Assembly: GCF_038006045.1 (NCBI RefSeq) | Contig: NZ_JBBOUK010000001.1 | Coordinates: 2,583,001 to 2,647,000, forward strand | DNA length: 64,000 bases | DNA from: Exiguobacterium sp. FSL W8-0210 | GTDB taxonomy: Bacteria; Bacillota; Bacilli; Exiguobacteriales; Exiguobacteriaceae | Direction: 5' to 3' | Shown: in pieces, positions 1 to 64,000 of the stretch | Position numbering within the stretch: the first letter of the stretch is position 1 | Layout: each line of letters begins with the position of its first letter | The notes under the pieces: model-generated | The model's input: the letters and a program-made list of their open reading frames with translations, nothing else | The model's database searches: none | What the model was told of the DNA's origin: nothing | Translations under genes and position numbers: made by a program

Positions 1-765
1 TTCTGGACCGACGAACGGAATCTCACCAACTGTAAACAAGTCTTTCCCGGCAAGGACGTTCGCATGCATTTCCTGAAGGAAGTCGTGCACACCTGGTTGA
101 TTCCCGAGATACGATAGATTAAACGGATTGACGACATCCTCAAGCGAACGTTTTTTGATCAAGTTGATGACGTCCATCCGGAAACCGTCAATCCCTTGAG
201 CGATCCACCAGTTCATCATGTCGTAGATCGCTTGCCGGACAGCCGGTTGTTCCCAGTTTAAGTCCGGTTGTTCTTTCGCAAAGGAATGGAAATAATATTG
301 TTCGCGCTCTTCACTCCACGTCCACGGGTTCGGCGCAAAGTAAGACCGCCAATTGTTCGGGGGCGTCTCTTTCGTTCCATCTTTCCAGATGTACCAATCA
401 TCCTTGTCGTGGATTCGGTCCCGCGACTGACGGAACCAGTCATGCTGGTCACTCGTATGATTGACGACCAAATCAAGAATTATCTTTAAGCCGCGTCCGT
501 GAGCCGCTGTGATCAACTCTTGTAGATCGCCCATCGTCCCCGCCTTGTCCATGATCGTGTAATAATCGGCAATATCATAGCCATTATCGATGTCTGGAGA
601 ACGGTAACATGGATTTAACCAGACGATATCGACACCAAGCGATGCGATGTAATCTAGCTTGTCGATGACACCTCGCAAATCACCGATGCCGTCCCCATTC
701 GAATCCTTAAAACTGCGCCAATAGACTTGATAGACGACTGCTTCTTTCCAGCTAGCTCGCTTCAT
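1..765 (-). CDS. GH13 alpha-glucosidase / oligo-1,6-glucosidase, N-terminal part
   Basis: This is the first 255 codons of a cytoplasmic glycoside hydrolase of family GH13, which hydrolyses alpha-1,6 or alpha-1,4 linkages in small malto- or isomalto-oligosaccharides. The reading frame is open to the left window edge, so the C-terminal part lies outside. Typical family blocks are visible: YQVYWRSFKDSNGDGIGDL near residues 12-30, DLVVNHTSD near 98 (region I), GFRMDVIN near 194 with the likely nucleophile Asp (region II), and TVGEIP near 247 with the likely acid/base Glu (region III). The start follows GAGTGAGGAG directly, a strong ribosome binding site. No signal peptide is visible. The substrate cannot be fixed from half a protein. 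Confidence 0.9.
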   Translation of the reverse strand, partial: MKRASWKEAVVYQVYWRSFKDSNGDGIGDLRGVIDKLDYIASLGVDIVWLNPCYRSPDIDNGYDIADYYTIMDKAGTMGDLQELITAAHGRGLKIILDLVVNHTSDQHDWFRQSRDRIHDKDDWYIWKDGTKETPPNNWRSYFAPNPWTWSEEREQYYFHSFAKEQPDLNWEQPAVRQAIYDMMNWWIAQGIDGFRMDVINLIKKRSLEDVVNPFNLSYLGNQPGVHDFLQEMHANVLAGKDLFTVGEIPFVGPE

Positions 766-913
766 CTCCTCACTCCTCTCCCTACTCTCTATTCCCGCTC
801 CACATATCTGTACCTGTTTATTGGACGATTTTTTTGAATTTCAAAAAAGTTCTTTTCTTTTGACTGAATATTCGTTATCCTTGACGACAATACTACGAAG
901 GAGGCACACATCC

Positions 914-2101
914 ATGAAACATTTCGCTCCATCCATCGCCATCGATCGGCTTCCTGCTCCCGTTTTCGCTGAACTTGCGAACCGGATCGGTGCTGTGAAA
1001 GCTGCCGGACATGATGTCATTACCCTTGGTCAAGGAACACCCGATCAAACGACGCCCGTACATATTCTCGACGCCTTGAAACAGGCGATCGATGAGCCAA
1101 CAAACCTTCAATATCCACCATTTCGTGGACATGATTTTCTAAAGCAAGCCGTCGCGAGCTTTTATGCGAACGAATTCGGCGTCACGATCGATCCGGCAAC
1201 CGAGGTCGCAATTCTTCTCGGTAGTAAAGCCGGAATCGTCGCCTTACCACAAACGATCGTCAATCCTGGAGAAGGTGTCATCGTCCCGGATCCGGGGTAC
1301 CCGGATTACCTGTCTGGAGCAGCACTTGCTGGTGCTTACCCGATTACACTTCCATTGCTTGAGAAAAATAACTTCCTGCCGGATTACGATTTACTTGATA
1401 CGACAGATGTCGAGCGCGCCCGGATGTTGTTCCTCAATTACCCGAGTAATCCGACAGGTGCGACAGCGACAGCAGAAGCCTTCGAACAGACCGTTGCCTT
1501 CGCGGATGCCCATGATATTTGTGTCGTCCATGATTTAGCCTACGGCGGCATCAGCTTTGATGGTCCCACACGAAGCTTCTTGCAGACGGAAGGGGCGAAG
1601 GAGGTCGGAATCGAGTTGTTCTCACTCTCGAAACGCTTCAACATGTCTGGCTTCCGAATCGCTTTCGCGATCGGAAATCCGTCCGTCATCTCAAGCATCG
1701 AGACGTATCAGGAACATCTCTACGTCAGTGCCTTCACACCGATCCAACATGCAGCGACCGTTGCCCTGACGAGTGACCAGACATGTGTCCGTGAGTTAAG
1801 TAGCTTATACGAAACACGACGTAATGCCTTGTTCGCTAAACTCGATGCAATCGGTTGGAGCGGACCACGACCGGGCGGTTCCTTCTTCGTCTGGCTTCCG
1901 GTGCCTGAAGGATACACGTCCCAAAGCTTCACCGATCACCTGCTTGACGAAGCACACGTCGCTGTAACCCCTGGATCCTTCTTCGGCGAATACGGTGAAG
2001 GCTACGTACGGATCAGCTTGATTGCTGACGTCGAACGTCTAGAAGAAGCCGTCGATCGAATCGGAACGCTCAACCTGTTCCGGACACCTGTTGCGGAATA
2101 A
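914..2101 (+). CDS. mtnE: PLP-dependent aminotransferase, MtnE-like (methionine salvage)
   Basis: This is a 395-residue fold-type I aminotransferase. The PLP lysine lies in the block SLSKRFNMSGFRIAF, and the cofactor-contacting NYPSNPTG block is present. From memory the sequence closely follows Bacillus YkrV/MtnE, which transaminates ketomethylthiobutyrate to methionine in the last step of methionine salvage. The frame is open back to 821, but the ATG at 914 is preceded by GAAGGAGG, and the extra 31 residues look unlike the family, so the shorter start is chosen. The neighbouring methionine transporter with its S-box supports a methionine-related role. No other salvage genes are in the window, so another amino donor or acceptor is possible. 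Confidence 0.75.
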   Translation: MKHFAPSIAIDRLPAPVFAELANRIGAVKAAGHDVITLGQGTPDQTTPVHILDALKQAIDEPTNLQYPPFRGHDFLKQAVASFYANEFGVTIDPATEVAILLGSKAGIVALPQTIVNPGEGVIVPDPGYPDYLSGAALAGAYPITLPLLEKNNFLPDYDLLDTTDVERARMLFLNYPSNPTGATATAEAFEQTVAFADAHDICVVHDLAYGGISFDGPTRSFLQTEGAKEVGIELFSLSKRFNMSGFRIAFAIGNPSVISSIETYQEHLYVSAFTPIQHAATVALTSDQTCVRELSSLYETRRNALFAKLDAIGWSGPRPGGSFFVWLPVPEGYTSQSFTDHLLDEAHVAVTPGSFFGEYGEGYVRISLIADVERLEEAVDRIGTLNLFRTPVAE

Positions 2102-2115
2102 TTCTGAAAAAACAT

Positions 2116-2145
2116 TTGACAGATGGGAATCATTTCCGTTAAAGT
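2116..2145 (+). promoter_or_regulatory. Candidate sigma-A promoter of metNIQ
   Basis: TTGACA at 2116-2121 is followed 18 bases later by TAAAGT at 2140-2145. This sits about 20 bases before the S-box, the expected place for the leader promoter. The -10 is imperfect. Confidence 0.55.
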
Positions 2146-2164
2146 AAATCCCAACAGCATAACT

Positions 2165-2268
2165 ACTTATCGAGAGCGACCGAGGGATTAGGCCCAACGA
2201 CGTCCGGCAACCACCTGTAAGGAACGGTGCCACATCCTACAGAATGATTTTCATTCTGAGAGATAAGT
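2165..2268 (+). ncRNA. SAM-I (S-box) riboswitch
   Basis: The leader shows the S-box signature. A P1 stem is formed by ACTTATC (2165-2171) and GATAAGT (2262-2268). Between them are GAGAGCGACCGAGGGA, then CCGGCAACC, then GGAACGGTGCC, which are the conserved SAM-binding core blocks. It is directly followed by an intrinsic terminator and metN. In this class SAM binding favours the terminator, so the transporter is made when SAM is low. Confidence 0.95.
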
Positions 2269-2287
2269 TACGAAATCTTACACTTTC

Positions 2288-2335
2288 GTCGCTTTTTTCT
2301 GGTTGCTCTGCTACTAGGAAAAAGCGACTTTTTTT
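2288..2335 (+). terminator. S-box-controlled intrinsic terminator
   Basis: GTCGCTTTTTTC at 2288-2299 pairs with GAAAAAGCGAC at 2318-2328 and is followed by seven T residues. It lies between the S-box and the metN start, as expected for the expression platform. Confidence 0.9.
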
Positions 2336-2353
2336 GTATGAGGAGATGAGCGG

Positions 2354-3367
2354 ATGATTGAATTCAAACACATTACAAAACGGTTCGTTCGAGACCGGAC
2401 CCCGATTTTTGCATTACGGGATGTCGATTTGACGATCCAAAAAGGAGAAATCTTTGGGATCATCGGTGAATCCGGTGCCGGTAAAAGTACGTTGCTTCGC
2501 CTAATCAATGGGCTTGAGCATCCGACACAGGGAACCGTCAAGGTCGACGGTGTCTCGCTCGGCGGGATGTCAAAAGCAGATTTGCGTCAACTTCGCTTGC
2601 GGACAGGAATGATCTTTCAGCATTTCCAATTGATTCAGTCGCGCAACGTCGCGGATAACATCGCTTTTGCGCTCAAGGCCGCTGGCGTCAAACGAGCAGA
2701 TTTCCCGGAGCGAATTCGCGAACTCATCTCGCTCGTCGGACTTGAAGGATTTGAGACGAACTTCCCGAGTCAGTTGAGCGGCGGACAGAAACAGCGCGTC
2801 GGGATTGCCCGGGCACTCGCGAATGATCCAACCGTCTTGTTATGTGACGAAGCGACCTCTGCCCTTGATCCGGTCACGACGCTGCAGATTTTAGATTTGT
2901 TGAAAGATTTGAATGAACGACTCGGATTGACGATCGTCCTCATCACGCATGAGATCGATGTCGTCAAACAGATTTGCCATCGTGTCGCGGTCATGTCTCA
3001 AGGGGAAGTCGTCGAAGTTGCCTCTACATACGATTTGTTCAGTCAAGCCAAACATCCGGTGACACAACATTACGTCGACACGGCACTCCAGATCGAGCTA
3101 CCGGAACGCATCTTGCAAGCGACACCGGGAAAGATCATCCGCCTACAGTTCACGGGCGAGAAGACCGGTGAAAGTACGTTGTCGGAAGCCATCCGTCGAT
3201 ACGATATCTCGGTCAGCATCCTGCACGGAAAAGTCGATTACATCCAAGACGTCGCTTTTGGTGTCCTAATCGTCAGCTTGACGGGATCCTCCGATCAAAT
3301 CGCACCTGCCCTCGACTGGCTCGCGACGGAACTTCATACACTCGAGGTGATTCAGGATGTGGCTTGA
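2354..3367 (+). CDS. metN: Methionine ABC transporter ATP-binding protein
   Basis: This is the ATPase of the methionine importer MetNIQ. Walker A (GESGAGKST, residues 38-46), the ABC signature (LSGGQKQR, near 142), Walker B (VLLCDEATSALD) and a His switch (LITHE) are all present. The C-terminal 70 residues form a NIL domain, which in this family senses methionine and inhibits transport. The length of 337 residues is usual. The start follows GAGGAGATGAGCGG. The gene overlaps metI by 11 bases, indicating translational coupling. It is regulated by the upstream S-box. Confidence 0.95.
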   Translation: MIEFKHITKRFVRDRTPIFALRDVDLTIQKGEIFGIIGESGAGKSTLLRLINGLEHPTQGTVKVDGVSLGGMSKADLRQLRLRTGMIFQHFQLIQSRNVADNIAFALKAAGVKRADFPERIRELISLVGLEGFETNFPSQLSGGQKQRVGIARALANDPTVLLCDEATSALDPVTTLQILDLLKDLNERLGLTIVLITHEIDVVKQICHRVAVMSQGEVVEVASTYDLFSQAKHPVTQHYVDTALQIELPERILQATPGKIIRLQFTGEKTGESTLSEAIRRYDISVSILHGKVDYIQDVAFGVLIVSLTGSSDQIAPALDWLATELHTLEVIQDVA

Positions 3368-4022
3368 TCGTATTCAAACGATGTTACCTGAGCTCTTGAA
3401 GGCGCTCGGTGAGACGGCGTGGATGGTCGGAATTTCACTTGCCTTCGCATTGGTCGTCGGGATTCCGCTCGGGATTCTCTTGTTCGTCACCGACCGCGGT
3501 TTATTCTTTCAAAACATTGCCATCCGACGTGTCCTTGACTTCGTCGTCAACATCGTCCGGTCCTTGCCGTTCATCATCTTGCTTGTTGCCCTCATTCCAT
3601 TAACGAAATTTTTGCTTGATAATACGATTGGTCCGACAGCAGCATCCGTCAGCCTCAGTGTCGCAGCGATTCCGTTTCTCGCACGACTCGTCGAAACATC
3701 ACTGCGTGAGATTCCACCTGGTTTGATCGAAGCAGCGGAAGCGTGCGGTGCGAAACCATTACGGATCATCGTCAGTATCCTTTTACCAGAAGCACTCCCT
3801 GGCATCATTCAGGGCATCACGCTAACGACGATCAGTTTGATCGGCTTCTCGGCAATGGCTGGGATCGTCGGCGGCGGAGGTGTCGGTGACCTCGCGATCC
3901 GTTTCGGTTACTATCGCTACGATAATCTCATCATGATCGTGACGATCGTCGTCCTCATCGTCATCGTCCAAAGCATTCAAGCACTTGGGAATCAACTGGC
4001 GCGAAAAACAGATAAACGCTAA
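3357..4022 (+). CDS. metI: Methionine ABC transporter permease
   Basis: This is the 221-residue inner membrane subunit of MetNIQ, with about five hydrophobic segments. The EAA loop that docks on the ATPase reads EAAEACGAKPLRIIVSILLPEA near residues 124-145, and the family block FSAMAGIVGGGGVGDLA follows. It starts inside the end of metN and ends 27 bases before metQ, so the three genes are one operon. Confidence 0.95.
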   Translation: MWLDRIQTMLPELLKALGETAWMVGISLAFALVVGIPLGILLFVTDRGLFFQNIAIRRVLDFVVNIVRSLPFIILLVALIPLTKFLLDNTIGPTAASVSLSVAAIPFLARLVETSLREIPPGLIEAAEACGAKPLRIIVSILLPEALPGIIQGITLTTISLIGFSAMAGIVGGGGVGDLAIRFGYYRYDNLIMIVTIVVLIVIVQSIQALGNQLARKTDKR

Positions 4023-4049
4023 TCATACATACAAAGGGAGAGTGGAATC

Positions 4050-4865
4050 ATGAAAAAACGATACGCCTTTTTAGCAACAGCCTTACTCGGTGCAGGAGTC
4101 CTCGCAGGATGTGGAGACAGCAGCGCTGATGAAAAAGACAAGACGATCAAGATCGGGGCGACAAGCGGTCCTTATAGCGATATGGTCAAACAAGCGATTC
4201 AACCACAACTTGAAAAGCAAGGCTACAAAGTCGAAATCGTCGAGTTCAGTGATTATATCCAACCGAACATCGCGCTCGGTAGCGGCAATATCGACGCTAA
4301 CTTATTCCAACACTCGATTTACCTGAAGACATTCTCTAAAGAAAAAAATCTCGACCTAAAAGGACTCATCACCGTTCCGACGGCACCGATGGGACTATAT
4401 AGTAAGACGGCGAAGACACTTGACGACGTCAAGACGGGTGCTGAAGTCGCGACGCCGAATGATCCGACGAACCAAGCGCGGGCGTTGAACTTACTTGCGG
4501 AACAAGGCTGGATTGAACTGAAGCCAGATGTTGATCCACTGACTGTTTCAGAGAAAGATATCGTTAAGAATCCGAAGAAACTCGTCATTAAACCACTCGA
4601 GGCGGCTCAACTACCACGCGCCGTCGAAAGCGTCGATATCTCAGCCGTTCCAGGGAACTTCGCTTTGGCTGCGAAATTCGATTTACTCGATGCGTTAGCG
4701 CTCGAGACAATGGACGAGAAGTACCGGAACCTCGTCGCTGTCCAAACGAAAGATGCGGACTCACAAGTCGCAAAAGATTTGAAGGCAGCTGTCGAATCGG
4801 ATGCGTTCAACACAGTCATCGAAAAATCATTCAAAGGCTTCAGCAAGCCTGAATGGGCAAACTGA
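4050..4865 (+). CDS. metQ: Methionine-binding lipoprotein
   Basis: This is the extracytoplasmic substrate-binding protein of the methionine importer. It has a lipoprotein signal peptide with lipobox LAGC (Cys21), followed by a NlpA/MetQ-type domain. Family blocks are visible: VKIVEFSDYIQPN-like text near residue 70 and FQHSIYLKTF near 92. Its 271 residues are typical. It is the last gene of the S-box operon and is followed by a strong terminator. The ribosome binding site is AAAGGGAGAG. Confidence 0.95.
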   Translation: MKKRYAFLATALLGAGVLAGCGDSSADEKDKTIKIGATSGPYSDMVKQAIQPQLEKQGYKVEIVEFSDYIQPNIALGSGNIDANLFQHSIYLKTFSKEKNLDLKGLITVPTAPMGLYSKTAKTLDDVKTGAEVATPNDPTNQARALNLLAEQGWIELKPDVDPLTVSEKDIVKNPKKLVIKPLEAAQLPRAVESVDISAVPGNFALAAKFDLLDALALETMDEKYRNLVAVQTKDADSQVAKDLKAAVESDAFNTVIEKSFKGFSKPEWAN

Positions 4866-4917
4866 TAAAAAACAACCGGATTCCAAAGAGACAATCTCTT
4901 TGAAATCCGGTTGTTTT
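4866..4917 (+). terminator. Terminator after metQ
   Basis: AAAACAACCGGATT pairs with AATCCGGTTGTTTT around a second inner stem (AAAGAGA/TCTCTTT). It separates metQ from the convergent GNAT gene and probably serves both strands. Confidence 0.85.
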
Positions 4918-4920
4918 GTG

Positions 4921-5418
4921 TTAGAACCGATACCACATCAGCTCTTCATCATGATAGGTATCATCGACTTTCAGCGCCCGTGGTTCGATCGCGTATGATT
5001 CAAAACCAAGTGATCGATACAACGCTTTAGCAGCTTCATTCGTCCGGACGACCGAGAGATGGACTTGCTCAATCACAGGATGCTGCTTTAATGTACATAA
5101 TGCCTCTTCTACGAGTTGTCGTCCGACCTGTTGTTTTCGGGCGCTTGGCGTGACGTACATCGCAAACAAATTCGCTCGATGTCGCATTTTGACCGGCCCC
5201 AGGCAGACGATAGTGACGACACCGACGAGTTCATTTTCATGAAACGCACCAAACGTCATCGACTGTTCGCTTTCAAGACGAGTTGCGTACCGTTCGATGG
5301 GTCGATCTTTTTCTGCTTCATAATCAGAGCCGAATGCCTCAGGATGGTTTCGTAAGGCTTCTAACCGCAGTGCTTTGTAACGAGTTGCATCATCAACCGT
5401 CAATTGACGTATTTTCAA
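4921..5418 (-). CDS. GNAT family N-acetyltransferase
   Basis: This is a 165-residue acetyl-CoA-dependent acyltransferase of the GNAT superfamily. Beta strands lead to motif A (SARKQQVGRQLVEEAL, near residues 105-120) with the Q-x-x-G-x-G/R pyrophosphate loop, and a C-terminal block with KALYRSLGFESY is typical. The frame is open to 5460, but a TTG at 5418 is preceded by GGGGGTGGAGCAG and begins the first strand (LKIRQLTVDD), so it is preferred. The acceptor cannot be told. It is a single gene convergent with metQ. Confidence 0.85.
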   Translation of the reverse strand: MKIRQLTVDDATRYKALRLEALRNHPEAFGSDYEAEKDRPIERYATRLESEQSMTFGAFHENELVGVVTIVCLGPVKMRHRANLFAMYVTPSARKQQVGRQLVEEALCTLKQHPVIEQVHLSVVRTNEAAKALYRSLGFESYAIEPRALKVDDTYHDEELMWYRF

Positions 5419-5504
5419 CTGCTCCACCCCCTGCCTGTAGTATAGTACAAACCGTTCCATGAAAAAGAGGACGACATCGAGCGATATCGTCCTCCATTCT
5501 TCTA

Positions 5505-6383
5505 TTAAGGTGTTCGGAAATTAATCGTGAAGTACGGTGAATCATCTCGGAATGCTACACCGACATCTGCCTGCTTGAAGCTCTTTTGAAGGATGTTATC
5601 GCGGTGTCCTTTCGAGTTCATCAAGCCCCAATGCGCAGCAAAGACGTTCGGATAGCCCATTGAGAGATTCTCACCGGCTCCCATGAACTTGATACCGCCT
5701 TGTTCCATTCGATCGAACGGGTCACGACCTTGTGGATCCGTATGCGAGAAGAAATTATTCTTCGCCATGTTTTCGCTGTGACCTCGTGTGACCGGCTTCA
5801 GTGCTGTGTACGGTGCTAACGGATTTAATTTATAGTCGGCTCGTTCCCAGTTCATCAACCGAAGCATCAGTTTCTCATCTGTCGTTCGTAACGCATTCGA
5901 CGCAGTACCGTAGAAGCCCTCTTTCTTCGATTCGACGTCTTTTGGAATCGCAAGCGTCGCTTTGACTTTATTGCCGTCATGTTGATCGAAGAAATATGTC
6001 ACGTAATTGCCTTTCTTCTCGTAGACGGCGGCATGATCCAGATTCAACATGTAGTTCGTGTTGCCTTTACGATAGGACTTCACTGCGGTCCAACCTTTTT
6101 TCTTCAAGGAAGATTCCGTATCCTTATTCAAGACCGCGCCTTGCGTCGTCACGCCGTTCTTGAAACGATACTTCCCGTAGTCCTTACCATCCTTCGTCAA
6201 GGCGACGAATTCCTCCGTTGATGTCCGTCTGACTTCCCAGTCGTATCCCGGATATTCACTGCTATATCGATCAATCAGCTTGCCGCCGCTTTTCGGGTAA
6301 TCGGCTTCTGCTTGTTCCATTGGAATGTTTTCGTAGCCGAAAAAGGCTACTGCTGCTACTCCGATGATTAGCCATTTTTTCAT
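5505..6383 (-). CDS. Secreted CAP/SCP-domain protein (YkwD type)
   Basis: This is a 292-residue exported protein with a short N-terminal signal sequence (MKKWLIIGVAAVAFFGYENI). Residues about 30-165 look like the CAP-associated N-terminal domain of Bacillales. Residues about 170-292 are a CAP domain, with HSENMAKNNFFSH, GENLSMGY and GHRDNILQ marking the cavity His and Glu residues. CAP proteins of this type are linked to sporulation or the cell surface in Bacillus, but their activity is not established. It is a single gene. Confidence 0.85.
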   Translation of the reverse strand: MKKWLIIGVAAVAFFGYENIPMEQAEADYPKSGGKLIDRYSSEYPGYDWEVRRTSTEEFVALTKDGKDYGKYRFKNGVTTQGAVLNKDTESSLKKKGWTAVKSYRKGNTNYMLNLDHAAVYEKKGNYVTYFFDQHDGNKVKATLAIPKDVESKKEGFYGTASNALRTTDEKLMLRLMNWERADYKLNPLAPYTALKPVTRGHSENMAKNNFFSHTDPQGRDPFDRMEQGGIKFMGAGENLSMGYPNVFAAHWGLMNSKGHRDNILQKSFKQADVGVAFRDDSPYFTINFRTP

Positions 6384-6733
6384 GCCCTCGTTTCGCCTCC
6401 TTCTATTTCATTACCTTTATTTTAAAAGAAAATCATTTCTTCGAACAGTCATCGGCTCTCATTTGTCTAAATCACATCTTTCGTCCATAAATCCGACACA
6501 TTTCATGAGAACGCTCCCATTTAGACCAAATGCTTTTGTTTAGTCGATTCTTGAAAATATTTAGTACACATAATAAATGATTTTTCCCTTTTATTAAAAT
6601 GTGTGAACATTCTTTTATTTCGTTCTCAGCGATTTTTGATTGCTCTCCGATTCTCGACTCGGTATCATTAGAATTCGTAAGCCAAACTTTCAATGCTTTT
6701 CCAAATAACATAATGATATGAAGGAGTTGACCT
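6384..6733. other. AT-rich intergenic region, 350 bp
   Basis: A 93-codon antisense frame crosses this stretch, but it has no ribosome binding site and no family resemblance. It holds the divergent promoters of the CAP protein and the small membrane protein. I see no further element. Confidence 0.5.
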
Positions 6734-7090
6734 ATGGTTTTACTGTATTTCATTTATGAATCCATTGCTTTTTTACCGATTCAACAATACTTATTTTCCG
6801 GCTGGATGATTCTTGTCGCGTTGACCGTATCGTTTAGCTTGGCTAATGCACATGAAGATGTCCGCCTGAATCAACGGCTCGGTTTCGAGTTGCTCGTACC
6901 CGGATCAGGTATGCTTCTCTCTAAGAAATTCATTCCTGGTCTTGCTATCATCCTTTTTTTAATCTTGATCCACTTCACTTATATGTTCCGTGTCATCCCT
7001 CTACCGATTGCTTTAATTTCTACGCTTTCCATCAGCACGCTCTCACTTCTTTCGCTTTTAATTCCAGCACGCAAAAAAGCGGACCGCTAA
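6734..7090 (+). CDS. Small multi-spanning membrane protein, unknown function
   Basis: This is a 118-residue protein with three to four hydrophobic segments (about residues 3-35, 66-85 and 88-110) and a charged loop near residues 38-50. It starts at an ATG preceded by AAGGAGTTGACCT. I do not recognise a family. It is followed by two terminator hairpins. Confidence 0.7.
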   Translation: MVLLYFIYESIAFLPIQQYLFSGWMILVALTVSFSLANAHEDVRLNQRLGFELLVPGSGMLLSKKFIPGLAIILFLILIHFTYMFRVIPLPIALISTLSISTLSLLSLLIPARKKADR

Positions 7091-7141
7091 GTCCGCTTTC
7101 AAAAAAACAACGGACCTTCTTCGTCAAAAAGGTCCGTTGTC
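7075..7141 (+). terminator. Double terminator between convergent genes
   Basis: The first hairpin is AGCGGAC/GTCCGCT followed by T and A runs. The second is ACAACGGACC/GGTCCGTTGT. The pair lies between the small membrane protein and the nuclease and can act for both. Confidence 0.8.
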
Positions 7142-7144
7142 ATA

Positions 7145-9892
7145 TTATTGATAGTTTTTCGTTTCTTGTAATTTATAGCCGTTCGCTAATTCAAGCCACA
7201 GCGTTTTACCTTTTTTCGTTTTCACTTGGATAGCTGGGTTGTCTTGTGATACACGAAGAGCGAGAAGATTTCCTTGCTGATCAGCATGTGTTTCTCCAAC
7301 CTTCTCCCACTTCGAACTGCCTTGACGTTCGATGAAGATATGTTTTCCTTTTTGAACAGCACGCCAGTTTCCGACTTCTGCTTTTCCTTTGACCGGTACG
7401 ACCGTCTCTGCACCTTGAATCGAGATAATCGCTGGATCATGGTCACTCGCGCTACCATCTGCTTCCATATACTCTGAGTTGATATTGACAATATCAGACG
7501 ACGTATACGACTTCAAGTTATTCGAGATCAAGATATGGTCGAGCACTTGAGCGTTTCCGTTATAGACATACGAGTACCGCTCTGATTCTGGAAGATCGTC
7601 GACTGTGTTCCACAAGTTATCACCTTTTAAGATATCAAGTGTTTTCGAGAACTGGAAGTCGTTCAAGTCACCGAGAACGACGACATTCGAGTCTTTGACT
7701 TCCGTCTTCAATTCAGAGACGAAGTCCTGAACGATGTTCGCAATCGCATGACGCTGGACTTCACTTTTACGCACGACCGGTTGGTTTTTACCAAAGTCAG
7801 CGCCGTCGCCACCTTTTGAGTTGAAGTGGTTGACGATGACATGGTACGAATCACCGTTGAAAAGGAATTCTGCGACGAGCGGTTTCCGTGAACTCGCGAA
7901 GTTCGGATCCGTCGGTTGGATACGACCCGGGTTTTTCGTTAACTTACCATTTTCCACCGTAACGGCTTCCGTCGCGCCACCTTTTTCACCTGGTGCGAGC
8001 GATACACGTGCTGGATTGTAGAGGAATCCGACACGGATGTTTCCGCCCGGCTGTCCACCATCCTTCTTGTCTTCTGGTGCGATGTCCGTATAGGCATAGC
8101 GGACACCCGTTTTCGCTTCGATCGCGGCGATCAATGTCTCAAATGATTTCGAAGCATCGACCGTGCCGCTATCCGTCGCACCATCGTTATCCTGCATCTC
8201 TGTCAAACCGACAATGTCCGGCGTTTTCAAGAATGTTGCGATACCTTCTGAGACACGATCGACTTTTCCAGCGTCTGCTGTTGAAGCGAAGTTCTCGACG
8301 TTGTACGAAGCGACAGTCAGGCGTGATTCACCTGTTTCGATGTTCGTCGGCTGACGATCCGCTTCACGCGCAACGAGTTTCGGAAGGTCCGCTGCTTTTG
8401 AAAGTACTTTATACGCCGAATAGTTGTAGCTCATGACCCCTTCGATCGTTCCGTCGAACGTATCACCAGCTTTTGCACGGAACGACGAGCTACCCATCTC
8501 AACGAAGAGACGTTCCGGGTTGACGTTGTCCTTCGTCAGGATTGGAGTTCCGCGTTTCGTATAGACCTTATTCGCCGTCTGCGTCCGAACTGGAATCGTC
8601 CGGTTTGCTTGCGGACCTGTGACGATTGCATTCGGTAAAGCGACACGCATGCCTTCTAAGCTTTCATACAAATCAATCGCGTCTTCTTCTGGGTCAAACT
8701 GAGAAAAAGAGTCGTTATCAACGACTTGTGTCGGAATCAAAACCCCTTCATCACCGAGAACGATACTCGCTGGTAACCCTTCGTTGAGTGCACCCTTCAC
8801 AAGATTGACCGTACTGATTTCCGTGACTGCTAAGTCAGTATCGAACTTATCGCTGTAGCCGCCAAGCAACCACTCTTTGACATATCCTGTCGTCGCGACT
8901 TTTTGTCCAACAGCAGCACCATGGTTTTTCGCATAGACGAGAATCCCTTCTGATGTCCGGCTGTCGTTATCCGGATTTGGATCCTGCATGTAGAAGTTGT
9001 TCGCATCGACGACGTACGTGACGACACCTGTCGTCCGGACGAGTTGATCTGCGTAAGGCGACGTATGCGCAACGCCTTGGATGTTGCTGATTTTCGTGAT
9101 CGGTGGTGCGATATAATACTTGAATGTCGAAACCGCTGACGTTTTACCGTCCTTGACGGCAACTGCTTGAATCGTCACTTCATCGTTGATCGTGATCGGT
9201 GACGTATACACCGGACTGTCGACAGTTGGTGTCGTGCCATCGACCGTATAATGAATCGTTCCTTCACCTGATAATGTCACTCGATCTCCACGTTCAACTT
9301 CACCGACCGGAGAAGCTGTAGGTGCTGCGAGAACGTCGCCCGCTTCTGTCTGATGACTGCCGAGATTCGTCAGTGTATCAACCGGGAAGCTCGTCCACTG
9401 TGATGGTTCGTACGTTTTAGCGCCAGACGCGACGCTAGATTTCCGGACAAGTGTCGTATCTTTTGCGAAATCCGTCGATGAACCGAGTGGTCCGATGATA
9501 TCAAGAACGACATCACCCTTTTTCAATGCGATCGGATCATTCCCGTTGAAGTTCAATGATCCCGTCGTCAATTGTGCTTTTGCTTTGATATCTGCATTCG
9601 CACTCGAGTTCGCGATGACGAACGTCTTCCCTGGATCCACTTTCCCCGATAGTGTGATTTTCGCTTCTGACGGTCCACCATTCGTATACTGAACGAGTGT
9701 ATAGTCTGCTAAATCAATGATTTGCCCCGACCCATTGTATAGCTCGATTGCCTTGTTATTGCTTGTTCCTTCTATGTATTCAGACAAGATGACGCCTTCG
9801 CCTTCTGCCCCGACAAGACCCGCTTGTGGAAGGATTCCTGCTGTTAACACTCCGGCCAATGCCCACTTTCCAAACGTACTGCCGTATTTCAT
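7145..9892 (-). CDS. Secreted endonuclease/exonuclease/phosphatase with lamin-tail domain (ExeM/NucH type)
   Basis: This is a large exported nuclease of about 915 residues. After a signal peptide comes a lamin-tail-like domain (SEYIEGTSNNKAIELYN), then a chitobiase-like domain (IHYTVDGTTPT), an OB-fold-like region (VRTTGVVTYVVDANNFYMQD), and a C-terminal endonuclease/exonuclease/phosphatase domain. The last has NVENF, LTEMQDND, NHFNSKGGDGAD, VLGDLNDF and SDHDPAI, the metal and catalytic blocks. It probably degrades extracellular DNA or RNA. The frame is open to 9922, but the ATG at 9892 has AGGGGG before it and begins the signal peptide. There is no LPxTG, so it is likely released. Confidence 0.88.
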   Translation of the reverse strand: MKYGSTFGKWALAGVLTAGILPQAGLVGAEGEGVILSEYIEGTSNNKAIELYNGSGQIIDLADYTLVQYTNGGPSEAKITLSGKVDPGKTFVIANSSANADIKAKAQLTTGSLNFNGNDPIALKKGDVVLDIIGPLGSSTDFAKDTTLVRKSSVASGAKTYEPSQWTSFPVDTLTNLGSHQTEAGDVLAAPTASPVGEVERGDRVTLSGEGTIHYTVDGTTPTVDSPVYTSPITINDEVTIQAVAVKDGKTSAVSTFKYYIAPPITKISNIQGVAHTSPYADQLVRTTGVVTYVVDANNFYMQDPNPDNDSRTSEGILVYAKNHGAAVGQKVATTGYVKEWLLGGYSDKFDTDLAVTEISTVNLVKGALNEGLPASIVLGDEGVLIPTQVVDNDSFSQFDPEEDAIDLYESLEGMRVALPNAIVTGPQANRTIPVRTQTANKVYTKRGTPILTKDNVNPERLFVEMGSSSFRAKAGDTFDGTIEGVMSYNYSAYKVLSKAADLPKLVAREADRQPTNIETGESRLTVASYNVENFASTADAGKVDRVSEGIATFLKTPDIVGLTEMQDNDGATDSGTVDASKSFETLIAAIEAKTGVRYAYTDIAPEDKKDGGQPGGNIRVGFLYNPARVSLAPGEKGGATEAVTVENGKLTKNPGRIQPTDPNFASSRKPLVAEFLFNGDSYHVIVNHFNSKGGDGADFGKNQPVVRKSEVQRHAIANIVQDFVSELKTEVKDSNVVVLGDLNDFQFSKTLDILKGDNLWNTVDDLPESERYSYVYNGNAQVLDHILISNNLKSYTSSDIVNINSEYMEADGSASDHDPAIISIQGAETVVPVKGKAEVGNWRAVQKGKHIFIERQGSSKWEKVGETHADQQGNLLALRVSQDNPAIQVKTKKGKTLWLELANGYKLQETKNYQ

Positions 9893-9974
9893 GATGAGAC
9901 CCCCTATTGAATTTTCTGACACTTCTTAATAATATCAGATTATATTCTCAACAGTGTATATTTTTTGTAAAAAA

Positions 9975-10016
9975 GATACCATCCTTCGTAAATGAAAGAA
10001 ATGGTATCGCTTACAA
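9975..10016 (-). terminator. Terminator after the YdaT-like gene
   Basis: On the minus strand GATACCAT pairs with ATGGTATC and is followed by a T run. It lies just past the stop of the small gene at 10021. Confidence 0.75.
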
Positions 10017-10020
10017 CTTT

Positions 10021-10200
10021 TTATTGTTCGTCTTTGTGACTTTCGTACCATTTTTCAGCTTGCGATGTCGCGATCGGAATGGCACGTCCCTCTTCATACC
10101 CGTCTTTTAATAACGCATTCGCGATCTCGATTGCTTTCTTTCGAAGTGGCGGATCAAAGTTCTTGAATGACTCCGGATAGTCGTTCTCATTCCATGGCAT
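10021..10200 (-). CDS. Small conserved YdaT/ChaB-like protein
   Basis: This is a 59-residue soluble protein beginning MPWNENDYPESFKNF and containing KKAIEIANALL followed by EEGRAIPIATSQAEKW. The pattern is that of the N-terminal unit of Bacillus YdaT and of ChaB-like small proteins, whose role is unknown but often stress-related. The frame is open to 10257; the ATG at 10200 has GAAGGGGGTGACGAC before it and matches the family start. A terminator-like hairpin lies upstream at 10240-10257. Confidence 0.75.
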   Translation of the reverse strand: MPWNENDYPESFKNFDPPLRKKAIEIANALLKDGYEEGRAIPIATSQAEKWYESHKDEQ

Positions 10201-10235
10201 GTCGTCACCCCCTTCTTTCAGCCTTACCCGAAAAA

Positions 10236-10262
10236 AGGCACAAAAAAAACGCCTCATCAGCG
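10236..10262 (-). terminator. Terminator-like hairpin in the leader of the YdaT-like gene
   Basis: On the minus strand ACGC, a loop TGATGAG and GCGT are followed by eight T residues. It lies about 35 bases upstream of the start codon, so it would act as an attenuator, or end a short RNA. Confidence 0.55.
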
Positions 10263-10799
10263 TGTCGTTGTTTTGGTTGTCATGAGAATCGAGGATTACA
10301 GGTGATCAAAACACCTGAAACGACGAAAGCCCTACCTCTCTTTCGTTGTTACGGCTCCTTGGCCGCGCCAGCTGAATCAAGCATTTTAGCAAGAATCGTG
10401 ATGCGTCTGCAACGGACGCATGATACTGGGATTTTTAGAAATAGCTCGGGAATGAGCGGAAAAGTATCGATTGGAAGGTTTATCTTGCTGGGTCAACTTC
10501 TCCTCGTAGTATGAAGAAGGACAAAATAAAAGCGATGACTTATGTCTGACTCATTTGTCAGTAGCGGTCTAAAAATCCTGACCTGTCGATTTAATTGTAT
10601 GATATGGATTGAAGATTCTCACATGAGTGATCATCCCCGATTCATGACTTATATAAATCTATCACACTTTCTTTTATAAAGTCAATCTTTCTTTTGAAAA
10701 ATCGTTTTCTCCTGTCTCAGAATTGGAGTTGCACCTGCCGTAAAAGCCGAGTATCGTGAAGAGGACTCTTTATTATAGAAGAAACGAGGGAAATCCATC
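10263..10799. other. Intergenic region, about 540 bp, with hairpins of unknown function
   Basis: No convincing gene. The stretch 10290-10400 can form long stems on either strand (CAGGTG/CACCTG near 10300-10320 and AACGACGAAAG/CTTTCGTTGTT near 10320-10355), and 10400-10425 holds ATGCGTC/GACGCAT. From 10600 on it is AT-rich and leads to yyaL. Confidence 0.4.
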
Positions 10800-12830
10800 A
10801 TGTCGAATCGACTTATCCATGAAACGAGTCCCTACCTCTTGCAACATGCTCATCAGCCTGTCGATTGGTACCCGTGGGGCGAAGACGCCTTCACTGCCGC
10901 TCGGGAAAGCGGCAAGCCGATCTTTTTATCGATTGGTTACTCGACGTGCCATTGGTGCCATGTGCTGTCTCATGAGAGCTTCGAGGATGAAGAAACGGCA
11001 CGACTCTTGAACGAACGCTACATCGCAATCAAGGTCGACCGGGAAGAACGTCCTGACATTGACCACTTGTATATGACGGCGGCTCAAGTCATGAACGGAC
11101 AAGGCGGCTGGCCACTGAGCGTCTTCATGACAGCGGATCAGCAACCGTTTTACATCGGCACGTATTTTCCGAAGACGCCTCAGTTCAACCGTCCGAGTTT
11201 TCGTCAGGTGACGCTTCAGCTCAGCGAGCAATTCCGCCGTTCACCAGAAAAAATCGCACAAGTCGGTCAGAACATGTCCCAGACACTTCGCGACGTGTTA
11301 CGACCTGCTTCATCAACCAGTACTTGGGATGAATCAATCATTCACGAGACCTTTGATCAAGCGATGCGCCAATTTGACCGTCAACACGGTGGATTCGGAG
11401 AGGCACCGAAGTTTCCGTCGCCAGCCCTGCTTCGTTTCTTGCTTGATTATTATCAATACGCGGAAGACGAGACGGCGCTCCATATGGTCATGCGATCATT
11501 GATCGCGATGCGTGACGGTGGGATGACCGATCAAGTCGGCTACGGTTTGTTCCGCTATACGGTCGATGCCGAGTGGCAGATTCCTCATTTCGAGAAGATG
11601 CTGTACGACAATGCTTGGTTCGCGACCTTATGCATCGAGACGTACCAAGTGACCGGACAAATTCGCTTCCGGCGCTACGCGGAAGAAATACTTACATTCG
11701 TAGAGCGTGAGTTGTCTGCACCGGACGGCACCTTCTACGCCGCACTGGATGCGGATAGTGAAGGAGGCGAAGGACATTATTATACCTTCACGGCAACTGA
11801 ACTGACGGACTTACTCGGACCAGACGCACTGTTCCCGCGCTTTTATCATGCTTCACCATCAGGAAACTTCGAAGGACGAAATGTCTTTTACCGGACGGGA
11901 CGAACACTTGAGGCATTCGCACGTTCTGTTCACTTGTCGCCTGCTGAGACAGCGGCGCAACTCGAACGCGAGCGCCAGCTTCTTCTTCGTGCGCGCAATG
12001 AACGTCCGCGTCCGTTTCGTGACGATAAGCGCTTGACATCGTGGAACGCGATGATGATCTCGACGTTCGCTAAAGCCGGTCGTGTCTTTGGTGAACCGCA
12101 TTATACACGTGTTGCAACGCGTGCGATGACATCACTCGAACGATTCGTTCGTACCGAACAGCAACTTGCCGTTCATTACCGCGAAGGACAAGCGACCGGA
12201 CACGGATTCCTCGATGACTATGCTTATTTGATCGACGCACATCTTGAACTGTTCCAATCAACACGACGAGCGCTTCATCTAAAGGAAGCCTTAGTATTTG
12301 CAGATGTGCTACAAGATCAGTTCCAGACAGCAGATGGCTATTTTTATCTAACATCTTCGCGCTCCGACGAGCTACTCGTTCGTCCACTCGATCTGTATGA
12401 TGGGGTTACACCCGCCGGAAACAGCGTTGTCTTGAACGCCTTCTTCACGCTCAGTCGTCTCACCGGGCGTCTCGTCTATCAGGAGAGTGCCGAACGGGCT
12501 CTTGCGGCATTAGTAGAAGAAGTTGAGCAACAACCAACAGGCTTTGCCTCACTTGTCAGTACTTTCACCTATCGGCAGATGGAACCGAAGGAATTGATCA
12601 TCTTGATTCCTGAAGAGTCGGAGATCCCAATCGAAATCATTCAACTGCAACAGATGCGCTTGCCAGAAGTCGCCTTGTTGATTGGGACGAAGCGTGATCT
12701 TCTACCGCTTGTCCCACTGCTCGCAGATTATCCTGAACCCAACGTACCTATCGCTTATCTCTGTCATGATTTTTCGTGTGAACGACCAACGACAAATCTG
12801 ACAGAACTCCTCGCTCGTCTCAACATCTGA
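10800..12830 (+). CDS. yyaL: YyaL family protein (thioredoxin-like plus glycosidase-like barrel, DUF255)
   Basis: This is a 676-residue cytoplasmic protein of the YyaL/SPATA20 family. The N-terminal 160 residues are a thioredoxin-like domain with a CHWC motif ([16 protein letters not shown], near residues 49-64). The rest is an alpha/alpha barrel resembling N-acylglucosamine epimerases and glycosidases, with [28 protein letters not shown] and [10 protein letters not shown]. The molecular activity is not established in any organism I can name. The start follows AACGAGGGAAATCCATC. It is a single gene with its own terminator. Confidence 0.93.
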
Positions 12831-12837
12831 TCATATC

Positions 12838-12870
12838 CCCTCCTGTTTAAACAAACAGGAGGGTTTTTCA
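12838..12870 (+). terminator. Terminator after yyaL
   Basis: CCTCCTGTTT and AAACAGGAGG form a perfect stem followed by a T run. Confidence 0.9.
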
Positions 12871-13031
12871 AAAAACCAGACCCCTTTTTTCAAAATAATT
12901 CAATATCTTATTCATAAAAATCCGATATTGTCGATAGTAAGGATAGGCAATAGATTCCACAACTTAGACTTAGACATCCTAGAAGCCGATTCCGTCCATC
13001 TGGACGAATATCTACTAGGAGGAAAGATACT

Positions 13032-15992
13032 TTGAACACAACATCATTCTCGAAGACCTTGAAGGTGTTCGCGAGCTTTCTTATCGTTTTCAGCATCGTT
13101 TTAACATCTTTACCAGTAGCTGAAGCAGCGACGACGAAAGCGACGATCTACCGTCTGTCTACCGATAGTTATCTGTACGACAAGACGGCATCTTCTCGGA
13201 AACGCTTGTTGATGATCAAGACCGGAACTGTCGTTTCATCCACGTATGCTTCTGGAGCATTCAGAAGAGTGACATACGCTGGAAAAACGGGATATGTCGC
13301 GTCGAAATACCTCACGCTGTACGAAAAGAAACAAACCGTTTCTGGACAGCGCTACCTCGTCCTCAAAAAAACACCGATCAAAAAGACGGCAGTGGATACT
13401 GCAACGACGATCGGTACGTTGAACGAAGAGGATGTGTACTACACGTCACAACATGTGACGAATCCACTCGGTGAAACATGGTATCAAATATCGAAGGAAG
13501 GTAAGACCGGCTTCGTATTAGCGAATCAGGCAACACCTATCGCTTACGAGTCACAATCAAACCTTTCATTGAAAACAACAGCCGCAACAACGATTCGCTC
13601 GTATGCAGGTCCATCATATGCAACAGTGCAAACGATCCCGAGCAATACGGTCATCAAGATTTCTGGACGGATCGGCAATTGGTACCGGGTCAGTTATAAC
13701 GGTAAAACGGGATATGCTGCTTCTAGCACCTTTACGACGCTTGCAACGAAGCAGAAAATTGCAGGTGCACGCTTTGAGCTTGAAAAAGCGGTTTCGATCA
13801 AATCTTCACCAGATGCAAAAGCATCCACGCTGACAACACTACAGAGCGGTGACATCTACTACACGACACAACTCGTGACGTCAAACGGTCAGCAATGGCA
13901 TCGTGTGAGCAAGGATGGAAAGACTGGCTACATTCCTGTCGGTCAAGGGAAGAGCGTTCGTTATCAATCGGACCGGATCGTCATGCAGACGACGACTTCG
14001 ACGCCTCTACGTTCATATGCTGGAAACACTTACGCGACCGTCAAAACGATTCCTTCTGGTACAAGCATCACGGTCACTGGAATGATCGATGATTGGTATC
14101 GCGTGACGTACAACGGGAAAACAGGTTATATCGCTTCACGTTACGCTAAGGAAAAAGTCATGACGCAATCGATTCCATCTTCTTCTTATCGCCTTGGACG
14201 TAGCGTCGAAGTAAAAACGTCGCACCAAGCGACAGCTGACACTCTCGTTCGCCTCTCTTCTGGAGACGTCTACACGACGAATCAAGTCGTCACGACTGGT
14301 CGTTCGGAGCAATGGCATCGCCTGACGGTTGACGGGAAAACCGGTTACATTCAAATCAATCAAGGTTCACCTGTCACATACGAAAGTGTCAATAACCACC
14401 GCTATCAAGCAACGACGGATACGACACTCCAGTCGGATGCCGGTTCAGCTTATGCGACGGTGACGAAGCTGCCAAAAGCAGCCGTCGTTCAAGTAACAGG
14501 TAGTCTCGATCAGTGGTTAAAAATCAGCTACGCTGGTAAAAACGGTTACGTTTTAAAATCAACACTGACACCGTACACGGAAACGAAAAAGATTACAGGT
14601 GCACGTTTCTTGGCGAATCAATCACTTGTCGTCAAACAAGCACCGGACGATCAAGCAGCAACTGTAACGACACTCTCGTTCGGCAATGTCTATTACACTT
14701 CTTCATTGATCACGTCGTACACGAACAGTTCGTGGCATAAAGTGACGATTGATGGCAAAACGGGTTATATCCGGACTGGTCAAAACACGTCATCGATCAA
14801 ATACGAAGCAAAACAAAAATTGTACGTACGGGCTACATCAAACGTTGCTTTACGCTCTTACGTCGGTAGCTCATACAATGTCATCAAGACGATTCCTCAA
14901 AATCTCGTCGTCACCGTCTCTGGTCAAATCGGTGATTGGTATAAGATTTCCTACGACGGAAAAAGTGGATATGCGTATAAGGGGGCGTTCGTGACGACTT
15001 CTTCTAAATTAAACGTCTATAACTCCGTCGCGACACCGTATACATTCGATAGCTTCATCAGCGCACAGATGAAACTGAATCCACCACCACAAACGGATAT
15101 CTATAAAAACAAATTGATGTACGTCAGTACGGGTTACGTCCGTCTCGGTGGTGCACTCGATCCAGTCAATGGAACAATCGCGACTGTTACAGCGACGACA
15201 CCGCTCAACATTCGTTCAGGCGCTTCGACAGTCAGTCACGTCTACGGTCAGTTCCAGCCTGGTCGGATGATTCGCGTCTATCAATCCGTCAGTGGCTTCT
15301 ATACGACGTACCCACGTGTCTATTCGAACGCAACGAATTATTCGACGATCCAGTGGTTGAATGCACTCGAAACAGACGTCCGTAACGCTGCTGACCCACT
15401 CAAGGTCGACCGAAATTCTTCAGACTTCTATCAGTTCCTTGATTTATCGAAAACAACAGGTGCGACACCTGCGACACTCGATAAGATGTTAGCGAACGTG
15501 ACGAAAGGCGAAGGAATCTTCAACAAATGTAGCAATGGTAGTTGTGGTCAAGCGTTCATCGATGCTGGTCAAAAATACAGCGTCAACGAAGCTTACTTGA
15601 TCTCCCACGCTTTGCTTGAGACAGGTAACGGAAAATCGACACTTGCGATGGGTGTGACATGGAATGGACGCAAAGTCTACAACATGTACGGCATCGGTGC
15701 ATATGACTACGATGCAATCAACACCGGTGCTGCTTATGCGTATAGCCAAGGTTGGTTCACTCCGGAAGCTGCGATCGTCGGTGGTGCTGAATTCATCAGC
15801 ACGAAGTACATCCACAATGTCTACGGACAAAATACGCTCTATAAAATGCGTTGGAGTCCGATGCGCCCTGGTAGCCATCAGTACGCAACAGACATGGGTT
15901 GGGCCGTCAAACAGACGTCACGAATCTATTCACTCTATCAACAGATGGATAGCTATACAGCAACCTTCGATATTCCAGTTTTCGCTCGCTAA
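13032..15992 (+). CDS. Secreted N-acetylglucosaminidase with ten SH3b-like repeats (LytD-like autolysin)
   Basis: This is a 986-residue cell-wall hydrolase. A signal peptide ends near residue 31 (VAEAA). Nine SH3b-like domains follow to about residue 665. They alternate between a longer form (VYYTSQ, W(Y/H), DGKTGYI) and a shorter form (RSYAG, YATV, IP, GDWY). A tenth (NIRSGASTVSHVYG) sits near residue 725. The C-terminal 200 residues are a GH73-like glucosaminidase domain with GEGIFNKC, ISHALLETGNG carrying the likely catalytic Glu, and NMYGIGAYD. It should cut the glycan backbone of peptidoglycan and bind the wall through the repeats. The TTG start is backed by AGGAGGAAAG; no ATG fits as well. 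Confidence 0.9.
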   Translation: MNTTSFSKTLKVFASFLIVFSIVLTSLPVAEAATTKATIYRLSTDSYLYDKTASSRKRLLMIKTGTVVSSTYASGAFRRVTYAGKTGYVASKYLTLYEKKQTVSGQRYLVLKKTPIKKTAVDTATTIGTLNEEDVYYTSQHVTNPLGETWYQISKEGKTGFVLANQATPIAYESQSNLSLKTTAATTIRSYAGPSYATVQTIPSNTVIKISGRIGNWYRVSYNGKTGYAASSTFTTLATKQKIAGARFELEKAVSIKSSPDAKASTLTTLQSGDIYYTTQLVTSNGQQWHRVSKDGKTGYIPVGQGKSVRYQSDRIVMQTTTSTPLRSYAGNTYATVKTIPSGTSITVTGMIDDWYRVTYNGKTGYIASRYAKEKVMTQSIPSSSYRLGRSVEVKTSHQATADTLVRLSSGDVYTTNQVVTTGRSEQWHRLTVDGKTGYIQINQGSPVTYESVNNHRYQATTDTTLQSDAGSAYATVTKLPKAAVVQVTGSLDQWLKISYAGKNGYVLKSTLTPYTETKKITGARFLANQSLVVKQAPDDQAATVTTLSFGNVYYTSSLITSYTNSSWHKVTIDGKTGYIRTGQNTSSIKYEAKQKLYVRATSNVALRSYVGSSYNVIKTIPQNLVVTVSGQIGDWYKISYDGKSGYAYKGAFVTTSSKLNVYNSVATPYTFDSFISAQMKLNPPPQTDIYKNKLMYVSTGYVRLGGALDPVNGTIATVTATTPLNIRSGASTVSHVYGQFQPGRMIRVYQSVSGFYTTYPRVYSNATNYSTIQWLNALETDVRNAADPLKVDRNSSDFYQFLDLSKTTGATPATLDKMLANVTKGEGIFNKCSNGSCGQAFIDAGQKYSVNEAYLISHALLETGNGKSTLAMGVTWNGRKVYNMYGIGAYDYDAINTGAAYAYSQGWFTPEAAIVGGAEFISTKYIHNVYGQNTLYKMRWSPMRPGSHQYATDMGWAVKQTSRIYSLYQQMDSYTATFDIPVFAR

Positions 15993-16011
15993 GAGATAGT
16001 TAAAAGCATAC

Positions 16012-16060
16012 ACGCAAAGGAGTAGTTCTTCTCTTGATAGAGAAAGACTACTCCTTTTTC
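16012..16060 (+). terminator. Terminator after the glucosaminidase
   Basis: AAAGGAGTAGT pairs with ACTACTCCTTT around a TTCTCT/AGAGAA inner stem, followed by T residues. Confidence 0.85.
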
Positions 16061-16139
16061 GTAATGTTGATCCATTTAAAATTCTTCAAGAGTGAGAATC
16101 GAAAATAAATAACGTCACTCTCATTTTTATGGCGGACGT

Positions 16140-16280
16140 TTCCGACATCCTCGCTTTCCACAGGCGAGAGGTAAGCCGTGATATCTCGCAATCCATGCGA
16201 TTTGCCGGGTCTCACCTATCCCTGACGGAAGCGCTAACCGCACTTCCTTTTCCTGTAGGAGTCGAGGATGTACGGTTGCG
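16140..16280 (-). repeat. Dispersed structured repeat, copy 1
   Basis: Read on the minus strand this contains CGACTCCTACAGGAAAAG, CGTCAGGGAT, GAGACCCGGCAAA, CGGCTTACC, CGCCTG and GGAAAGCG. The same blocks in the same order and spacing occur on the plus strand at 31598-31735. The hairpin GGAAGTGC/GCGCTTCC here replaces GAAAGT/ACTTTC there, so pairing is kept while bases change. Similar elements starting GCGACTCCTGCGGGA are familiar from Bacillus genomes. Confidence 0.75.
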
Positions 16281-16437
16281 TCCTACTAAAACATAGCGAA
16301 ATGAAATCGATAAGCGCATTGTTTTTACGGATAAAGTGATTCTACAAAACAAGGTGTGCCGATGTGATGGCGATCTCTCTTATCTATCATAAAAAGTCCT
16401 TCTCTCTCTTCGTTTCTACTGTTTATACCCGAAAGAA

Positions 16438-16560
16438 AGAAACGCGATTTGTTCATTCGAAATCGCTTCCTAGGGAAAAACAAGCAGGAGCGACCCTGCA
16501 ACGAAGTGAAGTGGCGCGATGCTTGGCCCAGGAAAACGATGCGAGGTGAACAAAAAAAGC
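16438..16560. other. Palindrome-rich intergenic block
   Basis: Nested stems are visible: TTCCTAGGG with CCCAGGAA, GCAGG/CCTGC around GAGCGAC, and an outer GCGATTT/AAATCGC. It has the look of another small structured repeat, but no second copy is in the window. Confidence 0.4.
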
Positions 16561-16672
16561 GCAATCTTTCTCGCTAAGAGAAAAACTGCACTTTATCTTT
16601 AGTCTGAACGGTACTACGTCATACTACGGAATGATACGAAGAGAACCCCTGCATTTACGCGGAAGGGCTCCC

Positions 16673-17761
16673 CTAGCGTTCCATGTCATCGGCAACGATT
16701 TGGATATCGATCCCGCGGACATGACGCATGATTTCATTGATGATCGACCCGCGCCGGACTTCCTGCCAACGGGTCCGTGCAGATTGACCGAGGACGATTT
16801 GAGTAATGCGATGATGCTTGGCAGCTGCTGTGATTGCTTGGGCGATCGAGCGCTCGCCTTGGATTCGGATTAGCACCTCTGCTCCGAACAAGGAGCCACT
16901 TTCGCGTACCATCGCAAGCACTTCTTTTTGTTTGGCATTCAATTGATTCTCTGCCGTCGGTAAAATCGTCAGCACATAAAGATCCGCTTTCAGACGACTC
17001 GCCATGCGAAATCCGCGATAGATCAACTTCCGCGCGTTGCCATTGAGCTGGATACAGACGAGGATCCGTTCCTGTAGCGACGCTGGATCCTTTTCAATCA
17101 ACAAGCGTGATTGATAGACTTGATCGTCGACTTCGTCCGCGACCTGACGTAACGATAGCTCACGTAAGCTCGCAAGATTCTGAAGCGAGAAGAACGAATT
17201 CAAGCTTTGTTCAATCTTTTCCTTCTTATAAATCTTTCCTTGCTCGAGTCGTTCCCGTAACGTCTGTGGCGTGACGTCGACGAGTAGAATCTCATCGGCT
17301 TCACCGAGAAACGGATCCGGGATGCGTTCCCGAACCTCGACACCCGTCACTTCTTTGACCTTAAAGAGCAAGCTTTCGAAATGCTGGATGTTGACGGCCG
17401 AATAGACATTAATTCCTGCTTCAAGCAGTGCTGCTACATCTTGATAGCGTTTCTTTCGTACCGATCCTGGCGCATTCGTATGCGCCAGTTCATCGATCAG
17501 TACGATATCCGGGCGACGGGCAATGATCGCGTCCACGTTCACCTCAGGGAATGTCTTGTCCTTATAGACGACTTCAAGTAGCGGAACTTGTTCGAGTTGC
17601 CCGACCATCTCCGCCGTCTCTTTTCGACCGTGTGTCTCAATTAGACCGATGACGACATCCTTACCTTCAAGCGTCAACGTTCGTGCATCGGCAAGCATCT
17701 TATACGTCTTTCCGACACCAGGAGCTGAGCCGATATACAGCTTCAGCTTTCCTCGTGTCAT
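16673..17761 (-). CDS. kdpD: KdpD sensor protein lacking the histidine kinase part
   Basis: These 362 residues correspond to the cytoplasmic N-terminus of KdpD. Walker A-like GSAPGVGKTYKML (residues 11-23), ETHGRKE and DELAHTNAPG mark the KdpD domain (about 1-210). A universal-stress-protein-like domain follows (about 228-350, with GQSARTRWQEVRRGS near 335). The transmembrane, GAF and histidine kinase parts of the 850-900 residue classical form are absent, and no kdpE follows. Short KdpD proteins of this kind occur in other Firmicutes and cyanobacteria. In Staphylococcus the USP domain of KdpD binds c-di-AMP. The start overlaps the kdpC stop. Confidence 0.9.
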   Translation of the reverse strand: MTRGKLKLYIGSAPGVGKTYKMLADARTLTLEGKDVVIGLIETHGRKETAEMVGQLEQVPLLEVVYKDKTFPEVNVDAIIARRPDIVLIDELAHTNAPGSVRKKRYQDVAALLEAGINVYSAVNIQHFESLLFKVKEVTGVEVRERIPDPFLGEADEILLVDVTPQTLRERLEQGKIYKKEKIEQSLNSFFSLQNLASLRELSLRQVADEVDDQVYQSRLLIEKDPASLQERILVCIQLNGNARKLIYRGFRMASRLKADLYVLTILPTAENQLNAKQKEVLAMVRESGSLFGAEVLIRIQGERSIAQAITAAAKHHRITQIVLGQSARTRWQEVRRGSIINEIMRHVRGIDIQIVADDMER

Positions 17762-18279
17762 GACTTACTCCGATCAAGGGCTAAGTTCAAGCGCAGGACG
17801 TTGACGTAATCATGTGTTCCTGCTTCCTTCGTGATCAACTTCCGCACTTCTTCACGCGACAGGTCGCGCGCGATTGCGATACGCTTCGCCTGAACCAAAG
17901 CATAGTCGACTGAGATGTGCGGATCGAAGCCAGAACCGGATGTCACGAGGGCATCGTCCGGAAGCGAAGCGCCGTCCACTTGGTTCTGTTTCTGTAATTC
18001 CGTCATCTTCGTGCCAAGCTCCGGGTTCGATGCTGCTAGGTTATCCCCAGCAGACGCTCCCGCTAATTGATCGACCGCTGATGGACGTCCATGAAAATAC
18101 TGTTTCGACGTGAACGGCTGGGCAATCAATTCCGATCCGATGAATTTTCCGTTTTCTTGTACTAAAGAACCTTCAGCTTTATCCGGTACGAGTAGTTGAC
18201 CGAACAGGGTCAATAAAGCGGGAAAGACGATCCCGCATAACGCCGTGACGAAGACCGTCACACGAATGGCTTGTTTCAT
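17758..18279 (-). CDS. kdpC: Potassium-transporting ATPase subunit C
   Basis: This is the 173-residue single-span subunit that assists assembly and activity of the KdpFABC pump. An N-terminal membrane segment (residues 7-28) precedes an external domain with GSELIAQPFTSKQYFHGRPSA and SGFDPHIS near residues 48-67 and 116-123, both KdpC hallmarks. It lies 14 bases after kdpB and overlaps kdpD by 4 bases. Confidence 0.95.
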   Translation of the reverse strand: MKQAIRVTVFVTALCGIVFPALLTLFGQLLVPDKAEGSLVQENGKFIGSELIAQPFTSKQYFHGRPSAVDQLAGASAGDNLAASNPELGTKMTELQKQNQVDGASLPDDALVTSGSGFDPHISVDYALVQAKRIAIARDLSREEVRKLITKEAGTHDYVNVLRLNLALDRSKS

Positions 18280-18293
18280 GATTCGTTTTCTCC

Positions 18294-20363
18294 TTAGAGG
18301 ATGCTCGCAAGCAAGACATCGATGATTTTAATCCCAATGAATGGAACGACGACACCGCCAAGACCATAGATCAGTAAGTTACGACTGAGTAATTGATCCG
18401 CCGTCATCGGTTTGTAGGTAACTCCTCGCATCGCAAGCGGAATCAACATCGGAATGATGATCGCATTGAAGATCAAGGCAGACAAGATCGCGCTCGTCGG
18501 GGAATCAAGACGCATGATATTGAGTACTTCCATCTGCGGGATTGCGACCATGAACATTGCCGGGATGATCGCAAAATATTTCGCGATATCGTTTGCGATC
18601 GAGAACGTCGTCAAGGCACCCCGTGTCATCAAGAGCTGTTTCCCGATTTCGACGACTTCGATGATTTTCGTCGGGTTCGAATCAAGATCGATCATGTTCG
18701 CCGCTTCTTTTGCGGCTTGCGTTCCGCTGTTCATCGCGAGTCCGACATCGGCTTGAGCGAGTGCTGGTGCATCATTCGTTCCGTCTCCTGTCATGGCGAC
18801 GAGGTGACCGGCTGCTTGTTCCTGCTGGATGACACGAATCTTGTCTTCCGGTTTACATTCCGCGACGAAATCATCGACGCCTGCTTCGCGGGCGATCGTT
18901 GCTGCCGTCAATGGGTTGTCTCCCGTACACATGACCGTCTTGATACCCATCTCACGCAACCGATCGAATCGTTCGCGCATGCCCGGTTTCACCGTATCTT
19001 TCAAATAGATGACGCCAAGGATCGTTGCGTCGATCGCAACGACGAGTGGTGTGCCACCAAGACGAGAGACCGCATCTACTTTTTCTTGCAAATCATTTGG
19101 AATGGTGCCGCCTTGTTCCTTGACCCATTCTTGAATCGCTTGCCCCGCCCCTTTACGCACACGGCGTCCATCTCTTAAGTCGAGTCCGGACATCCGTGTC
19201 TCTGCTCGAAACGGTACGATTTCCGCGCCATCTAACCAATGTTGTTCAACCGTCATCGCACGAAGTTCCGCGAGCTCTAAGACCGATCGTCCTTCAGGTG
19301 TCTCATCAGCGAGTGAGGCGAGGATCGCCCCCTCGAACGCCTGCTCGGCAGTACGTCCGCCGACTGGCGTGATCTCTGACGCCATCCGGTTTCCGAACGT
19401 GATCGTTCCCGTTTTATCTAAGATGATCGTTTGGATATCCCCTGCTGCTTCGACCGCCTTCCCGCTCATCGCGATGACGTTGAAGCGGGTAACGCGGTCC
19501 ATCCCGGCGATGCCGATCGCGGACAGCAAACCACCGATCGTCGTCGGAATCAAACAGACGAGCAAAGCGATCAAGATTGGACCAGAAAGATTGAATCCAA
19601 GATAGTTCGTAAAGACGGGTAACGTCATGACGACGAGTAAGAAAATCAATGTCAAGCTCGTCAACAGTGTTGATAAAGCGAGCTCGTTCGGTGTCTTTTG
19701 ACGGCTTGCGCCTTCGACAAGCGCAATCATCTGATCGAGGAACGATTCCCCTGGATTACTCGTGATCCGGACTTCGATTTCGTCACTAACGACGAGTGTG
19801 CCGCCGATGACCGAGGAGAAATCACCCCCCGCTTCCTTGATGACGGGTGCCGATTCCCCTGTGATCGCCGATTCATCAATCGAAGCAAGACCTTTGATGA
19901 TCTCACCGTCACCTGGTACATATTCACCGGCCCGGACGAAGACGATGTCGCCTTTCCGGAGTGTCGCGGACGAGACGCTCTCAATCAATTGTCCGACACG
20001 TTTACGAGCCATGACGTCCGCTTTCGATGCTTTTAGCGAGTCTGCTTGTGCTTTCCCTCGTCCTTCGGCGATCGATTCCGCGAAGTTCGCGAACAAGACC
20101 GTCAAGAAGAGAATGATACTGACCTTCAAGTTAAAGCCTCGCATCTCGTCAATGAAAATCGTGTAACCGATCGCGAGCAAGCAGCCGATCCAGACGACGA
20201 ACATGATCGGTTGTTTGACCATGTTGACGGGATTAAATTTTTTAAAGGCATCGATTGTCGCTTGACGCGCGATCGAGCCATTGATTGCTGATTTGGATTG
20301 GTGTTCCGGCTCCCCGTTCGGTTGGTGTTCCTCGGGCGTCGGATGCATGATTCGTTCCATCAT
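18294..20363 (-). CDS. kdpB: Potassium-transporting P-type ATPase subunit B
   Basis: This is the 689-residue catalytic subunit. It has the actuator motif ITGESAPV, phosphorylation motif [12 protein letters not shown]-binding residues around [10 protein letters not shown], the [10 protein letters not shown] block and hinge motif [21 protein letters not shown]. It drives K+ uptake through KdpA by ATP hydrolysis at the plasma membrane. The frame begins [14 protein letters not shown]; the exact Met is uncertain by a few codons. Operon position F-A-B-C-D is the usual one. Confidence 0.97.
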
Positions 20364-20380
20364 ATGCTTTTATCTCCTGT

Positions 20381-22021
20381 TCACATCGTCAGCCAATCCG
20401 CGACTGGTCCAAGTACGAGCACTGGCAAGAATGTCAATGCACCGACAAGTACGACCGTACCGAGGAAGACTGTTCCGAAGAGTGGTGTGTCTGTCTTAAA
20501 CGAAAATTCATCTTGCGGGACGGATGGCTTCGCTTTAAGCGAACCAACGATTGCAAGCATCAAGATCAATGGGATGTAGCGTCCGAAGAACAACGCGAAT
20601 GACGTCGAGACGTTCCAGTAGACGTTTGCGTCGCCGAGTCCTTCAAAACCTGATCCGTTGTTCGCCGTCGCGGACGTGAACTCATACAAGACTTGCGACA
20701 GTCCGTGATAGCCTGGGTTCGAGATGCCAGCGACGCCTGGTGCAGCGTACATCGAGATCGCCGTTCCGACGAGAATCAGGAATGGCGGCACGAGTAGCGC
20801 GATCGCGATCATCTTCACTTCGAACGTCTCGATTTTCTTCCCGAGGAACGTCGGTGTCCGACCAATCAAGAGACCTGTCAGGAAGACGGCGACGAAGGCA
20901 TAAAGCAAGACGTTCAAGAATCCTGCACCTGCTCCACCGTAAACGACGTTAAGCATCATATTGCCGAGCTGGATCAATCCAGCGAGCGGATGCAGTGAGT
21001 CGTGCATCGCGTTGACCGCACCGGTTTCAGCTGCCGTCGTGATTGAACTGTAGAGCGCCGTTCCGATTTGACCGAACCGTAGTTCCTGACCGTGTGCCGT
21101 TGGATTCGCAAACAAGCTCCCTGCCATCCCGACCGTCATCATGATGAAGAGAAGCGTCATGACACCAAGGAACAGTCGTCCTTGTTTCGCGGAACCGATG
21201 ATTTTTCCGTAAGCGATTGGAAGTGACATCGGAATCAGCAACATCAAGAACATCTGGATGAAGTTGACGAACTGGTTCGGGTTCTCGAATGGGTGCGCTC
21301 CGTTGGCACCAAAGAAACCACCACCGTTGTTACCAAGCAGTTTAATGACTTCGAATGCAGCGACCGGTCCGCGGTAGATCAACTGTTTCGCTCCTTCGAG
21401 CGTCGTGACGCTGACCGCACTACCAAATGTCTGCGGTACGCCGAGTAAAATCATCAACATCCCGAACAAGAGTGAAATCGGAATCAGGATCCGGAAGATG
21501 AAACGAACGAAGTCGGCGTAGAAGTTACCGAGTGGTTTGTTCGCAAGACCACGAATGACAGCGATACAGACCGTGAACGCCATCGTCGGAGCGACGAATA
21601 ACATCGTTCCGAGGACGAACGTTTGCGAGAGATACGAGAGTGCCTCACCCGAATAGTGCTGCTGATCGGTATTCGTCATGAAGCTGATCGTCGTATGCAG
21701 CGCCGTCGACCAGTCGAGATTCACAGCACCGTTCGGATTCAAGGGTAGACTGCCTTGGAAGCGAAGTAACAAATATCCACCGATGAAAAATAGCAAATTG
21801 ACGAGCAAGAGGCTCTTCGAATAGCCGACCCACGATTGATCGTGTTTCTTTTCATCGACGCCGAGTAACGACAGGAGTCGTCGTTCGACCTTACCGATTT
21901 TATCGACCCGACGTTCTGCGACAGGTGCGAAGTATATCCCGATGTAGCGACCAAGCAAGACCGCCGCGCAAAGTGCGATGACGAGTAGGATCCAAAATTG
22001 GATCATGAATTGAGTCCACAT
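20381..22021 (-). CDS. kdpA: Potassium-transporting ATPase subunit A
   Basis: This is the 546-residue K+-binding channel-like subunit with about ten membrane segments. Selectivity-filter-like blocks are visible: TNTDQQHYSGE, NNGGGFFGANGAHPFENP and TSATANNGSGFEGL. The product is the high-affinity uptake path of the Kdp pump. It begins 23 bases after the kdpF stop, with GGGAGAAAAGAAAAAC as ribosome binding site. Confidence 0.97.
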   Translation of the reverse strand: MWTQFMIQFWILLVIALCAAVLLGRYIGIYFAPVAERRVDKIGKVERRLLSLLGVDEKKHDQSWVGYSKSLLLVNLLFFIGGYLLLRFQGSLPLNPNGAVNLDWSTALHTTISFMTNTDQQHYSGEALSYLSQTFVLGTMLFVAPTMAFTVCIAVIRGLANKPLGNFYADFVRFIFRILIPISLLFGMLMILLGVPQTFGSAVSVTTLEGAKQLIYRGPVAAFEVIKLLGNNGGGFFGANGAHPFENPNQFVNFIQMFLMLLIPMSLPIAYGKIIGSAKQGRLFLGVMTLLFIMMTVGMAGSLFANPTAHGQELRFGQIGTALYSSITTAAETGAVNAMHDSLHPLAGLIQLGNMMLNVVYGGAGAGFLNVLLYAFVAVFLTGLLIGRTPTFLGKKIETFEVKMIAIALLVPPFLILVGTAISMYAAPGVAGISNPGYHGLSQVLYEFTSATANNGSGFEGLGDANVYWNVSTSFALFFGRYIPLILMLAIVGSLKAKPSVPQDEFSFKTDTPLFGTVFLGTVVLVGALTFLPVLVLGPVADWLTM

Positions 22022-22044
22022 GTTTTTCTTTTCTCCCTATGCGA

Positions 22045-22125
22045 TTAGAATTTTTCTGGATACATCAGACAATAACCGAGATACAAGAAGACGAGGCAGC
22101 CCGTCGCCAGTAAAAACCACGTCAT
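22045..22125 (-). CDS. kdpF: Potassium-transporting ATPase small subunit KdpF
   Basis: This 26-residue single-span peptide (MTWFLLATGCLVFLYLGYCL, then MYPEKF) is the stabilising subunit of the Kdp complex. The YPEKF end is characteristic. Its ATG overlaps the TGA of the small ORF before it, and kdpA follows after 23 bases. Confidence 0.9.
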   Translation of the reverse strand: MTWFLLATGCLVFLYLGYCLMYPEKF

Positions 22126-22229
22126 TTACGGTCACCTGCTCTCCACTGGACACGCTCGATCAGATGAATCATCCCGAACGTCGTACCGAAGAAGAAGGCA
22201 AGCAATACGATACTCCACAGTTCTCCCAT
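22122..22229 (-). CDS. 35-residue membrane peptide preceding kdpF
   Basis: The frame encodes MGELWSIVLLAFFFGTTFGM followed by IHLIERVQWRAGDRK: one hydrophobic segment and a basic tail. It starts after GGGGGTATTTTCATA and ends in an ATGA overlap with kdpF, so it is translationally coupled to the pump operon. I do not know a function; an accessory Kdp peptide is the simplest guess. Confidence 0.7.
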   Translation of the reverse strand: MGELWSIVLLAFFFGTTFGMIHLIERVQWRAGDRK

Positions 22230-22277
22230 TATGAAAATACCCCCATATTATTCAATATTTTTACAATTAAACACGAC

Positions 22278-22318
22278 AAAAAGACGATGTGAGGCAATAA
22301 ACGGCCCCAGCATCGCCT
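22278..22318 (-). terminator. Riboswitch-controlled terminator before kdp
   Basis: On the minus strand GGCGATG pairs with CATCGTC (one G-U pair) and is followed by five T residues. It lies between the c-di-AMP element and the first ORF of the operon. Confidence 0.75.
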
Positions 22319-22329
22319 TTATACTTTGG

Positions 22330-22510
22330 CATACTGAAAAAGAGTCGTTCCCTCCTAAAAACGCCTGCGAGGTTAGCTGTCGGATTCGGGCATACCTAGG
22401 AATTCGCCCTACCTTTCCCGTTCGGAAAGGATTCACCCCGTGTCACGTGTTGTGACGGTTGGGTCCCCCGCTTCAATCATGAATTCGGCGTACTTTGAGA
22501 TCGAAGCATT
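22330..22510 (-). ncRNA. c-di-AMP riboswitch (ydaO-yuaA type) upstream of kdp
   Basis: Read on the minus strand the leader contains, in order, GAAGCGGGGGACCCAA, GGGGTGAATCC, GGTAGGGCGAAT, CCTAGGTATGCCCGAAT and GACAGCTAACCTCGCAGGCG. These are the conserved blocks of the ydaO class, with variable hairpins between them. A terminator follows at 22278-22318. In this class c-di-AMP favours termination, so the pump would be shut off when c-di-AMP, and hence K+, is high. The same arrangement is known for kdp in Bacillus thuringiensis. Confidence 0.92.
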
Positions 22511-22740
22511 AACATGTTAGTGTTCGTTGATGAGATGGATATTACTCCGATTTTTTCGGGTTGTAAATAGAAAAGTTGAAAAAAAATAGTCTGATTTTTT
22601 AATGACTTACTTTCAAAAAATAGCGTTTTTCCGCCCTATGCTATAGAAGAAAAAAAACCGCAGAAATCGATTCCTTCATTTAAAATGGAGGAGCTCCATT
22701 TTAGCGAGAATCGTTCCGCGGTTTCATGAACGAACAATGA
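22511..22740. other. AT-rich region with a long hairpin
   Basis: 22511-22645 is AT-rich and should hold the kdp promoter; no clear hexamer pair stands out. 22654-22726 forms a long stem (AACCGC...GCGGTT, AATCGATTC/GAATCGTT, AAAATGGAG/CTCCATTTT) followed by a T run on the minus strand. It is a likely terminator for the small ORF at 22741. Confidence 0.55.
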
Positions 22741-22902
22741 TTATGATTGCTGATTCATTTTGGCATGTACCGTCAAAGGAGCTAGCATCGTCACCCATAG
22801 GGCAACCACTCCAGAAACAAGAATCACAATATCGCGTTCGAATCCAAGCGTCAGTAATGTAATACAACTTCCGACGAGGACGAGACAAAGCGTCGCTGAC
22901 AC
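22741..22902 (-). CDS. Possible small membrane protein (GTG start), unknown
   Basis: A 53-codon frame encodes two clear hydrophobic segments (LCLVLVGSCITLLTLGF and DIVILVSGVVALWVTMLAPL) joined by ERD, which argues for a real two-span protein. The only start is a GTG without a clear ribosome binding site, and a stop lies nine codons or fewer upstream, so it may be a decayed gene. A terminator follows it. Confidence 0.35.
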   Translation of the reverse strand: MSATLCLVLVGSCITLLTLGFERDIVILVSGVVALWVTMLAPLTVHAKMNQQS

Positions 22903-23000
22903 CCGATTGTGATGTTTCTGTCATCTCGCAAGTAGCGATAGAAGACGACGGGAAAACGGATTTGTTACACTGGAGAAGTACTTAAAAAGGGGGAATCGAT

Positions 23001-23480
23001 ATGTTACAAGATCATTCATTTCAACGCGTCGACGGAACGTCGGCATCTTTAAGTGACTACCCAGCTCAAGCATGGATGATCGTCAATACAGCCAGCAAAT
23101 GAGGCTTGACGCCACAGTTCGAAGGACTCGAGCAATTGCATCAAGACTATCGTTCGCAAGGATTGACCGTACTTGGTTTCCCATGTAATCAGTTCGCGAA
23201 TCAAGATCCGGGAACGGACGAGGAGATTCAGTCGTTCTGCCAAATCAACTACGGCGTGACATTCCCCGTCTTCTCAAAAATCGATGTCAACGGTGAGCAA
23301 GCACACCCGTTATTCGAAGAACTGAAAGCACAAGCACCAACGACGGACGGTACAACAGACATCGAATGGAACTTCACGAAATTCCTCGTGACCCGTGATG
23401 GTGAAGTGACGCGGTTCTCACCAAAAACGAATCCAACTGATTTGACGGCAGCGATCGAACGATTGCTCGTTCAAGTCTAA
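23001..23480 (+). CDS. Glutathione peroxidase with in-frame TGA at the catalytic codon
   Basis: From the ATG at 23001, with AAAAAGGGGG before it, a 160-codon frame encodes a complete glutathione peroxidase, interrupted only by TGA at 23100-23102 (codon 34). The text around it is VNTASK-stop-GLTPQFEGL, so the TGA sits exactly where the family has its peroxidatic Cys or selenocysteine. The other catalytic residues are intact: Gln in GFPCNQF and Trp in WNFTKFL. No other stop or shift occurs. Either it encodes selenocysteine or it is a very recent nonsense allele. A caller that ignores this would start at the TTG at 23106 and lose the active site. It reduces peroxides in the cytoplasm. Confidence 0.85.
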
Positions 23481-23481
23481 A

Positions 23482-23528
23482 AAATAAGCTTCCCTCCTTC
23501 TCTCTTGAAGGAACGGAAGCTTATTTTC
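23482..23528. terminator. Bidirectional terminator after the glutathione peroxidase
   Basis: AAAATAAGCTTCC pairs with GGAAGCTTATTTT around a CCTTC/GAAGG inner stem, between convergent genes. Confidence 0.9.
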
Positions 23529-24096
23529 ATGTTGTCCCCGGCTCGAGATGACGGCTAATCATCTCTTCCGCCAATCGTTTGACGTCATCGATATCGCGCA
23601 TTTCCGTGAACGGATGCCCCCAGACGATCAGCTCTTCGATTTCCTCGATCGGTTGCGTCGTGTATCGTGTACCATCGGCGACGAACTCTTGCGCAATCGT
23701 CGATTCAAAGGCAGCATACTTTAGGAGCCACGGTTTCTCACTCAAGATTTTGTGGGCATGCTTCACCTGCTTGAACGTCACATCGCCGACGAGGACGACG
23801 GGATCGAATCGTTCATGGAGCGGATGCGTATATTGAACAGAGATCAGCAATCCATGTTGGTTCGTTTTTTCCTGTTGTCGGACATACGTCCGCGTTAAGA
23901 AATGTGGAACGAGTGACTCCGCACTCTCTTTCGTCTGATGGATGCTCAAACCATGTTCCGTTTGGACGACATCCGGTAGGACCGGTTCGTATCCACGATT
24001 CGCTAATTGTTGATCGAGCTCTTTAAATAACAGCAAAGTATGTTCGACAAGCGCTCGAACTTGGCGAAACGATAATTGGATCGATTGATTGATCAT
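23527..24096 (-). CDS. Conserved hypothetical protein, 189 aa
   Basis: This is a soluble protein without signal peptide or membrane segment. Helical N-terminal text (residues 5-35) is followed by mixed alpha/beta text, including EELIVWGHPFTEMRDIDDV near residue 150. I recognise no catalytic motif or family. The ATG at 24096 has GTAGGTCATCC before it. It stands alone between the peroxidase and glycerate kinase genes. Confidence 0.7.
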   Translation of the reverse strand: MINQSIQLSFRQVRALVEHTLLLFKELDQQLANRGYEPVLPDVVQTEHGLSIHQTKESAESLVPHFLTRTYVRQQEKTNQHGLLISVQYTHPLHERFDPVVLVGDVTFKQVKHAHKILSEKPWLLKYAAFESTIAQEFVADGTRYTTQPIEEIEELIVWGHPFTEMRDIDDVKRLAEEMISRHLEPGTT

Positions 24097-24159
24097 AGGA
24101 TGACCTACTTTCTCTAAAAGTATGGCAATATACAGTTATTTACCCAAACTTTTCCGACT

Positions 24160-25233
24160 TCATCCCTGTTTCAGCGAAAGTTCCTCGAGCCACTTACGTG
24201 TTTGCTCCTGTAGGCGCGTTTTCGTCTGTTCCGGATCGAGGGTGATCTTCTGATCGACATGAATCGATCGACAATCAAGTGCCTGCGGGATGTTTTCTTC
24301 GACGATTCCTGCAAGGATCAGACAAGGGACGCCAGCTGTTCTCGCCATCCGCGTGACCTCACTTGGCAATTTACCGATTTGGCTTTGACGGTCGATCCGT
24401 CCTTCCCCTGTCCAGACATAATCCGCTTGTTGCATCCGCTTTGCTACACGAAGGTGTTGCAGGATCGTCGATGCGCCCGGAACGATCCGTCCACCAAGCG
24501 CATACACGGCTCCACCGAGTCCGCCGGCTGCCCCTGCTCCTTTGACGCCCTCTAATCCAAGTAACTTTCCGATTTGTTCGAGTTGTTGATCGAGTTTTGT
24601 GATGTCATCCGGAAGTAGTCCTTTTTGTGGACCAAACAGATAAGCCGGACCATCTAGACCATGATAAGGAGCTGTCACATCTACGAGGGCTTCTAGCTGA
24701 ACCGGATACGTTGAACAATGAATGGTCTGCGTCTCAAGTAACGGATTCGTATGGAACAAAATCGGCTTACCCGAGGCATCTTGAATACGACAACCGACTT
24801 CCGCGAGTAAACCAAGTCCCCCATCCGTCGTACCTGTCCCCCCTAACGCCAGTCGGATACGTGTTATTCCTTGATCGCGTAACTGTTCCATCAAACGCCC
24901 GACACCACGCGTATTCACTCGAACAGGATCATCTCCGCTTTGACGCATGGGCAGTCCACAAATACGCGCGACTTCGATGACGGCGTCTGAATCTTTTACG
25001 GCATACTGTACTTCACACGGACGACCAGCCAGATCAATCGTCACGGCCGTCTTTTCCTTATATCCAAGCGCGAGGTAGACTTCAAGCGTTCCTTCCCCAC
25101 CGTCCGCGACAGGCGAAGAATCAATGATCGCTGTCGGATCATACGCTCGAATCCCGGAGGCGACAGCTTCTGCTGCCTCCTTCGAAGAAATACTCCCTTT
25201 GAACGCATCCATTAAAATCAAGTGACGTGCCAT
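24160..25233 (-). CDS. Glycerate kinase (GlxK/GarK family)
   Basis: This is a 357-residue kinase that phosphorylates D-glycerate, usually to 2-phosphoglycerate in this family. Family blocks are the N-terminal MDAFKGSISSKEAAEA (residues 8-23), GGTGTTDGGLGLL near 130, and KGAGAAGGLGGAVYALGG near 226. The length is standard. The ribosome binding site is GGGGGAACTTACAG. There is no neighbouring uptake or glyoxylate gene, so the source of glycerate is unknown. Confidence 0.93.
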   Translation of the reverse strand: MARHLILMDAFKGSISSKEAAEAVASGIRAYDPTAIIDSSPVADGGEGTLEVYLALGYKEKTAVTIDLAGRPCEVQYAVKDSDAVIEVARICGLPMRQSGDDPVRVNTRGVGRLMEQLRDQGITRIRLALGGTGTTDGGLGLLAEVGCRIQDASGKPILFHTNPLLETQTIHCSTYPVQLEALVDVTAPYHGLDGPAYLFGPQKGLLPDDITKLDQQLEQIGKLLGLEGVKGAGAAGGLGGAVYALGGRIVPGASTILQHLRVAKRMQQADYVWTGEGRIDRQSQIGKLPSEVTRMARTAGVPCLILAGIVEENIPQALDCRSIHVDQKITLDPEQTKTRLQEQTRKWLEELSLKQG

Positions 25234-25366
25234 CTGTAAGTTCCCCCTTCAAAAATCTCATATCAAGTTTTGATTGCGTTTCCAATTAATGTTACGATGA
25301 TACTAATTTCAAATTACCATTACCTTATCTGACATTTCATTTTACATACACAGGAGGTCTTATTTC

Positions 25367-26056
25367 ATGGAACGCTGTTCGTTATGTGGAACACCACTTC
25401 GTCAATTCGATACGACTTGTTCGCATTGCCAACATCCTGTTATCAAAAAAGAACAACCAGCTGAACCACCTGTTCCGTCTTCTTCACGGACTTGGCTCAT
25501 CAGCACCTGTCTTTTGCTCTTTCTCGTCGGAGGAGCCGGTTTCCTGTGGTATTCGCTACAAGATCCCGTTTCCCCTGAAGCCGGTCAGACGCCTAGTGTC
25601 GAAGCACTCGCGCTTTCGGAATGGTCCGATGACCAAACAGCGTACAATCAAACGTATTCGAAAGACCGTCCTCCAACGTCCTATGATGTCCTTCGTTTCG
25701 TCCGCCAATACACTCGGACGATTCCAGAGCTTGCGACGTATTCAAAGAAATACGATTCCATCGAAACGTTTTCCGCCATCCAGTTTACGACCTTGAAGGT
25801 GTTCGAATCCGAGTTCGACCATCTCGAGCAGTTGACGAATGCCGTTGATGCTCCTGTCGCTCCAAGTGTTCTTGCCGTGACATTCCAAAAATTCACGTCA
25901 AAAGGTACCACATATCACTTGCGTACACAGGAAACGTACCAAATCACGACAGCAACGGGTTCAAAGCCTGTGACCTACCGTGTCCATTATCGTTTGAAAG
26001 TGCATACGGATCATCTGCAAATCATTGATGTCAATCGAACGGAGGTGACCTCATGA
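25367..26056 (+). CDS. Zinc-ribbon membrane-anchored protein, unknown function
   Basis: This is a 229-residue protein with an N-terminal zinc ribbon (CSLCGTPL, then CSHCQHP), a short Pro-rich linker, one membrane segment (about residues 43-62) and an external domain of about 160 residues. The layout resembles Bacillales TcaA/YvbJ-like proteins, but I cannot place the external domain. It starts after ACAGGAGGTC and overlaps the next gene by 4 bases, so the two are one operon. Confidence 0.75.
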   Translation: MERCSLCGTPLRQFDTTCSHCQHPVIKKEQPAEPPVPSSSRTWLISTCLLLFLVGGAGFLWYSLQDPVSPEAGQTPSVEALALSEWSDDQTAYNQTYSKDRPPTSYDVLRFVRQYTRTIPELATYSKKYDSIETFSAIQFTTLKVFESEFDHLEQLTNAVDAPVAPSVLAVTFQKFTSKGTTYHLRTQETYQITTATGSKPVTYRVHYRLKVHTDHLQIIDVNRTEVTS

Positions 26057-26673
26057 AACGAGTGCTCCTCTGTCTGCCCCTTTGTCTCCTGATAGCGTGT
26101 TCGCCCGAAACATCCAAGATTCAAGATCAACTCGAACAGCAAACTTACACCCGCGCCGTCGAACAATCGAAACAAGACATTGACGAACCGGCTGCTCGGC
26201 TGATGGTTCAGCTTGAGCGACAGCTTGCCGGTTATCAACTGCGTGATGTCTTAAAAACGGCGGAGGCGATCGAACGTCTTCAACTCGCAACGGATCATCC
26301 TGTCCGAAAACGAGCAGAAGCCATTGCCCTCAGTGCAAGAGAGACGTTGCAACAAGTCAAACAGTTTGAAGGAACATACGAAGTCGAACGAAGCACACTT
26401 GAAGATGAGCCGTTCGACGGAACCGGACGCATCCATGTCTCTTTTGACGAGCAAGATACATTCATCGTGACGCTTCGCTTTGATCAGTTCGGTCTCCCGG
26501 ACGCGCTCCGAAACGATGAAGAGATCGTCCGTTTCGAACCCGATTTCTCCGCTCGTGTCAGTTTATCCGGAGGACAAGTCAGCTACCGTTTCGTTCGTTC
26601 GACGCTCCGCGTGACGTTCGAAGGACCAGGCGGTAAGCGAATCTATCAACTCAAACAACTGTCAGATAAATAA
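26053..26673 (+). CDS. Lipoprotein, unknown function
   Basis: This is a 206-residue exported protein with lipobox LIAC (Cys16) after a hydrophobic signal. Residues 20-105 look helical with many Gln/Glu. Residues 110-206 look like a beta barrel (GTYEVERS, DTFIVTLRFDQF, GQVSYRFVRSTLRVTF). No family is recognised. It is translationally coupled to the zinc-ribbon protein through ATGA, suggesting a joint role at the outer face of the membrane. Confidence 0.75.
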   Translation: MKRVLLCLPLCLLIACSPETSKIQDQLEQQTYTRAVEQSKQDIDEPAARLMVQLERQLAGYQLRDVLKTAEAIERLQLATDHPVRKRAEAIALSARETLQQVKQFEGTYEVERSTLEDEPFDGTGRIHVSFDEQDTFIVTLRFDQFGLPDALRNDEEIVRFEPDFSARVSLSGGQVSYRFVRSTLRVTFEGPGGKRIYQLKQLSDK

Positions 26674-26678
26674 CCAGT

Positions 26679-26694
26679 AAAACGCCGCTTTACT
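26679..26694 (+). terminator. Left half of an interrupted terminator
   Basis: AAAACGCCGCTTTACT would pair with AGTGAAGCAGCGTTTT at 28389-28404, which is followed by a T run. The IS element separates the two halves, so the original terminator between convergent genes is split. Confidence 0.6.
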
Positions 26695-26708
26695 TGAGAC
26701 GATTGAAC

Positions 26709-26729
26709 TGCTCCCTGTCAAGTAGACAG
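26709..26729 (+). repeat. IS terminal inverted repeat (orfB end)
   Basis: TGCTCCCTGTCAAGTAGACAG matches the inverse of 28355-28375 at all but three positions. Confidence 0.88.
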
Positions 26730-26748
26730 GACAAATAATAAAAATCCT

Positions 26749-27669
26749 TTAAACGGCTTGCGCTCTGTATTCTAATGGAGCCAAGCCGTTTAATCGTTGT
26801 TGATATCGTTCTTCATTGTAGAAGTAAATATATTTCTGGATTGCGAGTCGGAGTTCGTCGAACTCCGCAAACTTATGTAGATAATAACTTTCGCACTTCA
26901 ACGCTCCCCAAAAGGACTCCATCGGTCCGTTATCAATACATCTTCCAACCCGAGACATACTTTGTGTAATGCCTGCCACGCGTGTCATATGACGAAACGC
27001 ATGAGAAGTATATTGAAATCCTCGATCACTATGAAGCAAGGGACGACTTCCGGATGCGCCCTGTAGGGCGTGTTCAAGAGTATCGAACACAAGCTGATTA
27101 TTATTGGAATGCCCAAGAACGAAGGCACGGATGGATCCATCATATAGGTCCAGAATGGCGCTCAAATACGCCTTCTGAGAGGCGCCATACTTCAGTTCCG
27201 TGACATCCGTCACCCATTTTTGGTTCGGTCCTGCGGCGTTGAAATCACGGTTCAGAATGTTCTCTGCAGTCTGTTGAGGGCGATTACGAATATACAAAGG
27301 ACGTTTCCGGCGTATGACGCAATGAATACCGGCGACATGCATCAGGCGACGGACACGCTTCGCGTTGACGTTTCTTCCGAAACGACGTTTCAGGTTCAAT
27401 GTCATCCGTCGGTAGCCATAGATTCCGTTCACCGTAAGGTGGATCTCGTTCATCTCTTCGATGATTTTCATGTTCTCCGTCTCACGAGTCTGTGGTATAC
27501 CAATCCGGCGTAACCACTTGTAGTAGGCAGCGCGCGAGACTCCAGCGAGGTGACACAGGGCGATGATCGGGTAACCAAATTGCTCTACCGATGATTGAAT
27601 GGCTTCATATTTATCTTGAAGACGAATTTGACTTAACGTGACCTCCTCTCGATCTCCTCTAACTTTTTT
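26749..27669 (-). CDS. IS3-family transposase OrfB (frameshift product part)
   Basis: This is the DDE integrase part of the transposase. The frame contains GIYGYRRMTLNLKRRFG, NQKWVTDVTELKYG with the first Asp, LHSDRGFQYTSHAF with the second Asp, and NGPMESFWGALKCESY with the Glu. It has no ribosome binding site of its own. The frame runs upstream into the end of orfA and is reached by a -1 shift at the A AAA AAG heptamer (27663-27669). The first in-frame Met is only at 27471, which would lose the N-terminal HTH-like region, so the frameshift product is the likely enzyme. Confidence 0.88.
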   Translation of the reverse strand, partial: KKVRGDREEVTLSQIRLQDKYEAIQSSVEQFGYPIIALCHLAGVSRAAYYKWLRRIGIPQTRETENMKIIEEMNEIHLTVNGIYGYRRMTLNLKRRFGRNVNAKRVRRLMHVAGIHCVIRRKRPLYIRNRPQQTAENILNRDFNAAGPNQKWVTDVTELKYGASQKAYLSAILDLYDGSIRAFVLGHSNNNQLVFDTLEHALQGASGSRPLLHSDRGFQYTSHAFRHMTRVAGITQSMSRVGRCIDNGPMESFWGALKCESYYLHKFAEFDELRLAIQKYIYFYNEERYQQRLNGLAPLEYRAQAV

Positions 27670-28310
27670 AAGAAATCGTTCTCCATGCGTAGACGCTCAT
27701 TTTCTTTCTCGAGTCGTTTCAGATCCAACGCCAAACGGTCTGTATCCGTCAATTCTTCTACTGGCTTCTGACGTCCGCGACGGTCCATCAGTGCGTCGAT
27801 TCCGTCCTTCTCGAACTTTCTTACCCAGCTATAAATTTGTTGGTACGAGACCCGATGGGTCTTCATGATGCTTTGATAGTCTTTTCTGTTCTGTATACAG
27901 TCCATGACTGCCTGGACACGCTCTTCGAATGTAGTGGTTCTACCTTTAGTCATAGTGGATCGCTCCTTCAATGGTTTCCCTTGAGTACTATGACTAGTAT
28001 ACCTCTCTATCCACTTCGCAAGTAGGCTTCTATCCGAGATATCAAACCGTGCCGTAGCGCTAATAAGCGATTCCTTTTGGTCGAGTACTGCACGTATAGC
28101 CTTCATCTTCAGTTCTTCCGGATAACGCGTCCACTCTGTTCGATTACGAAGTGCCATGGAGCCGCCCGTACGATATTTTGTCCTCCATCTATTTAAGGTG
28201 GTGACTGAAAGCTCGAAGAGCGAGGCAATCGATTTGATCGAGTCGATTCGGTCTTCACACATCTTAATAATTCGTAGTTTTTCATCTGACGAAAACTTAG
28301 ATTTAGTCAT
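27633..28310 (-). CDS. IS3-family transposase OrfA (helix-turn-helix protein)
   Basis: This 225-residue DNA-binding protein holds two or three helix-turn-helix units of the IS150 OrfA type (SVTTLNRWRTKYRTGG, ISDRSLLAKWIERY and VSYQQIYSWVRKFEKDG). It ends in a leucine-zipper-like helix (LALDLKRLEKENERLRMEN). The ATG at 28310 follows GAAGGGAGC. The frame ends shortly after the shift site that joins it to orfB. Confidence 0.88.
   Translation of the reverse strand: MTKSKFSSDEKLRIIKMCEDRIDSIKSIASLFELSVTTLNRWRTKYRTGGSMALRNRTEWTRYPEELKMKAIRAVLDQKESLISATARFDISDRSLLAKWIERYTSHSTQGKPLKERSTMTKGRTTTFEERVQAVMDCIQNRKDYQSIMKTHRVSYQQIYSWVRKFEKDGIDALMDRRGRQKPVEELTDTDRLALDLKRLEKENERLRMENDFLKKLEEIERRSR
27663..27669 (-). 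other. Programmed -1 frameshift heptamer A AAA AAG
   Basis: In the orfA frame the codons read TTA AAA AAG, giving the slippery heptamer. The -1 frame continues without stop into orfB, and a purine-rich GGAGATCGAGAGGAGG lies just downstream. Confidence 0.85.
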
Positions 28311-28354
28311 AGAAAAAGCTCCCTTCAAAAAGTAGACAGTTTTTGTTATTTCAA

Positions 28355-28375
28355 CTGTCTACTTTTTGGGGAGCA
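28355..28375 (-). repeat. IS terminal inverted repeat (orfA end)
   Basis: Read on the minus strand it begins TGCTCCCCAAAAAGTAGACAG, the counterpart of 26709-26729. A second, internal CTGTCTACTTTTTG copy lies at 28324-28340 in opposite orientation. Confidence 0.88.
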
Positions 28376-28388
28376 TATCAGATTCCCG

Positions 28389-28408
28389 AGTGAAGCAGCG
28401 TTTTTTTT
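28389..28408 (+). terminator. Right half of the interrupted terminator
   Basis: AGTGAAGCAGCG followed by eight T residues is the 3' arm of the stem whose 5' arm is at 26679-26694. Confidence 0.6.
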
Positions 28409-28419
28409 ATGATTTTAAT

Positions 28420-29331
28420 TTAACGTGTTGCTTGAACGTTCTCATACACCTGCTGACATAATTCATGTGTCGCCAGGCTATCAGAAGCTACGACCGACTC
28501 GGACGGTTCCCCTTTGACCGTCCGAAGGAATGCATCCAGCATATCGACGAATCCACGGCGCTTTAGCGTCGCTTCCCAGTTATCGAGCGGATACCGAAGC
28601 GTGCCTTGTTTCGTCAATTGATCGAGTGTCGTCACGTCCGTTGCGATTCGTTTTTCTTCCGGCCCCATCACTTCGACGCGTTCTTCCGTGATGCCGTTAT
28701 TGCGGTTCATGACACCAATCGCCGTAATGCCGTTTGAGACGAATTGAATCGTCACGTGATGCAACCCGCTTGCGTCCTGCTTACTCTTAACGTGCAAATC
28801 TTCAATCTCACCGCGTCCTGTCAAGAAACGCAGCGTATCCGCGACATGAATGAAGTCGTCGAACAGAAACGGCTTGGCATCTTCGATGAACGACGTCCGA
28901 TTCTTTTGCATGAGGACGAGATTCGGATCGTTGACCTCCAGCAAGCGCTGATGCGCTGAAGCGAAGCGACGGTTGAATCCCGTGATGAACGGTAACTGTT
29001 TCTCCTCTGACAGACGTGTCAGTTCACGAATCTCTTCGATTTCCATCGAGACCGGCTTATCAACGTAGACGGCGATTCCTGCTTCAAGCGCTTGCCGTGC
29101 CTGCTCGGCATGGACGACAGTCGCTGAATGGATCATGACCGCATCGATCCCCTCCTTTACGGCGTCAGCAAACGTCGCGTATGTTCCTGCAAAGCGATAG
29201 TCTGCTCGCAATCGTTTTGCTTTCTCTTCATCTCGCGAGATCAGATACACCTCGATATCAGATCTTTCAGCATAGACCGGTAAATAGGCTTTTTGAGCGA
29301 TATCACCTAGACCAATGACGGCTAATTTCAT
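28420..29331 (-). CDS. Gfo/Idh/MocA-family oxidoreductase
   Basis: This is a 303-residue NAD(P)-dependent oxidoreductase. The Rossmann motif GLGDIAQKAY lies at residues 7-16. The family lysine lies in YVDKPVSMEIEE near residue 95, and a His in GLHHVTIQFV follows. Such enzymes act on sugars, inositols or bile pigments; the substrate is not evident here. It starts after AAGGAGGAGTTCAT. Its original downstream terminator is split by the IS. Confidence 0.88.
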   Translation of the reverse strand: MKLAVIGLGDIAQKAYLPVYAERSDIEVYLISRDEEKAKRLRADYRFAGTYATFADAVKEGIDAVMIHSATVVHAEQARQALEAGIAVYVDKPVSMEIEEIRELTRLSEEKQLPFITGFNRRFASAHQRLLEVNDPNLVLMQKNRTSFIEDAKPFLFDDFIHVADTLRFLTGRGEIEDLHVKSKQDASGLHHVTIQFVSNGITAIGVMNRNNGITEERVEVMGPEEKRIATDVTTLDQLTKQGTLRYPLDNWEATLKRRGFVDMLDAFLRTVKGEPSESVVASDSLATHELCQQVYENVQATR

Positions 29332-29503
29332 ATGAACTCCTCCTTTTCCACTGTTGCTTACATTCCCTATGATACGTTAATTGACACGAAAAGATGAGAA
29401 ACAGCCCTTTACAGGCATCAAATTCCTTTTTTTGAAAAGAAGTGAATTTCCTTTTTTTGTTTTATGATAAAACCATATTTGAACAAGGAGGGAATGAGTT
29501 TTT

Positions 29504-30757
29504 ATGAAGCGCTTGCTCCGTACTAGTCTTACGCTCTTATTATTGTTCGCTTTGTGTCTTCCCGCCATTCCGGCTCAGGCAGCTAGTTACCAAGTTGTCG
29601 TCACTTCGACGATTGGAGCGAACATCCGCTCGAAGCCGAGTACAGCCTCGTCTGCGACGATCGTCCGACGCGCTGCGTACAAGGCAAAATTCACAGCCGT
29701 CTCGTATACGAATGGCTGGTATAAGATCAAGGACGGAGGTACATATCGTTATCTATCGAACCAAGTCGCTAAAAAAGTGTCGAGTAGCTCCGTAAAAACG
29801 TACAAAATCGTCGTCTACTCGAAAGCTGGAGCGAACGTCCGGACATCACCAAGCACGGCCTCATCAAAGAACATCAAACGACTCGCATCCTACAACTCGA
29901 AGTTCAATGCAGTCTCGTACTCGAACGGTTGGTATAAGGTCAAAGGGAAAGTCAATTATTATTACGTCTCTAGCCAAGTTGCCCGAAAAGTGACGACGAG
30001 CAGCCCTAAACCATCGAGTGGCAGTTATCCGGTTGCATCGATGCGGTATTTCAAGCTTGGATCGTCAAGTTATCAATTGACGAAAGAAAGCTTCGTCCGC
30101 CGTTATCCAGCGAGTACGACGAAACTGTTGACGGGAATCGTCGCGTATGACGAAGCAGCACGTAAAGGCACGCTTGATCAAACGTTCACCCTGACGTCTT
30201 CGATGTTATCTGTCCCTGCTGGCAGTAGCGTAGCGGGTTTCCGTGTTGGCGATAAAGTCACGATGCGTCAACTCTTGAACGGGATGCTGATCCGCTCTGG
30301 TAATGATGCAGCAAAAGCGATCGCTGTCCGGACAGCAGGTTCTGAATCGAAGTTCGTCTCGTACATGAATAACCGCGCCCGTTCAATCGGAATGAGTGCG
30401 AGTCATTTCATGAACCCACACGGTTTCTATCATCCAAGTCATTACACGACAGCTGCTGATATGCAAAAACTCGCGAATACATATGCGAAGTACAGCACGC
30501 TCATGACGATCAGTGGACGCAAGTCGTATCAGACGACCGTTAAAGGACCGTATGCACGGACATTGACGTGGTATCATACGAATACGTCGCTTCCAGGAGA
30601 TACACGTGTTTATGCGAGCAAGACTGGTTACACACCGGAATCTGGCTACACACGCGTCTTCTTCATCAAAAAAGGATCGACACGATATGGTCTCGTCACA
30701 CTGAAAGGAACGTTGTCCCAAACCGAGACGACACTTCGCTCCGTCTTAAATAAATAA
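29504..30757 (+). CDS. D-alanyl-D-alanine carboxypeptidase with two SH3b domains
   Basis: This is a 417-residue secreted penicillin-binding protein of peptidase family S11. A signal peptide ends near residue 26 (AQA). Two SH3b domains (about 28-85 and 97-155) precede the catalytic domain. The latter has the SxxK motif in YPASTTKLLTG, SGN in IRSGNDAAKA and KTG in ASKTGYTPESG. It trims the terminal D-Ala of peptidoglycan stem peptides. The common C-terminal membrane anchor helix of this family is missing, so the SH3b domains may do the wall targeting. The start follows AAGGAGGGAATG. Confidence 0.92.
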   Translation: MKRLLRTSLTLLLLFALCLPAIPAQAASYQVVVTSTIGANIRSKPSTASSATIVRRAAYKAKFTAVSYTNGWYKIKDGGTYRYLSNQVAKKVSSSSVKTYKIVVYSKAGANVRTSPSTASSKNIKRLASYNSKFNAVSYSNGWYKVKGKVNYYYVSSQVARKVTTSSPKPSSGSYPVASMRYFKLGSSSYQLTKESFVRRYPASTTKLLTGIVAYDEAARKGTLDQTFTLTSSMLSVPAGSSVAGFRVGDKVTMRQLLNGMLIRSGNDAAKAIAVRTAGSESKFVSYMNNRARSIGMSASHFMNPHGFYHPSHYTTAADMQKLANTYAKYSTLMTISGRKSYQTTVKGPYARTLTWYHTNTSLPGDTRVYASKTGYTPESGYTRVFFIKKGSTRYGLVTLKGTLSQTETTLRSVLNK

Positions 30758-30764
30758 TCAACTC

Positions 30765-30815
30765 ATCAACAGTCTGGTTTTCCGTTTCGGGATCCAGACT
30801 GTTTTCTTTTTCCTT
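30765..30815 (+). terminator. Terminator after the carboxypeptidase
   Basis: AACAGTCTGG pairs with CCAGACTGTT and is followed by T residues. Confidence 0.9.
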
Positions 30816-30902
30816 CAAATTATACTTGCGCTGAAAGCGAATTCATCTTAGAGTTAACTTTAGAATCAGACGTCTGACGTCTTAATGAAGGAGAGTTTTT
30901 AC

Positions 30903-31508
30903 GTGGGAAATGTCAGTTTGTTATTTGGGGGCGTTGCGCTCTTTTTAAATAGTTTGACCTTGTTTGGAAAAGTCGATCTCCGTAGTGCTGGTGTCTTCAG
31001 TCTCATCACGGGTCTACTGCAAACGTTCATCGCAACGTATCTTGTCATCGGTGCTGTCGGTGATCCGGCGTTAACGTTCGGTTACGCGAGCATTTACTTG
31101 TTTGCCTTTACGTATGTGTATGTCGGCATCACATTTCTGTTCAATCTTGACGGAAGCGGTGTCGGTTGGTTTTCCTTGTTCGTTGCGATCGCCGCTTTGT
31201 TTTATGCATTTGTCAGCTTCACGACAGCAGACATCATCGGTGGGATGACATGGTTGTTCTGGGTATTGCTCTGGAGCCTGTTTTTCCTTGGGATGGGAAT
31301 GAATCGTCCGATTGACGCGATCACTGCCCGCGTCGCCCTCGTATTAAGCTGGTTGACGTTGATCGTCCCGGCACTGATCGGTCTTCGGTTTGGCTACTTC
31401 AGTACGGCATACCAATGGTTATGGAGCGGTGCTGCCATTCTGACTGTCGTCTATTTCCTCTATACGATGATGAAATTCTCGATGCTTCGGACGATCCGCT
31501 CGTCGTGA
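30903..31508 (+). CDS. AmiS/UreI-family urea or amide channel
   Basis: This is a 201-residue membrane protein with six to seven hydrophobic segments, matching the AmiS/UreI family. Blocks include GNVSLLFGGVALFLN at the start, FAFTYVYVGITFLFN near residue 80, GGMTWLFWVLLWSLFFL near 115 and YQWLWSGAA near the end. UreI is a proton-gated urea channel and AmiS is thought to pass short amides. No urease or amidase gene is in the window. The GTG at 30903 is chosen because AAGGAGAG precedes it at the right distance; the upstream ATG has none. Confidence 0.85.
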   Translation: MGNVSLLFGGVALFLNSLTLFGKVDLRSAGVFSLITGLLQTFIATYLVIGAVGDPALTFGYASIYLFAFTYVYVGITFLFNLDGSGVGWFSLFVAIAALFYAFVSFTTADIIGGMTWLFWVLLWSLFFLGMGMNRPIDAITARVALVLSWLTLIVPALIGLRFGYFSTAYQWLWSGAAILTVVYFLYTMMKFSMLRTIRSS

Positions 31509-31524
31509 CATGCTAATCGATTCA

Positions 31525-31578
31525 TCAAAAAAAGATGTCTATTTCCGGTCATGAATCGGAGATGGACATCTTTTTACT
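31525..31578 (+). terminator. Terminator after the AmiS/UreI gene
   Basis: AAAAAAGATGTC and GACATCTTTTTT form the stem, with CCG/CGG pairing inside. Confidence 0.88.
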
Positions 31579-31597
31579 TGATAGAAAACGCTATTGT

Positions 31598-31735
31598 TCA
31601 TCTGCGACTCCTACAGGAAAAGAAAGTGCCATAGGTACTTTCGTCAGGGATGAATCAGACCCGGCAAACTGCATGAAATGTTGGTTGCCGCGGCTGATTT
31701 CCCGCCTGAGGAAAGCGCGGATGAGAGGAGCGTTC
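31598..31735 (+). repeat. Dispersed structured repeat, copy 2
   Basis: This contains GCGACTCCTACAGGAAAAG, CGTCAGGGAT, CAGACCCGGCAAA, GCGGCTGATTTCCCGCCTG and GGAAAGCG in the order seen at 16140-16280 on the other strand. The hairpin GAAAGTGCC/GGTACTTTC differs in sequence from copy 1 but keeps pairing. Confidence 0.75.
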
Positions 31736-31784
31736 GTTTCGTTATCAATCAGTCCTGCTAGCGCATTTTTTCTCTCCATGCCAA

Positions 31785-32675
31785 TCACTTCAATGCATTC
31801 TGCAGCTGTGCTTGAACCTCTTTCAACGACTTGTTCGTCGGATGCCAGTAATAGATGCCGTCCGATTCGATGCCACCTTTTCCGTCGAGTGATAAGGTCT
31901 CGACATTTCGTAAGGCATCCCGGTAGTCCGTCACGACCGTCCGGGCAACGGAAAATGGTACGTTCGTCTTGACGTTTTTCCCGAGGGCGTCGAGGACAGC
32001 ATTGAAGCGACGAATCGAGAAGTCCTCTGTCATTTTATCGGCGACTGCCTGAACGACTTGCCGTTGGCGGATTTGTCGTCCGAAGTCCCCACGTGGATCA
32101 TCGTGCCGCATACGAGCATAGGCGAGTGCTTCCTTCCCGTTCAGTAATAGTTCTCCTTTTGGGAACTGCATCTCATAGTACGAAAAATTGATATCGTTCT
32201 TGACTCTGACCCCATCCACCGCATTGACGAGATCCGTAAAGCCCGCTAGATTGATCTCAGCGAAATAGTCGATTCGAATCTTTAACAGATGACTGACCGT
32301 ATCAAGCGCCATCTGTGGACCACCGAAGGCATAGGCATGGTTGATCTTATCATTTGAACCATTGCCGATGATGTCTGTCTTTAAGTCGCGCGGGATGCTG
32401 ATCATCTGACTGGTATTCGTTTTCGGATCAATCGTCACGACGATGATCGTATCACTCCGTCCTGTCTCATTTTTTCGTTGATCGACGCCGAGTAAGAGAA
32501 ACGAGAGTCTTTTTTTCTGCTCGACGGTTTTTTCCGTCTCAACGCTTGCTTTGACCGGTACCTGGACTTCTTTGAGCGTCTGACTCGCTTTATGATACAC
32601 ATATCCGCCTGAACGAAAGAGAAGGAGCAGGCAAATCCCCGTAAGTGTCAGTACGATCCATTTCCATTTCTTCAT
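31785..32675 (-). CDS. LytR-CpsA-Psr (LCP) family glycopolymer attachment protein
   Basis: This is a 296-residue membrane-anchored protein with one N-terminal segment (about residues 6-24) and an external LCP domain. Conserved blocks are LLLGVDQRKNETGRSDTI, SIPRDLKTDI, NDKINHAYAFGG and ALAYARMRHDDPRGDFGR, with the Arg and Asp residues that bind the polyprenyl pyrophosphate. LCP proteins transfer glycans from lipid carrier to peptidoglycan. As last gene of the polysaccharide operon it suggests the product is wall-linked rather than only released. The ATG at 32675 follows AAGGAGAATGGGTG. Confidence 0.92.
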   Translation of the reverse strand: MKKWKWIVLTLTGICLLLLFRSGGYVYHKASQTLKEVQVPVKASVETEKTVEQKKRLSFLLLGVDQRKNETGRSDTIIVVTIDPKTNTSQMISIPRDLKTDIIGNGSNDKINHAYAFGGPQMALDTVSHLLKIRIDYFAEINLAGFTDLVNAVDGVRVKNDINFSYYEMQFPKGELLLNGKEALAYARMRHDDPRGDFGRQIRQRQVVQAVADKMTEDFSIRRFNAVLDALGKNVKTNVPFSVARTVVTDYRDALRNVETLSLDGKGGIESDGIYYWHPTNKSLKEVQAQLQNALK

Positions 32676-32704
32676 CACCCATTCTCCTTTTCTTCAATTC
32701 GAAT

Positions 32705-33448
32705 TCAAGACGGTCGTTTTGCTTCGAGTACCAGTAAAGCATTGCGCCAGCTACCGAACAAGGCAGTGATGACTCCGATGCTTGGCGCATCACGTCCGAT
32801 ACTGAACCGTTGATAACTTGCGATCGTCAGATGCTCTGTTTCCCGAGCGGCTTCAGCAAGTACGTCGAGCACTTCTTCTTCCCGCCAGCGTTTGCGCGGG
32901 AATTCGATCCCAATGATTTCAAGTGCGTTTGACCAAGAGCCGTACCGGCGGGCAATCGTTGCGACGGTCGGACGATTTTGACCAGCCGCCCACTTCGTGT
33001 AGGTCTGACTCGTCAAGACCGGCAAGACCCCTTGCGCTTCCAGTAATGACTCGATGATCCGTTGTTCCATTTCCTGGACGCGTTCCTTTAAGATATCCGC
33101 TTCTGACAATGCCTGCTGCCACGAGTTGAATTGATGGACGATATCCGTCAGGCTTGGTGCTTGTTTCTGTTGTGCCCATTCGCGGTACGTCGCACTCGTG
33201 AAAGGATGGAGTTCCTCACGTGCCTGACGCAAGGCGTCAATGATTTCCGATTTCGTGAACGTCAAGCGGGCATGCCCGATGCCTGCTCGTTCCAAAGCGA
33301 TTTGCCACGATCCAAACAGCATCAGGATTTCCGCGACGCTTGGATGAGTAGTGTGGAGTTGCCAGCGGAAATAGGTATTGGCCGTCAATTCATTCTTCCC
33401 GTCCGCAGCGAGACGGAGTGCGTGGATCGCTTCCTCCATATCGCGCAT
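32705..33448 (-). CDS. Four-repeat HNH-associated-repeat protein, possible DNA-binding regulator
   Basis: This 247-residue protein consists almost wholly of four units of about 60 residues. Each ends in an xYxxW ... P(S/T)xxxIxxxFGSWxxAL pattern, for example HPSVAEILMLFGSWQIAL and RPTVATIARRYGSWSNAL. The pattern matches the repeat found beside HNH homing endonucleases, thought to bind DNA, but no nuclease domain is present. A paralogue with the same four-unit design lies at 47856-48614, on the other side of the polysaccharide genes. The ATG at 33448 follows AAGGGGACATCGTC. Confidence 0.8.
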   Translation of the reverse strand: MRDMEEAIHALRLAADGKNELTANTYFRWQLHTTHPSVAEILMLFGSWQIALERAGIGHARLTFTKSEIIDALRQAREELHPFTSATYREWAQQKQAPSLTDIVHQFNSWQQALSEADILKERVQEMEQRIIESLLEAQGVLPVLTSQTYTKWAAGQNRPTVATIARRYGSWSNALEIIGIEFPRKRWREEEVLDVLAEAARETEHLTIASYQRFSIGRDAPSIGVITALFGSWRNALLVLEAKRPS

Positions 33449-33471
33449 GACGATGTCCCCTTCCCATATAT

Positions 33472-34623
33472 TCATGACTGGACGTTCCGGCGTACGGTCG
33501 TCTGTAAAGCATGACGAACGTTTCGGATGACGACGGCTTGTTCAGTGAACGTCATTTGTGAAGCAGACGGAAGGCAGATACCGTCTTCAAACAAACGACG
33601 GCTGACGTCAACCCCTTCTGCTGTGACGAATGGTACGTCGCGATAGACGGGTTGTAAGTGCATCGGTTTCCAGACCGGGCGAGACTCGGCATTCGCTTGT
33701 TGCAGTGTCTGAATCATCGCATCGCGTTGCGCTTGACCACCCGGTAAAAGAAAGGCACTGAGCCAGCGGTTGGCGAATGTTCCAGGCTGCTCGGCTTGCG
33801 ACGTGACGCCGTCCGGGGCAAAGGCACGGTCGTAGCGATCAAAGATTTTCCGCCGTGCGTCGACGCGTTGATCGAGGACTTCGAGCTGTCCCCGTCCGAT
33901 CCCGGCAGCGACATTACTCATTCGGTAATTGTAGCCGACTTCCGTATGCTCATAATGCAAGACCTGCTGTCGCGCCTGTGTTCCGAGATAAAAGGCACGT
34001 TCGATCAGAGCCGGATCATTGGCGACAAGCATCCCGCCGCCTGACGTCGTGATGATTTTGTTGCCATTGAATGAATAGATTCCGAACGTTCCGAACGTTC
34101 CGGTCATCCGCCCGTTGACACGAGTCCCGAGTGATTCTGCAGCATCCTCGATCAACGGAACATCGTACTCTTCACAGATCGCAGCAATCTCCTCGATTTG
34201 CGCGGCGACACCGTACAGATGAACGACGATGACAGCCTTCGGAAGTCGACCACGTGTTGCCGCCTGGATCAACGCCCGCCGGAGTGCGACAGGCGACATG
34301 TTCCAGGTCTCTTCTTCCGAGTCGATCAATACAGGTCGCGCTCCGACATACCGAATCGGATTCGTCGAGGCAATGAACGTCAAGGACTGACAGAAGACAT
34401 CATCCCCCGTCGTGACACCAAGTGTCGCGAGCGCCAGATGGATCGCTGCTGTCCCACTGCTCGTCGCAAGCGTTGCACCAGCTCCTGTGTACGCTTGCAT
34501 ATCTCGTTCAAAGGCATCGACATTTGGTCCAAGAGGGGCGACCCAGTTCGTCTCGAGTGCCTCGGTGACATAACGGGCTTCTTGACCACTTAAATGCGGG
34601 ATGGAGAGTGGGATGTGTTTCAT
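33472..34623 (-). CDS. DegT/DnrJ/EryC1/StrS aminotransferase (EpsN-like)
   Basis: This is a 383-residue PLP-dependent sugar aminotransferase. The N-terminal block MKHIPLSIPHLSGQEARYV and TSSGTAAIHLAL bind PLP phosphate. DAAESLG holds the cofactor Asp, and SFNGNKIITTSGGG holds the Schiff-base Lys. With the 4,6-dehydratase at 43697 it should convert a UDP-4-keto-6-deoxy-GlcNAc to the 4-amino sugar, as EpsN does in Bacillus. It overlaps its upstream neighbour by 4 bases. Confidence 0.9.
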   Translation of the reverse strand: MKHIPLSIPHLSGQEARYVTEALETNWVAPLGPNVDAFERDMQAYTGAGATLATSSGTAAIHLALATLGVTTGDDVFCQSLTFIASTNPIRYVGARPVLIDSEEETWNMSPVALRRALIQAATRGRLPKAVIVVHLYGVAAQIEEIAAICEEYDVPLIEDAAESLGTRVNGRMTGTFGTFGIYSFNGNKIITTSGGGMLVANDPALIERAFYLGTQARQQVLHYEHTEVGYNYRMSNVAAGIGRGQLEVLDQRVDARRKIFDRYDRAFAPDGVTSQAEQPGTFANRWLSAFLLPGGQAQRDAMIQTLQQANAESRPVWKPMHLQPVYRDVPFVTAEGVDVSRRLFEDGICLPSASQMTFTEQAVVIRNVRHALQTTVRRNVQS

Positions 34624-35690
34624 GATGTTTCCTCCCTTCGAGGTGACAGATGACGAATCGGTGTCCGGTAGAGCGGGAACCAGTGACCCATTTGAGTTTC
34701 CGGATGTTGTCGTTCGAATTGTCGCGTTAGACGCTCATAGATCGTGGCATCCAGAATCGACGTGCCGAGTCCAAAAAACGTTTGATTCGCACTAAAGGAT
34801 CGTTTGTAGGCAAGCAAGCTATCCGTATTCGATCGTGTCGTGCCTCCACCGAGATGAAGCGCTTGAAAACCGGCTTGTTTTGCCCAACGAATCATCTCCG
34901 CGAATAACAGATGGTTGGGTCGAAGGACTAAGGATGCGGGATCAGACGCACCGAGGTGATAATGCGCGAACTGGCGACCAGTCAAGACGATACATCCGGC
35001 GATGATCCGTCCGTCATGTTCAGCAAGCAACAGGACATTTTTGATTCGTCCGTCCGCGAAGTGATCGAAGTAGGTCTGATCAAAGTAATACCGGGCATCG
35101 GCTTGATGTTTGTCCATCGTCATCTGATAGAGACGCGCGAAGTCCCGGTATTCTTCCGGGCGTCCCAGACGAATCGTGACGCCTTCGCGACGCGCCTTCC
35201 GGATGTTGCGTCGCGTCATTTGCGAAAAGTCGCTTTCGATCATCTCGAACGGGTCCGTTAGTTCCAGTGTCACGGTCGGCTGCAGGATCTCCGTTTGATG
35301 GCACCAGTATTGACCCAGTTCTTGATTGTGCAAGAGTGGATGGAAGCGAACCGTCTCTGTGACGATTCCCGTCTCATTGCAATAGCGTTCGAATCGCTCG
35401 CGCGCTTCGCGAATCTGATCGAGTGACCAGATGCCTTTGAAGGAAGGACCCCCATAGCCGTAAGGTGTCGTGATGTCCTCAAAGAGTGTGCCTGGAATCC
35501 GTCGCCGCAAGTACGGATAGATCAACGTCCCAAACTCCGTCGGATAATAAAATAACTCAGGAATCTCGTCGTGTTCCTTCGCGAGTTCGAAGTAAGCATG
35601 TTCGTAATAACAATCGAGCTGATAGGTCGCGACGAGTGCATCCCATTCGCGCGGATCCCGGATCAACCGTTCATCGCTTAACGACATCAT
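34620..35690 (-). CDS. FemAB/GNAT-like protein in the polysaccharide operon
   Basis: This 356-residue soluble protein matches the FemAB-like, peptidoglycan-bridge-type GNAT fold. It has FSQMTRRNIRKARREGVTIR near residue 165, and AGCIVLTGRQFAHYHLGAS and NHLLFAEMIRWAKQAGFQALHLGGGTT-type text in the C-terminal half. FemAB relatives move amino acids from tRNA to amines. In this cluster the obvious amine is the 4-amino sugar made by the next gene. The frame extends to 35879, but the ATG at 35690 follows GGAGGTGTTCCCC and overlaps the sugar transferase gene by only 20 bases. The function is inferred. Confidence 0.8.
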   Translation of the reverse strand: MMSLSDERLIRDPREWDALVATYQLDCYYEHAYFELAKEHDEIPELFYYPTEFGTLIYPYLRRRIPGTLFEDITTPYGYGGPSFKGIWSLDQIREARERFERYCNETGIVTETVRFHPLLHNQELGQYWCHQTEILQPTVTLELTDPFEMIESDFSQMTRRNIRKARREGVTIRLGRPEEYRDFARLYQMTMDKHQADARYYFDQTYFDHFADGRIKNVLLLAEHDGRIIAGCIVLTGRQFAHYHLGASDPASLVLRPNHLLFAEMIRWAKQAGFQALHLGGGTTRSNTDSLLAYKRSFSANQTFFGLGTSILDATIYERLTRQFERQHPETQMGHWFPLYRTPIRHLSPRREETS

Positions 35691-36291
35691 GGGGAACACC
35701 TCCGTCGAGACCCTTGAACTCACCCATCCCAGTCTGATGAGCTGTCGAGTTCCCTTCTGACGAGATGACCATCTTGAACGTCTTGAACAAGATATAGAGA
35801 TCGAGTCGGAATGTCTGATTCGCTGCGTACCATTGATCTTGCTCGAGTCGTTGTTGCCACGTCGTCGCGTTCCGTCCATGAATCTGCGCCCAGCCCGTCA
35901 GACCAGGAAGGACATCATGCCGTGTCATCTGCTCCTTCGTATAGTGGTTCAAGTAACTGACGAGTAACGGACGCGGCCCGACGAAGCTCATCTGTCCGCG
36001 GAGAATGTTAAAGAACTGCGGAATCTCATCAAGGCTTAAGCGACGAATCCACTCGAGTGATGCGGGAATCCGGTCTGCATCCGGGAGAAGTTTTCCCTCA
36101 GCATCCGTTTCGTTCGTCATCGTGCGGAACTTGTAGATTTTGAATAACTCCCCCTTGTAACCCGGGCGGACTTGATTGAAGAAAATCGGACGACCGAGCT
36201 TCGTATAGATGACTAAGGCGACGAGGGCGTAGACGGGAATCAGGATCAAGATAGCGATAAGACTAACCGTGAAGTCGAATGTGCGTTTCAT
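35671..36291 (-). CDS. Undecaprenyl-phosphate sugar phosphotransferase (EpsL-like)
   Basis: This is the 206-residue initiating transferase of the bacterial sugar transferase family. A single membrane helix (about residues 8-30) precedes KIYKFRTM, LSLDEIPQFFNILRGQMSFVGPRPL and VLPGLTGWAQIHGRN, all hallmarks. It attaches the first sugar-1-phosphate to undecaprenyl phosphate on the cytoplasmic face. The C-terminus carries a short Gly-rich tail (GMGEFKGLDGGVPHD) that overlaps the next gene. Confidence 0.93.
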   Translation of the reverse strand: MKRTFDFTVSLIAILILIPVYALVALVIYTKLGRPIFFNQVRPGYKGELFKIYKFRTMTNETDAEGKLLPDADRIPASLEWIRRLSLDEIPQFFNILRGQMSFVGPRPLLVSYLNHYTKEQMTRHDVLPGLTGWAQIHGRNATTWQQRLEQDQWYAANQTFRLDLYILFKTFKMVISSEGNSTAHQTGMGEFKGLDGGVPHDVVKR

Positions 36292-36306
36292 GATGACGTC
36301 CTCCTT

Positions 36307-37416
36307 TTACATGGCTGAAAAGAGATCAAGTTGTCGTTTGATGACGTCGGCTTCGTTGAAATGTTTCATGGCACGGTCAAATCCGTTCCGTCCCATCTCG
36401 TTGGCACGGTCAGGATGTTCGACGAGTGTGTTCATCCGTTTGGCAAGCTTCGTGATATCGCGGACTTCGATGAGATAGCCTGTCTTCCCCTCGACGACTT
36501 CCTCACGACAGCCGCGGATGTTTGTCGCGATGACTGGTTTTGCGCTCGCCATCGCTTCGATGATTGATCGTGGTACGCCTTCGCGATGCGACGGTAAGAC
36601 GAAGGCATCGACTTGTTGGAACAAACCCGGTACGTCTTCGACGAATCCAAGGTAGTCGACGTTTGGAATCTCGCGGATCCGCCGTAAGAATAAGTGTTTC
36701 GTCTTCTGATCGCGCTCGCTTGCCATCATCTCACCGGCAATGACGAGACGGGCTTCCGGGTGACGATAGACGACATCCTCGAATGCATCGAGCAGTTCGA
36801 GAATTCCTTTCTCTTCGACGATCCGACCGATGAATAAGAACGTAAACGGCGCTCCGGCTTCACGTGGTCGTGGGTAGAAGCGGGTCAAGTCGATGCCATT
36901 TCCGAGATGCATCAGCCGGGTATTCGCTTTAAAGCGTTTGCGCTGGGCGAGTTGATAATCTTCCTCGCTTTGAAGGAGCAGATAATCGGTCGCGAGACGT
37001 GCCAACCACTTTTCGACTGAATACGTTAGCTGATACGTCATCCGCCCCATCTTCTCGTGAAAGTAAAAACCGTGTGCCGTATAGACGATATGCTTCGTCC
37101 CGGCACGTTTGGCGGCGACCCGTCCAAGGGCAGCGGCGACTGGTGTGTGGACATGGACGGCGTCGTAACCATCCTCTTTCAAGATTCGCGTGATTTCACG
37201 GATCGTCCGCCAGTTACTCGTCCAGTCGATTCGCCGCTCGATCGGAATGTCATGCATCCGGAATCCCTTTGCTGCCAGTTTCACCGAGGCACCCGTGTCG
37301 GCACAGGCGATGCCGACGTCGTGCCCCGCATTTTGTAAAGCGAGTAAGAGCGGCTGCAACATCGTCTCTGCCGTCGTATCGAGAGCACAGACTTGAAGGA
37401 TTTTTAGAGGCGCCAT
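36307..37416 (-). CDS. Glycosyltransferase family 4 (EpsD-like)
   Basis: This is a 369-residue GT-B transferase. The N-terminus is MAPLKILQVCALDTTAETML. YDAVHVHTPVAAALGRV lies in the acceptor domain. TFLFIGRIVEEKGILELLDAF and the E-x7-E block SHREGVPRSIIEAMASAKPV bind the nucleotide sugar. It elongates the lipid-linked oligosaccharide. It is the only plain glycosyltransferase in the cluster. The frame is open to 37515, but the ATG at 37416 follows GGAGGGGGTCC. Confidence 0.9.
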   Translation of the reverse strand: MAPLKILQVCALDTTAETMLQPLLLALQNAGHDVGIACADTGASVKLAAKGFRMHDIPIERRIDWTSNWRTIREITRILKEDGYDAVHVHTPVAAALGRVAAKRAGTKHIVYTAHGFYFHEKMGRMTYQLTYSVEKWLARLATDYLLLQSEEDYQLAQRKRFKANTRLMHLGNGIDLTRFYPRPREAGAPFTFLFIGRIVEEKGILELLDAFEDVVYRHPEARLVIAGEMMASERDQKTKHLFLRRIREIPNVDYLGFVEDVPGLFQQVDAFVLPSHREGVPRSIIEAMASAKPVIATNIRGCREEVVEGKTGYLIEVRDITKLAKRMNTLVEHPDRANEMGRNGFDRAMKHFNEADVIKRQLDLFSAM

Positions 37417-38747
37417 ACGTGGACCCCCTCCGGTTGTTCTGCTCGTGGCAACATGCCTTTGATGTCGACGACGATGCCGCGACCGACCTTCAGTAAGTGT
37501 TGTGCCAGATTCCAACCACCTTCAACGTATTCTTCGTGTGAGACGGCAAAGATGACGACGTCGGCTGGTTTGAGTTCACTCATCTCGAGTAAGTCGATCC
37601 CGTACTCACGTTTTGCCTCACTCTTTTCGACGAGTCGGTCCGTCACTTGGACGTCGATTCCGAACTCTTCGATTTCATGAACGAGGTTCGCAACTTTCGA
37701 GTTGCGGATGTCGCTGACGTTTTCTTTGAACGATAATCCAAGAATGGTGACCCGGGCGCCGAGCACCGGCATGTTCTGTTTGATCAGGTTCTTGACGAGC
37801 GCTGTGGCGATGAAACGCCCCATCGTATCGTTGATCCGGCGACCGGCAAGGATGACTTCCGGATGGTAGCCGAGTGACTCCGCCTTCATCGTCAGATAGA
37901 ACGGATCGACACCGATACAGTGACCGCCGACGAGACCCGGACGGAACGGGAGGAAGTTCCATTTCGTACCGGCTGCTTCGAGGACTTCGAGCGTATCGAT
38001 GTTCATCCGGTCGAAGATGATTGCGAGTTCGTTCATCAAGGCGATGTTGAGGTCGCGTTGTGTGTTTTCGATGATTTTTGCTGCTTCCGCGACCTTGATC
38101 GATGAGGCACGGTGGACACCGGCTTCGACGACAGCTTCATAAACTTCCGCGACGATATCCAGTGTTTGTTCATCTTGGGCGGAGACGATTTTTTTAATCG
38201 TCTTGAACGTGTGCTCATGGTCACCCGGGTTGATCCGCTCCGGTGAGTAGCCGACGAAGAAGTCGACACCAGCGCATAAGCCGGACGCTTCTTCAAGAAC
38301 CGGGATACAATCTTCTTCCGTAGCTCCTGGGTAGACGGTCGACTCGTAGACGACGATGTCGCCTTTATTGAGCTGGCGACCCACGAGGTGCGACGCCCGT
38401 AAGAGTGGTGTCAGGTCCGGCTGGTTCTGTGCATTGATCGGGGTCGGAACGGCGATGATGATGAAGTCGCTCGCCTGCAGTGCCGATGGATCTGAGACAT
38501 AATCGACGGTTGCGTTCTTCAACGTGAAGGGACTCAGTTCGAGTGTCGCGTCGATGCCTTCTTGAAGTTCTTGGATTCGTTGTTCCTTGATGTCAAAGCC
38601 GATCACGCCCGTCTTTTCACCGAACGCAACGGCAACGGGAAGTCCGACGTAGCCGAGTCCGACGACGGCAATCGAACGGTTGGCAATGGGAAGTGCACCC
38701 GTATGGGCTGCTGTCGTATCTACGATGTGTTTGACTGCCTTGTTCAT
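37404..38747 (-). CDS. Nucleotide sugar dehydrogenase (TviB/WbpO-like, UDP-HexNAc)
   Basis: This is a 447-residue UDP-sugar 6-dehydrogenase. The NAD motif is VVGLGYVGLPVAVAFG (near residue 29). AAKIIENTQRDLNIALMNELA is the central helix, and GGHCIGVDPFYL holds the catalytic Cys. The FGEKTGVIGFDIKE text is of the type that oxidises UDP-GlcNAc or UDP-GalNAc to the uronic acid. The epimerase at 40099 would then act on a uronic acid. It overlaps the GT4 gene by 13 bases. Confidence 0.92.
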   Translation of the reverse strand: MNKAVKHIVDTTAAHTGALPIANRSIAVVGLGYVGLPVAVAFGEKTGVIGFDIKEQRIQELQEGIDATLELSPFTLKNATVDYVSDPSALQASDFIIIAVPTPINAQNQPDLTPLLRASHLVGRQLNKGDIVVYESTVYPGATEEDCIPVLEEASGLCAGVDFFVGYSPERINPGDHEHTFKTIKKIVSAQDEQTLDIVAEVYEAVVEAGVHRASSIKVAEAAKIIENTQRDLNIALMNELAIIFDRMNIDTLEVLEAAGTKWNFLPFRPGLVGGHCIGVDPFYLTMKAESLGYHPEVILAGRRINDTMGRFIATALVKNLIKQNMPVLGARVTILGLSFKENVSDIRNSKVANLVHEIEEFGIDVQVTDRLVEKSEAKREYGIDLLEMSELKPADVVIFAVSHEEYVEGGWNLAQHLLKVGRGIVVDIKGMLPRAEQPEGVHVWRL

Positions 38748-38759
38748 GTTGGGTTCCTC

Positions 38760-40109
38760 CTATTTCATCGACTGTTTGACGATCAATGTTTTTCCGTTCG
38801 GTTCTTGTTTGACGTGTTCGACGGGTTCGAGGACGATTTTCATCTCGGAGCCGAGTAACTTGCGCATTTCGTTCAAGAGAATCTGTTCGTGCTTCGGTTG
38901 GAAACGTTTCGCATCCGGAATATAGCGGAGTGTCACGTGATTGAGCGCATGCTGCTCGACTTGGAGCCGTAAGACTGAGTTCGGCAGTTCCCGGGCAATC
39001 GTCGTGATGTCTCCTTCGAAGACTTTGCCGCGCTTCTCACTGACGATGTAGCTCGTTCCCCGTCCGTCGATCGAAGCGATGACAGGACCATTCAAACCGC
39101 AATTGCATGTCTCGTCACTAAGTGTCATCCGGTCACCGATCCGGTAACGAATCAGCGGTGTGCCGCGTGTCGTAAAACAGGTGACGACGACTTCTCCGTC
39201 CTCTCCATACGGTTCGATGATGCCAGTTTCGTGGTGCAGATGCAGTTTATGATGGCGACACTCTGAGATGATTGGTGCCCCTTCCGAGGAACCGTATTGA
39301 TCAAAGACCGGGACGCCGAACGCTTCCTCAAGGATGGAGCGCATCTCCTCCGTCACCGTTTCTGATGTCGGGAAGATGGCAATCAGCGGGATATCCAGTT
39401 TAATGTGGTGTTTCAGCATATAACGGGCGATTTCGACCATCGCCGTCGGTGTTCCGTCGAGTGCGCGTGGTTGAAAACGATTCAGCTCCTCGATATAAGC
39501 TGGGAAGTTCTCTTCCTTCATGTGAAAGATCGAGACGAGCAACTGATTGAGTGGCCGGTTCATCCGCCAGAAGATCGGTTTCGTTTGATCGACGGCTGTC
39601 AGCGTCCGACCGGTGAAGCTTGCCCGGCGCATTCCGGCCTTGAAACCGTGGAGTTCCTTGAAGTAATCAAGATGGGCCATCCGTTCCTGGACATCCTCGC
39701 GCATGAACGCGACTTGGAGCGACTTTCCGCTCGTTCCTCCTGTCCGTCCGCGGACCGGCGCATCGACACGGGACATGAACGCATCATTGTTTTGGCGAAG
39801 CGTCTCTTTTTCAAGGATCGGAATCGTCTTCAGCTGCTCGAGTGACGTAAACGGTAACTGGATGTCATGTTCGTGAAAGAGTTGTCTGTAATACGGTGTA
39901 TGCGCCACAACAAACGCGAGAAAGGCATTCAGACGTTCGAGTTGTTCCGCTTGGTAATCCCGCGTCCGGTCCTTCATCCGGAGCTCCTTCATCTTTTGCT
40001 CATAGAAGTGACCGTAGCGTTCTTGCATCAACTTCCGACCGTATAACGAGGTCAGCCAATTTTGGATGAAAATTGGAGAGCGATAGTAGATATTCTCTTT
40101 AAGCGCCAT
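38760..40109 (-). CDS. CapK/PaaK-like adenylate-forming protein
   Basis: This 449-residue protein is of the phenylacetate-CoA-ligase-like CapK group found in capsule loci. RGRTGGTSGKSLQV is the phosphate loop. DQYGSSEGAPIISECRHHKLH is the adenylate-binding block with a Cys/His pair, and RYRIGDRMTLSDETCNC continues a zinc-like motif. Its role in polysaccharide loci is not settled; it may activate a carboxylic acid for attachment to a sugar. It overlaps the epimerase gene by 11 bases. Confidence 0.85.
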   Translation of the reverse strand: MALKENIYYRSPIFIQNWLTSLYGRKLMQERYGHFYEQKMKELRMKDRTRDYQAEQLERLNAFLAFVVAHTPYYRQLFHEHDIQLPFTSLEQLKTIPILEKETLRQNNDAFMSRVDAPVRGRTGGTSGKSLQVAFMREDVQERMAHLDYFKELHGFKAGMRRASFTGRTLTAVDQTKPIFWRMNRPLNQLLVSIFHMKEENFPAYIEELNRFQPRALDGTPTAMVEIARYMLKHHIKLDIPLIAIFPTSETVTEEMRSILEEAFGVPVFDQYGSSEGAPIISECRHHKLHLHHETGIIEPYGEDGEVVVTCFTTRGTPLIRYRIGDRMTLSDETCNCGLNGPVIASIDGRGTSYIVSEKRGKVFEGDITTIARELPNSVLRLQVEQHALNHVTLRYIPDAKRFQPKHEQILLNEMRKLLGSEMKIVLEPVEHVKQEPNGKTLIVKQSMK

Positions 40110-41133
40110 CTTGGATTTCCTCCTTCATCAAGTAATGGCTCTCGTACCAGTCGATGAATGCATTGACACCAGCTTCGACCGTCGTCTGTGGTCGGTAGCC
40201 GATTGTCTCAAATAGTGAGGAGACATCGGCGAAACTTTCCGGGACGTCACCCGGCTGTAACGGCATCCCGTTCTTGATCGCCGTCTTACCGAGCCGTCGT
40301 TCAATCAAGGCGACGAATTCACTTAAGCGAATCGGGCTATGACTACCGATGTTGTAGACGCGATACGGGACGTTACTACGATCCGGTAAGGGATTTGACG
40401 CGTCAAACGTCGCGTCGACTTCCGGTTCAGTCTGGAACAGACGATAGATGCTTTCGATGATATCGTCGACGTAGGTGAAGTCCCGTCCCATCTCGCCGTA
40501 GTTGTAGAGATCGATTGGTTCGCCCTTCGCAATTGCCTCCGTGAATTTGAACAGTGCCATATCCGGGCGCCCCCATGGACCGTAGACGCTGAAGAAGCGA
40601 AGCCCTGTCGTCTTGATGCCGTAAAGGCTGCTATACGTATGCGCCATCAGTTCGTTCGCTTTCTTTGAAGCGGCATAAAGACTTAGCGGATGATCGACGG
40701 CATCCGTCGTCGCGAACGGCATCTTCGTATTCGATCCATAGACGGAACTTGAGGAAGCGTAAATCAATTGTTCGACGGGATGATGGCGACACGCTTCTAG
40801 AATCGAGAGAAAACCGACGATGTTTGATGTCATGTAGACGTCTGGTCGGTCGATGCTGTAGCGTACGCCTGCCTGTGCTGCCAAGTGGAGAACGAGATCA
40901 ATTGATTCCTGTTCAAAGATTCGCGCGACGTCTCCCGTCTCTTCGAGCGAGACCCGGTAAAACGTGTAGTTCGTGCCGAGTTCAGCAAGTCGGGCTTCTT
41001 TTAACGTCGGGTCGTAATAGTCGTTTACTTCATCGAGTCCGATGACCCGGTAACCCTCCCGGATAAAACGACGTGCGGCATGAAATCCAATGAAGCCAGC
41101 GATACCAGTGATTAAGATCGTTTTATTCGGCAC
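40099..41133 (-). CDS. UDP-glucuronate 4-epimerase family SDR
   Basis: This 344-residue extended short-chain dehydrogenase has the NAD motif TGIAGFIGFHAARRF near residue 9. The catalytic blocks are SSSVYG and YAASKKANELMAHTYSS (Tyr-x3-Lys), and FFSVYGPWGRPDMALFKF binds the sugar. It interconverts UDP-glucuronate and UDP-galacturonate, or the HexNAc-uronate pair. A GTG at 41133 follows GAGGTCGAACACC and starts the Rossmann strand, so the longer frame to 41262 is rejected. Confidence 0.9.
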   Translation of the reverse strand: MPNKTILITGIAGFIGFHAARRFIREGYRVIGLDEVNDYYDPTLKEARLAELGTNYTFYRVSLEETGDVARIFEQESIDLVLHLAAQAGVRYSIDRPDVYMTSNIVGFLSILEACRHHPVEQLIYASSSSVYGSNTKMPFATTDAVDHPLSLYAASKKANELMAHTYSSLYGIKTTGLRFFSVYGPWGRPDMALFKFTEAIAKGEPIDLYNYGEMGRDFTYVDDIIESIYRLFQTEPEVDATFDASNPLPDRSNVPYRVYNIGSHSPIRLSEFVALIERRLGKTAIKNGMPLQPGDVPESFADVSSLFETIGYRPQTTVEAGVNAFIDWYESHYLMKEEIQDGA

Positions 41134-42409
41134 GGTGTTCGACCTCCTCGAAGTAGTGGCGCGCTTGCAGGCGCATGTAGTGAACGGATGTATAGACGAT
41201 GAGTAACATCGGGAACAACTTATACCGGTGTCGAATGGCCGTTCCGACGTTGCCGGTTCCAAGACCGAAGATCAACGCGTTGAGTGCAAAAAGAAGGAAA
41301 AAGAAGAAGAGGACGCTGACGAACGGATGCTGACGAATCAGTTTGAACGACCGAATGATGGCAAAACAACCGATGAAATAGAAGACGGCGTCAAGGAAGA
41401 AAATCAGGATGTTCATGACACTCGACCACTGCCACGGGAATGGTGAGAACAGGAAGTAGATCATCCGGATCGGTGAGTAGAGAATCATGTCGCCTGGACC
41501 TGTCACCGTCAATCCGTTCAAGTAAGCGGAGCCGCCACGATCGTAACTCATCCCGCTGAACAGCTGTCCGTTTTCCGAGACGTGGGTGAACTTCGCGAAC
41601 AAGACGTCTTGGAAGCTGTAGACGATGAAGCCGACGACGAGTACTTGGAAAATTAGTCGCTGTACCTTGGTCGGTTCAAAGTCCATGCGTCGTGTCTCAT
41701 GGCTATAAAACGAGAAGTAGACGAGTAAGACGACGATTCCAACGGCAAGACCGGAGTGGAACATCGTACTGACGAAGTAGCCGAGATACGCGAGAATCAT
41801 GTACCTGCCGGACTTCTCTTCCGTCCAATGCACCATGTAATAAAGCGTGTAGACGATACCAAGAGCGACGATCTGATCCCGTAAGAGAATCGGTGAGAGC
41901 AACAATCCTTGCGGGAAGAACGCGAAGATGAGTGTTGCACCGAAGACGTATCGTTCCGGTAAACGTAATCGCTGTAACGTCTTTGCTAGAATGACGACGG
42001 CGACGACGCCAAGGATGACGTTGAAGAACTGAGCTAGGATTCGTTCCGGTCCGAACATCAGATAGAAGATTCCGAGAAACTTGGAATAGGTGCCGCGGAC
42101 GACATCATTGAAGGTCGACGGGTCGGTGAAGATTTGGACACCTTCGAGATGAAAGGCTTCCGTATCGTCCCCACTGTGCGGTGGTAAGCGGAACAGTTCG
42201 AGATCGATGAACATCAAAACCAATCGGACGAAGAAAGCGGTGATGAAGACAAGATAGAGCGGCGTCGTCTCGGCTTGGCGGAGTAGGTAATAGAGAAACA
42301 ACACCGAGTTGATGAGCAGCAAGGCGGTCACGTACGTGTCCGGGAAGAGCGACCGGGCGAATTGACAAACGAGCGCTTCAATGACGATGAGTAAGAGAAT
42401 GGGTCGCAT
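41123..42409 (-). CDS. Polysaccharide polymerase-like multi-spanning protein (Wzy/EpsG type)
   Basis: This 428-residue protein has about eleven membrane segments and a larger external loop near residues 85-110 (HSGDDTEAFHLEGVQIF). Two further loops hold FPQGLLLSPILLRDQ and GTAIRHRYKLFPM. Position between the flippase and the sugar-modifying genes suggests the repeat-unit polymerase. It could instead be a membrane glycosyltransferase of the GT-C type, since the Asp-rich first loop fits that too. Confidence 0.75.
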   Translation of the reverse strand: MRPILLLIVIEALVCQFARSLFPDTYVTALLLINSVLFLYYLLRQAETTPLYLVFITAFFVRLVLMFIDLELFRLPPHSGDDTEAFHLEGVQIFTDPSTFNDVVRGTYSKFLGIFYLMFGPERILAQFFNVILGVVAVVILAKTLQRLRLPERYVFGATLIFAFFPQGLLLSPILLRDQIVALGIVYTLYYMVHWTEEKSGRYMILAYLGYFVSTMFHSGLAVGIVVLLVYFSFYSHETRRMDFEPTKVQRLIFQVLVVGFIVYSFQDVLFAKFTHVSENGQLFSGMSYDRGGSAYLNGLTVTGPGDMILYSPIRMIYFLFSPFPWQWSSVMNILIFFLDAVFYFIGCFAIIRSFKLIRQHPFVSVLFFFFLLFALNALIFGLGTGNVGTAIRHRYKLFPMLLIVYTSVHYMRLQARHYFEEVEHRAE

Positions 42410-42421
42410 CTTCTTCCCTCC

Positions 42422-43681
42422 TTAACTGCTTTGTTCGACGACGAGGGCGACGTTTCGTGGATACAAGGAGCGATAGAGCGCGGGTAACAGTAGGACGATT
42501 TGAGTGACCGCGCAAAGTGTGTATGAAATCGTCGCCCCGTATAGTCCGTACAACGGAATCAAGAGGCTACAAGCGACGAGATTGACGACGACACTGCCGA
42601 AGATCGAGAGTGTCTGGATTCGAAACTGCTGGAAGCCGGTCAGTAGTGCTTGAATGACGGTCGAATTATAGAAGAACAACGACGCGACCATCATCAAGAC
42701 GAAAATCAGATGATATTTGACGAACGACGCATTGTAGAAAATCGTCAAACCCCACTTTCCGAAGAAGATTGCTCCAAGAATCAGGAGGATCCCGACGACG
42801 TTCGTCATCAGTAACATCGACCGTGTCAGCTTGCGCAGTTCCGGTAAACTTTGGCGTTCTCCAGTCTCTGACGAGAAGTTCGGCAATAAGACAGCAATCA
42901 AAGAGTGGATGAACAGACTACCAAGTACGAGTAGATAGGCGATGCTGGCATAATATCCGAGCTCTTCGGTGCCGATCGCATGTCCAACGAATAACCGTGG
43001 GATGTTCGCGTTCAAGGCGATCAGTAGAGCGACGAACCCGAGTGGCATCGCTTTAAGGAACAGCTCCTTACCGGATCGATATCGTAAGTCGAGCGCTTGA
43101 TTGTCAAAACCACGACCGACCCGGCGAATCGTCGGGAGATCGTAGACGAGTAACATGATCAAGTTCCCAGTGATCAAGGCGATGACGAATCCCTGGATCG
43201 AATGGGTCGTAAAGAGGACGAGTGCTGCGCCTGAGACGTTCAGGAGACTGCGAAAAATCTTCGAGATGGCGACTTCCTTGAAGGCAGTGTGTCCCTGTAA
43301 GAAGCCGTATCCGAGATCAGCGAACGACTCCATGTATTTATTGAGATAGACGAGTAACGTCAGCAGTAAGATGTTCGCTTCACCGAAGAAATAATAGACA
43401 CCAAGGAGGACGAACACACCTGCCGAGAGGAGCGAAAAACGGGTCTTGATGAAGAGCCAGAAGTTCGTCAGTCCAGCCCTCTCTGCCGTCAGGATCGTAC
43501 TGGCATTCAACCAACAGAACATGACGATTGGTGCGGTGATGGCAAGGGCGTAATTGAAGTAGCCGATATTGAGCGGTGTACTCCATTTGATCAGGAGCGT
43601 CAAAATCATCCATTGATGCAATGAATATGCTGTATCCGCAATGAAAATGAGATTGAAGCGAGACAGCCGGACCGTTTTCAT
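42422..43681 (-). CDS. Lipid-linked oligosaccharide flippase (Wzx/MATE-like)
   Basis: This is a 419-residue polytopic protein with about twelve membrane segments and the polysaccharide-export look, including VYLNKYMESFADLGYGFLQGHTAFKEVA and RSGKELFLKAMPLGFVALL. It should flip the undecaprenyl-linked repeat unit to the outer face. It lies directly between the dehydratase and the polymerase-like gene. Confidence 0.85.
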   Translation of the reverse strand: MKTVRLSRFNLIFIADTAYSLHQWMILTLLIKWSTPLNIGYFNYALAITAPIVMFCWLNASTILTAERAGLTNFWLFIKTRFSLLSAGVFVLLGVYYFFGEANILLLTLLVYLNKYMESFADLGYGFLQGHTAFKEVAISKIFRSLLNVSGAALVLFTTHSIQGFVIALITGNLIMLLVYDLPTIRRVGRGFDNQALDLRYRSGKELFLKAMPLGFVALLIALNANIPRLFVGHAIGTEELGYYASIAYLLVLGSLFIHSLIAVLLPNFSSETGERQSLPELRKLTRSMLLMTNVVGILLILGAIFFGKWGLTIFYNASFVKYHLIFVLMMVASLFFYNSTVIQALLTGFQQFRIQTLSIFGSVVVNLVACSLLIPLYGLYGATISYTLCAVTQIVLLLPALYRSLYPRNVALVVEQSS

Positions 43682-43696
43682 CGTTCTCCCCCCTCT

Positions 43697-45562
43697 CTAT
43701 TTACGAGCGATCCGCATCGTCGGCGCGACTGGGTCGGCATCAGTCTCGTTCGTCACTTCTAATAAATACTGGCGAAGTGTCTCGTCCCGATCGAGCGCTT
43801 GGGCGATCTCACGCAAGTACGGATCGACGGAGCCGAACGGGCGTGTCTTTCCGACGAGGATCTTCTCGAAGACGAGTTCGTCATGCACCTCATCACGAGC
43901 GAGCAGTTCCTCGTAAAGTTTCTCCCCTTTTCGAATCCCGCTATAGACGATCGGGATCTGTTCTTCTGTAAATCCACTCAAGTGAATCAAGTTTTTCGCA
44001 AGTGTCGTGATGTGGACCGGTTCACCCATATCAAGGACGAACACTTCGCCACCTTTTGCGAGGACACTCGCTTGAATGACGAGACGACTCGCTTCCGGAA
44101 TCGTCATGAAGTAACGTGTCATCCGGGGATCGGTGATCGTGATCGGTCCACCTTTCGCGATTTGTTCCTTGAAAAGTGGGATGACGGAACCGCGGCTTCC
44201 GAGGACGTTGCCGAACCGGACGACGGCGAACGTCGTTTCGCTATTTCTTGCCATCTGCTGGATGACCATCTCAGCGATTCGTTTCGTCGCGCCCATCACG
44301 CTCGTCGGGTTGACTGCCTTATCGGTCGAGATCATGACGAAGCGTTTGACTCCAGCCGCTTCTGCTGCTCGGGCGACGTTACGTGTTCCGTAGATATTAT
44401 TCTTGACGGCTTCGCTCGGATTATCCTCCATCAGCGGGACGTGCTTATGGGCTGCCGCATGATAGACAAGGTCCGGTTCGAAGCGTCGCATGACTTCAAG
44501 CATCCGGTCACTGTCCTGTACATCGGCGATGACGGATTCGAACTGGATGTCCTGGCTGAGACACTCGAGTTCCCGGCGAATCAGGTAGATACTGTTTTCA
44601 CCGTGTCCAAGAAGAACAAGTCGTTCAGGACGAAAACGAATCAGTTGCCGGCAAATCTCGGAACCGATTGATCCACCGGCACCGGTGACGAGGACCGTCG
44701 CTCCATGCACGCTTCGTTCGATTTCCGTGATATCAAGCTCGACTGGTTCCCGTCCGAGTAAATCAGCGATTGAGACTTCACGGATTTGTTGAATCGAGAC
44801 CTTACCGGAAGCGAGTTCGACGAGCATCGGTAACGTATGCGCCTCGACTTGCGTCTGTTTAATTCGATTCAACAGTTCGATTCGTCGCGGATACGATAAG
44901 GACGGGATCGCGAGGACGACCGCTTCAATCTTTTGTTCCTCGATGATGCATTCAAGTTGCTCGATCGCTCCGATGACAGGAACACCGTGAATTCGCATCC
45001 CGCGTAGTTCAAGCGAGTCATCGAGTAATCCGACGACGTTTAAGATATGCGATTTCTTTTGTTTCAGTTCTTTCGTGATCATCTGTCCGGAAGCTCCGGC
45101 ACCGATGATTAGCGTTCGTTTGCCGAGCGTCTTATGCTCCGGAACGAGTCTGAGACTACGGCCACGAATCAACAACCGGACGAATAAGATACCGTTCAAG
45201 ACAAGTCCTGTCTGCAAGAAGATCGCCCGTTCGACCGCAAAGTCGAACAACGCATATTCAAGACCAAGTAAAACGAAACTGCTGGCAAGGACGACGACGA
45301 GGAGAACGGCGAGATCACGTAAACTCGCGTAGCGCCAGATGATTTGATAGAAACGCATCCAATGAGCGACGAAGGTGAGGGCAATCCACTGGATGAGTGC
45401 GATTTCGAGCGCATCCTGTAACTCGAAATTGACGGTGAGATGGAGCGGATTAAAGAAGTAGAACGTTACTACGGTTGCGAGTGCGATGACTCCGGCGTCG
45501 ATCAGGCGAAGGAGTCCAATCTTCAACTGCCGACGATACGGGGTAAGCGGGGAATGCTGCAT
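43697..45562 (-). CDS. UDP-GlcNAc 4,6-dehydratase, membrane type (EpsC/CapD/WbpM-like)
   Basis: This 621-residue protein has four N-terminal membrane helices (to about residue 135), a degenerate first Rossmann domain (IIGAGASGQMITKEL) and a catalytic SDR domain with VLVTGAGGSIGSEICRQL, the DKAVNPTSVMGATKR block that replaces the usual Tyr-x3-Lys by Met-x3-Lys, and FGNVLGSRGSVIPLF. It makes the UDP-4-keto-6-deoxy sugar that the EpsN-like aminotransferase uses. It is the second gene of the operon. Confidence 0.94.
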   Translation of the reverse strand: MQHSPLTPYRRQLKIGLLRLIDAGVIALATVVTFYFFNPLHLTVNFELQDALEIALIQWIALTFVAHWMRFYQIIWRYASLRDLAVLLVVVLASSFVLLGLEYALFDFAVERAIFLQTGLVLNGILFVRLLIRGRSLRLVPEHKTLGKRTLIIGAGASGQMITKELKQKKSHILNVVGLLDDSLELRGMRIHGVPVIGAIEQLECIIEEQKIEAVVLAIPSLSYPRRIELLNRIKQTQVEAHTLPMLVELASGKVSIQQIREVSIADLLGREPVELDITEIERSVHGATVLVTGAGGSIGSEICRQLIRFRPERLVLLGHGENSIYLIRRELECLSQDIQFESVIADVQDSDRMLEVMRRFEPDLVYHAAAHKHVPLMEDNPSEAVKNNIYGTRNVARAAEAAGVKRFVMISTDKAVNPTSVMGATKRIAEMVIQQMARNSETTFAVVRFGNVLGSRGSVIPLFKEQIAKGGPITITDPRMTRYFMTIPEASRLVIQASVLAKGGEVFVLDMGEPVHITTLAKNLIHLSGFTEEQIPIVYSGIRKGEKLYEELLARDEVHDELVFEKILVGKTRPFGSVDPYLREIAQALDRDETLRQYLLEVTNETDADPVAPTMRIARK

Positions 45563-45583
45563 GATGGTGTCTCCTCTCCTCTC

Positions 45584-46228
45584 TCATGAGTGCGTCCGGG
45601 GAATGACTTTCGGATAACTGTCGGTCGCTTCACGTGTCACTTCTTTTTTGCTTAACGAGCGCGAATAGACGATCAGGAGTCCGAGCATTAAACCAAGGAC
45701 ACCACCGATTCCCGTATTCATCAAAATGTTCGGGGATACGGGCTTCGTTGGAATTCGTGCACTGGAGAAGACTTCCGTCTTACTCGTGTTAATCAGTTGC
45801 GGGAGATAATCCTGGAAGACTTCCGTCATCGTATTTGCCTGAATGGCTGCCTGCTCCGCTGAACGATCCGTGATGGATAAGGCGATGACTTGCGAATCGA
45901 GATTGCTCGAGACCGTCAGACGATCCGTCAAATCGAATAATCGCTTGTCGGTGACGTTCATCTTTTGGGCGACCTGATCGACGACCTCTGGGCTTCGCAA
46001 GATATCTTGATAGGTACTGACGAGTGTCGGCGTCGATGTCGCCTCTGCGTTTGCTTGAGGAACGACGAGGATGTAGGCCGTCGCTTCATATGTCTTCGGA
46101 ATGACATACGTGCTGAGTGCATATCCGGCACCTGCGAAGAGCATCGTGAAGAGTGCCAGTAGCCACCAGCCGCGTCGGAGTGTCGTCAGATGATCTCCAA
46201 AGGTTTTTCTTTGATGCATCGAGCTCAC
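45584..46228 (-). CDS. Polysaccharide chain-length/export modulator (Wzz, YveK/EpsA-like)
   Basis: This 214-residue protein has two membrane segments (about residues 21-41 and 168-188) flanking an external domain with TYEATAYILVVP, SPEVVDQVAQKM and the proline-rich PTKPVSPN before the second helix, as in CapA/YveK. It usually partners a tyrosine kinase; none is in the cluster. A GTG at 46228 follows AGAGGTGAACAACA. It is the first gene of the minus-strand operon. Confidence 0.9.
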   Translation of the reverse strand: MSSMHQRKTFGDHLTTLRRGWWLLALFTMLFAGAGYALSTYVIPKTYEATAYILVVPQANAEATSTPTLVSTYQDILRSPEVVDQVAQKMNVTDKRLFDLTDRLTVSSNLDSQVIALSITDRSAEQAAIQANTMTEVFQDYLPQLINTSKTEVFSSARIPTKPVSPNILMNTGIGGVLGLMLGLLIVYSRSLSKKEVTREATDSYPKVIPRTHS

Positions 46229-46557
46229 TGTTGTTCACCTCTTTCTAGCTTGACCGAATGGATGGACATTGGTTATGTCTACACCTTATTTCCAATCGAA
46301 TTCCAAAACAATTAGAGCTTGGTGAAAATGATTATATTTTTTTCGGTAGCTATCTCGTTTGCGTGACGCGAGTTCACAGCAGGAATTCATGTCACAAAAA
46401 AAACGCGATTCACGAAAAAATGATTGCGTTTTTCTTAATATTTTTTCATTGGTATGCATGATTTTTTAAAATATGAGGGTAAATACAAATTTGACGATTA
46501 AAAAGTATTTGAATCGGTAATAAGTCCTATATGAAGGGTGGATAGTCTTTAGAAATC
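46229..46557. other. Divergent promoter region of the polysaccharide locus
   Basis: About 330 AT-rich bases lie between the divergent chain-length gene and the O-antigen-ligase-like gene. A terminator-like hairpin (AAAACGC/GCGTTTTT, 46402-46440) stands in the middle and could attenuate or insulate either direction. TTGACG at 46491 is a possible -35 for the plus strand, without a good -10. Confidence 0.5.
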
Positions 46558-47826
46558 ATGTTAAAATCAGTCAATATACCCACATCGTTTGCCTTATCCA
46601 TCCTAGTCATTTGGATCATGCTCGATGTTTGGATTCGTCCTCTATCCTTTACGGACGAAGTGTTACCTAAACAGTGGTCACTTTGGTTGCTTCCTGCCTA
46701 CATCGTTCTGTTCAGCGTCTGTTGGTTCATCTTACGACCGTTCTATCGCGTCAATCGAACAACTGGACATCAAATCGGATTTATTTTTCTGATTTATCTG
46801 ACATTTCATATTGTATTTTTCTTTTTTAACGCGAATACGGATCGTGTCCTTGCTTCGCTTTACCTCATTTCGACTTGGCTTTTCGTCGGCATCGTCTCTT
46901 CGCTCTCACGTACATCGATCGATCAATGGCATCGTCTTCTGTATTACTTCCTTTACGGACAAGCCGTCTTTCTCGCTTCCTACGCACTCATCGTCTCGTT
47001 TGGCACAGAGTATGTTCCGGTCGAAAACCTACAATGGCTTCGAATCGGTCCTTTGTCGTTTCCTCAGCTGTATGTCGGAGAGCAAGGTTCATTCCTTCGC
47101 CTTGCTGGACTGATGAACAATCCGAATACGTTCGCAGCGTGGCTCGTTCCGGGAGGACTGCTTGCTTGGGTCTATCTACTGCGACAGTTTCCACGTTGGC
47201 AAAGTCTTCTGCACGCTGTTTTCTTACTCCTGATCGTCATTGCTTTGCTAAGGAGCGGTTCGCAGACAGGAATCTACTCCTTCGTCCTCCTGGCACTCTT
47301 GACGAGTATTCGAATGGTTCCGGGAACGAGACGCCGGATGCAGGTAGCTGCCTGTTATGTGACAGGAAGCCTGATCTTATGTGCCGTCTTCGCATTTCAA
47401 GGTCTGCTTCCTCGTCTGCTCAGTCTTAACGGACGATTTACGCTTTGGCAAGCAGGATGGCACGCTTCCGCTGACGCGCTCTGGTTCGGTCACGGGATCG
47501 GAAGTGCCCCGCGTGGAATGCAGGAACAACTCGGGGAACGGATTCTTTATACATTTCACAGCACACCGATCACGTTTCTCTACGAATTCGGTCTCATCGG
47601 TTGTCTGTTGTACGGTGCAGTCTTTCTGTATCTGTTTTATCGACTGCTTCGCATTCAGACGACGGATCTCGCTTTCCTCGCGCTCTTGCTAGCCAGCTGG
47701 CTCGGGTTACTCCAATTCACGGAAAGTGTTCTCGTCAGACCGAGTGGATTTTATTTCATTTGGCTCAGCCTTCTCGCTTATGCGTCGCTTCGTCGACCTC
47801 CACCTCACGACAGTACCCACACCTAG
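46558..47826 (+). CDS. O-antigen ligase/polymerase-like membrane protein (WaaL/Wzy)
   Basis: This 422-residue protein has about eleven membrane segments and the O-antigen ligase domain signature. GLMNNPNTFAAWLVPGGLL lies near residue 187, and HGIGSAPRGMQEQLGERILYTFHSTPITFLYEFGLIG near 315 carries the conserved external His. It could polymerise repeat units or ligate the finished glycan to an acceptor. It is divergent from the main operon and shares its promoter region. The ribosome binding site is weak. Confidence 0.82.
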   Translation: MLKSVNIPTSFALSILVIWIMLDVWIRPLSFTDEVLPKQWSLWLLPAYIVLFSVCWFILRPFYRVNRTTGHQIGFIFLIYLTFHIVFFFFNANTDRVLASLYLISTWLFVGIVSSLSRTSIDQWHRLLYYFLYGQAVFLASYALIVSFGTEYVPVENLQWLRIGPLSFPQLYVGEQGSFLRLAGLMNNPNTFAAWLVPGGLLAWVYLLRQFPRWQSLLHAVFLLLIVIALLRSGSQTGIYSFVLLALLTSIRMVPGTRRRMQVAACYVTGSLILCAVFAFQGLLPRLLSLNGRFTLWQAGWHASADALWFGHGIGSAPRGMQEQLGERILYTFHSTPITFLYEFGLIGCLLYGAVFLYLFYRLLRIQTTDLAFLALLLASWLGLLQFTESVLVRPSGFYFIWLSLLAYASLRRPPPHDSTHT

Positions 47827-47855
47827 ACGCACCTACACGAAAGGGGTATGACATC

Positions 47856-48614
47856 ATGAAGAAATGGACAGAACAACAAGTCATCGATAGCCTGATCGAA
47901 GCTAGTATCGAATATCCCTCTCTCGACGCAAAGACATATGCGCGCTGGTCGGTCGGAAAAGACATTCCATCGATCACGACGATCATCAATGTATTCGGCT
48001 CTTGGCGTGAAGCACTCCAAGCCGCTGGTCTCTCATCGATCCGTCCGTATTTTTCAGATGAAGAGATTCTTACTTTCATCAAGGAAGCATCGACACGTTT
48101 ACATCCCTTCCATAGTAATAGCTACCGGGAGTGGGCAAAGGCCAAACACGGTCCATCCTTGACGCTGATCAACTTACGTTTCGGCTCTTGGTCACGTGCG
48201 CTTGAAGAAGCACAGATCGAGATGACACGCTCCATCTCGATGACGGAAGAACGGATCATCACTGCTTTACTTGAAGCTTCCGATGTCCTTCCGCGTCTGA
48301 CAACACAGACGTATGCGATTTGGGCACAGGAAAATGGACATCCGACAGTCGCGACGATTGCCCGTAAATATGGTTCGTGGGCAGATGCTCTCGCTTGCCT
48401 TGACATCGCTCCACCTCGCCGGAAATGGGTCGAAGAAGACGTCCTTGAAGCACTGCGGCAGGCACAAGAAGAATTACCTTCTCTCAGCATCATCCATTAC
48501 CGAAAATGGGCAGAAGGTCGCTCGGTTCCGAGCACCTCGACAATCAACGCCCTCTTCGGCAGCTGGACCTCCGCCGTGCAATGCCTCAAGCGTGCACGCG
48601 TTTCTCTTTCCTAA
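47856..48614 (+). CDS. Four-repeat HNH-associated-repeat protein, paralogue of 32705-33448
   Basis: This is a 252-residue protein of four units of about 60 residues with the same pattern as its paralogue, for example IPSITTIINVFGSWREAL, HPTVATIARKYGSWADAL and VPSTSTINALFGSWTSAV. The third units of the two proteins are nearly alike. No nuclease domain is present. The ATG at 47856 follows AAAGGGGTATGACATC; the longer frame to 47601 overlaps the ligase gene and is rejected. It probably binds DNA and may regulate the polysaccharide locus. Confidence 0.8.
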   Translation: MKKWTEQQVIDSLIEASIEYPSLDAKTYARWSVGKDIPSITTIINVFGSWREALQAAGLSSIRPYFSDEEILTFIKEASTRLHPFHSNSYREWAKAKHGPSLTLINLRFGSWSRALEEAQIEMTRSISMTEERIITALLEASDVLPRLTTQTYAIWAQENGHPTVATIARKYGSWADALACLDIAPPRRKWVEEDVLEALRQAQEELPSLSIIHYRKWAEGRSVPSTSTINALFGSWTSAVQCLKRARVSLS

Positions 48615-48629
48615 TCCTTTTCTTCCATC

Positions 48630-48673
48630 TAAAAAAGAGTGACCCGGTACGTTACCGGATCACTCCTTTTTCG
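48630..48673 (+). terminator. Bidirectional terminator after the second HNH-repeat gene
   Basis: AAAAAGAGTGA, CCGGT and TACCGG, ATCACTCCTTTTT form a long stem between convergent genes. Confidence 0.9.
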
Positions 48674-48679
48674 TGCGTA

Positions 48680-49675
48680 TCATGATTTTTCGATCTGCTC
48701 AAGTAAAGATGCCGGCAATAGTGTCACCGTATCGTGCTTCAACAAATAGATGTCTTCCGTATACGCCCCGATCCGTCGAGGATTGCGTTGCCCGTGGAGA
48801 TTGTTTCGGATCGCTTTCGGAAAATTGACCCCACACTCATAGGCATGAAGATACCCCCCACCAAATCGTGGATTGATTTCCGACAAGTAGAGCGTTCCGT
48901 CCACATCGAACAGATCAAAATCTAGTGGACCGACGAGACGAGTTCCCGCTAAGACCTGCTCAATCAATTCAAAGACGTCGTCGCGTTTGACCGAGCGACT
49001 CTTATCCGTTTCTCCTGCGCGCATGACGAGTTTCTCCTTAATGAAAATATCCGTCACTTCATGCGTCAGCCAATCGACATACACATCAACGCCAAGCTCT
49101 TGTCCTCTTAAGTATTCCTGAATCAATAAATTCGGATGGACAGCGAACAATCCTTCGACGACCTGAAGGGAGGAGACAACCTGGACATGAAGACTAGCAC
49201 TGCCGTTACGTGGTTTTACGAAGACTGGAAATGCGACTTCCCCTTGCGCGAGCGCATTTTTAAATGCGTCGAGCGTCGCATATGTCCGTGCATGGGCAAT
49301 CCCTTCCGTGACACAATACGTATACATAGCGTATTTATCAAAGCATAACTGGCACGCATCCATCGGTGAGACAAGGACCGTGACACCGATCGCTTCAAAT
49401 CGTTCCGTTGCCGCTGCGAGCAACTCCAGTTCGGGATCGATCAATGACAACAGCGCCGTTACGCCTTCCCGCTGACACAACTCTAGTAGATGATCGATAT
49501 ACCCCGGTGCGTCGATGCGCGGGACAAGATGATGACGCTCCGTCATATAAAGACCCGGTGCAAGTGGATTACAATCCGCAGTACTGACGTGACCGTCCGG
49601 CATCTCACGAACGAAGTACTCGACCAGTTTCGTCCGGCGACCGACGCTTGTCATCAACAAATGGGCAGTCTTCAT
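48680..49675 (-). CDS. ATP-grasp family protein (carbamoyl-phosphate-synthase-like)
   Basis: This 331-residue protein has an N-terminal Rossmann-like part (TSVGRRTKLVEYFV), then an ATP-grasp domain. FPVFVKPRNGSAS binds ATP, IQEYLRGQELGVDVYVD and FDVDGTLYLSEINPRFGGGY hold the metal ligands. Such enzymes join a carboxylate to an amine or thiol. The substrate is unknown. It stands next to a VanZ-like gene 16 bases upstream, so they may share a transcript. Confidence 0.87.
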   Translation of the reverse strand: MKTAHLLMTSVGRRTKLVEYFVREMPDGHVSTADCNPLAPGLYMTERHHLVPRIDAPGYIDHLLELCQREGVTALLSLIDPELELLAAATERFEAIGVTVLVSPMDACQLCFDKYAMYTYCVTEGIAHARTYATLDAFKNALAQGEVAFPVFVKPRNGSASLHVQVVSSLQVVEGLFAVHPNLLIQEYLRGQELGVDVYVDWLTHEVTDIFIKEKLVMRAGETDKSRSVKRDDVFELIEQVLAGTRLVGPLDFDLFDVDGTLYLSEINPRFGGGYLHAYECGVNFPKAIRNNLHGQRNPRRIGAYTEDIYLLKHDTVTLLPASLLEQIEKS

Positions 49676-49691
49676 AGGGCCATCTCCTTCG

Positions 49692-50216
49692 TTAAAAGTG
49701 ATGCCTTTTCTTTTCGTGCCAGAAAGAAAGACTTCCTGCTTGGCGCTGTACTTTTTTCCTACGAACGAGCAGATAGCATCCGATTCCGATCAATGCTCCG
49801 GTTCCGTCGAGTAACACATCTTGGACGAGACCAGTCCGGTCACCCGTTAAAATTTGATGAAACTCATCAAACACAGCGATGGTGATTGCTAATGAGTAAG
49901 CGAACAAGACGGCAAGACCCGGTGTCAAACGACGACGCGTCAAATCAATCAAACCGATACCTAATACGAGAAACGTCGAGACGTGCGCTGCTTTACGAAT
50001 GAAAAATTCAATGAATCCACTGCGTCCGAGCGCCGCTACACTGACTTCTCCATGATACGAGAAGGAGATGAATCGTAGATGATCGACGAATCCTAATGGG
50101 ATATAGCGAGATAGACCAGGTTTGATCGATTGCTCCTGATAGGGCATCGAACTTGAGATGAAGAGGATCAATAGGACGGCAAAGACGACATAGCCGGACC
50201 AGGTGATTTTTTTCAT
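49692..50216 (-). CDS. VanZ-like membrane protein
   Basis: This is a 174-residue protein with four membrane segments and the VanZ block: FFIRKAAHVSTFLVLGIGL, AVFDEFHQILTGDRTGLVQDVLLDGTGALIG. VanZ gives low-level teicoplanin resistance in enterococci by an unknown mechanism, and most homologues are of unknown role. It is a paralogue of the protein at 62960. The start follows AAGGGAGTGTCTTC. Confidence 0.87.
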   Translation of the reverse strand: MKKITWSGYVVFAVLLILFISSSMPYQEQSIKPGLSRYIPLGFVDHLRFISFSYHGEVSVAALGRSGFIEFFIRKAAHVSTFLVLGIGLIDLTRRRLTPGLAVLFAYSLAITIAVFDEFHQILTGDRTGLVQDVLLDGTGALIGIGCYLLVRRKKVQRQAGSLSFWHEKKRHHF

Positions 50217-50423
50217 GAAGACACTCCCTTATGTGATATCACTTTAGAATAGCACGGACAGAAACGATAGGCGATTATCTCCGAAAATCAATTTCTATTT
50301 TAACCCAGTTCATTTTTTTAGTTTCCTTGAAAAACGATATTTTACATTTATCAGGTTTCTTTTATACTGAAAGTGGTTAATTAGTACTATAAAGAATGAG
50401 CTGAAGAATAGGAGTGGAGTGCC

Positions 50424-50843
50424 ATGAATCGTGCACTAGGTAAAAAAATCATGCAATTGCGCAAACAACACAAGTATACTCAAAAATTTTTAGGTGAACG
50501 GTGTGGTGAATCAGCAACGGACATTTCCGCTTACGAACGTGGTCAGCGCATTCCCTCTGCTCAAGTTTTGGAACGATTGGCTCTTGCTTTAGACACGACG
50601 ATCATTGATCTCATCGATCCGAAGTATGTACAGCATCCTTCATTGAGTGAATTCATGCAACAAGCGCTTGAACCATCGCAACCGCTTGATCTAAAGCTCA
50701 TTCTTGAAGATTTACTGGTTCATCTCAGTCTATCGAAGGAAATCTATTTTGATGGTCGACTCGTCTCATCACCTGTCCGGGATGAGATGGCAACGTCCAT
50801 TGATCAAGCATTAAAGCGGGGTCTTTCTTCTATCGAAGCGTAA
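50424..50843 (+). CDS. XRE-family transcriptional regulator
   Basis: This 139-residue protein has an N-terminal helix-turn-helix (IMQLRKQHKYTQKFLGERCG, then ISAYERGQRIPSAQVLERLA, residues 9-50) and a C-terminal helical region of about 75 residues, possibly for dimer formation or ligand binding. It starts after ATAGGAGTGGAGTGCC. It is a single gene with its own terminator; the target is unknown. Confidence 0.88.
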   Translation: MNRALGKKIMQLRKQHKYTQKFLGERCGESATDISAYERGQRIPSAQVLERLALALDTTIIDLIDPKYVQHPSLSEFMQQALEPSQPLDLKLILEDLLVHLSLSKEIYFDGRLVSSPVRDEMATSIDQALKRGLSSIEA

Positions 50844-50881
50844 AAAGAGATCAAAATCAGCTGATTTTGATCTCTTTTTTT
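50844..50881 (+). terminator. Bidirectional terminator after the XRE gene
   Basis: AAAAAGAGATCAAAATCAG and CTGATTTTGATCTCTTTTT form a perfect stem without loop spacer to speak of. Confidence 0.93.
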
Positions 50882-51191
50882 ATTCTGTTTGGACGATATG
50901 ATCGATGTATAATTGATTGTCGTCATATGTTGCTTCTAATAACTGACGAAAAAACGTATTTTCGCTTGTTTTCTCGGATACGAATACACGTGTGTAATGC
51001 TTATGCGCCTGCTCGAGTACAGTGAATTTCAAAGTACGGGCAGGTGAAGCGAAAAACAATTGACGACCGGGATAACCAAAGGCGTCCATCGCTTTCGATT
51101 CTTCTAAGAAATGAAAAGGTTCGTCTGGAAACAAGGTCTCAATGAACGATAGACAACTTTGTTGAAAGGTACTTCCGCTCTGATTTTCCAT
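50880..51191 (-). CDS. Hypothetical protein, 103 aa
   Basis: This is a small soluble protein without recognised motif. The text PARTLKFTVLEQAHKHYTRVFV suggests alternating strands and helices. The ribosome binding site is GAAAGAGGAGCCGG. Its stop lies inside the terminator shared with the XRE gene. Upstream, 51192-51332 is AT-rich and empty. Confidence 0.65.
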   Translation of the reverse strand: MENQSGSTFQQSCLSFIETLFPDEPFHFLEESKAMDAFGYPGRQLFFASPARTLKFTVLEQAHKHYTRVFVSEKTSENTFFRQLLEATYDDNQLYIDHIVQTE

Positions 51192-51332
51192 GATACATCC
51201 GGCTCCTCTTTCTTATGATGTACTTTGAATCGTGCAAAGGAAACTACTGTATCTCATTACCCAGTCTTTAGACCTATTCAAACCAATATATTACATATAT
51301 TTTTTATTTTATTATTACATTATATTTTGCAT

Positions 51333-52070
51333 TTATTGTTTTTCGAACTCCAATACCATCATTGTCTTTCCTTCATATAGAAATTGTCCATGATAACGCG
51401 ATAACGTCGCAAATTCAAACAGCGTTTTTGGTTCGTATAGATATTCGACCGCATAACTGACTTTTTCCTCTTGTCCGGATTTGAGATAAGCGTTGAACAA
51501 GAGACGTTCCCCATCGATATGATAGCCATAGAAAAGTAATGTCTTTTGAAAGCGTCGTGTCGCAATCGGATGGACAATTGATTTTAGGTGATCGATGTGA
51601 TGCAAGGACACGAGCAAGCGTCCACCCTGTCGTAGCAACTGACGGATGTTGCGGAAGAACAACAGCAGTTCTCCGCGTGTATAACGTAAAATCGTCGTTC
51701 CCGGTAAGATGATCCGGTCAAAATACTCAGGTCCGACGACGTCCGTCACGTCATGACTCCAGCCGTAGATCTTATGTTGATAGCGCTCCGCGATCTGTTT
51801 CGTCCGCGCAGCTTCCGGTTCGATCAGATAAAGGTCATACCCCTCGTCCGACAAAAGATTAAACAGGGATGGATCAAACGTTCCGTAAAATAGGATCCGC
51901 TCTCCTTTTTGTAGATAACGTCGATAGAGCATCAACTCATCGACTTCATTTAACTGTTGTGCTTCTTGGTACAATCGACCAATTCGTTCATCTGCCTGTA
52001 CATGATCGAGCACTTGGACACGGGAGTAGCTACCTTTACGCAAAAACGGACCAAATAAGACCTCACCCAT
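51333..52070 (-). CDS. Methyltransferase-like protein of the candidate peptide operon
   Basis: This is a 245-residue protein with the order of elements of a class I SAM-dependent methyltransferase. A strand-loop unit ERILFYGTFDPSLFNLLSDEG stands where the SAM loop should be. DLYLIEPE has the acidic end of strand 2, FDRIILPGTTILRYTRGEL is motif post-II, and RQLLRQGGRLLVSLHH is typical strand 5 text. The SAM loop is not the usual GxGxG, so activity is uncertain. It overlaps the upstream 401-residue gene by 8 bases, showing coupling to the candidate RiPP genes. Confidence 0.7.
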   Translation of the reverse strand: MGEVLFGPFLRKGSYSRVQVLDHVQADERIGRLYQEAQQLNEVDELMLYRRYLQKGERILFYGTFDPSLFNLLSDEGYDLYLIEPEAARTKQIAERYQHKIYGWSHDVTDVVGPEYFDRIILPGTTILRYTRGELLLFFRNIRQLLRQGGRLLVSLHHIDHLKSIVHPIATRRFQKTLLFYGYHIDGERLLFNAYLKSGQEEKVSYAVEYLYEPKTLFEFATLSRYHGQFLYEGKTMMVLEFEKQ

Positions 52071-53268
52071 GATACATCAACTCCTTGTAATGCTGAATCG
52101 CTTCCGCATAATCTGCGCCGAGTCGCTCTGGCAACACGTCGAATTGTTCCTTTTGATCCGCTTCTAAAATCCAGAGGAACGCTTCGTTCGTCTCGAACAG
52201 ACGTAACGTCGTTCGATCGAACGCAAAACACCCTTCCTCATTTTGAATGCCGATCAATGTTAACGGTCCAATCCGTCCAGACGTCCGGGGTAATTCAAGA
52301 TCCGAGTAAGGGGTGATGAAACGGCTCGTCCCTTGAAACGACCCTGCCAGTTGATACAACAACGGAAACAACTCCAGTTCCGTTTGCGACGCGAGCGCCT
52401 CCGGTTGCGGTTGCTGTTCTCGAAGACATTCAATATCGCTTGAAATATCCGCACTCAACTGAATCGTTTTTTGTCGATCAGCGTAAATCCCGTCCGCAAA
52501 AAAGAACAGGCGATGCGAGACGCGTAATCCGCTTACTGTCGCATAATCGAGAATCCCCATCGATTGATCGTTTTGAATGCACCCCGTTTGCTGCCAGTCT
52601 TGTAACCGCTCGGCAAGTGCATCGCGAGATAACACTGTCAGCTGTGACGCAAGTGACGGAGATAAACCATCTGAGAACGTCAACAAAATCGGGGTCCTGC
52701 TCATCAGTTCGATGATCGGCAGATCGTGCCGCATCGGATGGTCAAAATAGATGACACTATTGATTGTCATCAATTGAAAACTGTCTACTGGAATCCGGTC
52801 CAACAATGAGCTGTCCTCGATATAGACATGACGCAGCGGTTGCGGATGGTGCGGCACGGATGCCGGATAGACACCCGTCATCAACGAAAGGAGAGCATGA
52901 TGAACAGCCGGAACGGATGCCGAAACCGGTATCTCTTCCTGCGGTAAGAAGAGACCGTTCAGGAAATCCGGTTGACCGAACAGAACCTCCCCGTTCTGCC
53001 GGATCAAATGAAACTGGACGTGTAGCATCTCGTGTTGCAAATAGGCAACGAGACGCAACGTACGCTCCCCTTCTCCTTGGAGGACGAAGACGTAGTGCTC
53101 ATATTCCTGAAAATCCATGTAATCGAGTAAATCATGAAACGTATGCGTATCATAATCAAAGGCATCGATTGAAATACGATGTCTCTCACAAAAAGTCTGC
53201 ATCGCGGTAGATGGCAAGGAACGTTGCAGCCAGCCGTCTTGTTCCGATAAAAGTGATAATCCGATCAT
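52063..53268 (-). CDS. 401-aa protein with PqqD/RRE-like C-terminus, candidate RiPP maturation protein
   Basis: I do not recognise the first 320 residues as a known enzyme; they have mixed alpha/beta text with no signal peptide or membrane segment. The last 75 residues resemble the RiPP recognition element/PqqD fold. CFAFDRTTLRLFETNEAFLW is followed by an acidic helix with LPERLGADYAEAIQHYKEL, the order of strand, turn and helices that grips leader peptides. The start follows AAAGGAGAGAGGAC. Just upstream lies a 48-codon peptide gene ending in a terminator-like hairpin. The RRE assignment is by pattern only. Confidence 0.6.
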   Translation of the reverse strand: MIGLSLLSEQDGWLQRSLPSTAMQTFCERHRISIDAFDYDTHTFHDLLDYMDFQEYEHYVFVLQGEGERTLRLVAYLQHEMLHVQFHLIRQNGEVLFGQPDFLNGLFLPQEEIPVSASVPAVHHALLSLMTGVYPASVPHHPQPLRHVYIEDSSLLDRIPVDSFQLMTINSVIYFDHPMRHDLPIIELMSRTPILLTFSDGLSPSLASQLTVLSRDALAERLQDWQQTGCIQNDQSMGILDYATVSGLRVSHRLFFFADGIYADRQKTIQLSADISSDIECLREQQPQPEALASQTELELFPLLYQLAGSFQGTSRFITPYSDLELPRTSGRIGPLTLIGIQNEEGCFAFDRTTLRLFETNEAFLWILEADQKEQFDVLPERLGADYAEAIQHYKELMYHG

Positions 53269-53297
53269 GTCCTCTCTCCTTTCTCGTCAAGTGATTG

Positions 53298-53340
53298 AAA
53301 AAAGGGCTTCATTCTCTACGATCCGAATGAAGTCCTTTTT
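53298..53340 (-). terminator. Terminator-like hairpin between the 48-aa peptide and the 401-aa gene
   Basis: On the minus strand AAGGACTTCATT pairs with AATGAAGCCCTT and is followed by six T residues. A leaky terminator between precursor and maturation genes is common in RiPP operons. Confidence 0.8.
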
Positions 53341-53347
53341 GTGTGTA

Positions 53348-53494
53348 TTAAGCCGATTTAACAGTTGCTTTTGGTTTCGTATTAGTCCGGTCCATTTCCC
53401 GATGAGCGAGGGGGGCGACGGAGACGGTAGCAGGATTGAGACACCAAGCGCATGAAGTCATGTTACGTCGCGTTTCTTTTAAGATGAGTGTCAT
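53348..53494 (-). CDS. 48-aa peptide, candidate RiPP precursor
   Basis: The frame runs MTLILKETRRNMTSCAWCLN and then a Pro/Ala/Thr/Lys-rich tail ending KSA. It starts after AGAAAGGGGTACAACC, a good ribosome binding site, and ends just before a terminator hairpin that leads to the 401-residue RRE-like gene. A CxxC motif (CAWC, residues 15-18) is the only reactive cluster. It has no hydrophobic signal. It could be a modified peptide, a cofactor-like peptide, or the small partner of the two enzymes. It is too short for common gene callers. Confidence 0.6.
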   Translation of the reverse strand: MTLILKETRRNMTSCAWCLNPATVSVAPLAHREMDRTNTKPKATVKSA

Positions 53495-53641
53495 GGTTGT
53501 ACCCCTTTCTGAATCAAGTGAGATGGTCGTTGAAACATTGATACGAAATCTAGTAAATCAGTGGTATCCCGTTCAGTTCGCTTCTATAATAGAAATTGGT
53601 ACCCTGTACCAGTTCAATCTTTACGAAAGGACGAGGAGCCG
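53495..53641. promoter_or_regulatory. Divergent promoter region of regulator and peptide operon
   Basis: This 147-base region separates the two starts. TATAAT at 53585-53590 is a good -10 for the regulator on the plus strand, without a good -35. TGGTAC-CCT-GTACCA (53597-53611) is a perfect inverted repeat just downstream of it and may be an operator. Confidence 0.55.
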
Positions 53642-54517
53642 ATGGATCAATTCATGTCACCGCAAATCGGCTTAGCATTACGCCGACTGCGAAAGAAACA
53701 TAATCTGACACAAAAAGATTTATCAAACGGAATTTGCAGTCAAGCAGAGATCAGTAAGATCGAGAGTGATACGCATTCGCCGACAGTCGAATTATTGTAT
53801 GCTTTATCAAAGCGATTACAAGTTCCATTGTCAGCGTTCTTAGACCCTACAAATCAACAAACGAATTTACGAACGATTGACGAAGAATTACTTTATAAAT
53901 TTAGAAATCAGGACTTTGAAGGCATTTATAAACAAAGTAAAGTCGCACTATCTAACGCTAATACTTCATTTGAACATTCATTATTATATAAATATTATTT
54001 CTTCATTTGCTCGTATAGACTAGGAAAAATCGATTACCGTACATGTATAGTAGAGCTCCAAAATCTATCTAATGAATACTCCACTTCATATTATTCACCG
54101 AATATGCTAATTCGAATTAAATCTGCGATTGCGAATCTGTATTCTGAAAATAGAAGTTTTCAATACAGTATCAATGTTTATGAAGAAATATTAAATCTCA
54201 ACTTTGACAATGATGATTTAATCGTCGATCGAATTAGAATTTCGTATAATTTTTCAAAGATTCTTTTAGAATTTCAAAAACATAATCGAGCACTTACTAT
54301 AATTGATGAAGCAATTGAAACAAGCTTAAAATTTAAAGATATGTCGTTACTCGGACAATTGTACTCTCAAAGAGCTGCTTGTTTAGATAAATTAGGTGCT
54401 CCATCACAAGAAATTATTAGAACTTTTGATAAATCATATTTTTTGTTTGAATTATTAGGAATGAAAGAGTATCAAAAAATTATTAAAACGATGAAAGAAG
54501 AATATCTAGCCAAATAG
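53642..54517 (+). CDS. PlcR-like quorum-sensing regulator (RRNPP family)
   Basis: This is a 291-residue regulator. Residues 8-63 are an HTH_3 domain (IGLALRRLRKKHNLTQKDLS, SQAEISKIESDTHSPTVE). The remainder is TPR-like helical text very close in pattern to Bacillus cereus PlcR: KIDYRTCIVELQNL, KSAIANLYSENRSFQYSINV and DMSLLGQLYSQRAACLDKLG follow PlcR blocks in order. PlcR binds the re-imported PapR peptide on its TPR face and then activates promoters. Facing it, 23 bases away, is a gene for a secreted repeat peptide with LPLEY. The ATG at 53642 follows GGACGAGGAGCCG; the longer frame to 53561 would run through the promoter. Confidence 0.88.
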   Translation: MDQFMSPQIGLALRRLRKKHNLTQKDLSNGICSQAEISKIESDTHSPTVELLYALSKRLQVPLSAFLDPTNQQTNLRTIDEELLYKFRNQDFEGIYKQSKVALSNANTSFEHSLLYKYYFFICSYRLGKIDYRTCIVELQNLSNEYSTSYYSPNMLIRIKSAIANLYSENRSFQYSINVYEEILNLNFDNDDLIVDRIRISYNFSKILLEFQKHNRALTIIDEAIETSLKFKDMSLLGQLYSQRAACLDKLGAPSQEIIRTFDKSYFLFELLGMKEYQKIIKTMKEEYLAK

Positions 54518-54540
54518 CTGTATCAATATACGAATTTCAA

Positions 54541-54861
54541 TTAAGCTCGTTTTACTGCGTACTCAAGTGGAATTCCATCAATAGCCACATCTGTTTTTTG
54601 TGAATACTCTAAAGGCAATCCTTTGATCGCTACATCGAAAGCTGGAGCATACTCAAGTGGTAATCCTTTGATCGCTAAGTCTGTTCTTTCTGAATACTCG
54701 AGTGGCAGTCCTTTAATCGCTAGGTCTGTTCTTTCTGAGTACTCGAGTGGCAATCCTTTGATCGCTACATTAGTTTCAAGCTGACTAGCAACGCCAGCAC
54801 CAACAGTAACAGACAATGATAAAGCTGCAATCGCTAAACCTAATTTCTTTTTCAAGTTCAT
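54541..54861 (-). CDS. Secreted pheromone propeptide with five 15-residue repeats (PapR-like)
   Basis: This 106-residue protein begins with a signal peptide (MNLKKKLGLAIAALSLSVTV, to about residue 26). From residue 32 it is exactly five units of 15 residues, such as LAIKGLPLEYSERTD. Four units carry AIKGLPLEY and the last AIDGIPLEY. The core LPLEY resembles the LPFEF/LPFEY end of PapR, the PlcR pheromone, and the convergent neighbour is a PlcR-like regulator. PapR has one copy; here one precursor could release five. The ribosome binding site is AGGAGG. The repeat has a DNA period of 45 bases. Export by Sec and later cleavage are inferred. Confidence 0.85.
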   Translation of the reverse strand: MNLKKKLGLAIAALSLSVTVGAGVASQLETNVAIKGLPLEYSERTDLAIKGLPLEYSERTDLAIKGLPLEYAPAFDVAIKGLPLEYSQKTDVAIDGIPLEYAVKRA

Positions 54862-54903
54862 TTAAATAACCTCCTATTATTTTTCGTATGGCTTCGTAAC
54901 AAC

Positions 54904-54950
54904 ATCATATAACCTTAGACCCCCTCTAAATATTCGAATACGAATATTTA
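54904..54950 (-). promoter_or_regulatory. Promoter and palindromic operator of the pheromone gene
   Basis: A perfect 10-bp inverted repeat with a 4-base spacer (TAAATATTCG / CGAATATTTA) lies at 54927-54950. On the minus strand a -10-like TATGAT lies at 54904-54909, exactly 17 bases from the palindrome, which therefore occupies the -35 position. This is the layout expected where an activator replaces a weak -35. Confidence 0.65.
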
Positions 54951-55105
54951 TGGTATTTTACACATTATTTTCACTTTCTATTACTTTTGGCGCGGGTCAT
55001 ATGTCCCGAATACTGCATTTTTTTTACAAATCATCCATCAATATGTCGAACTTGTGTATGAAAATAGATTTTTTTGAATATTCCATCATGATGAAATTTC
55101 GTAAC

Positions 55106-55165
55106 AAACAAAAAAGAGAGCTGGTTCAACTCACACGAGTCGAACCAGCTCTCTTTATTTTGATG
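55106..55165. terminator. Terminator after the 57-aa membrane protein
   Basis: AAAAGAGAGCTGGTTC and GAACCAGCTCTCTTT form a long stem. It ends the minus-strand gene at 55155. The region 54951-55105 between is AT-rich and shows nothing else. Confidence 0.88.
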
Positions 55166-55328
55166 ATTGTCGTAACGCGATGACATAAAATATACCGAGT
55201 ATGAGAATCACACCTAGTAGTATCGAACTAATTGTTGTCCGAGTCGACGTATCCGGCATCCATATCCCAAGTCCCAAATTGATTGCTGCGATAATTAGGA
55301 CGAGCCAAACGATCGTACGTGGTCGCAT
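55155..55328 (-). CDS. Two-span membrane protein, 57 aa, unknown
   Basis: Two hydrophobic segments (TIVWLVLIIAAINLGLGIW and ISSILLGVILILGIFYVIAL) are joined by a short Thr/Arg loop. The ATG at 55328 follows GAAGGAGATCGGT; the longer frame to 55451 runs over the divergent promoter and is rejected. I do not recognise a family. Confidence 0.75.
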   Translation of the reverse strand: MRPRTIVWLVLIIAAINLGLGIWMPDTSTRTTISSILLGVILILGIFYVIALRQSSK

Positions 55329-55406
55329 ACCGATCTCCTTCCTGGTCTCCTCTGCCGTTCGCTCACCGAATATGCTATGGTGACAATAACAAAGGAGGTT
55401 CTGTTC

Positions 55407-55988
55407 ATGAATAGACTTGCAGTATTTTGTGGTTCTAAAGATGGTGCGCATCCAGTCTTTCGCGAGGCTGCTGAGAAGCTTGGTCTAGCGCTCGCCGCTC
55501 ACGGCATTGGACTCGTATACGGCGGTTCCCGCGTTGGGACGATGGGAGCTGTCGCGGATGCTACGCTTACGGCTCAAGGTCAAGCGATCGGTGTCCTCCC
55601 CCACTTTCTACAAGAAAAGGAATTAGCACACCCGGAACTGACTGAATTGCACCTCGTCCACTCGATGCACGAGCGGAAAGCAAAGATGTCAGAGCTGGCC
55701 GATGGCTTCATTATTCTTCCAGGCGGACCCGGAACGATGGAAGAGTTTTTCGAAGTCTTCACGTGGGCACAACTCGGTCTGCATGAAAAACCGTGCGGTG
55801 TACTCAACATTGACGGGTACTATGACCCCTTGATTGCCCTGTTCGACACGATGGAACGTCAAGGATTCTTGATTCCCGAACACCGAGCGATGCTGGTCGT
55901 CGAGTCGGATCCGGATCGTCTCTTAGAACGCTTCGCCACATATGAAGCACCACGAGTCAAAACGTATATGGATCGCTCACAAACCTGA
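55407..55988 (+). CDS. LOG-family nucleotide 5'-monophosphate phosphoribohydrolase (YvdD-like)
   Basis: This 193-residue Rossmann-like protein (TIGR00730 type) has AVFCGSKDG at the N-terminus, GLVYGGSRVGTMGAVAD near residue 37 and the signature ILPGGPGTMEEFFEV near residue 106. Members release the base from nucleoside monophosphates; plant homologues make active cytokinins. In bacteria the role is likely in purine metabolism. The ATG at 55407 follows AAAGGAGGTTCTGTTC. Confidence 0.9.
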   Translation: MNRLAVFCGSKDGAHPVFREAAEKLGLALAAHGIGLVYGGSRVGTMGAVADATLTAQGQAIGVLPHFLQEKELAHPELTELHLVHSMHERKAKMSELADGFIILPGGPGTMEEFFEVFTWAQLGLHEKPCGVLNIDGYYDPLIALFDTMERQGFLIPEHRAMLVVESDPDRLLERFATYEAPRVKTYMDRSQT

Positions 55989-55989
55989 T

Positions 55990-56021
55990 GAAAGCGGAGT
56001 CCTCGACTCCGTTTTTTTTGA
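55990..56021 (+). terminator. Terminator after the LOG-family gene
   Basis: AGCGGAGTC, loop CTC and GACTCCGT precede eight T residues. Confidence 0.88.
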
Positions 56022-56104
56022 TGCATTCGCATACTCTTCCGATATTTCTTCTCTCACTTACTAGTTTTCTCCACTCCTTTTCAGGATTCCTACTCTTTGG
56101 GCAC

Positions 56105-56138
56105 AAAAAAACCAGATGCACAGAGGCATCTGGTAAAA
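56105..56138 (-). terminator. Terminator after tagH
   Basis: On the minus strand CCAGATGC pairs with GCATCTGG and is followed by seven T residues. Confidence 0.9.
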
Positions 56139-56140
56139 CG

Positions 56141-57094
56141 TTAGAAGAACTTCATGATTGCGTCGCTAAGATTCGTCAAAGATGGTGTCTCATCAATGAC
56201 CATCAAACTACCTGCCGCAATCGCGAGTAATCCGAGACCTGATAAAATCCAGCCAGGATGTTTTACGTTGACGTCAGCATCGACGTTTTCTTTTCCGGAC
56301 CGCGCATTTGCTGCTTGTTCCTTCAAGCGATCGCGACGGTATTGATGTTGTTCCTCTTTTGACCATTTCTTATATTCTGCGAGGAACTTCTTATATTCCG
56401 GTAAGACATCCTTCGTCGTCCCGTCGAGTCGAACTTGACCGTATTCGAGCCAGACGACACGCTCACAGAAACTCTTGATTTGTGAGAGCGAGTGACTGAC
56501 GAAGATGATCGTCTTGCCTTCGTCCTTGAATTCGTTCATCTTATCGATACAACGGTTATAGAAGGTTTGGTCACCGACCGATAATGCTTCATCGACGATC
56601 AAGATGTCGGCATCGACATTGACGGCGATTGCGAAACCAAGTCGTGACTTCATCCCACTCGAGTATTTCTTGATTGGCTGATCAATGAAGTCACCGATAT
56701 CCGCGAAATCGATGATTCCAGGCATCCGACGTTCGATTTCCGCATCGTCCATCCCAAGCAGGAGACATTTCAAGCGAATGTTCTCGCGTCCTGTCAGCAC
56801 GTTCTTCAATCCTTGGGACACGGCGATGATTGCGACTTCTCCGTTGATCGCGACGTTTCCTTCGTTCGCGTAGATGATTCCTGAAATCAGATTCGAGAGC
56901 GTCGATTTACCCGAACCGTTGATTCCGACGAGACCGACGACTTCTCCTTTTCCGATCTCAAGTGAGATATCGCGTAAAGCTGTAAAGGTTTTAACGCTCT
57001 TGCTTTGATTTTTGAACAAGAGCTTGAATTTTTCTTTCGTAGTCGTGACCATGTCGAAGCGTTTCGTGACATGGTCGAGTTTAATCATAGACAT
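56141..57094 (-). CDS. tagH: Teichoic acid export ATP-binding protein
   Basis: This is the 317-residue ATPase of the TagGH exporter of wall teichoic acid. Walker A is GINGSGKST (near residue 55), the signature is KYSSGMKSRLGFAIA (near 143), Walker B is ILIVDEALSVGD, and the switch His is VSHSLSQIK. About 75 residues follow the ATPase domain and end in one membrane segment (GWILSGLGLLAIAAGSLMVI), a known TagH feature in a shortened form. It lies 15 bases after tagG. Confidence 0.93.
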   Translation of the reverse strand: MSMIKLDHVTKRFDMVTTTKEKFKLLFKNQSKSVKTFTALRDISLEIGKGEVVGLVGINGSGKSTLSNLISGIIYANEGNVAINGEVAIIAVSQGLKNVLTGRENIRLKCLLLGMDDAEIERRMPGIIDFADIGDFIDQPIKKYSSGMKSRLGFAIAVNVDADILIVDEALSVGDQTFYNRCIDKMNEFKDEGKTIIFVSHSLSQIKSFCERVVWLEYGQVRLDGTTKDVLPEYKKFLAEYKKWSKEEQHQYRRDRLKEQAANARSGKENVDADVNVKHPGWILSGLGLLAIAAGSLMVIDETPSLTNLSDAIMKFF

Positions 57095-57109
57095 GGCGAT
57101 TTCCTTCCC

Positions 57110-57919
57110 TTAAACGAGCTCAGTGAATGATTTACGGAACTTGATGTGCAAGAACGTTCCGGCTGAGAATAAGAGGAGCGTGACACTCCAGAAGTACAGA
57201 CCCGTTGGCCATTCTTGCCAGACCCAATGTCCGCCGAGCAAGCTCGCCCGGTATCCCTCGACGAGGTAGTAGACTGGATTCAAGCGTAGGACACCATGCA
57301 AGACGTCCGGGAACCGCTCGATGTTCCAAAGGATCGGTGTCATATAAAAGAGCATCCGCATCATTGATTGCAAGAAGAGCTGGATGTCCTTGACGAGTGT
57401 GACGAGCGTTGAAAAACAAAGCGAAAAGGCATAGACGAAAATGTAGGTGGCAATCATATAATACGGCAATTGAAGCAGTTTCCACGTGATCGGAATACCG
57501 TTCGCAATGATGACGACGATGACGATCGCAAGCATCGCGAAATGTTGATACATCCGTGACAAGATGACATACGATGGAATCGCACTCATCGGGAAACGCA
57601 TCTTCGTTACCATCGCGAGACGGCTGTTGATCGAATTCGAACCCCGAAGCAAGGCATCGTTGATGAAGAACCAGACGACGATCCCGCAAAGGAGCCAGAC
57701 GATGAATGGAATGTTTCCATCGACGTCTTTATTTCCGCGCAGACCGACCCCGAAGACGAACCAGTAGATGAAGATTTGGAGACCCGGATTGAGGAGCTCC
57801 CATAAAAGGCCAAGGCGCTGCTCTGCATGCGCTGATTTGATTTCATATCGCGCCAACCGGCGAATCAGGGGGAAATTATCGACCTGTTCCCGGATGATAC
57901 TTCTCATTTCTTTCAGCAT
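57110..57919 (-). CDS. tagG: Teichoic acid export permease
   Basis: This is the 269-residue ABC-2 permease of the teichoic acid exporter, with about six membrane segments. LARYEIKSAHAEQRLGLLWELLNPGLQI is the conserved N-terminal cytoplasmic part, and LNPVYYLVEGYRASLLGG lies near the end. Partner of TagH. The ATG at 57919 follows AAGGAACTTACACTT; an ATG eight codons earlier (57943) lacks a ribosome binding site. No other teichoic acid genes are in the window. Confidence 0.92.
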   Translation of the reverse strand: MLKEMRSIIREQVDNFPLIRRLARYEIKSAHAEQRLGLLWELLNPGLQIFIYWFVFGVGLRGNKDVDGNIPFIVWLLCGIVVWFFINDALLRGSNSINSRLAMVTKMRFPMSAIPSYVILSRMYQHFAMLAIVIVVIIANGIPITWKLLQLPYYMIATYIFVYAFSLCFSTLVTLVKDIQLFLQSMMRMLFYMTPILWNIERFPDVLHGVLRLNPVYYLVEGYRASLLGGHWVWQEWPTGLYFWSVTLLLFSAGTFLHIKFRKSFTELV

Positions 57920-57943
57920 AAGTGTAAGTTCCTTCCGATTCAT

Positions 57944-58196
57944 GATACATGTATTTTATTTTCATATTCGTTGATTCCACTCAAAAAAGACGGATGCCGT
58001 CCGCGATTGCTCAAACGAACGCTCCCTCCGCGTGAACGGGACCATGCCCGGTCGATTCTGACTCGCCTCCTTCTTCGTTTACTCGTGCATGATAGAAGCA
58101 ATACTTCCTATATACACTTAATCAATTCTAGCCATCGGGAAAAAGCGTGTCAATGTATTGGACGAACCGACACCAAACTGTAGTTTTTCAGACACG
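57944..58196. other. Intergenic region with no gene seen
   Basis: Frames of up to 70 codons occur but lack ribosome binding sites and family resemblance. It should hold the tagGH promoter. Confidence 0.5.
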
Positions 58197-58227
58197 AAAA
58201 AACCGGCGGGTAACCACCGGTCATCTC
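58197..58227 (-). terminator. Terminator after the 40-aa membrane peptide
   Basis: On the minus strand ACCGG and CCGGT with inner GG/CC pairing are followed by six T residues. Confidence 0.8.
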
Positions 58228-58241
58228 CTAGTTTGCTTCCT

Positions 58242-58364
58242 TCATGCGTGATTAAAATGTGGAAATTCGATCGTCGTCGGTGGCGAAGCAAGCCCCCATA
58301 CGAGGAGGACCGTAATCACACAAATAATGCCGACAAGAACGCCTCCTCGAATCGTATCATTCAT
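58242..58364 (-). CDS. Small membrane protein, 40 aa
   Basis: The frame starts MNDTIRGGVLVGIICVITVL and ends FPHFNHA, with one membrane segment (residues 8-26). AAAAGGGGCAACGCTGG precedes the ATG, and a terminator follows 15 bases after the stop, so it has all signs of a real small gene. Function is unknown. Confidence 0.7.
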   Translation of the reverse strand: MNDTIRGGVLVGIICVITVLLVWGLASPPTTIEFPHFNHA

Positions 58365-58735
58365 CCAGCGTTGCCCCTTTTCATCCAAACTGCTTGTATA
58401 CTGATATCATACAATATTTAGCAATTTTCGACCACTAAAAAATCGACATTTAATGGAAATGTTTAACGATTGTTCATATTCTTTCGTTTCATTTTTATCC
58501 AAGACAAGATATAATGAAAGCGCTATCATTTAAGCGAGAAAGCGAACGTTCGGATTTGAATCCTATCAAACGAACGACTCCCATGGGTTGTCATGTTGTC
58601 GGACCTAAGAATTTACGTTATTTACAAAAGGTTCATCCCACGAAGCTTTCCAAACCCTTTATAGTAGAAGAAGAGGTCAACGATCGCAGCTCGACCTTGC
58701 ATTCATACCCCACTCTTGAAGGAGGATTTTTACGT
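58365..58735. other. Leader region of the 5'-nucleotidase gene
   Basis: A frame from 58514 is fused in frame to the nucleotidase but shows no domain and would bury the signal peptide. The region is AT-rich up to 58515 and should hold divergent promoters. No other element is clear. Confidence 0.45.
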
Positions 58736-60832
58736 ATGTACAAATCAAAACCGCTTTACGCGGCAGCTGTGGCTGTCGCCCTGACGACATCGGCAATCGT
58801 GCCGGTTGCCCAAACGACAGTTTCGGCTGCAACGCATGTCAAAGTCAAAACGGTCAAACTCAAGTCACTCGTCTTCACGAAAGGTGCTCCGGTCAAACTC
58901 CCTGCTACATATAAAGGTGAGAAGATCACATGGAAATCGTACGATCGCCATGCGTTCAACCGTTACCAAACGGTCAAAGGCACATACGGTAAGAAAAAGA
59001 ATCCGATTGAGATTAAAATCTACATTCAGAACTATGCTGTAAAGATCATTGAAAAAGTGGAAGCTCAAACAATCTATGTCGATCAAAAACCAGAATTGCC
59101 AAAAACATTAGGTATTCTTTATGCTACAGGTCGTATACATGACAAACCAGTCCGTTGGTCGAAGGTCGATACGAGCGAAGCGGGTGTGAAATATGCGGTC
59201 GCAAGTTATACACGCCTCGGAAAGACAATTACATTAAAAGCAAAAATCACAGTTCTCGACGTCAACACGGATGACTTCTCGATCGGTTTGATGCATACGA
59301 ACGATACGCACGCGAACCTCGATAAGACACCAAAACGTGCGACAGTCATCAAAGAACTTCGCGCAGCTTACCGTGCAGAAGGTAAACCATCGCTTCTATT
59401 AGATGCAGGTGATGTCTTCTCTGGAACACTCTACTTCAACAAGTTCCTCGGTCAAGCGGATCTTGAACTGATGAACTATATGAAATACGATATGATGACG
59501 TTCGGTAACCATGAGTTCGATCTTGGGGATACAGACAATAACATCGCCTTGAAGAACTTCGTCACTAAGGCGAAATTCCCGTTCATCACGGCGAACGTCG
59601 ATTTCAGCAAAAATAAGTCGTTCAAGGGTCTACAAAAGAAAACAATCACTGCAGGGCCGGAGCGCGGCAAGATTTATCAAGGCATCATTAAGGAATACAA
59701 AGGTCAAAAAATCGGTTTCTTCGGTCTGACGACAGAAGAGACGAAAGATATCGCAAGCCCAGGTACGGTTGCGTTTGCAAACTATATTGCTAGCGCTAAA
59801 GCTGCTGTCAAAAAGCTTGAAGATCGTGGCGTCAATAAAATCGTAGCGTTGACACACATCGGTTTTGATGACAACGAAGCAATCGATAACGATCAATTGC
59901 TTGCACGTAATGTCGACGGGATTGATGTCATCGTCGGCGGTCACTCGCACACGAAACTTGAAAAACCGGTCGTCGTTGATGAGACGGTCGTTCCAGGCAA
60001 AGCAGAACCGACAATCATCGCTCAAGCCTACCAATACGGTGATTTCCTCGGAAATCTTGATTTGACGTTCGACTACAAAGGAAAATTGACTGAGTATAAC
60101 GGTTCATTGATTGATGTTTCTACAGCAAAAGAAGATGTGCGTGCGGCTGAAATCCTTAAGCCATATGCAGATCAAATCGCTGAGTTGAAAAACGAAGAAG
60201 TCGGTGCGAATATCGTTAATGCCCTTCCAAACCCACGCGGCGAAATCAGTGTCCGCAACAGTGAAACGGCTCTCGGAAACTTGATCACGGATGGTATGCT
60301 CAAAAAAGCGAAAGAATACAATAAGGATACAGTCATCGCGATGCAAAACGGTGGAGGGATCCGTGCTGCCATTGATGCCGGACCACTTACTGTCGGTGAA
60401 GTCTTAACGACGCTTCCATTCGGTAACACGCTCGCGACAGCGAAGATGACCGGTGAAGAAATCAAGAATCTTCTTGAAATCAGTGTTGGGGTTGCGCCAA
60501 AAGAAAACGGTGGTTTCCTCCACGTCTCGGGTATGAAGTTCGAATACGACAGCACGAAAACAGCTGGAGAGCGCGTCACGAAGATCGAAGTCAAAAATGG
60601 TGACACGTACGATCTTATTGATCCAGCGAAGACTTATGTTCTCGCAACGAATGCCTTCACAGCTAAAGGCGGCGATGGTCTCACACCATTCGCAACGGCT
60701 TATAAAGAAGGCCGTGTCACGGACCTCGGTCTCTCTGACTGGGAAAACCTACGTGATTTCACGAAATCACTCGGTGAAGTCAATTACAACATCGAAGGTC
60801 GTATCGTCGACACATCAAAATTATCAAACTAA
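58736..60832 (+). CDS. Secreted 5'-nucleotidase / 2',3'-cyclic phosphodiesterase (YfkN/UshA-like)
   Basis: This 698-residue exported enzyme has a signal peptide to about residue 31 (VSAAT). Two Ig-like or Big_4-like domains of about 70 residues each follow. A metallophosphatase domain comes next, with GLMHTNDTHANL, LLDAGDVFSGT, FGNHEFD and VGGHSHTK as metal-binding blocks. The last 220 residues are the 5'-nucleotidase C-terminal domain with SETALGNLITDGML and NGGGIRAAIDAG. It releases phosphate and nucleosides from external nucleotides. The ATG at 58736 follows GAAGGAGGATTTTTACGT. There is no LPxTG or SH3 anchor. Confidence 0.93.
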   Translation: MYKSKPLYAAAVAVALTTSAIVPVAQTTVSAATHVKVKTVKLKSLVFTKGAPVKLPATYKGEKITWKSYDRHAFNRYQTVKGTYGKKKNPIEIKIYIQNYAVKIIEKVEAQTIYVDQKPELPKTLGILYATGRIHDKPVRWSKVDTSEAGVKYAVASYTRLGKTITLKAKITVLDVNTDDFSIGLMHTNDTHANLDKTPKRATVIKELRAAYRAEGKPSLLLDAGDVFSGTLYFNKFLGQADLELMNYMKYDMMTFGNHEFDLGDTDNNIALKNFVTKAKFPFITANVDFSKNKSFKGLQKKTITAGPERGKIYQGIIKEYKGQKIGFFGLTTEETKDIASPGTVAFANYIASAKAAVKKLEDRGVNKIVALTHIGFDDNEAIDNDQLLARNVDGIDVIVGGHSHTKLEKPVVVDETVVPGKAEPTIIAQAYQYGDFLGNLDLTFDYKGKLTEYNGSLIDVSTAKEDVRAAEILKPYADQIAELKNEEVGANIVNALPNPRGEISVRNSETALGNLITDGMLKKAKEYNKDTVIAMQNGGGIRAAIDAGPLTVGEVLTTLPFGNTLATAKMTGEEIKNLLEISVGVAPKENGGFLHVSGMKFEYDSTKTAGERVTKIEVKNGDTYDLIDPAKTYVLATNAFTAKGGDGLTPFATAYKEGRVTDLGLSDWENLRDFTKSLGEVNYNIEGRIVDTSKLSN

Positions 60833-60837
60833 TTCAA

Positions 60838-60897
60838 TACAACAAACAACCGCAGGTCTTCTCGATCCATTCGAGAGAGCCTGCGGTTGTTGTTTTA
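60838..60897. terminator. Bidirectional terminator after the 5'-nucleotidase
   Basis: AACAACCGCAGG pairs with CCTGCGGTTGTT around a CTCTCGA-like inner stem, between convergent genes. Confidence 0.9.
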
Positions 60898-62328
60898 TAA
60901 CGTTTGCGCGGAGTGCTGTTTCAACAGATCAATGATTTCATCGAGTTCATACTCCTGTGCCATCATCAGCGGCGTGAAGCCATCCGCATTTTTGATCGAC
61001 GGGTCGGCACCGCGCTCGAGCAATAGCTTGACTGTCTGTTTCCCCTCACCCTCGACAGCATGATGAAGCGGCGTGAACTGATCGTCATCTTGTTGGTTGA
61101 TTTTCTCGCCTCGTTTCAAATACAGATCGACGAGTTCATCGTTATTGCTGAAGACAGCTGTAATGAATGGTCGCTCGCCAAAGTCATTGACGGCATCGAC
61201 ATCACTCCCTGCTTCTAGCAGTTCCTTAAAGATCGATTCAAGCCCCTTACTCGACTTCCGGTAACCGAGATAATGCAGTGCTGTATCCCCATCTGCATCG
61301 ACTGCTGTCATATCACTTTCCGGAATCAAGCGATGGATATCTTCAAGCTTTCCTTTTTGAATCGCTGCCATCAATTCCGTCTCATTTAAATTCTGATCGT
61401 TCGTTTTTGCCGTCGCCGTATCGTTACTGGCTGCCGTTTGCGTTCCCGCTTCGTTCAGCAAGATCCCTGCCCCTGCACTGACGAAGAACATGACCGTCAG
61501 AACACTAAGCGTGATGATGATTCCTTGACTATAACGTAGGAAAGGACGGGGTTGATCGAGCGGTTCACCCGTCAAGCGAAGCCGTTCCAGCATGGATAGA
61601 TTGGTCTGTAGCTTCTCATACAATAAGACAGAAAACGTCCGTTGCTGACGCTTCTCCGCCGTATAGGAAACGATATCCGTCGTCGCAAGAAGTGTTGGTC
61701 CGAGAATATCCTCAAAGATCGCTTGCCGGGCACACTGGTTGGATACAAGCGGTAGAACCATCTGATAACGAGTCCGTTCGCATGCCCGCGTGTAAGCCGG
61801 ACGTAAAAATGGAACCCAGCTCCCGATCCAAAGCAACACCTGCTTTTCTTGATGATTTCGTTTAATGCGTGCAAGTTCAAGCAGTAACTGGAATCGCCGT
61901 ACCTCTGTCAATTCCAAATATGACGTCGGAAGAACGATCAAATACTTTTGAAATAATCCGATGACATGCGGTCGTTTCACGTCATCTTGGAAATAGATTT
62001 CTGGCATCCGCCATAGTTGCAACTGTTCTGTATGTATACGGATTTGCTCGAACAACTCTGGGAACTGCTCGGCACTCAAGCGAACCCCTTCACTTCGAAT
62101 CCGGGACACTCGTTGCCACTGTCGTAGCCAGAGTATCAACAATAGGATCACAAGACCCACCATCACATAAATACCGGCCTGCCCTGTTTCAAACACTAAT
62201 CCAATAATGGCACCGACCGTCACGATGGCGATGCCTAACAACAAACTAAAGTAGACGGTTTCTTTGCGGGTCACCGCTTGCCTGATCCGGTGCGCGGGAT
62301 CGATTCGTTCATGCATCTCCTGCTCCAT
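60895..62328 (-). CDS. Membrane protein: degenerate M48-peptidase-like domain fused to ankyrin repeats
   Basis: This is a 477-residue protein. Two membrane helices (about residues 26-66) precede a region that follows the M48 peptidase pattern. In LLLELARIKRNHQ, however, the zinc motif HExxH is lost (LELAR), and AYTRACERTRYQM stands where AYsRacE-x2-AD is usual. A further helix lies near residues 270-290 (IIITLSVLTVMFFVSAGAGI). Four ankyrin-like repeats fill residues 325-477 (DGDTALHYLGY, FGERPFITAV, DQFTPLHHAV, DGFTPLMMA). It is probably a non-catalytic membrane scaffold with the ankyrin part on the cytoplasmic or outer side, which cannot be told. Confidence 0.75.
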   Translation of the reverse strand: MEQEMHERIDPAHRIRQAVTRKETVYFSLLLGIAIVTVGAIIGLVFETGQAGIYVMVGLVILLLILWLRQWQRVSRIRSEGVRLSAEQFPELFEQIRIHTEQLQLWRMPEIYFQDDVKRPHVIGLFQKYLIVLPTSYLELTEVRRFQLLLELARIKRNHQEKQVLLWIGSWVPFLRPAYTRACERTRYQMVLPLVSNQCARQAIFEDILGPTLLATTDIVSYTAEKRQQRTFSVLLYEKLQTNLSMLERLRLTGEPLDQPRPFLRYSQGIIITLSVLTVMFFVSAGAGILLNEAGTQTAASNDTATAKTNDQNLNETELMAAIQKGKLEDIHRLIPESDMTAVDADGDTALHYLGYRKSSKGLESIFKELLEAGSDVDAVNDFGERPFITAVFSNNDELVDLYLKRGEKINQQDDDQFTPLHHAVEGEGKQTVKLLLERGADPSIKNADGFTPLMMAQEYELDEIIDLLKQHSAQTL

Positions 62329-62711
62329 GTGTCATCTCCCTCATCTGTCACGTAATTCATCGTTTTCTCTTCCTTCTTATCTTAACGGTTATTCCATCAA
62401 AGTTCCAAGGGAATCCTTTCCTGACATACCAAAAGAATATTCAGATAAATTATATTTTCAGACACATCTTGATATCGTAACTTTTTTCCTGAATATTCAT
62501 TATATATGTAATAAAATTTCTAAAATTCTATTTTAGAGCGTTTTTTGTTGATTTTTTAGCGTTTATACGCAATTCGAACAATAAAGCAATCTGCTATTTG
62601 AACCACTAACTTTTTATTGACAGGTGGGACAATAGTCACTCTTTTATATTGAAGAAAAATCTGGAATCCCATATAATAACTAACAGGAAGAAGAATATGG
62701 GAGTGATAAAT
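62329..62711. other. AT-rich intergenic region, about 380 bp
   Basis: No gene is visible. It should hold divergent promoters; TTGACA at 62617 lacks a -10 at normal spacing. Confidence 0.5.
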
Positions 62712-62906
62712 TTGGGATTATTTAATTTAACAAAAAAGGACTACACCGTCCAGTATCACGTATTACGCGGAGATGAGATCATCGACACGGATCGATTGAA
62801 TGTTCGAACAGGCGATCATACGACAGCACGAAAAAAAGCCGACAACATGTTAAGAAGAGAATACGGACGCACTCAGTACAAAATCGAGTGGGTACAACGG
62901 TTCTAA
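62712..62906 (+). CDS. Small conserved soluble protein, 64 aa
   Basis: Starting from a TTG at 62712 (after GGGAGTGATAAA) the protein runs MGLFNLTKKDYTVQYHVLRG and ends YKIEWVQRF. It is basic, with a strand-rich first half and a helix with HTTARKKADNMLRREYG. The frame is open to 62649, but the upstream residues look random. No function is known to me. Confidence 0.7.
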   Translation: MGLFNLTKKDYTVQYHVLRGDEIIDTDRLNVRTGDHTTARKKADNMLRREYGRTQYKIEWVQRF

Positions 62907-62911
62907 TCGCT

Positions 62912-62960
62912 AAAATAACCCATCGCCTCAGTCATGATGATTGAGACGATGGGTTATTTT
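62912..62960. terminator. Bidirectional terminator
   Basis: AATAACCCATCG, CTCA and TGAG, CGATGGGTTATT form a long stem between convergent genes. Confidence 0.92.
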
Positions 62961-63475
62961 CATGCATGCTTTTGTTCTTGCTCCCGTACGATTCGATCAG
63001 CTTTTAAGTAAAGACGAATCGCTGTGTACAATACGATGCCAATCAATGCACCACTTCCATCGATCAATACATCACCGACGAGTGGTGTTCGTCCGCCCGT
63101 CAACAATTGATGGAACTCATCCAACACACCGATTGTCATCGCTGTCGTGAAGGCAAAGAAAGCAGCTGGTAACGCTGCGTACCCTCGACCGCGCAAAAAA
63201 TGAACGAGACTGACCCCGAGGACGAAGAACAGACTGGCATGCATGCCTTTCCGAATGAAGAATTCAAGGAAGGCTGCAGGTCCGAGTGACGCGACGCTGA
63301 TTGGAACTTCATAATGGAACGACACGAATGAAAACGCATAGACCCAGTCGAGCGGCATATGTTGTGTCAAAAATGGAATCAGGGATTGTTGCTGATAGGT
63401 CATCGAACTGAAGACGAATAAGGAAAGTAAGATGGCTCCTCCTACATAAGCAGCAATGGGTATACGGCGCATCAT
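62960..63475 (-). CDS. VanZ-like membrane protein (second copy)
   Basis: This is a 171-residue four-span protein, paralogue of the one at 49692. FFIRKGMHASLFFVLGVSL and GVLDEFHQLLTGGRTPLVGDVLIDGSGALIG repeat the VanZ block. The ATG at 63475 follows AAAGGAGCGTGC; the longer frame to 63544 is not supported by a ribosome binding site. Its role is unknown. Confidence 0.87.
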   Translation of the reverse strand: MMRRIPIAAYVGGAILLSLFVFSSMTYQQQSLIPFLTQHMPLDWVYAFSFVSFHYEVPISVASLGPAAFLEFFIRKGMHASLFFVLGVSLVHFLRGRGYAALPAAFFAFTTAMTIGVLDEFHQLLTGGRTPLVGDVLIDGSGALIGIVLYTAIRLYLKADRIVREQEQKHA

Positions 63476-63597
63476 GCACGCTCCTTTCTCTTTGTACATC
63501 CTACCATGGATGCTTATCGTGAACATACGCCAAAAGACGGACATACACTGCTCTCATTTACTCTTCATTCCCTCTTTTACAACTGATACAACAAAAA

Positions 63598-63623
63598 CAC
63601 CCCATCCATATGGATGAGGTGAA
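63598..63623 (-). terminator. Terminator after the desaturase
   Basis: On the minus strand CACCTCATCC, ATAT and GGATGGGGTG precede five T residues. Confidence 0.88.
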
Positions 63624-63627
63624 AAGC

Positions 63628-64000
63628 TTACAACGATGACGTCTTTGGTTCGCGTAAGAGGTGTTTGATGTCATGGAACGTCACAAACGTTCTATTCTTC
63701 GCATCGTATAGTTTATAGCGAAGCGACTTCAGACTCGAGAATAAACCAATCTTCGTCGCCTTCTGAAGCGGAGGTGTCGAGACGTGTGCTTTTTCGAGAT
63801 GATAGTTCGGAACACGTGGGCTGAGATGGTGGACGTGGTGGAAGCCGATGTTTCCTGTCACCCATTGCAACACCTTCGGCAACTCGTAATACGAACTACC
63901 TTCGATTGCCGCCTTAACGTAATCCCATTCACTTTCATCCTCGAAGTACGAGTCTTCGAACGTGTGTTGAACGTAGAATAACCAGATTCCAAGTACGCCT
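63628..64000 (-). CDS. des: Fatty acid desaturase, C-terminal part
   Basis: The frame is open to the right window edge, so the N-terminal part is missing. The visible 123 codons include LGIWLFYVQHTFEDSYFE near the edge and NIGFHHVHHLSPRVPNYHLEKAH, which carries a histidine box (HHVHH) of membrane acyl-lipid desaturases of the Bacillus Des type. The enzyme introduces a double bond into membrane lipids, usually on cold shock. In Bacillus it is controlled by DesKR; no such genes lie within this window. Confidence 0.9.
   Translation of the reverse strand, partial: GVLGIWLFYVQHTFEDSYFEDESEWDYVKAAIEGSSYYELPKVLQWVTGNIGFHHVHHLSPRVPNYHLEKAHVSTPPLQKATKIGLFSSLKSLRYKLYDAKNRTFVTFHDIKHLLREPKTSSL

Follow-up and report, generated by a model that had tools for sequence, protein, structure and literature searches.

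The locus described here is very probably an autoinducing quorum-sensing switch of the PlcR kind within the RRNPP group, with polymorphic pherotypes and a regulon of two promoters, common to the genus Exiguobacterium (probability roughly 0.83). This reading is drawn from comparative sequence analysis of 19 Exiguobacterium species and 19 sister-genus genomes, and starts from two convergent genes in the window, i.e. the whole 64,000-nucleotide stretch of Exiguobacterium sp. FSL W8-0210 that was analysed:

53642..54517, + strand: PlcR-like regulator (receptor), 291 aa
53666..53836, + strand: HTH domain, approximately residues 9-65, from the alignment and the HTH identity matrix, with recognition helix CSQAEISKIE
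53849..54514, + strand: TPR (peptide-binding) domain, residues 70-291, from Pfam RNPP_C, residue mapping and the published contacts (PMC6568020)
54541..54861, - strand: secreted multi-copy pheromone precursor, 106 aa, from its translation

Profile, sequence and fold comparisons all confirm the regulator as a genuine relative of PlcR, as the original prediction had held from its HTH and TPR text. Pfam assigns HTH_3 (48 bits) and RNPP_C (133 bits, cut-off 26.5), and a phmmer search against solved structures returned PlcR as the top relative (2qfc, E = 2.8e-36, residues 7-281). When the AF2 model built from 19 orthologues (pLDDT 86.7) was compared by VIA-align, three PlcR entries came first with Z = 22.9 (PlcR-PapR), 22.2 and 21.6, versus 16.7 for the best non-PlcR chain. 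The length of 291 aa lies in the 250-500 aa range of RRNPP(A) receptors, and the expected N-terminal HTH and RNPP-type TPR domains are both present. In PlcR, the glutamate of PapR is contacted by Lys89, Gln237 and Tyr275 (PMC6568020). Residue mapping equates the last two with Gln239 and Tyr277 of the regulator, both invariant across the 19 species, which favours the switch model; conversely, the equivalent of Lys89 is variable (Q/S/K/G/L/N), which weighs against a switch of the PlcR type. The equivalent of Lys87 is R in 14/19 species. Over the whole alignment the HTH residues are near-invariant and the TPR domains widely divergent. The regulator of Exiguobacterium sp. Leaf196 is 99% identical to that of the window, and the scan of genome contigs returned, besides this protein, a single weak unrelated match. 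A weak relative (23% identity) was also seen in one phage record.

The precursor gene faces the regulator across a 23-nt gap, and its parts are as follows:

54870-54875, - strand: AGGAGG ribosome-binding site of the precursor
54769..54861, - strand: signal peptide and leader, residues 1-31, MNLKKK and a hydrophobic stretch, kept in all species and Sec-like by sequence alone
54724..54768, - strand: pheromone unit 1 (VAIKGLPLEYSERTD)
54679..54723, - strand: pheromone unit 2 (LAIKGLPLEYSERTD)
54634..54678, - strand: pheromone unit 3 (LAIKGLPLEYAPAFD)
54589..54633, - strand: pheromone unit 4 (VAIKGLPLEYSQKTD)
54544..54588, - strand: pheromone unit 5, with a variant core (VAIDGIPLEYAVKRA)

After the leader, exactly five units of 15 aa reach to the last codon, four with the core LPLEY and one with IPLEY. 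Both open reading frames, their strands, the convergent gap and the repeat count thus agree with the original prediction, which had further set the five copies against the single pheromone copy of PapR and proposed a greater signal output per transcript. PapR does carry one copy per precursor, and the repeats in the window are real, but the arrangement is not new in kind: multi-copy propeptides with up to six copies have been published for the PlcR, NprR, AimR and Rap subfamilies (PMC9765709), and tandem Phr precursors are cut into several active pheromones (PMC11343458). A gain in signal per transcript, which five copies might give, would be less distinctive than other features of this locus.

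Complete precursors across the genus contain 2-9 copies of a unit of 13-15 aa. The core motif [LI]PxE[FYH] is found in 19/19 species (LPLEY, IPLEY, LPPEY, LPPEH, LPYEY, IPFEF, LPFEF, LPAEF and LPTEF), with Pro and Glu kept; the presence of the Glu in nearly every unit counts in favour of the switch model, and a single degenerate unit, PPKH, occurs in species G004. Unit number and core differ between species, and for most species the similarity of units within one gene is greater than that of cores between species, which suggests repeat homogenisation. Every core, the last included, is followed by further residues, so that a second cut would be needed, unlike in PapR; this was counted against the model. 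The precursor exceeds 100 aa in 12 of the 17 complete cases, as does that of the window with its 106 aa. In its strict mode RRNPP_detector applies an upper propeptide limit of 100 aa (PMC10075063), a filter that may explain why such loci were overlooked. Two draft assemblies (G013 and G007, loci L015 and L021) break within the pheromone repeats, and copy number is therefore unreliable in short-read genomes of this genus. A Pfam match of the window precursor (54541-54861) to CHB_HEX_C reaches the cut-off (30 bits, 25/76 positions, over the signal peptide and unit 1); it is regarded as spurious, and database entries are likely to carry it as a misannotation.

The co-occurrence of the two genes, proposed as a check on the original prediction, was complete: regulator and repeat precursor are found together in 19/19 Exiguobacterium species, and the regulator is missing from 19/19 sister-genus genomes at E ≤ 1e-15. 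The two genes are adjacent and convergent in all 17 loci uncut by contig ends, the gap between them ranging from -9 to 31 nt. The occurrence of a repeat protein with matching N terminus and promoter in 19/19 species indicates that the locus is not a product of chance. A LOG-family (lysine-decarboxylase-like) gene lies beside the precursor in 18/19 species, and was not found as a neighbour in G006. A search at the level of the order added no further genus, since the order is represented in the collection by this family alone.

The promoter of the precursor carries a conserved palindrome:

54931..54946, - strand: operator TATTCG-TATT-CGAATA, a 6-4-6 palindrome identical in the 19 species and the sole exact copy in the window
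54904..54909, - strand: putative -10 hexamer TATGAT, 21 nt from the operator and invariant in the 19 species

The sequence TATTCGTATTCGAATA stands, unchanged, upstream of every precursor. In whole-genome searches exact TATTCG-N4-CGAATA sites number two per genome in 17/19 genus members, which supports the switch model, and three in the other 2; the reversed-control motif gave no sites in these 19 genomes, and the background amounted to 2 stray sites in total across the 19 sister-genus genomes. The third copies (G015 and G016, the latter inside an open reading frame) were dismissed as chance because 2/19 sister genomes also carry one stray site each. Allowing two mismatches gave 12 sites in the window's own genome (the two exact ones included) versus 5 for the reversed control, and these were left unused. 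Both conserved sites lie 21 nt from the -10 element in 19/19 species, TATGAT at the precursor and TACGCT at the second site, and this too speaks for the model. The spacers are otherwise dissimilar between the two promoters, and the pattern T-A-x-G-x-T, common to both -10 elements, is invariant. Judged from the -10 elements, the 21-nt spacing would put the operator centre near -41.5 relative to the predicted start site, where class II activators usually bind. The PlcR box, TATGNAN4TNCATA (PMC2464732), is itself not matched; the 6-4-6 geometry is kept but the half-site is TATTCG versus TATGNA, a point against the model. The original prediction had proposed a test of peptide response at both flanking promoters. 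Of the two, the precursor promoter alone carries the operator; the regulator's own promoter has a plain conserved TATAAT.

The second conserved operator always lies upstream of one gene, which codes for a protein of 265-266 aa beginning with M(L/Q)NYKVNVY or similar:

L095:7275-8072, - strand in L095 (G000:C1:1751277-1752074): 265-aa protein, second operator target, operator 21 nt from the -10

All 19 genus members carry this gene, as against 0/19 sister-genus genomes, in line with the switch model. When 399 class-level genomes from 145 genera, those of the family included, were searched with a profile, no other convincing match emerged, nor was any relative above threshold found in Pfam, NCBIfam, PHROG or the PDB sequences. 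The structural model (pLDDT 84.5) returned a PepSY-like YpeB C-domain (Z = 6.5) and ACT-like folds (Z of about 5.5), both weak partial matches below the level of trust. No signal peptide is apparent in the target, and the output is thus probably cytosolic. Its C-terminal part is very conserved. A ComK-like output, suggested by eye from this C terminus, was set aside: none of the four sequence collections gave a ComK match, and ComK was unlisted in the fold search, which does not exclude it.

Besides the window regulator, every genus member has 1-6 extra PlcR-like copies, some of them broken by stop codons (G002, G012). The genome of the window has five of them in tandem:

L010:6464-11030 (G000:C1:1768490-1773002): five tandem PlcR-like paralogues without propeptides, approximately 16 kb from the second operator site

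The 53 paralogue genes of the clusters examined have a common recognition helix, CSQAE(I/L)SK(I/V)E, almost identical to that of the window regulator. In these clusters no operator copy was found, nor any recognisable propeptide in a scan by simple pattern. The paralogues may be orphan receptors at the same two promoters, and this possibility, counted against the regulatory model, is where that model is least certain. The stronger proposal, that the clustered paralogues act at the two operators in place of the window regulator or alongside it, the regulon being common to several receptors, would account for so many genes with one helix and without operator or detected propeptide of their own, and for at least one paralogue in each genus member. 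It is nevertheless rather unlikely, as the window regulator is the neighbour of the precursor operator, overall identity between it and the paralogues is no more than about 30-40%, and the two operator sites are constant where the size of the cluster is not.

The switch model with the window regulator as receptor is further supported by the way in which signal and receptor vary together. The variation is concentrated in one segment:

53820..54840, approximate edges: pherotype cassette, comprising the TPR-coding part and the precursor coding region, from sliding DNA identity, identity matrices and Mantel tests

Species pairs with flanks 97-99% identical can be about 45% identical within this cassette of about 1 kb. 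Between G000 and G012, DNA identity stays at 97-99% until the HTH ends, falls to 35-66% over the TPR part and precursor, and is back at 99% inside the precursor's first codons; other species pairs display a similar pattern. At the protein level, the same two species are 99% identical in the target and 94% in the LOG-family neighbour versus 45% in the TPR domain, and their cores differ. Conversely, G002 and G016 belong to different clades (target 75% identical), and both have LPYEY and TPR domains that are 69% identical. Identity matrices show that TPR identity tracks the pheromone and not the species. The distance between 8-mer peptides correlates with TPR distance (r = 0.77, p = 0.0002), which favours the switch model; the correlation is unchanged when LOG-family or target distance is held constant, and peptide distance correlates with neither of these (near zero). 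Likewise, the species clade is rejected by the TPR data (p-AU 3e-42), and each cross-clade pherotype group tested is rejected by the target data (p-AU 0.002 or less).

Pherotypes common to several clades could also reflect recent cross-clade gene transfer instead of old, selected allele lineages. The joining of species of different clades with high support in TPR trees would fit such transfer, as would the pair G012-G008, with a four-fold-site identity of 61% in the TPR region versus 25-42% in the other regions compared. In most same-pherotype cross-clade pairs, however, four-fold-site TPR identity is 25-43%, a level similarly low to that of the neighbour and target genes, which suggests alleles of roughly the same age as the clades, although these sites are near saturation and the test is a weak one. 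Recent transfer is regarded as rather unlikely, and recombination at the cassette edges combined with long-lived alleles appears the simplest reading of this among-species sample. A broader proposal, for and against which we see equal chances, is that the locus serves self-recognition throughout the genus: the cassette would consist of old trans-species alleles recombining between a fixed HTH and a fixed operator and promoter, so that 'languages' are swapped and the dedicated output, two promoters leading to an undescribed protein family, needs no rewiring, while orphan receptors with the same helix may listen in.

The proposed mechanism would run as follows. The precursor would be secreted and each unit cut on both sides, giving peptides of the [LI]PxE[FYH] type, here approximately IKGLPLEY. 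These would enter the cell through an oligopeptide permease and settle in the TPR groove of the regulator encoded opposite; in the genome, 8 matches to the oligopeptide-binding protein family were counted in favour of the model. The peptide-loaded regulator would then bind TATTCG-N4-CGAATA near -41.5 and activate the precursor's own promoter, in a presumed positive feedback, and that of the 265-aa protein. Secretion, cutting, Opp import, TPR binding and activation of the PapR type are family knowledge (PMC2464732, PMC6568020). The TPR domain and precursor would evolve and recombine as one specificity cassette, with the HTH, operators and output fixed. Several pherotypes recur across species, and selection on pherotype is a conceivable reason for their diversification. 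That the regulator instead represses and is relieved by peptide is improbable: the operator is placed where RNA polymerase at the -35 could be blocked, and some RRNPP regulators do repress, but the operator takes the place of a -35 box, where a class II activator would sit and always 21 nt from -10 hexamers that deviate from consensus (TACGCT), and the PlcR family activates (PMC2464732). Least probable is a secreted non-signal (e.g. a surface or antimicrobial peptide) regulated incidentally by its neighbour, since, compatible as repeats on their own are with other secreted proteins, the core fits the PapR motif, covaries with the receptor TPR and not with other genes, and recurs as a single C-terminal copy in plasmid relatives. 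In combination, the grouping with PlcR, the co-occurrence, the IPFEH and LPFEH peptides of these plasmid relatives and the covariation of core and TPR domain support the signalling role that had originally been proposed.

No account of this system in Exiguobacterium was met in the literature searched, subscription papers being mostly outside reach. As far as can be told, the new elements are a genus-wide system, a two-site operator with fixed class II spacing, a dedicated output gene, and a cassette of TPR domain and precursor behind a fixed HTH. That pherotypes are diverse is well established; it is harder to study how a cytoplasmic receptor can switch to another signal and keep its targets. 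In this locus the break between HTH and TPR domain and the convergent layout, which puts the TPR-coding end beside the pheromone gene, mean that one recombination block changes both. With its receptor-ligand pairs from 19 species, the genus offers a ready-made matrix of specificities that can be read out at just two promoters. The system is also a clear case for asking what a quorum signal controls, as the conserved regulon appears to consist of the signal and one uncharacterised protein.

The closest known relatives in kind include two plasmid systems:

L169:3369-3617: single-copy PapR-like peptide ending NIDIPFEH, Planococcus maritimus, convergent with a PlcR-like regulator and with a perfect PlcR box
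L171:3361-3510: single-copy PapR-like peptide ending TELPFEH, Exiguobacterium sp. Helios, convergent with a PlcR-like regulator

On the former plasmid a true PlcR box, TATGTA-N4-TACATA, is followed after 21 nt by TATATT and then by the convergent gene of the secreted peptide, an arrangement that favours the switch model. Both have the convergent layout and the core (IPFEH or LPFEH) in common with the chromosomal locus, and differ in the one C-terminal copy and in regulators that are only about 31-32% identical. Two further plasmids were observed: that of Planococcus glaciei has a perfect PlcR-box match, TATGCA-GTTA-TGCATA (L168:3439-3454), near a PlcR-like regulator and no clear peptide gene, and pE73 of Exiguobacterium alkaliphilum has a small secreted-looking open reading frame ending SDLPYEV (L172:2311-2442, - strand), divergent from a PlcR-like regulator.

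With PlcR/PapR of the B. cereus group, the Exiguobacterium system has in common the receptor architecture and fold, two of the three glutamate-holding residues, the PxE(F/Y) core, the 6-4-6 palindrome, a precursor under the receptor's operator and pherotype groups. It differs in that papR lies directly downstream of its receptor gene and co-directional with it, whereas the Exiguobacterium precursor gene is convergent, with 2-9 copies and a core that is not C-terminal and varies more widely at its third residue. The half-site differs likewise (TATGNA versus TATTCG), the PlcR box stands at various distances ahead of the -35 (PMC2464732) in contrast to the fixed -41.5, and 45 controlled genes compare with two conserved sites. 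PlcRa/PapRa of B. cereus is similar in that the receptor is a paralogue of PlcR and the precursor, of 93 aa, has the heptapeptide CSIPYEY in its interior, but a single heptapeptide is proposed, papRa is upstream of the receptor and the output is abrB2 (PMC3519770). Tandem RRNPPA propeptides such as Phr of phages 3T and 105 likewise have several identical or variant copies and cuts on two sides (PMC11343458; PMC9765709). Phr3T and Phr105, however, serve phage Rap receptors, whereas the Exiguobacterium receptor is a chromosomal PlcR-type transcription factor with genus-wide variation in unit number and pherotype. In agr, ComQXPA and ComC/ComD, signal and receptor sensing domain are linked and co-diverge between conserved flanks. 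The receptors in those systems are membrane histidine kinases; that of Exiguobacterium is a cytoplasmic transcription factor with a fixed HTH and a variable TPR domain.
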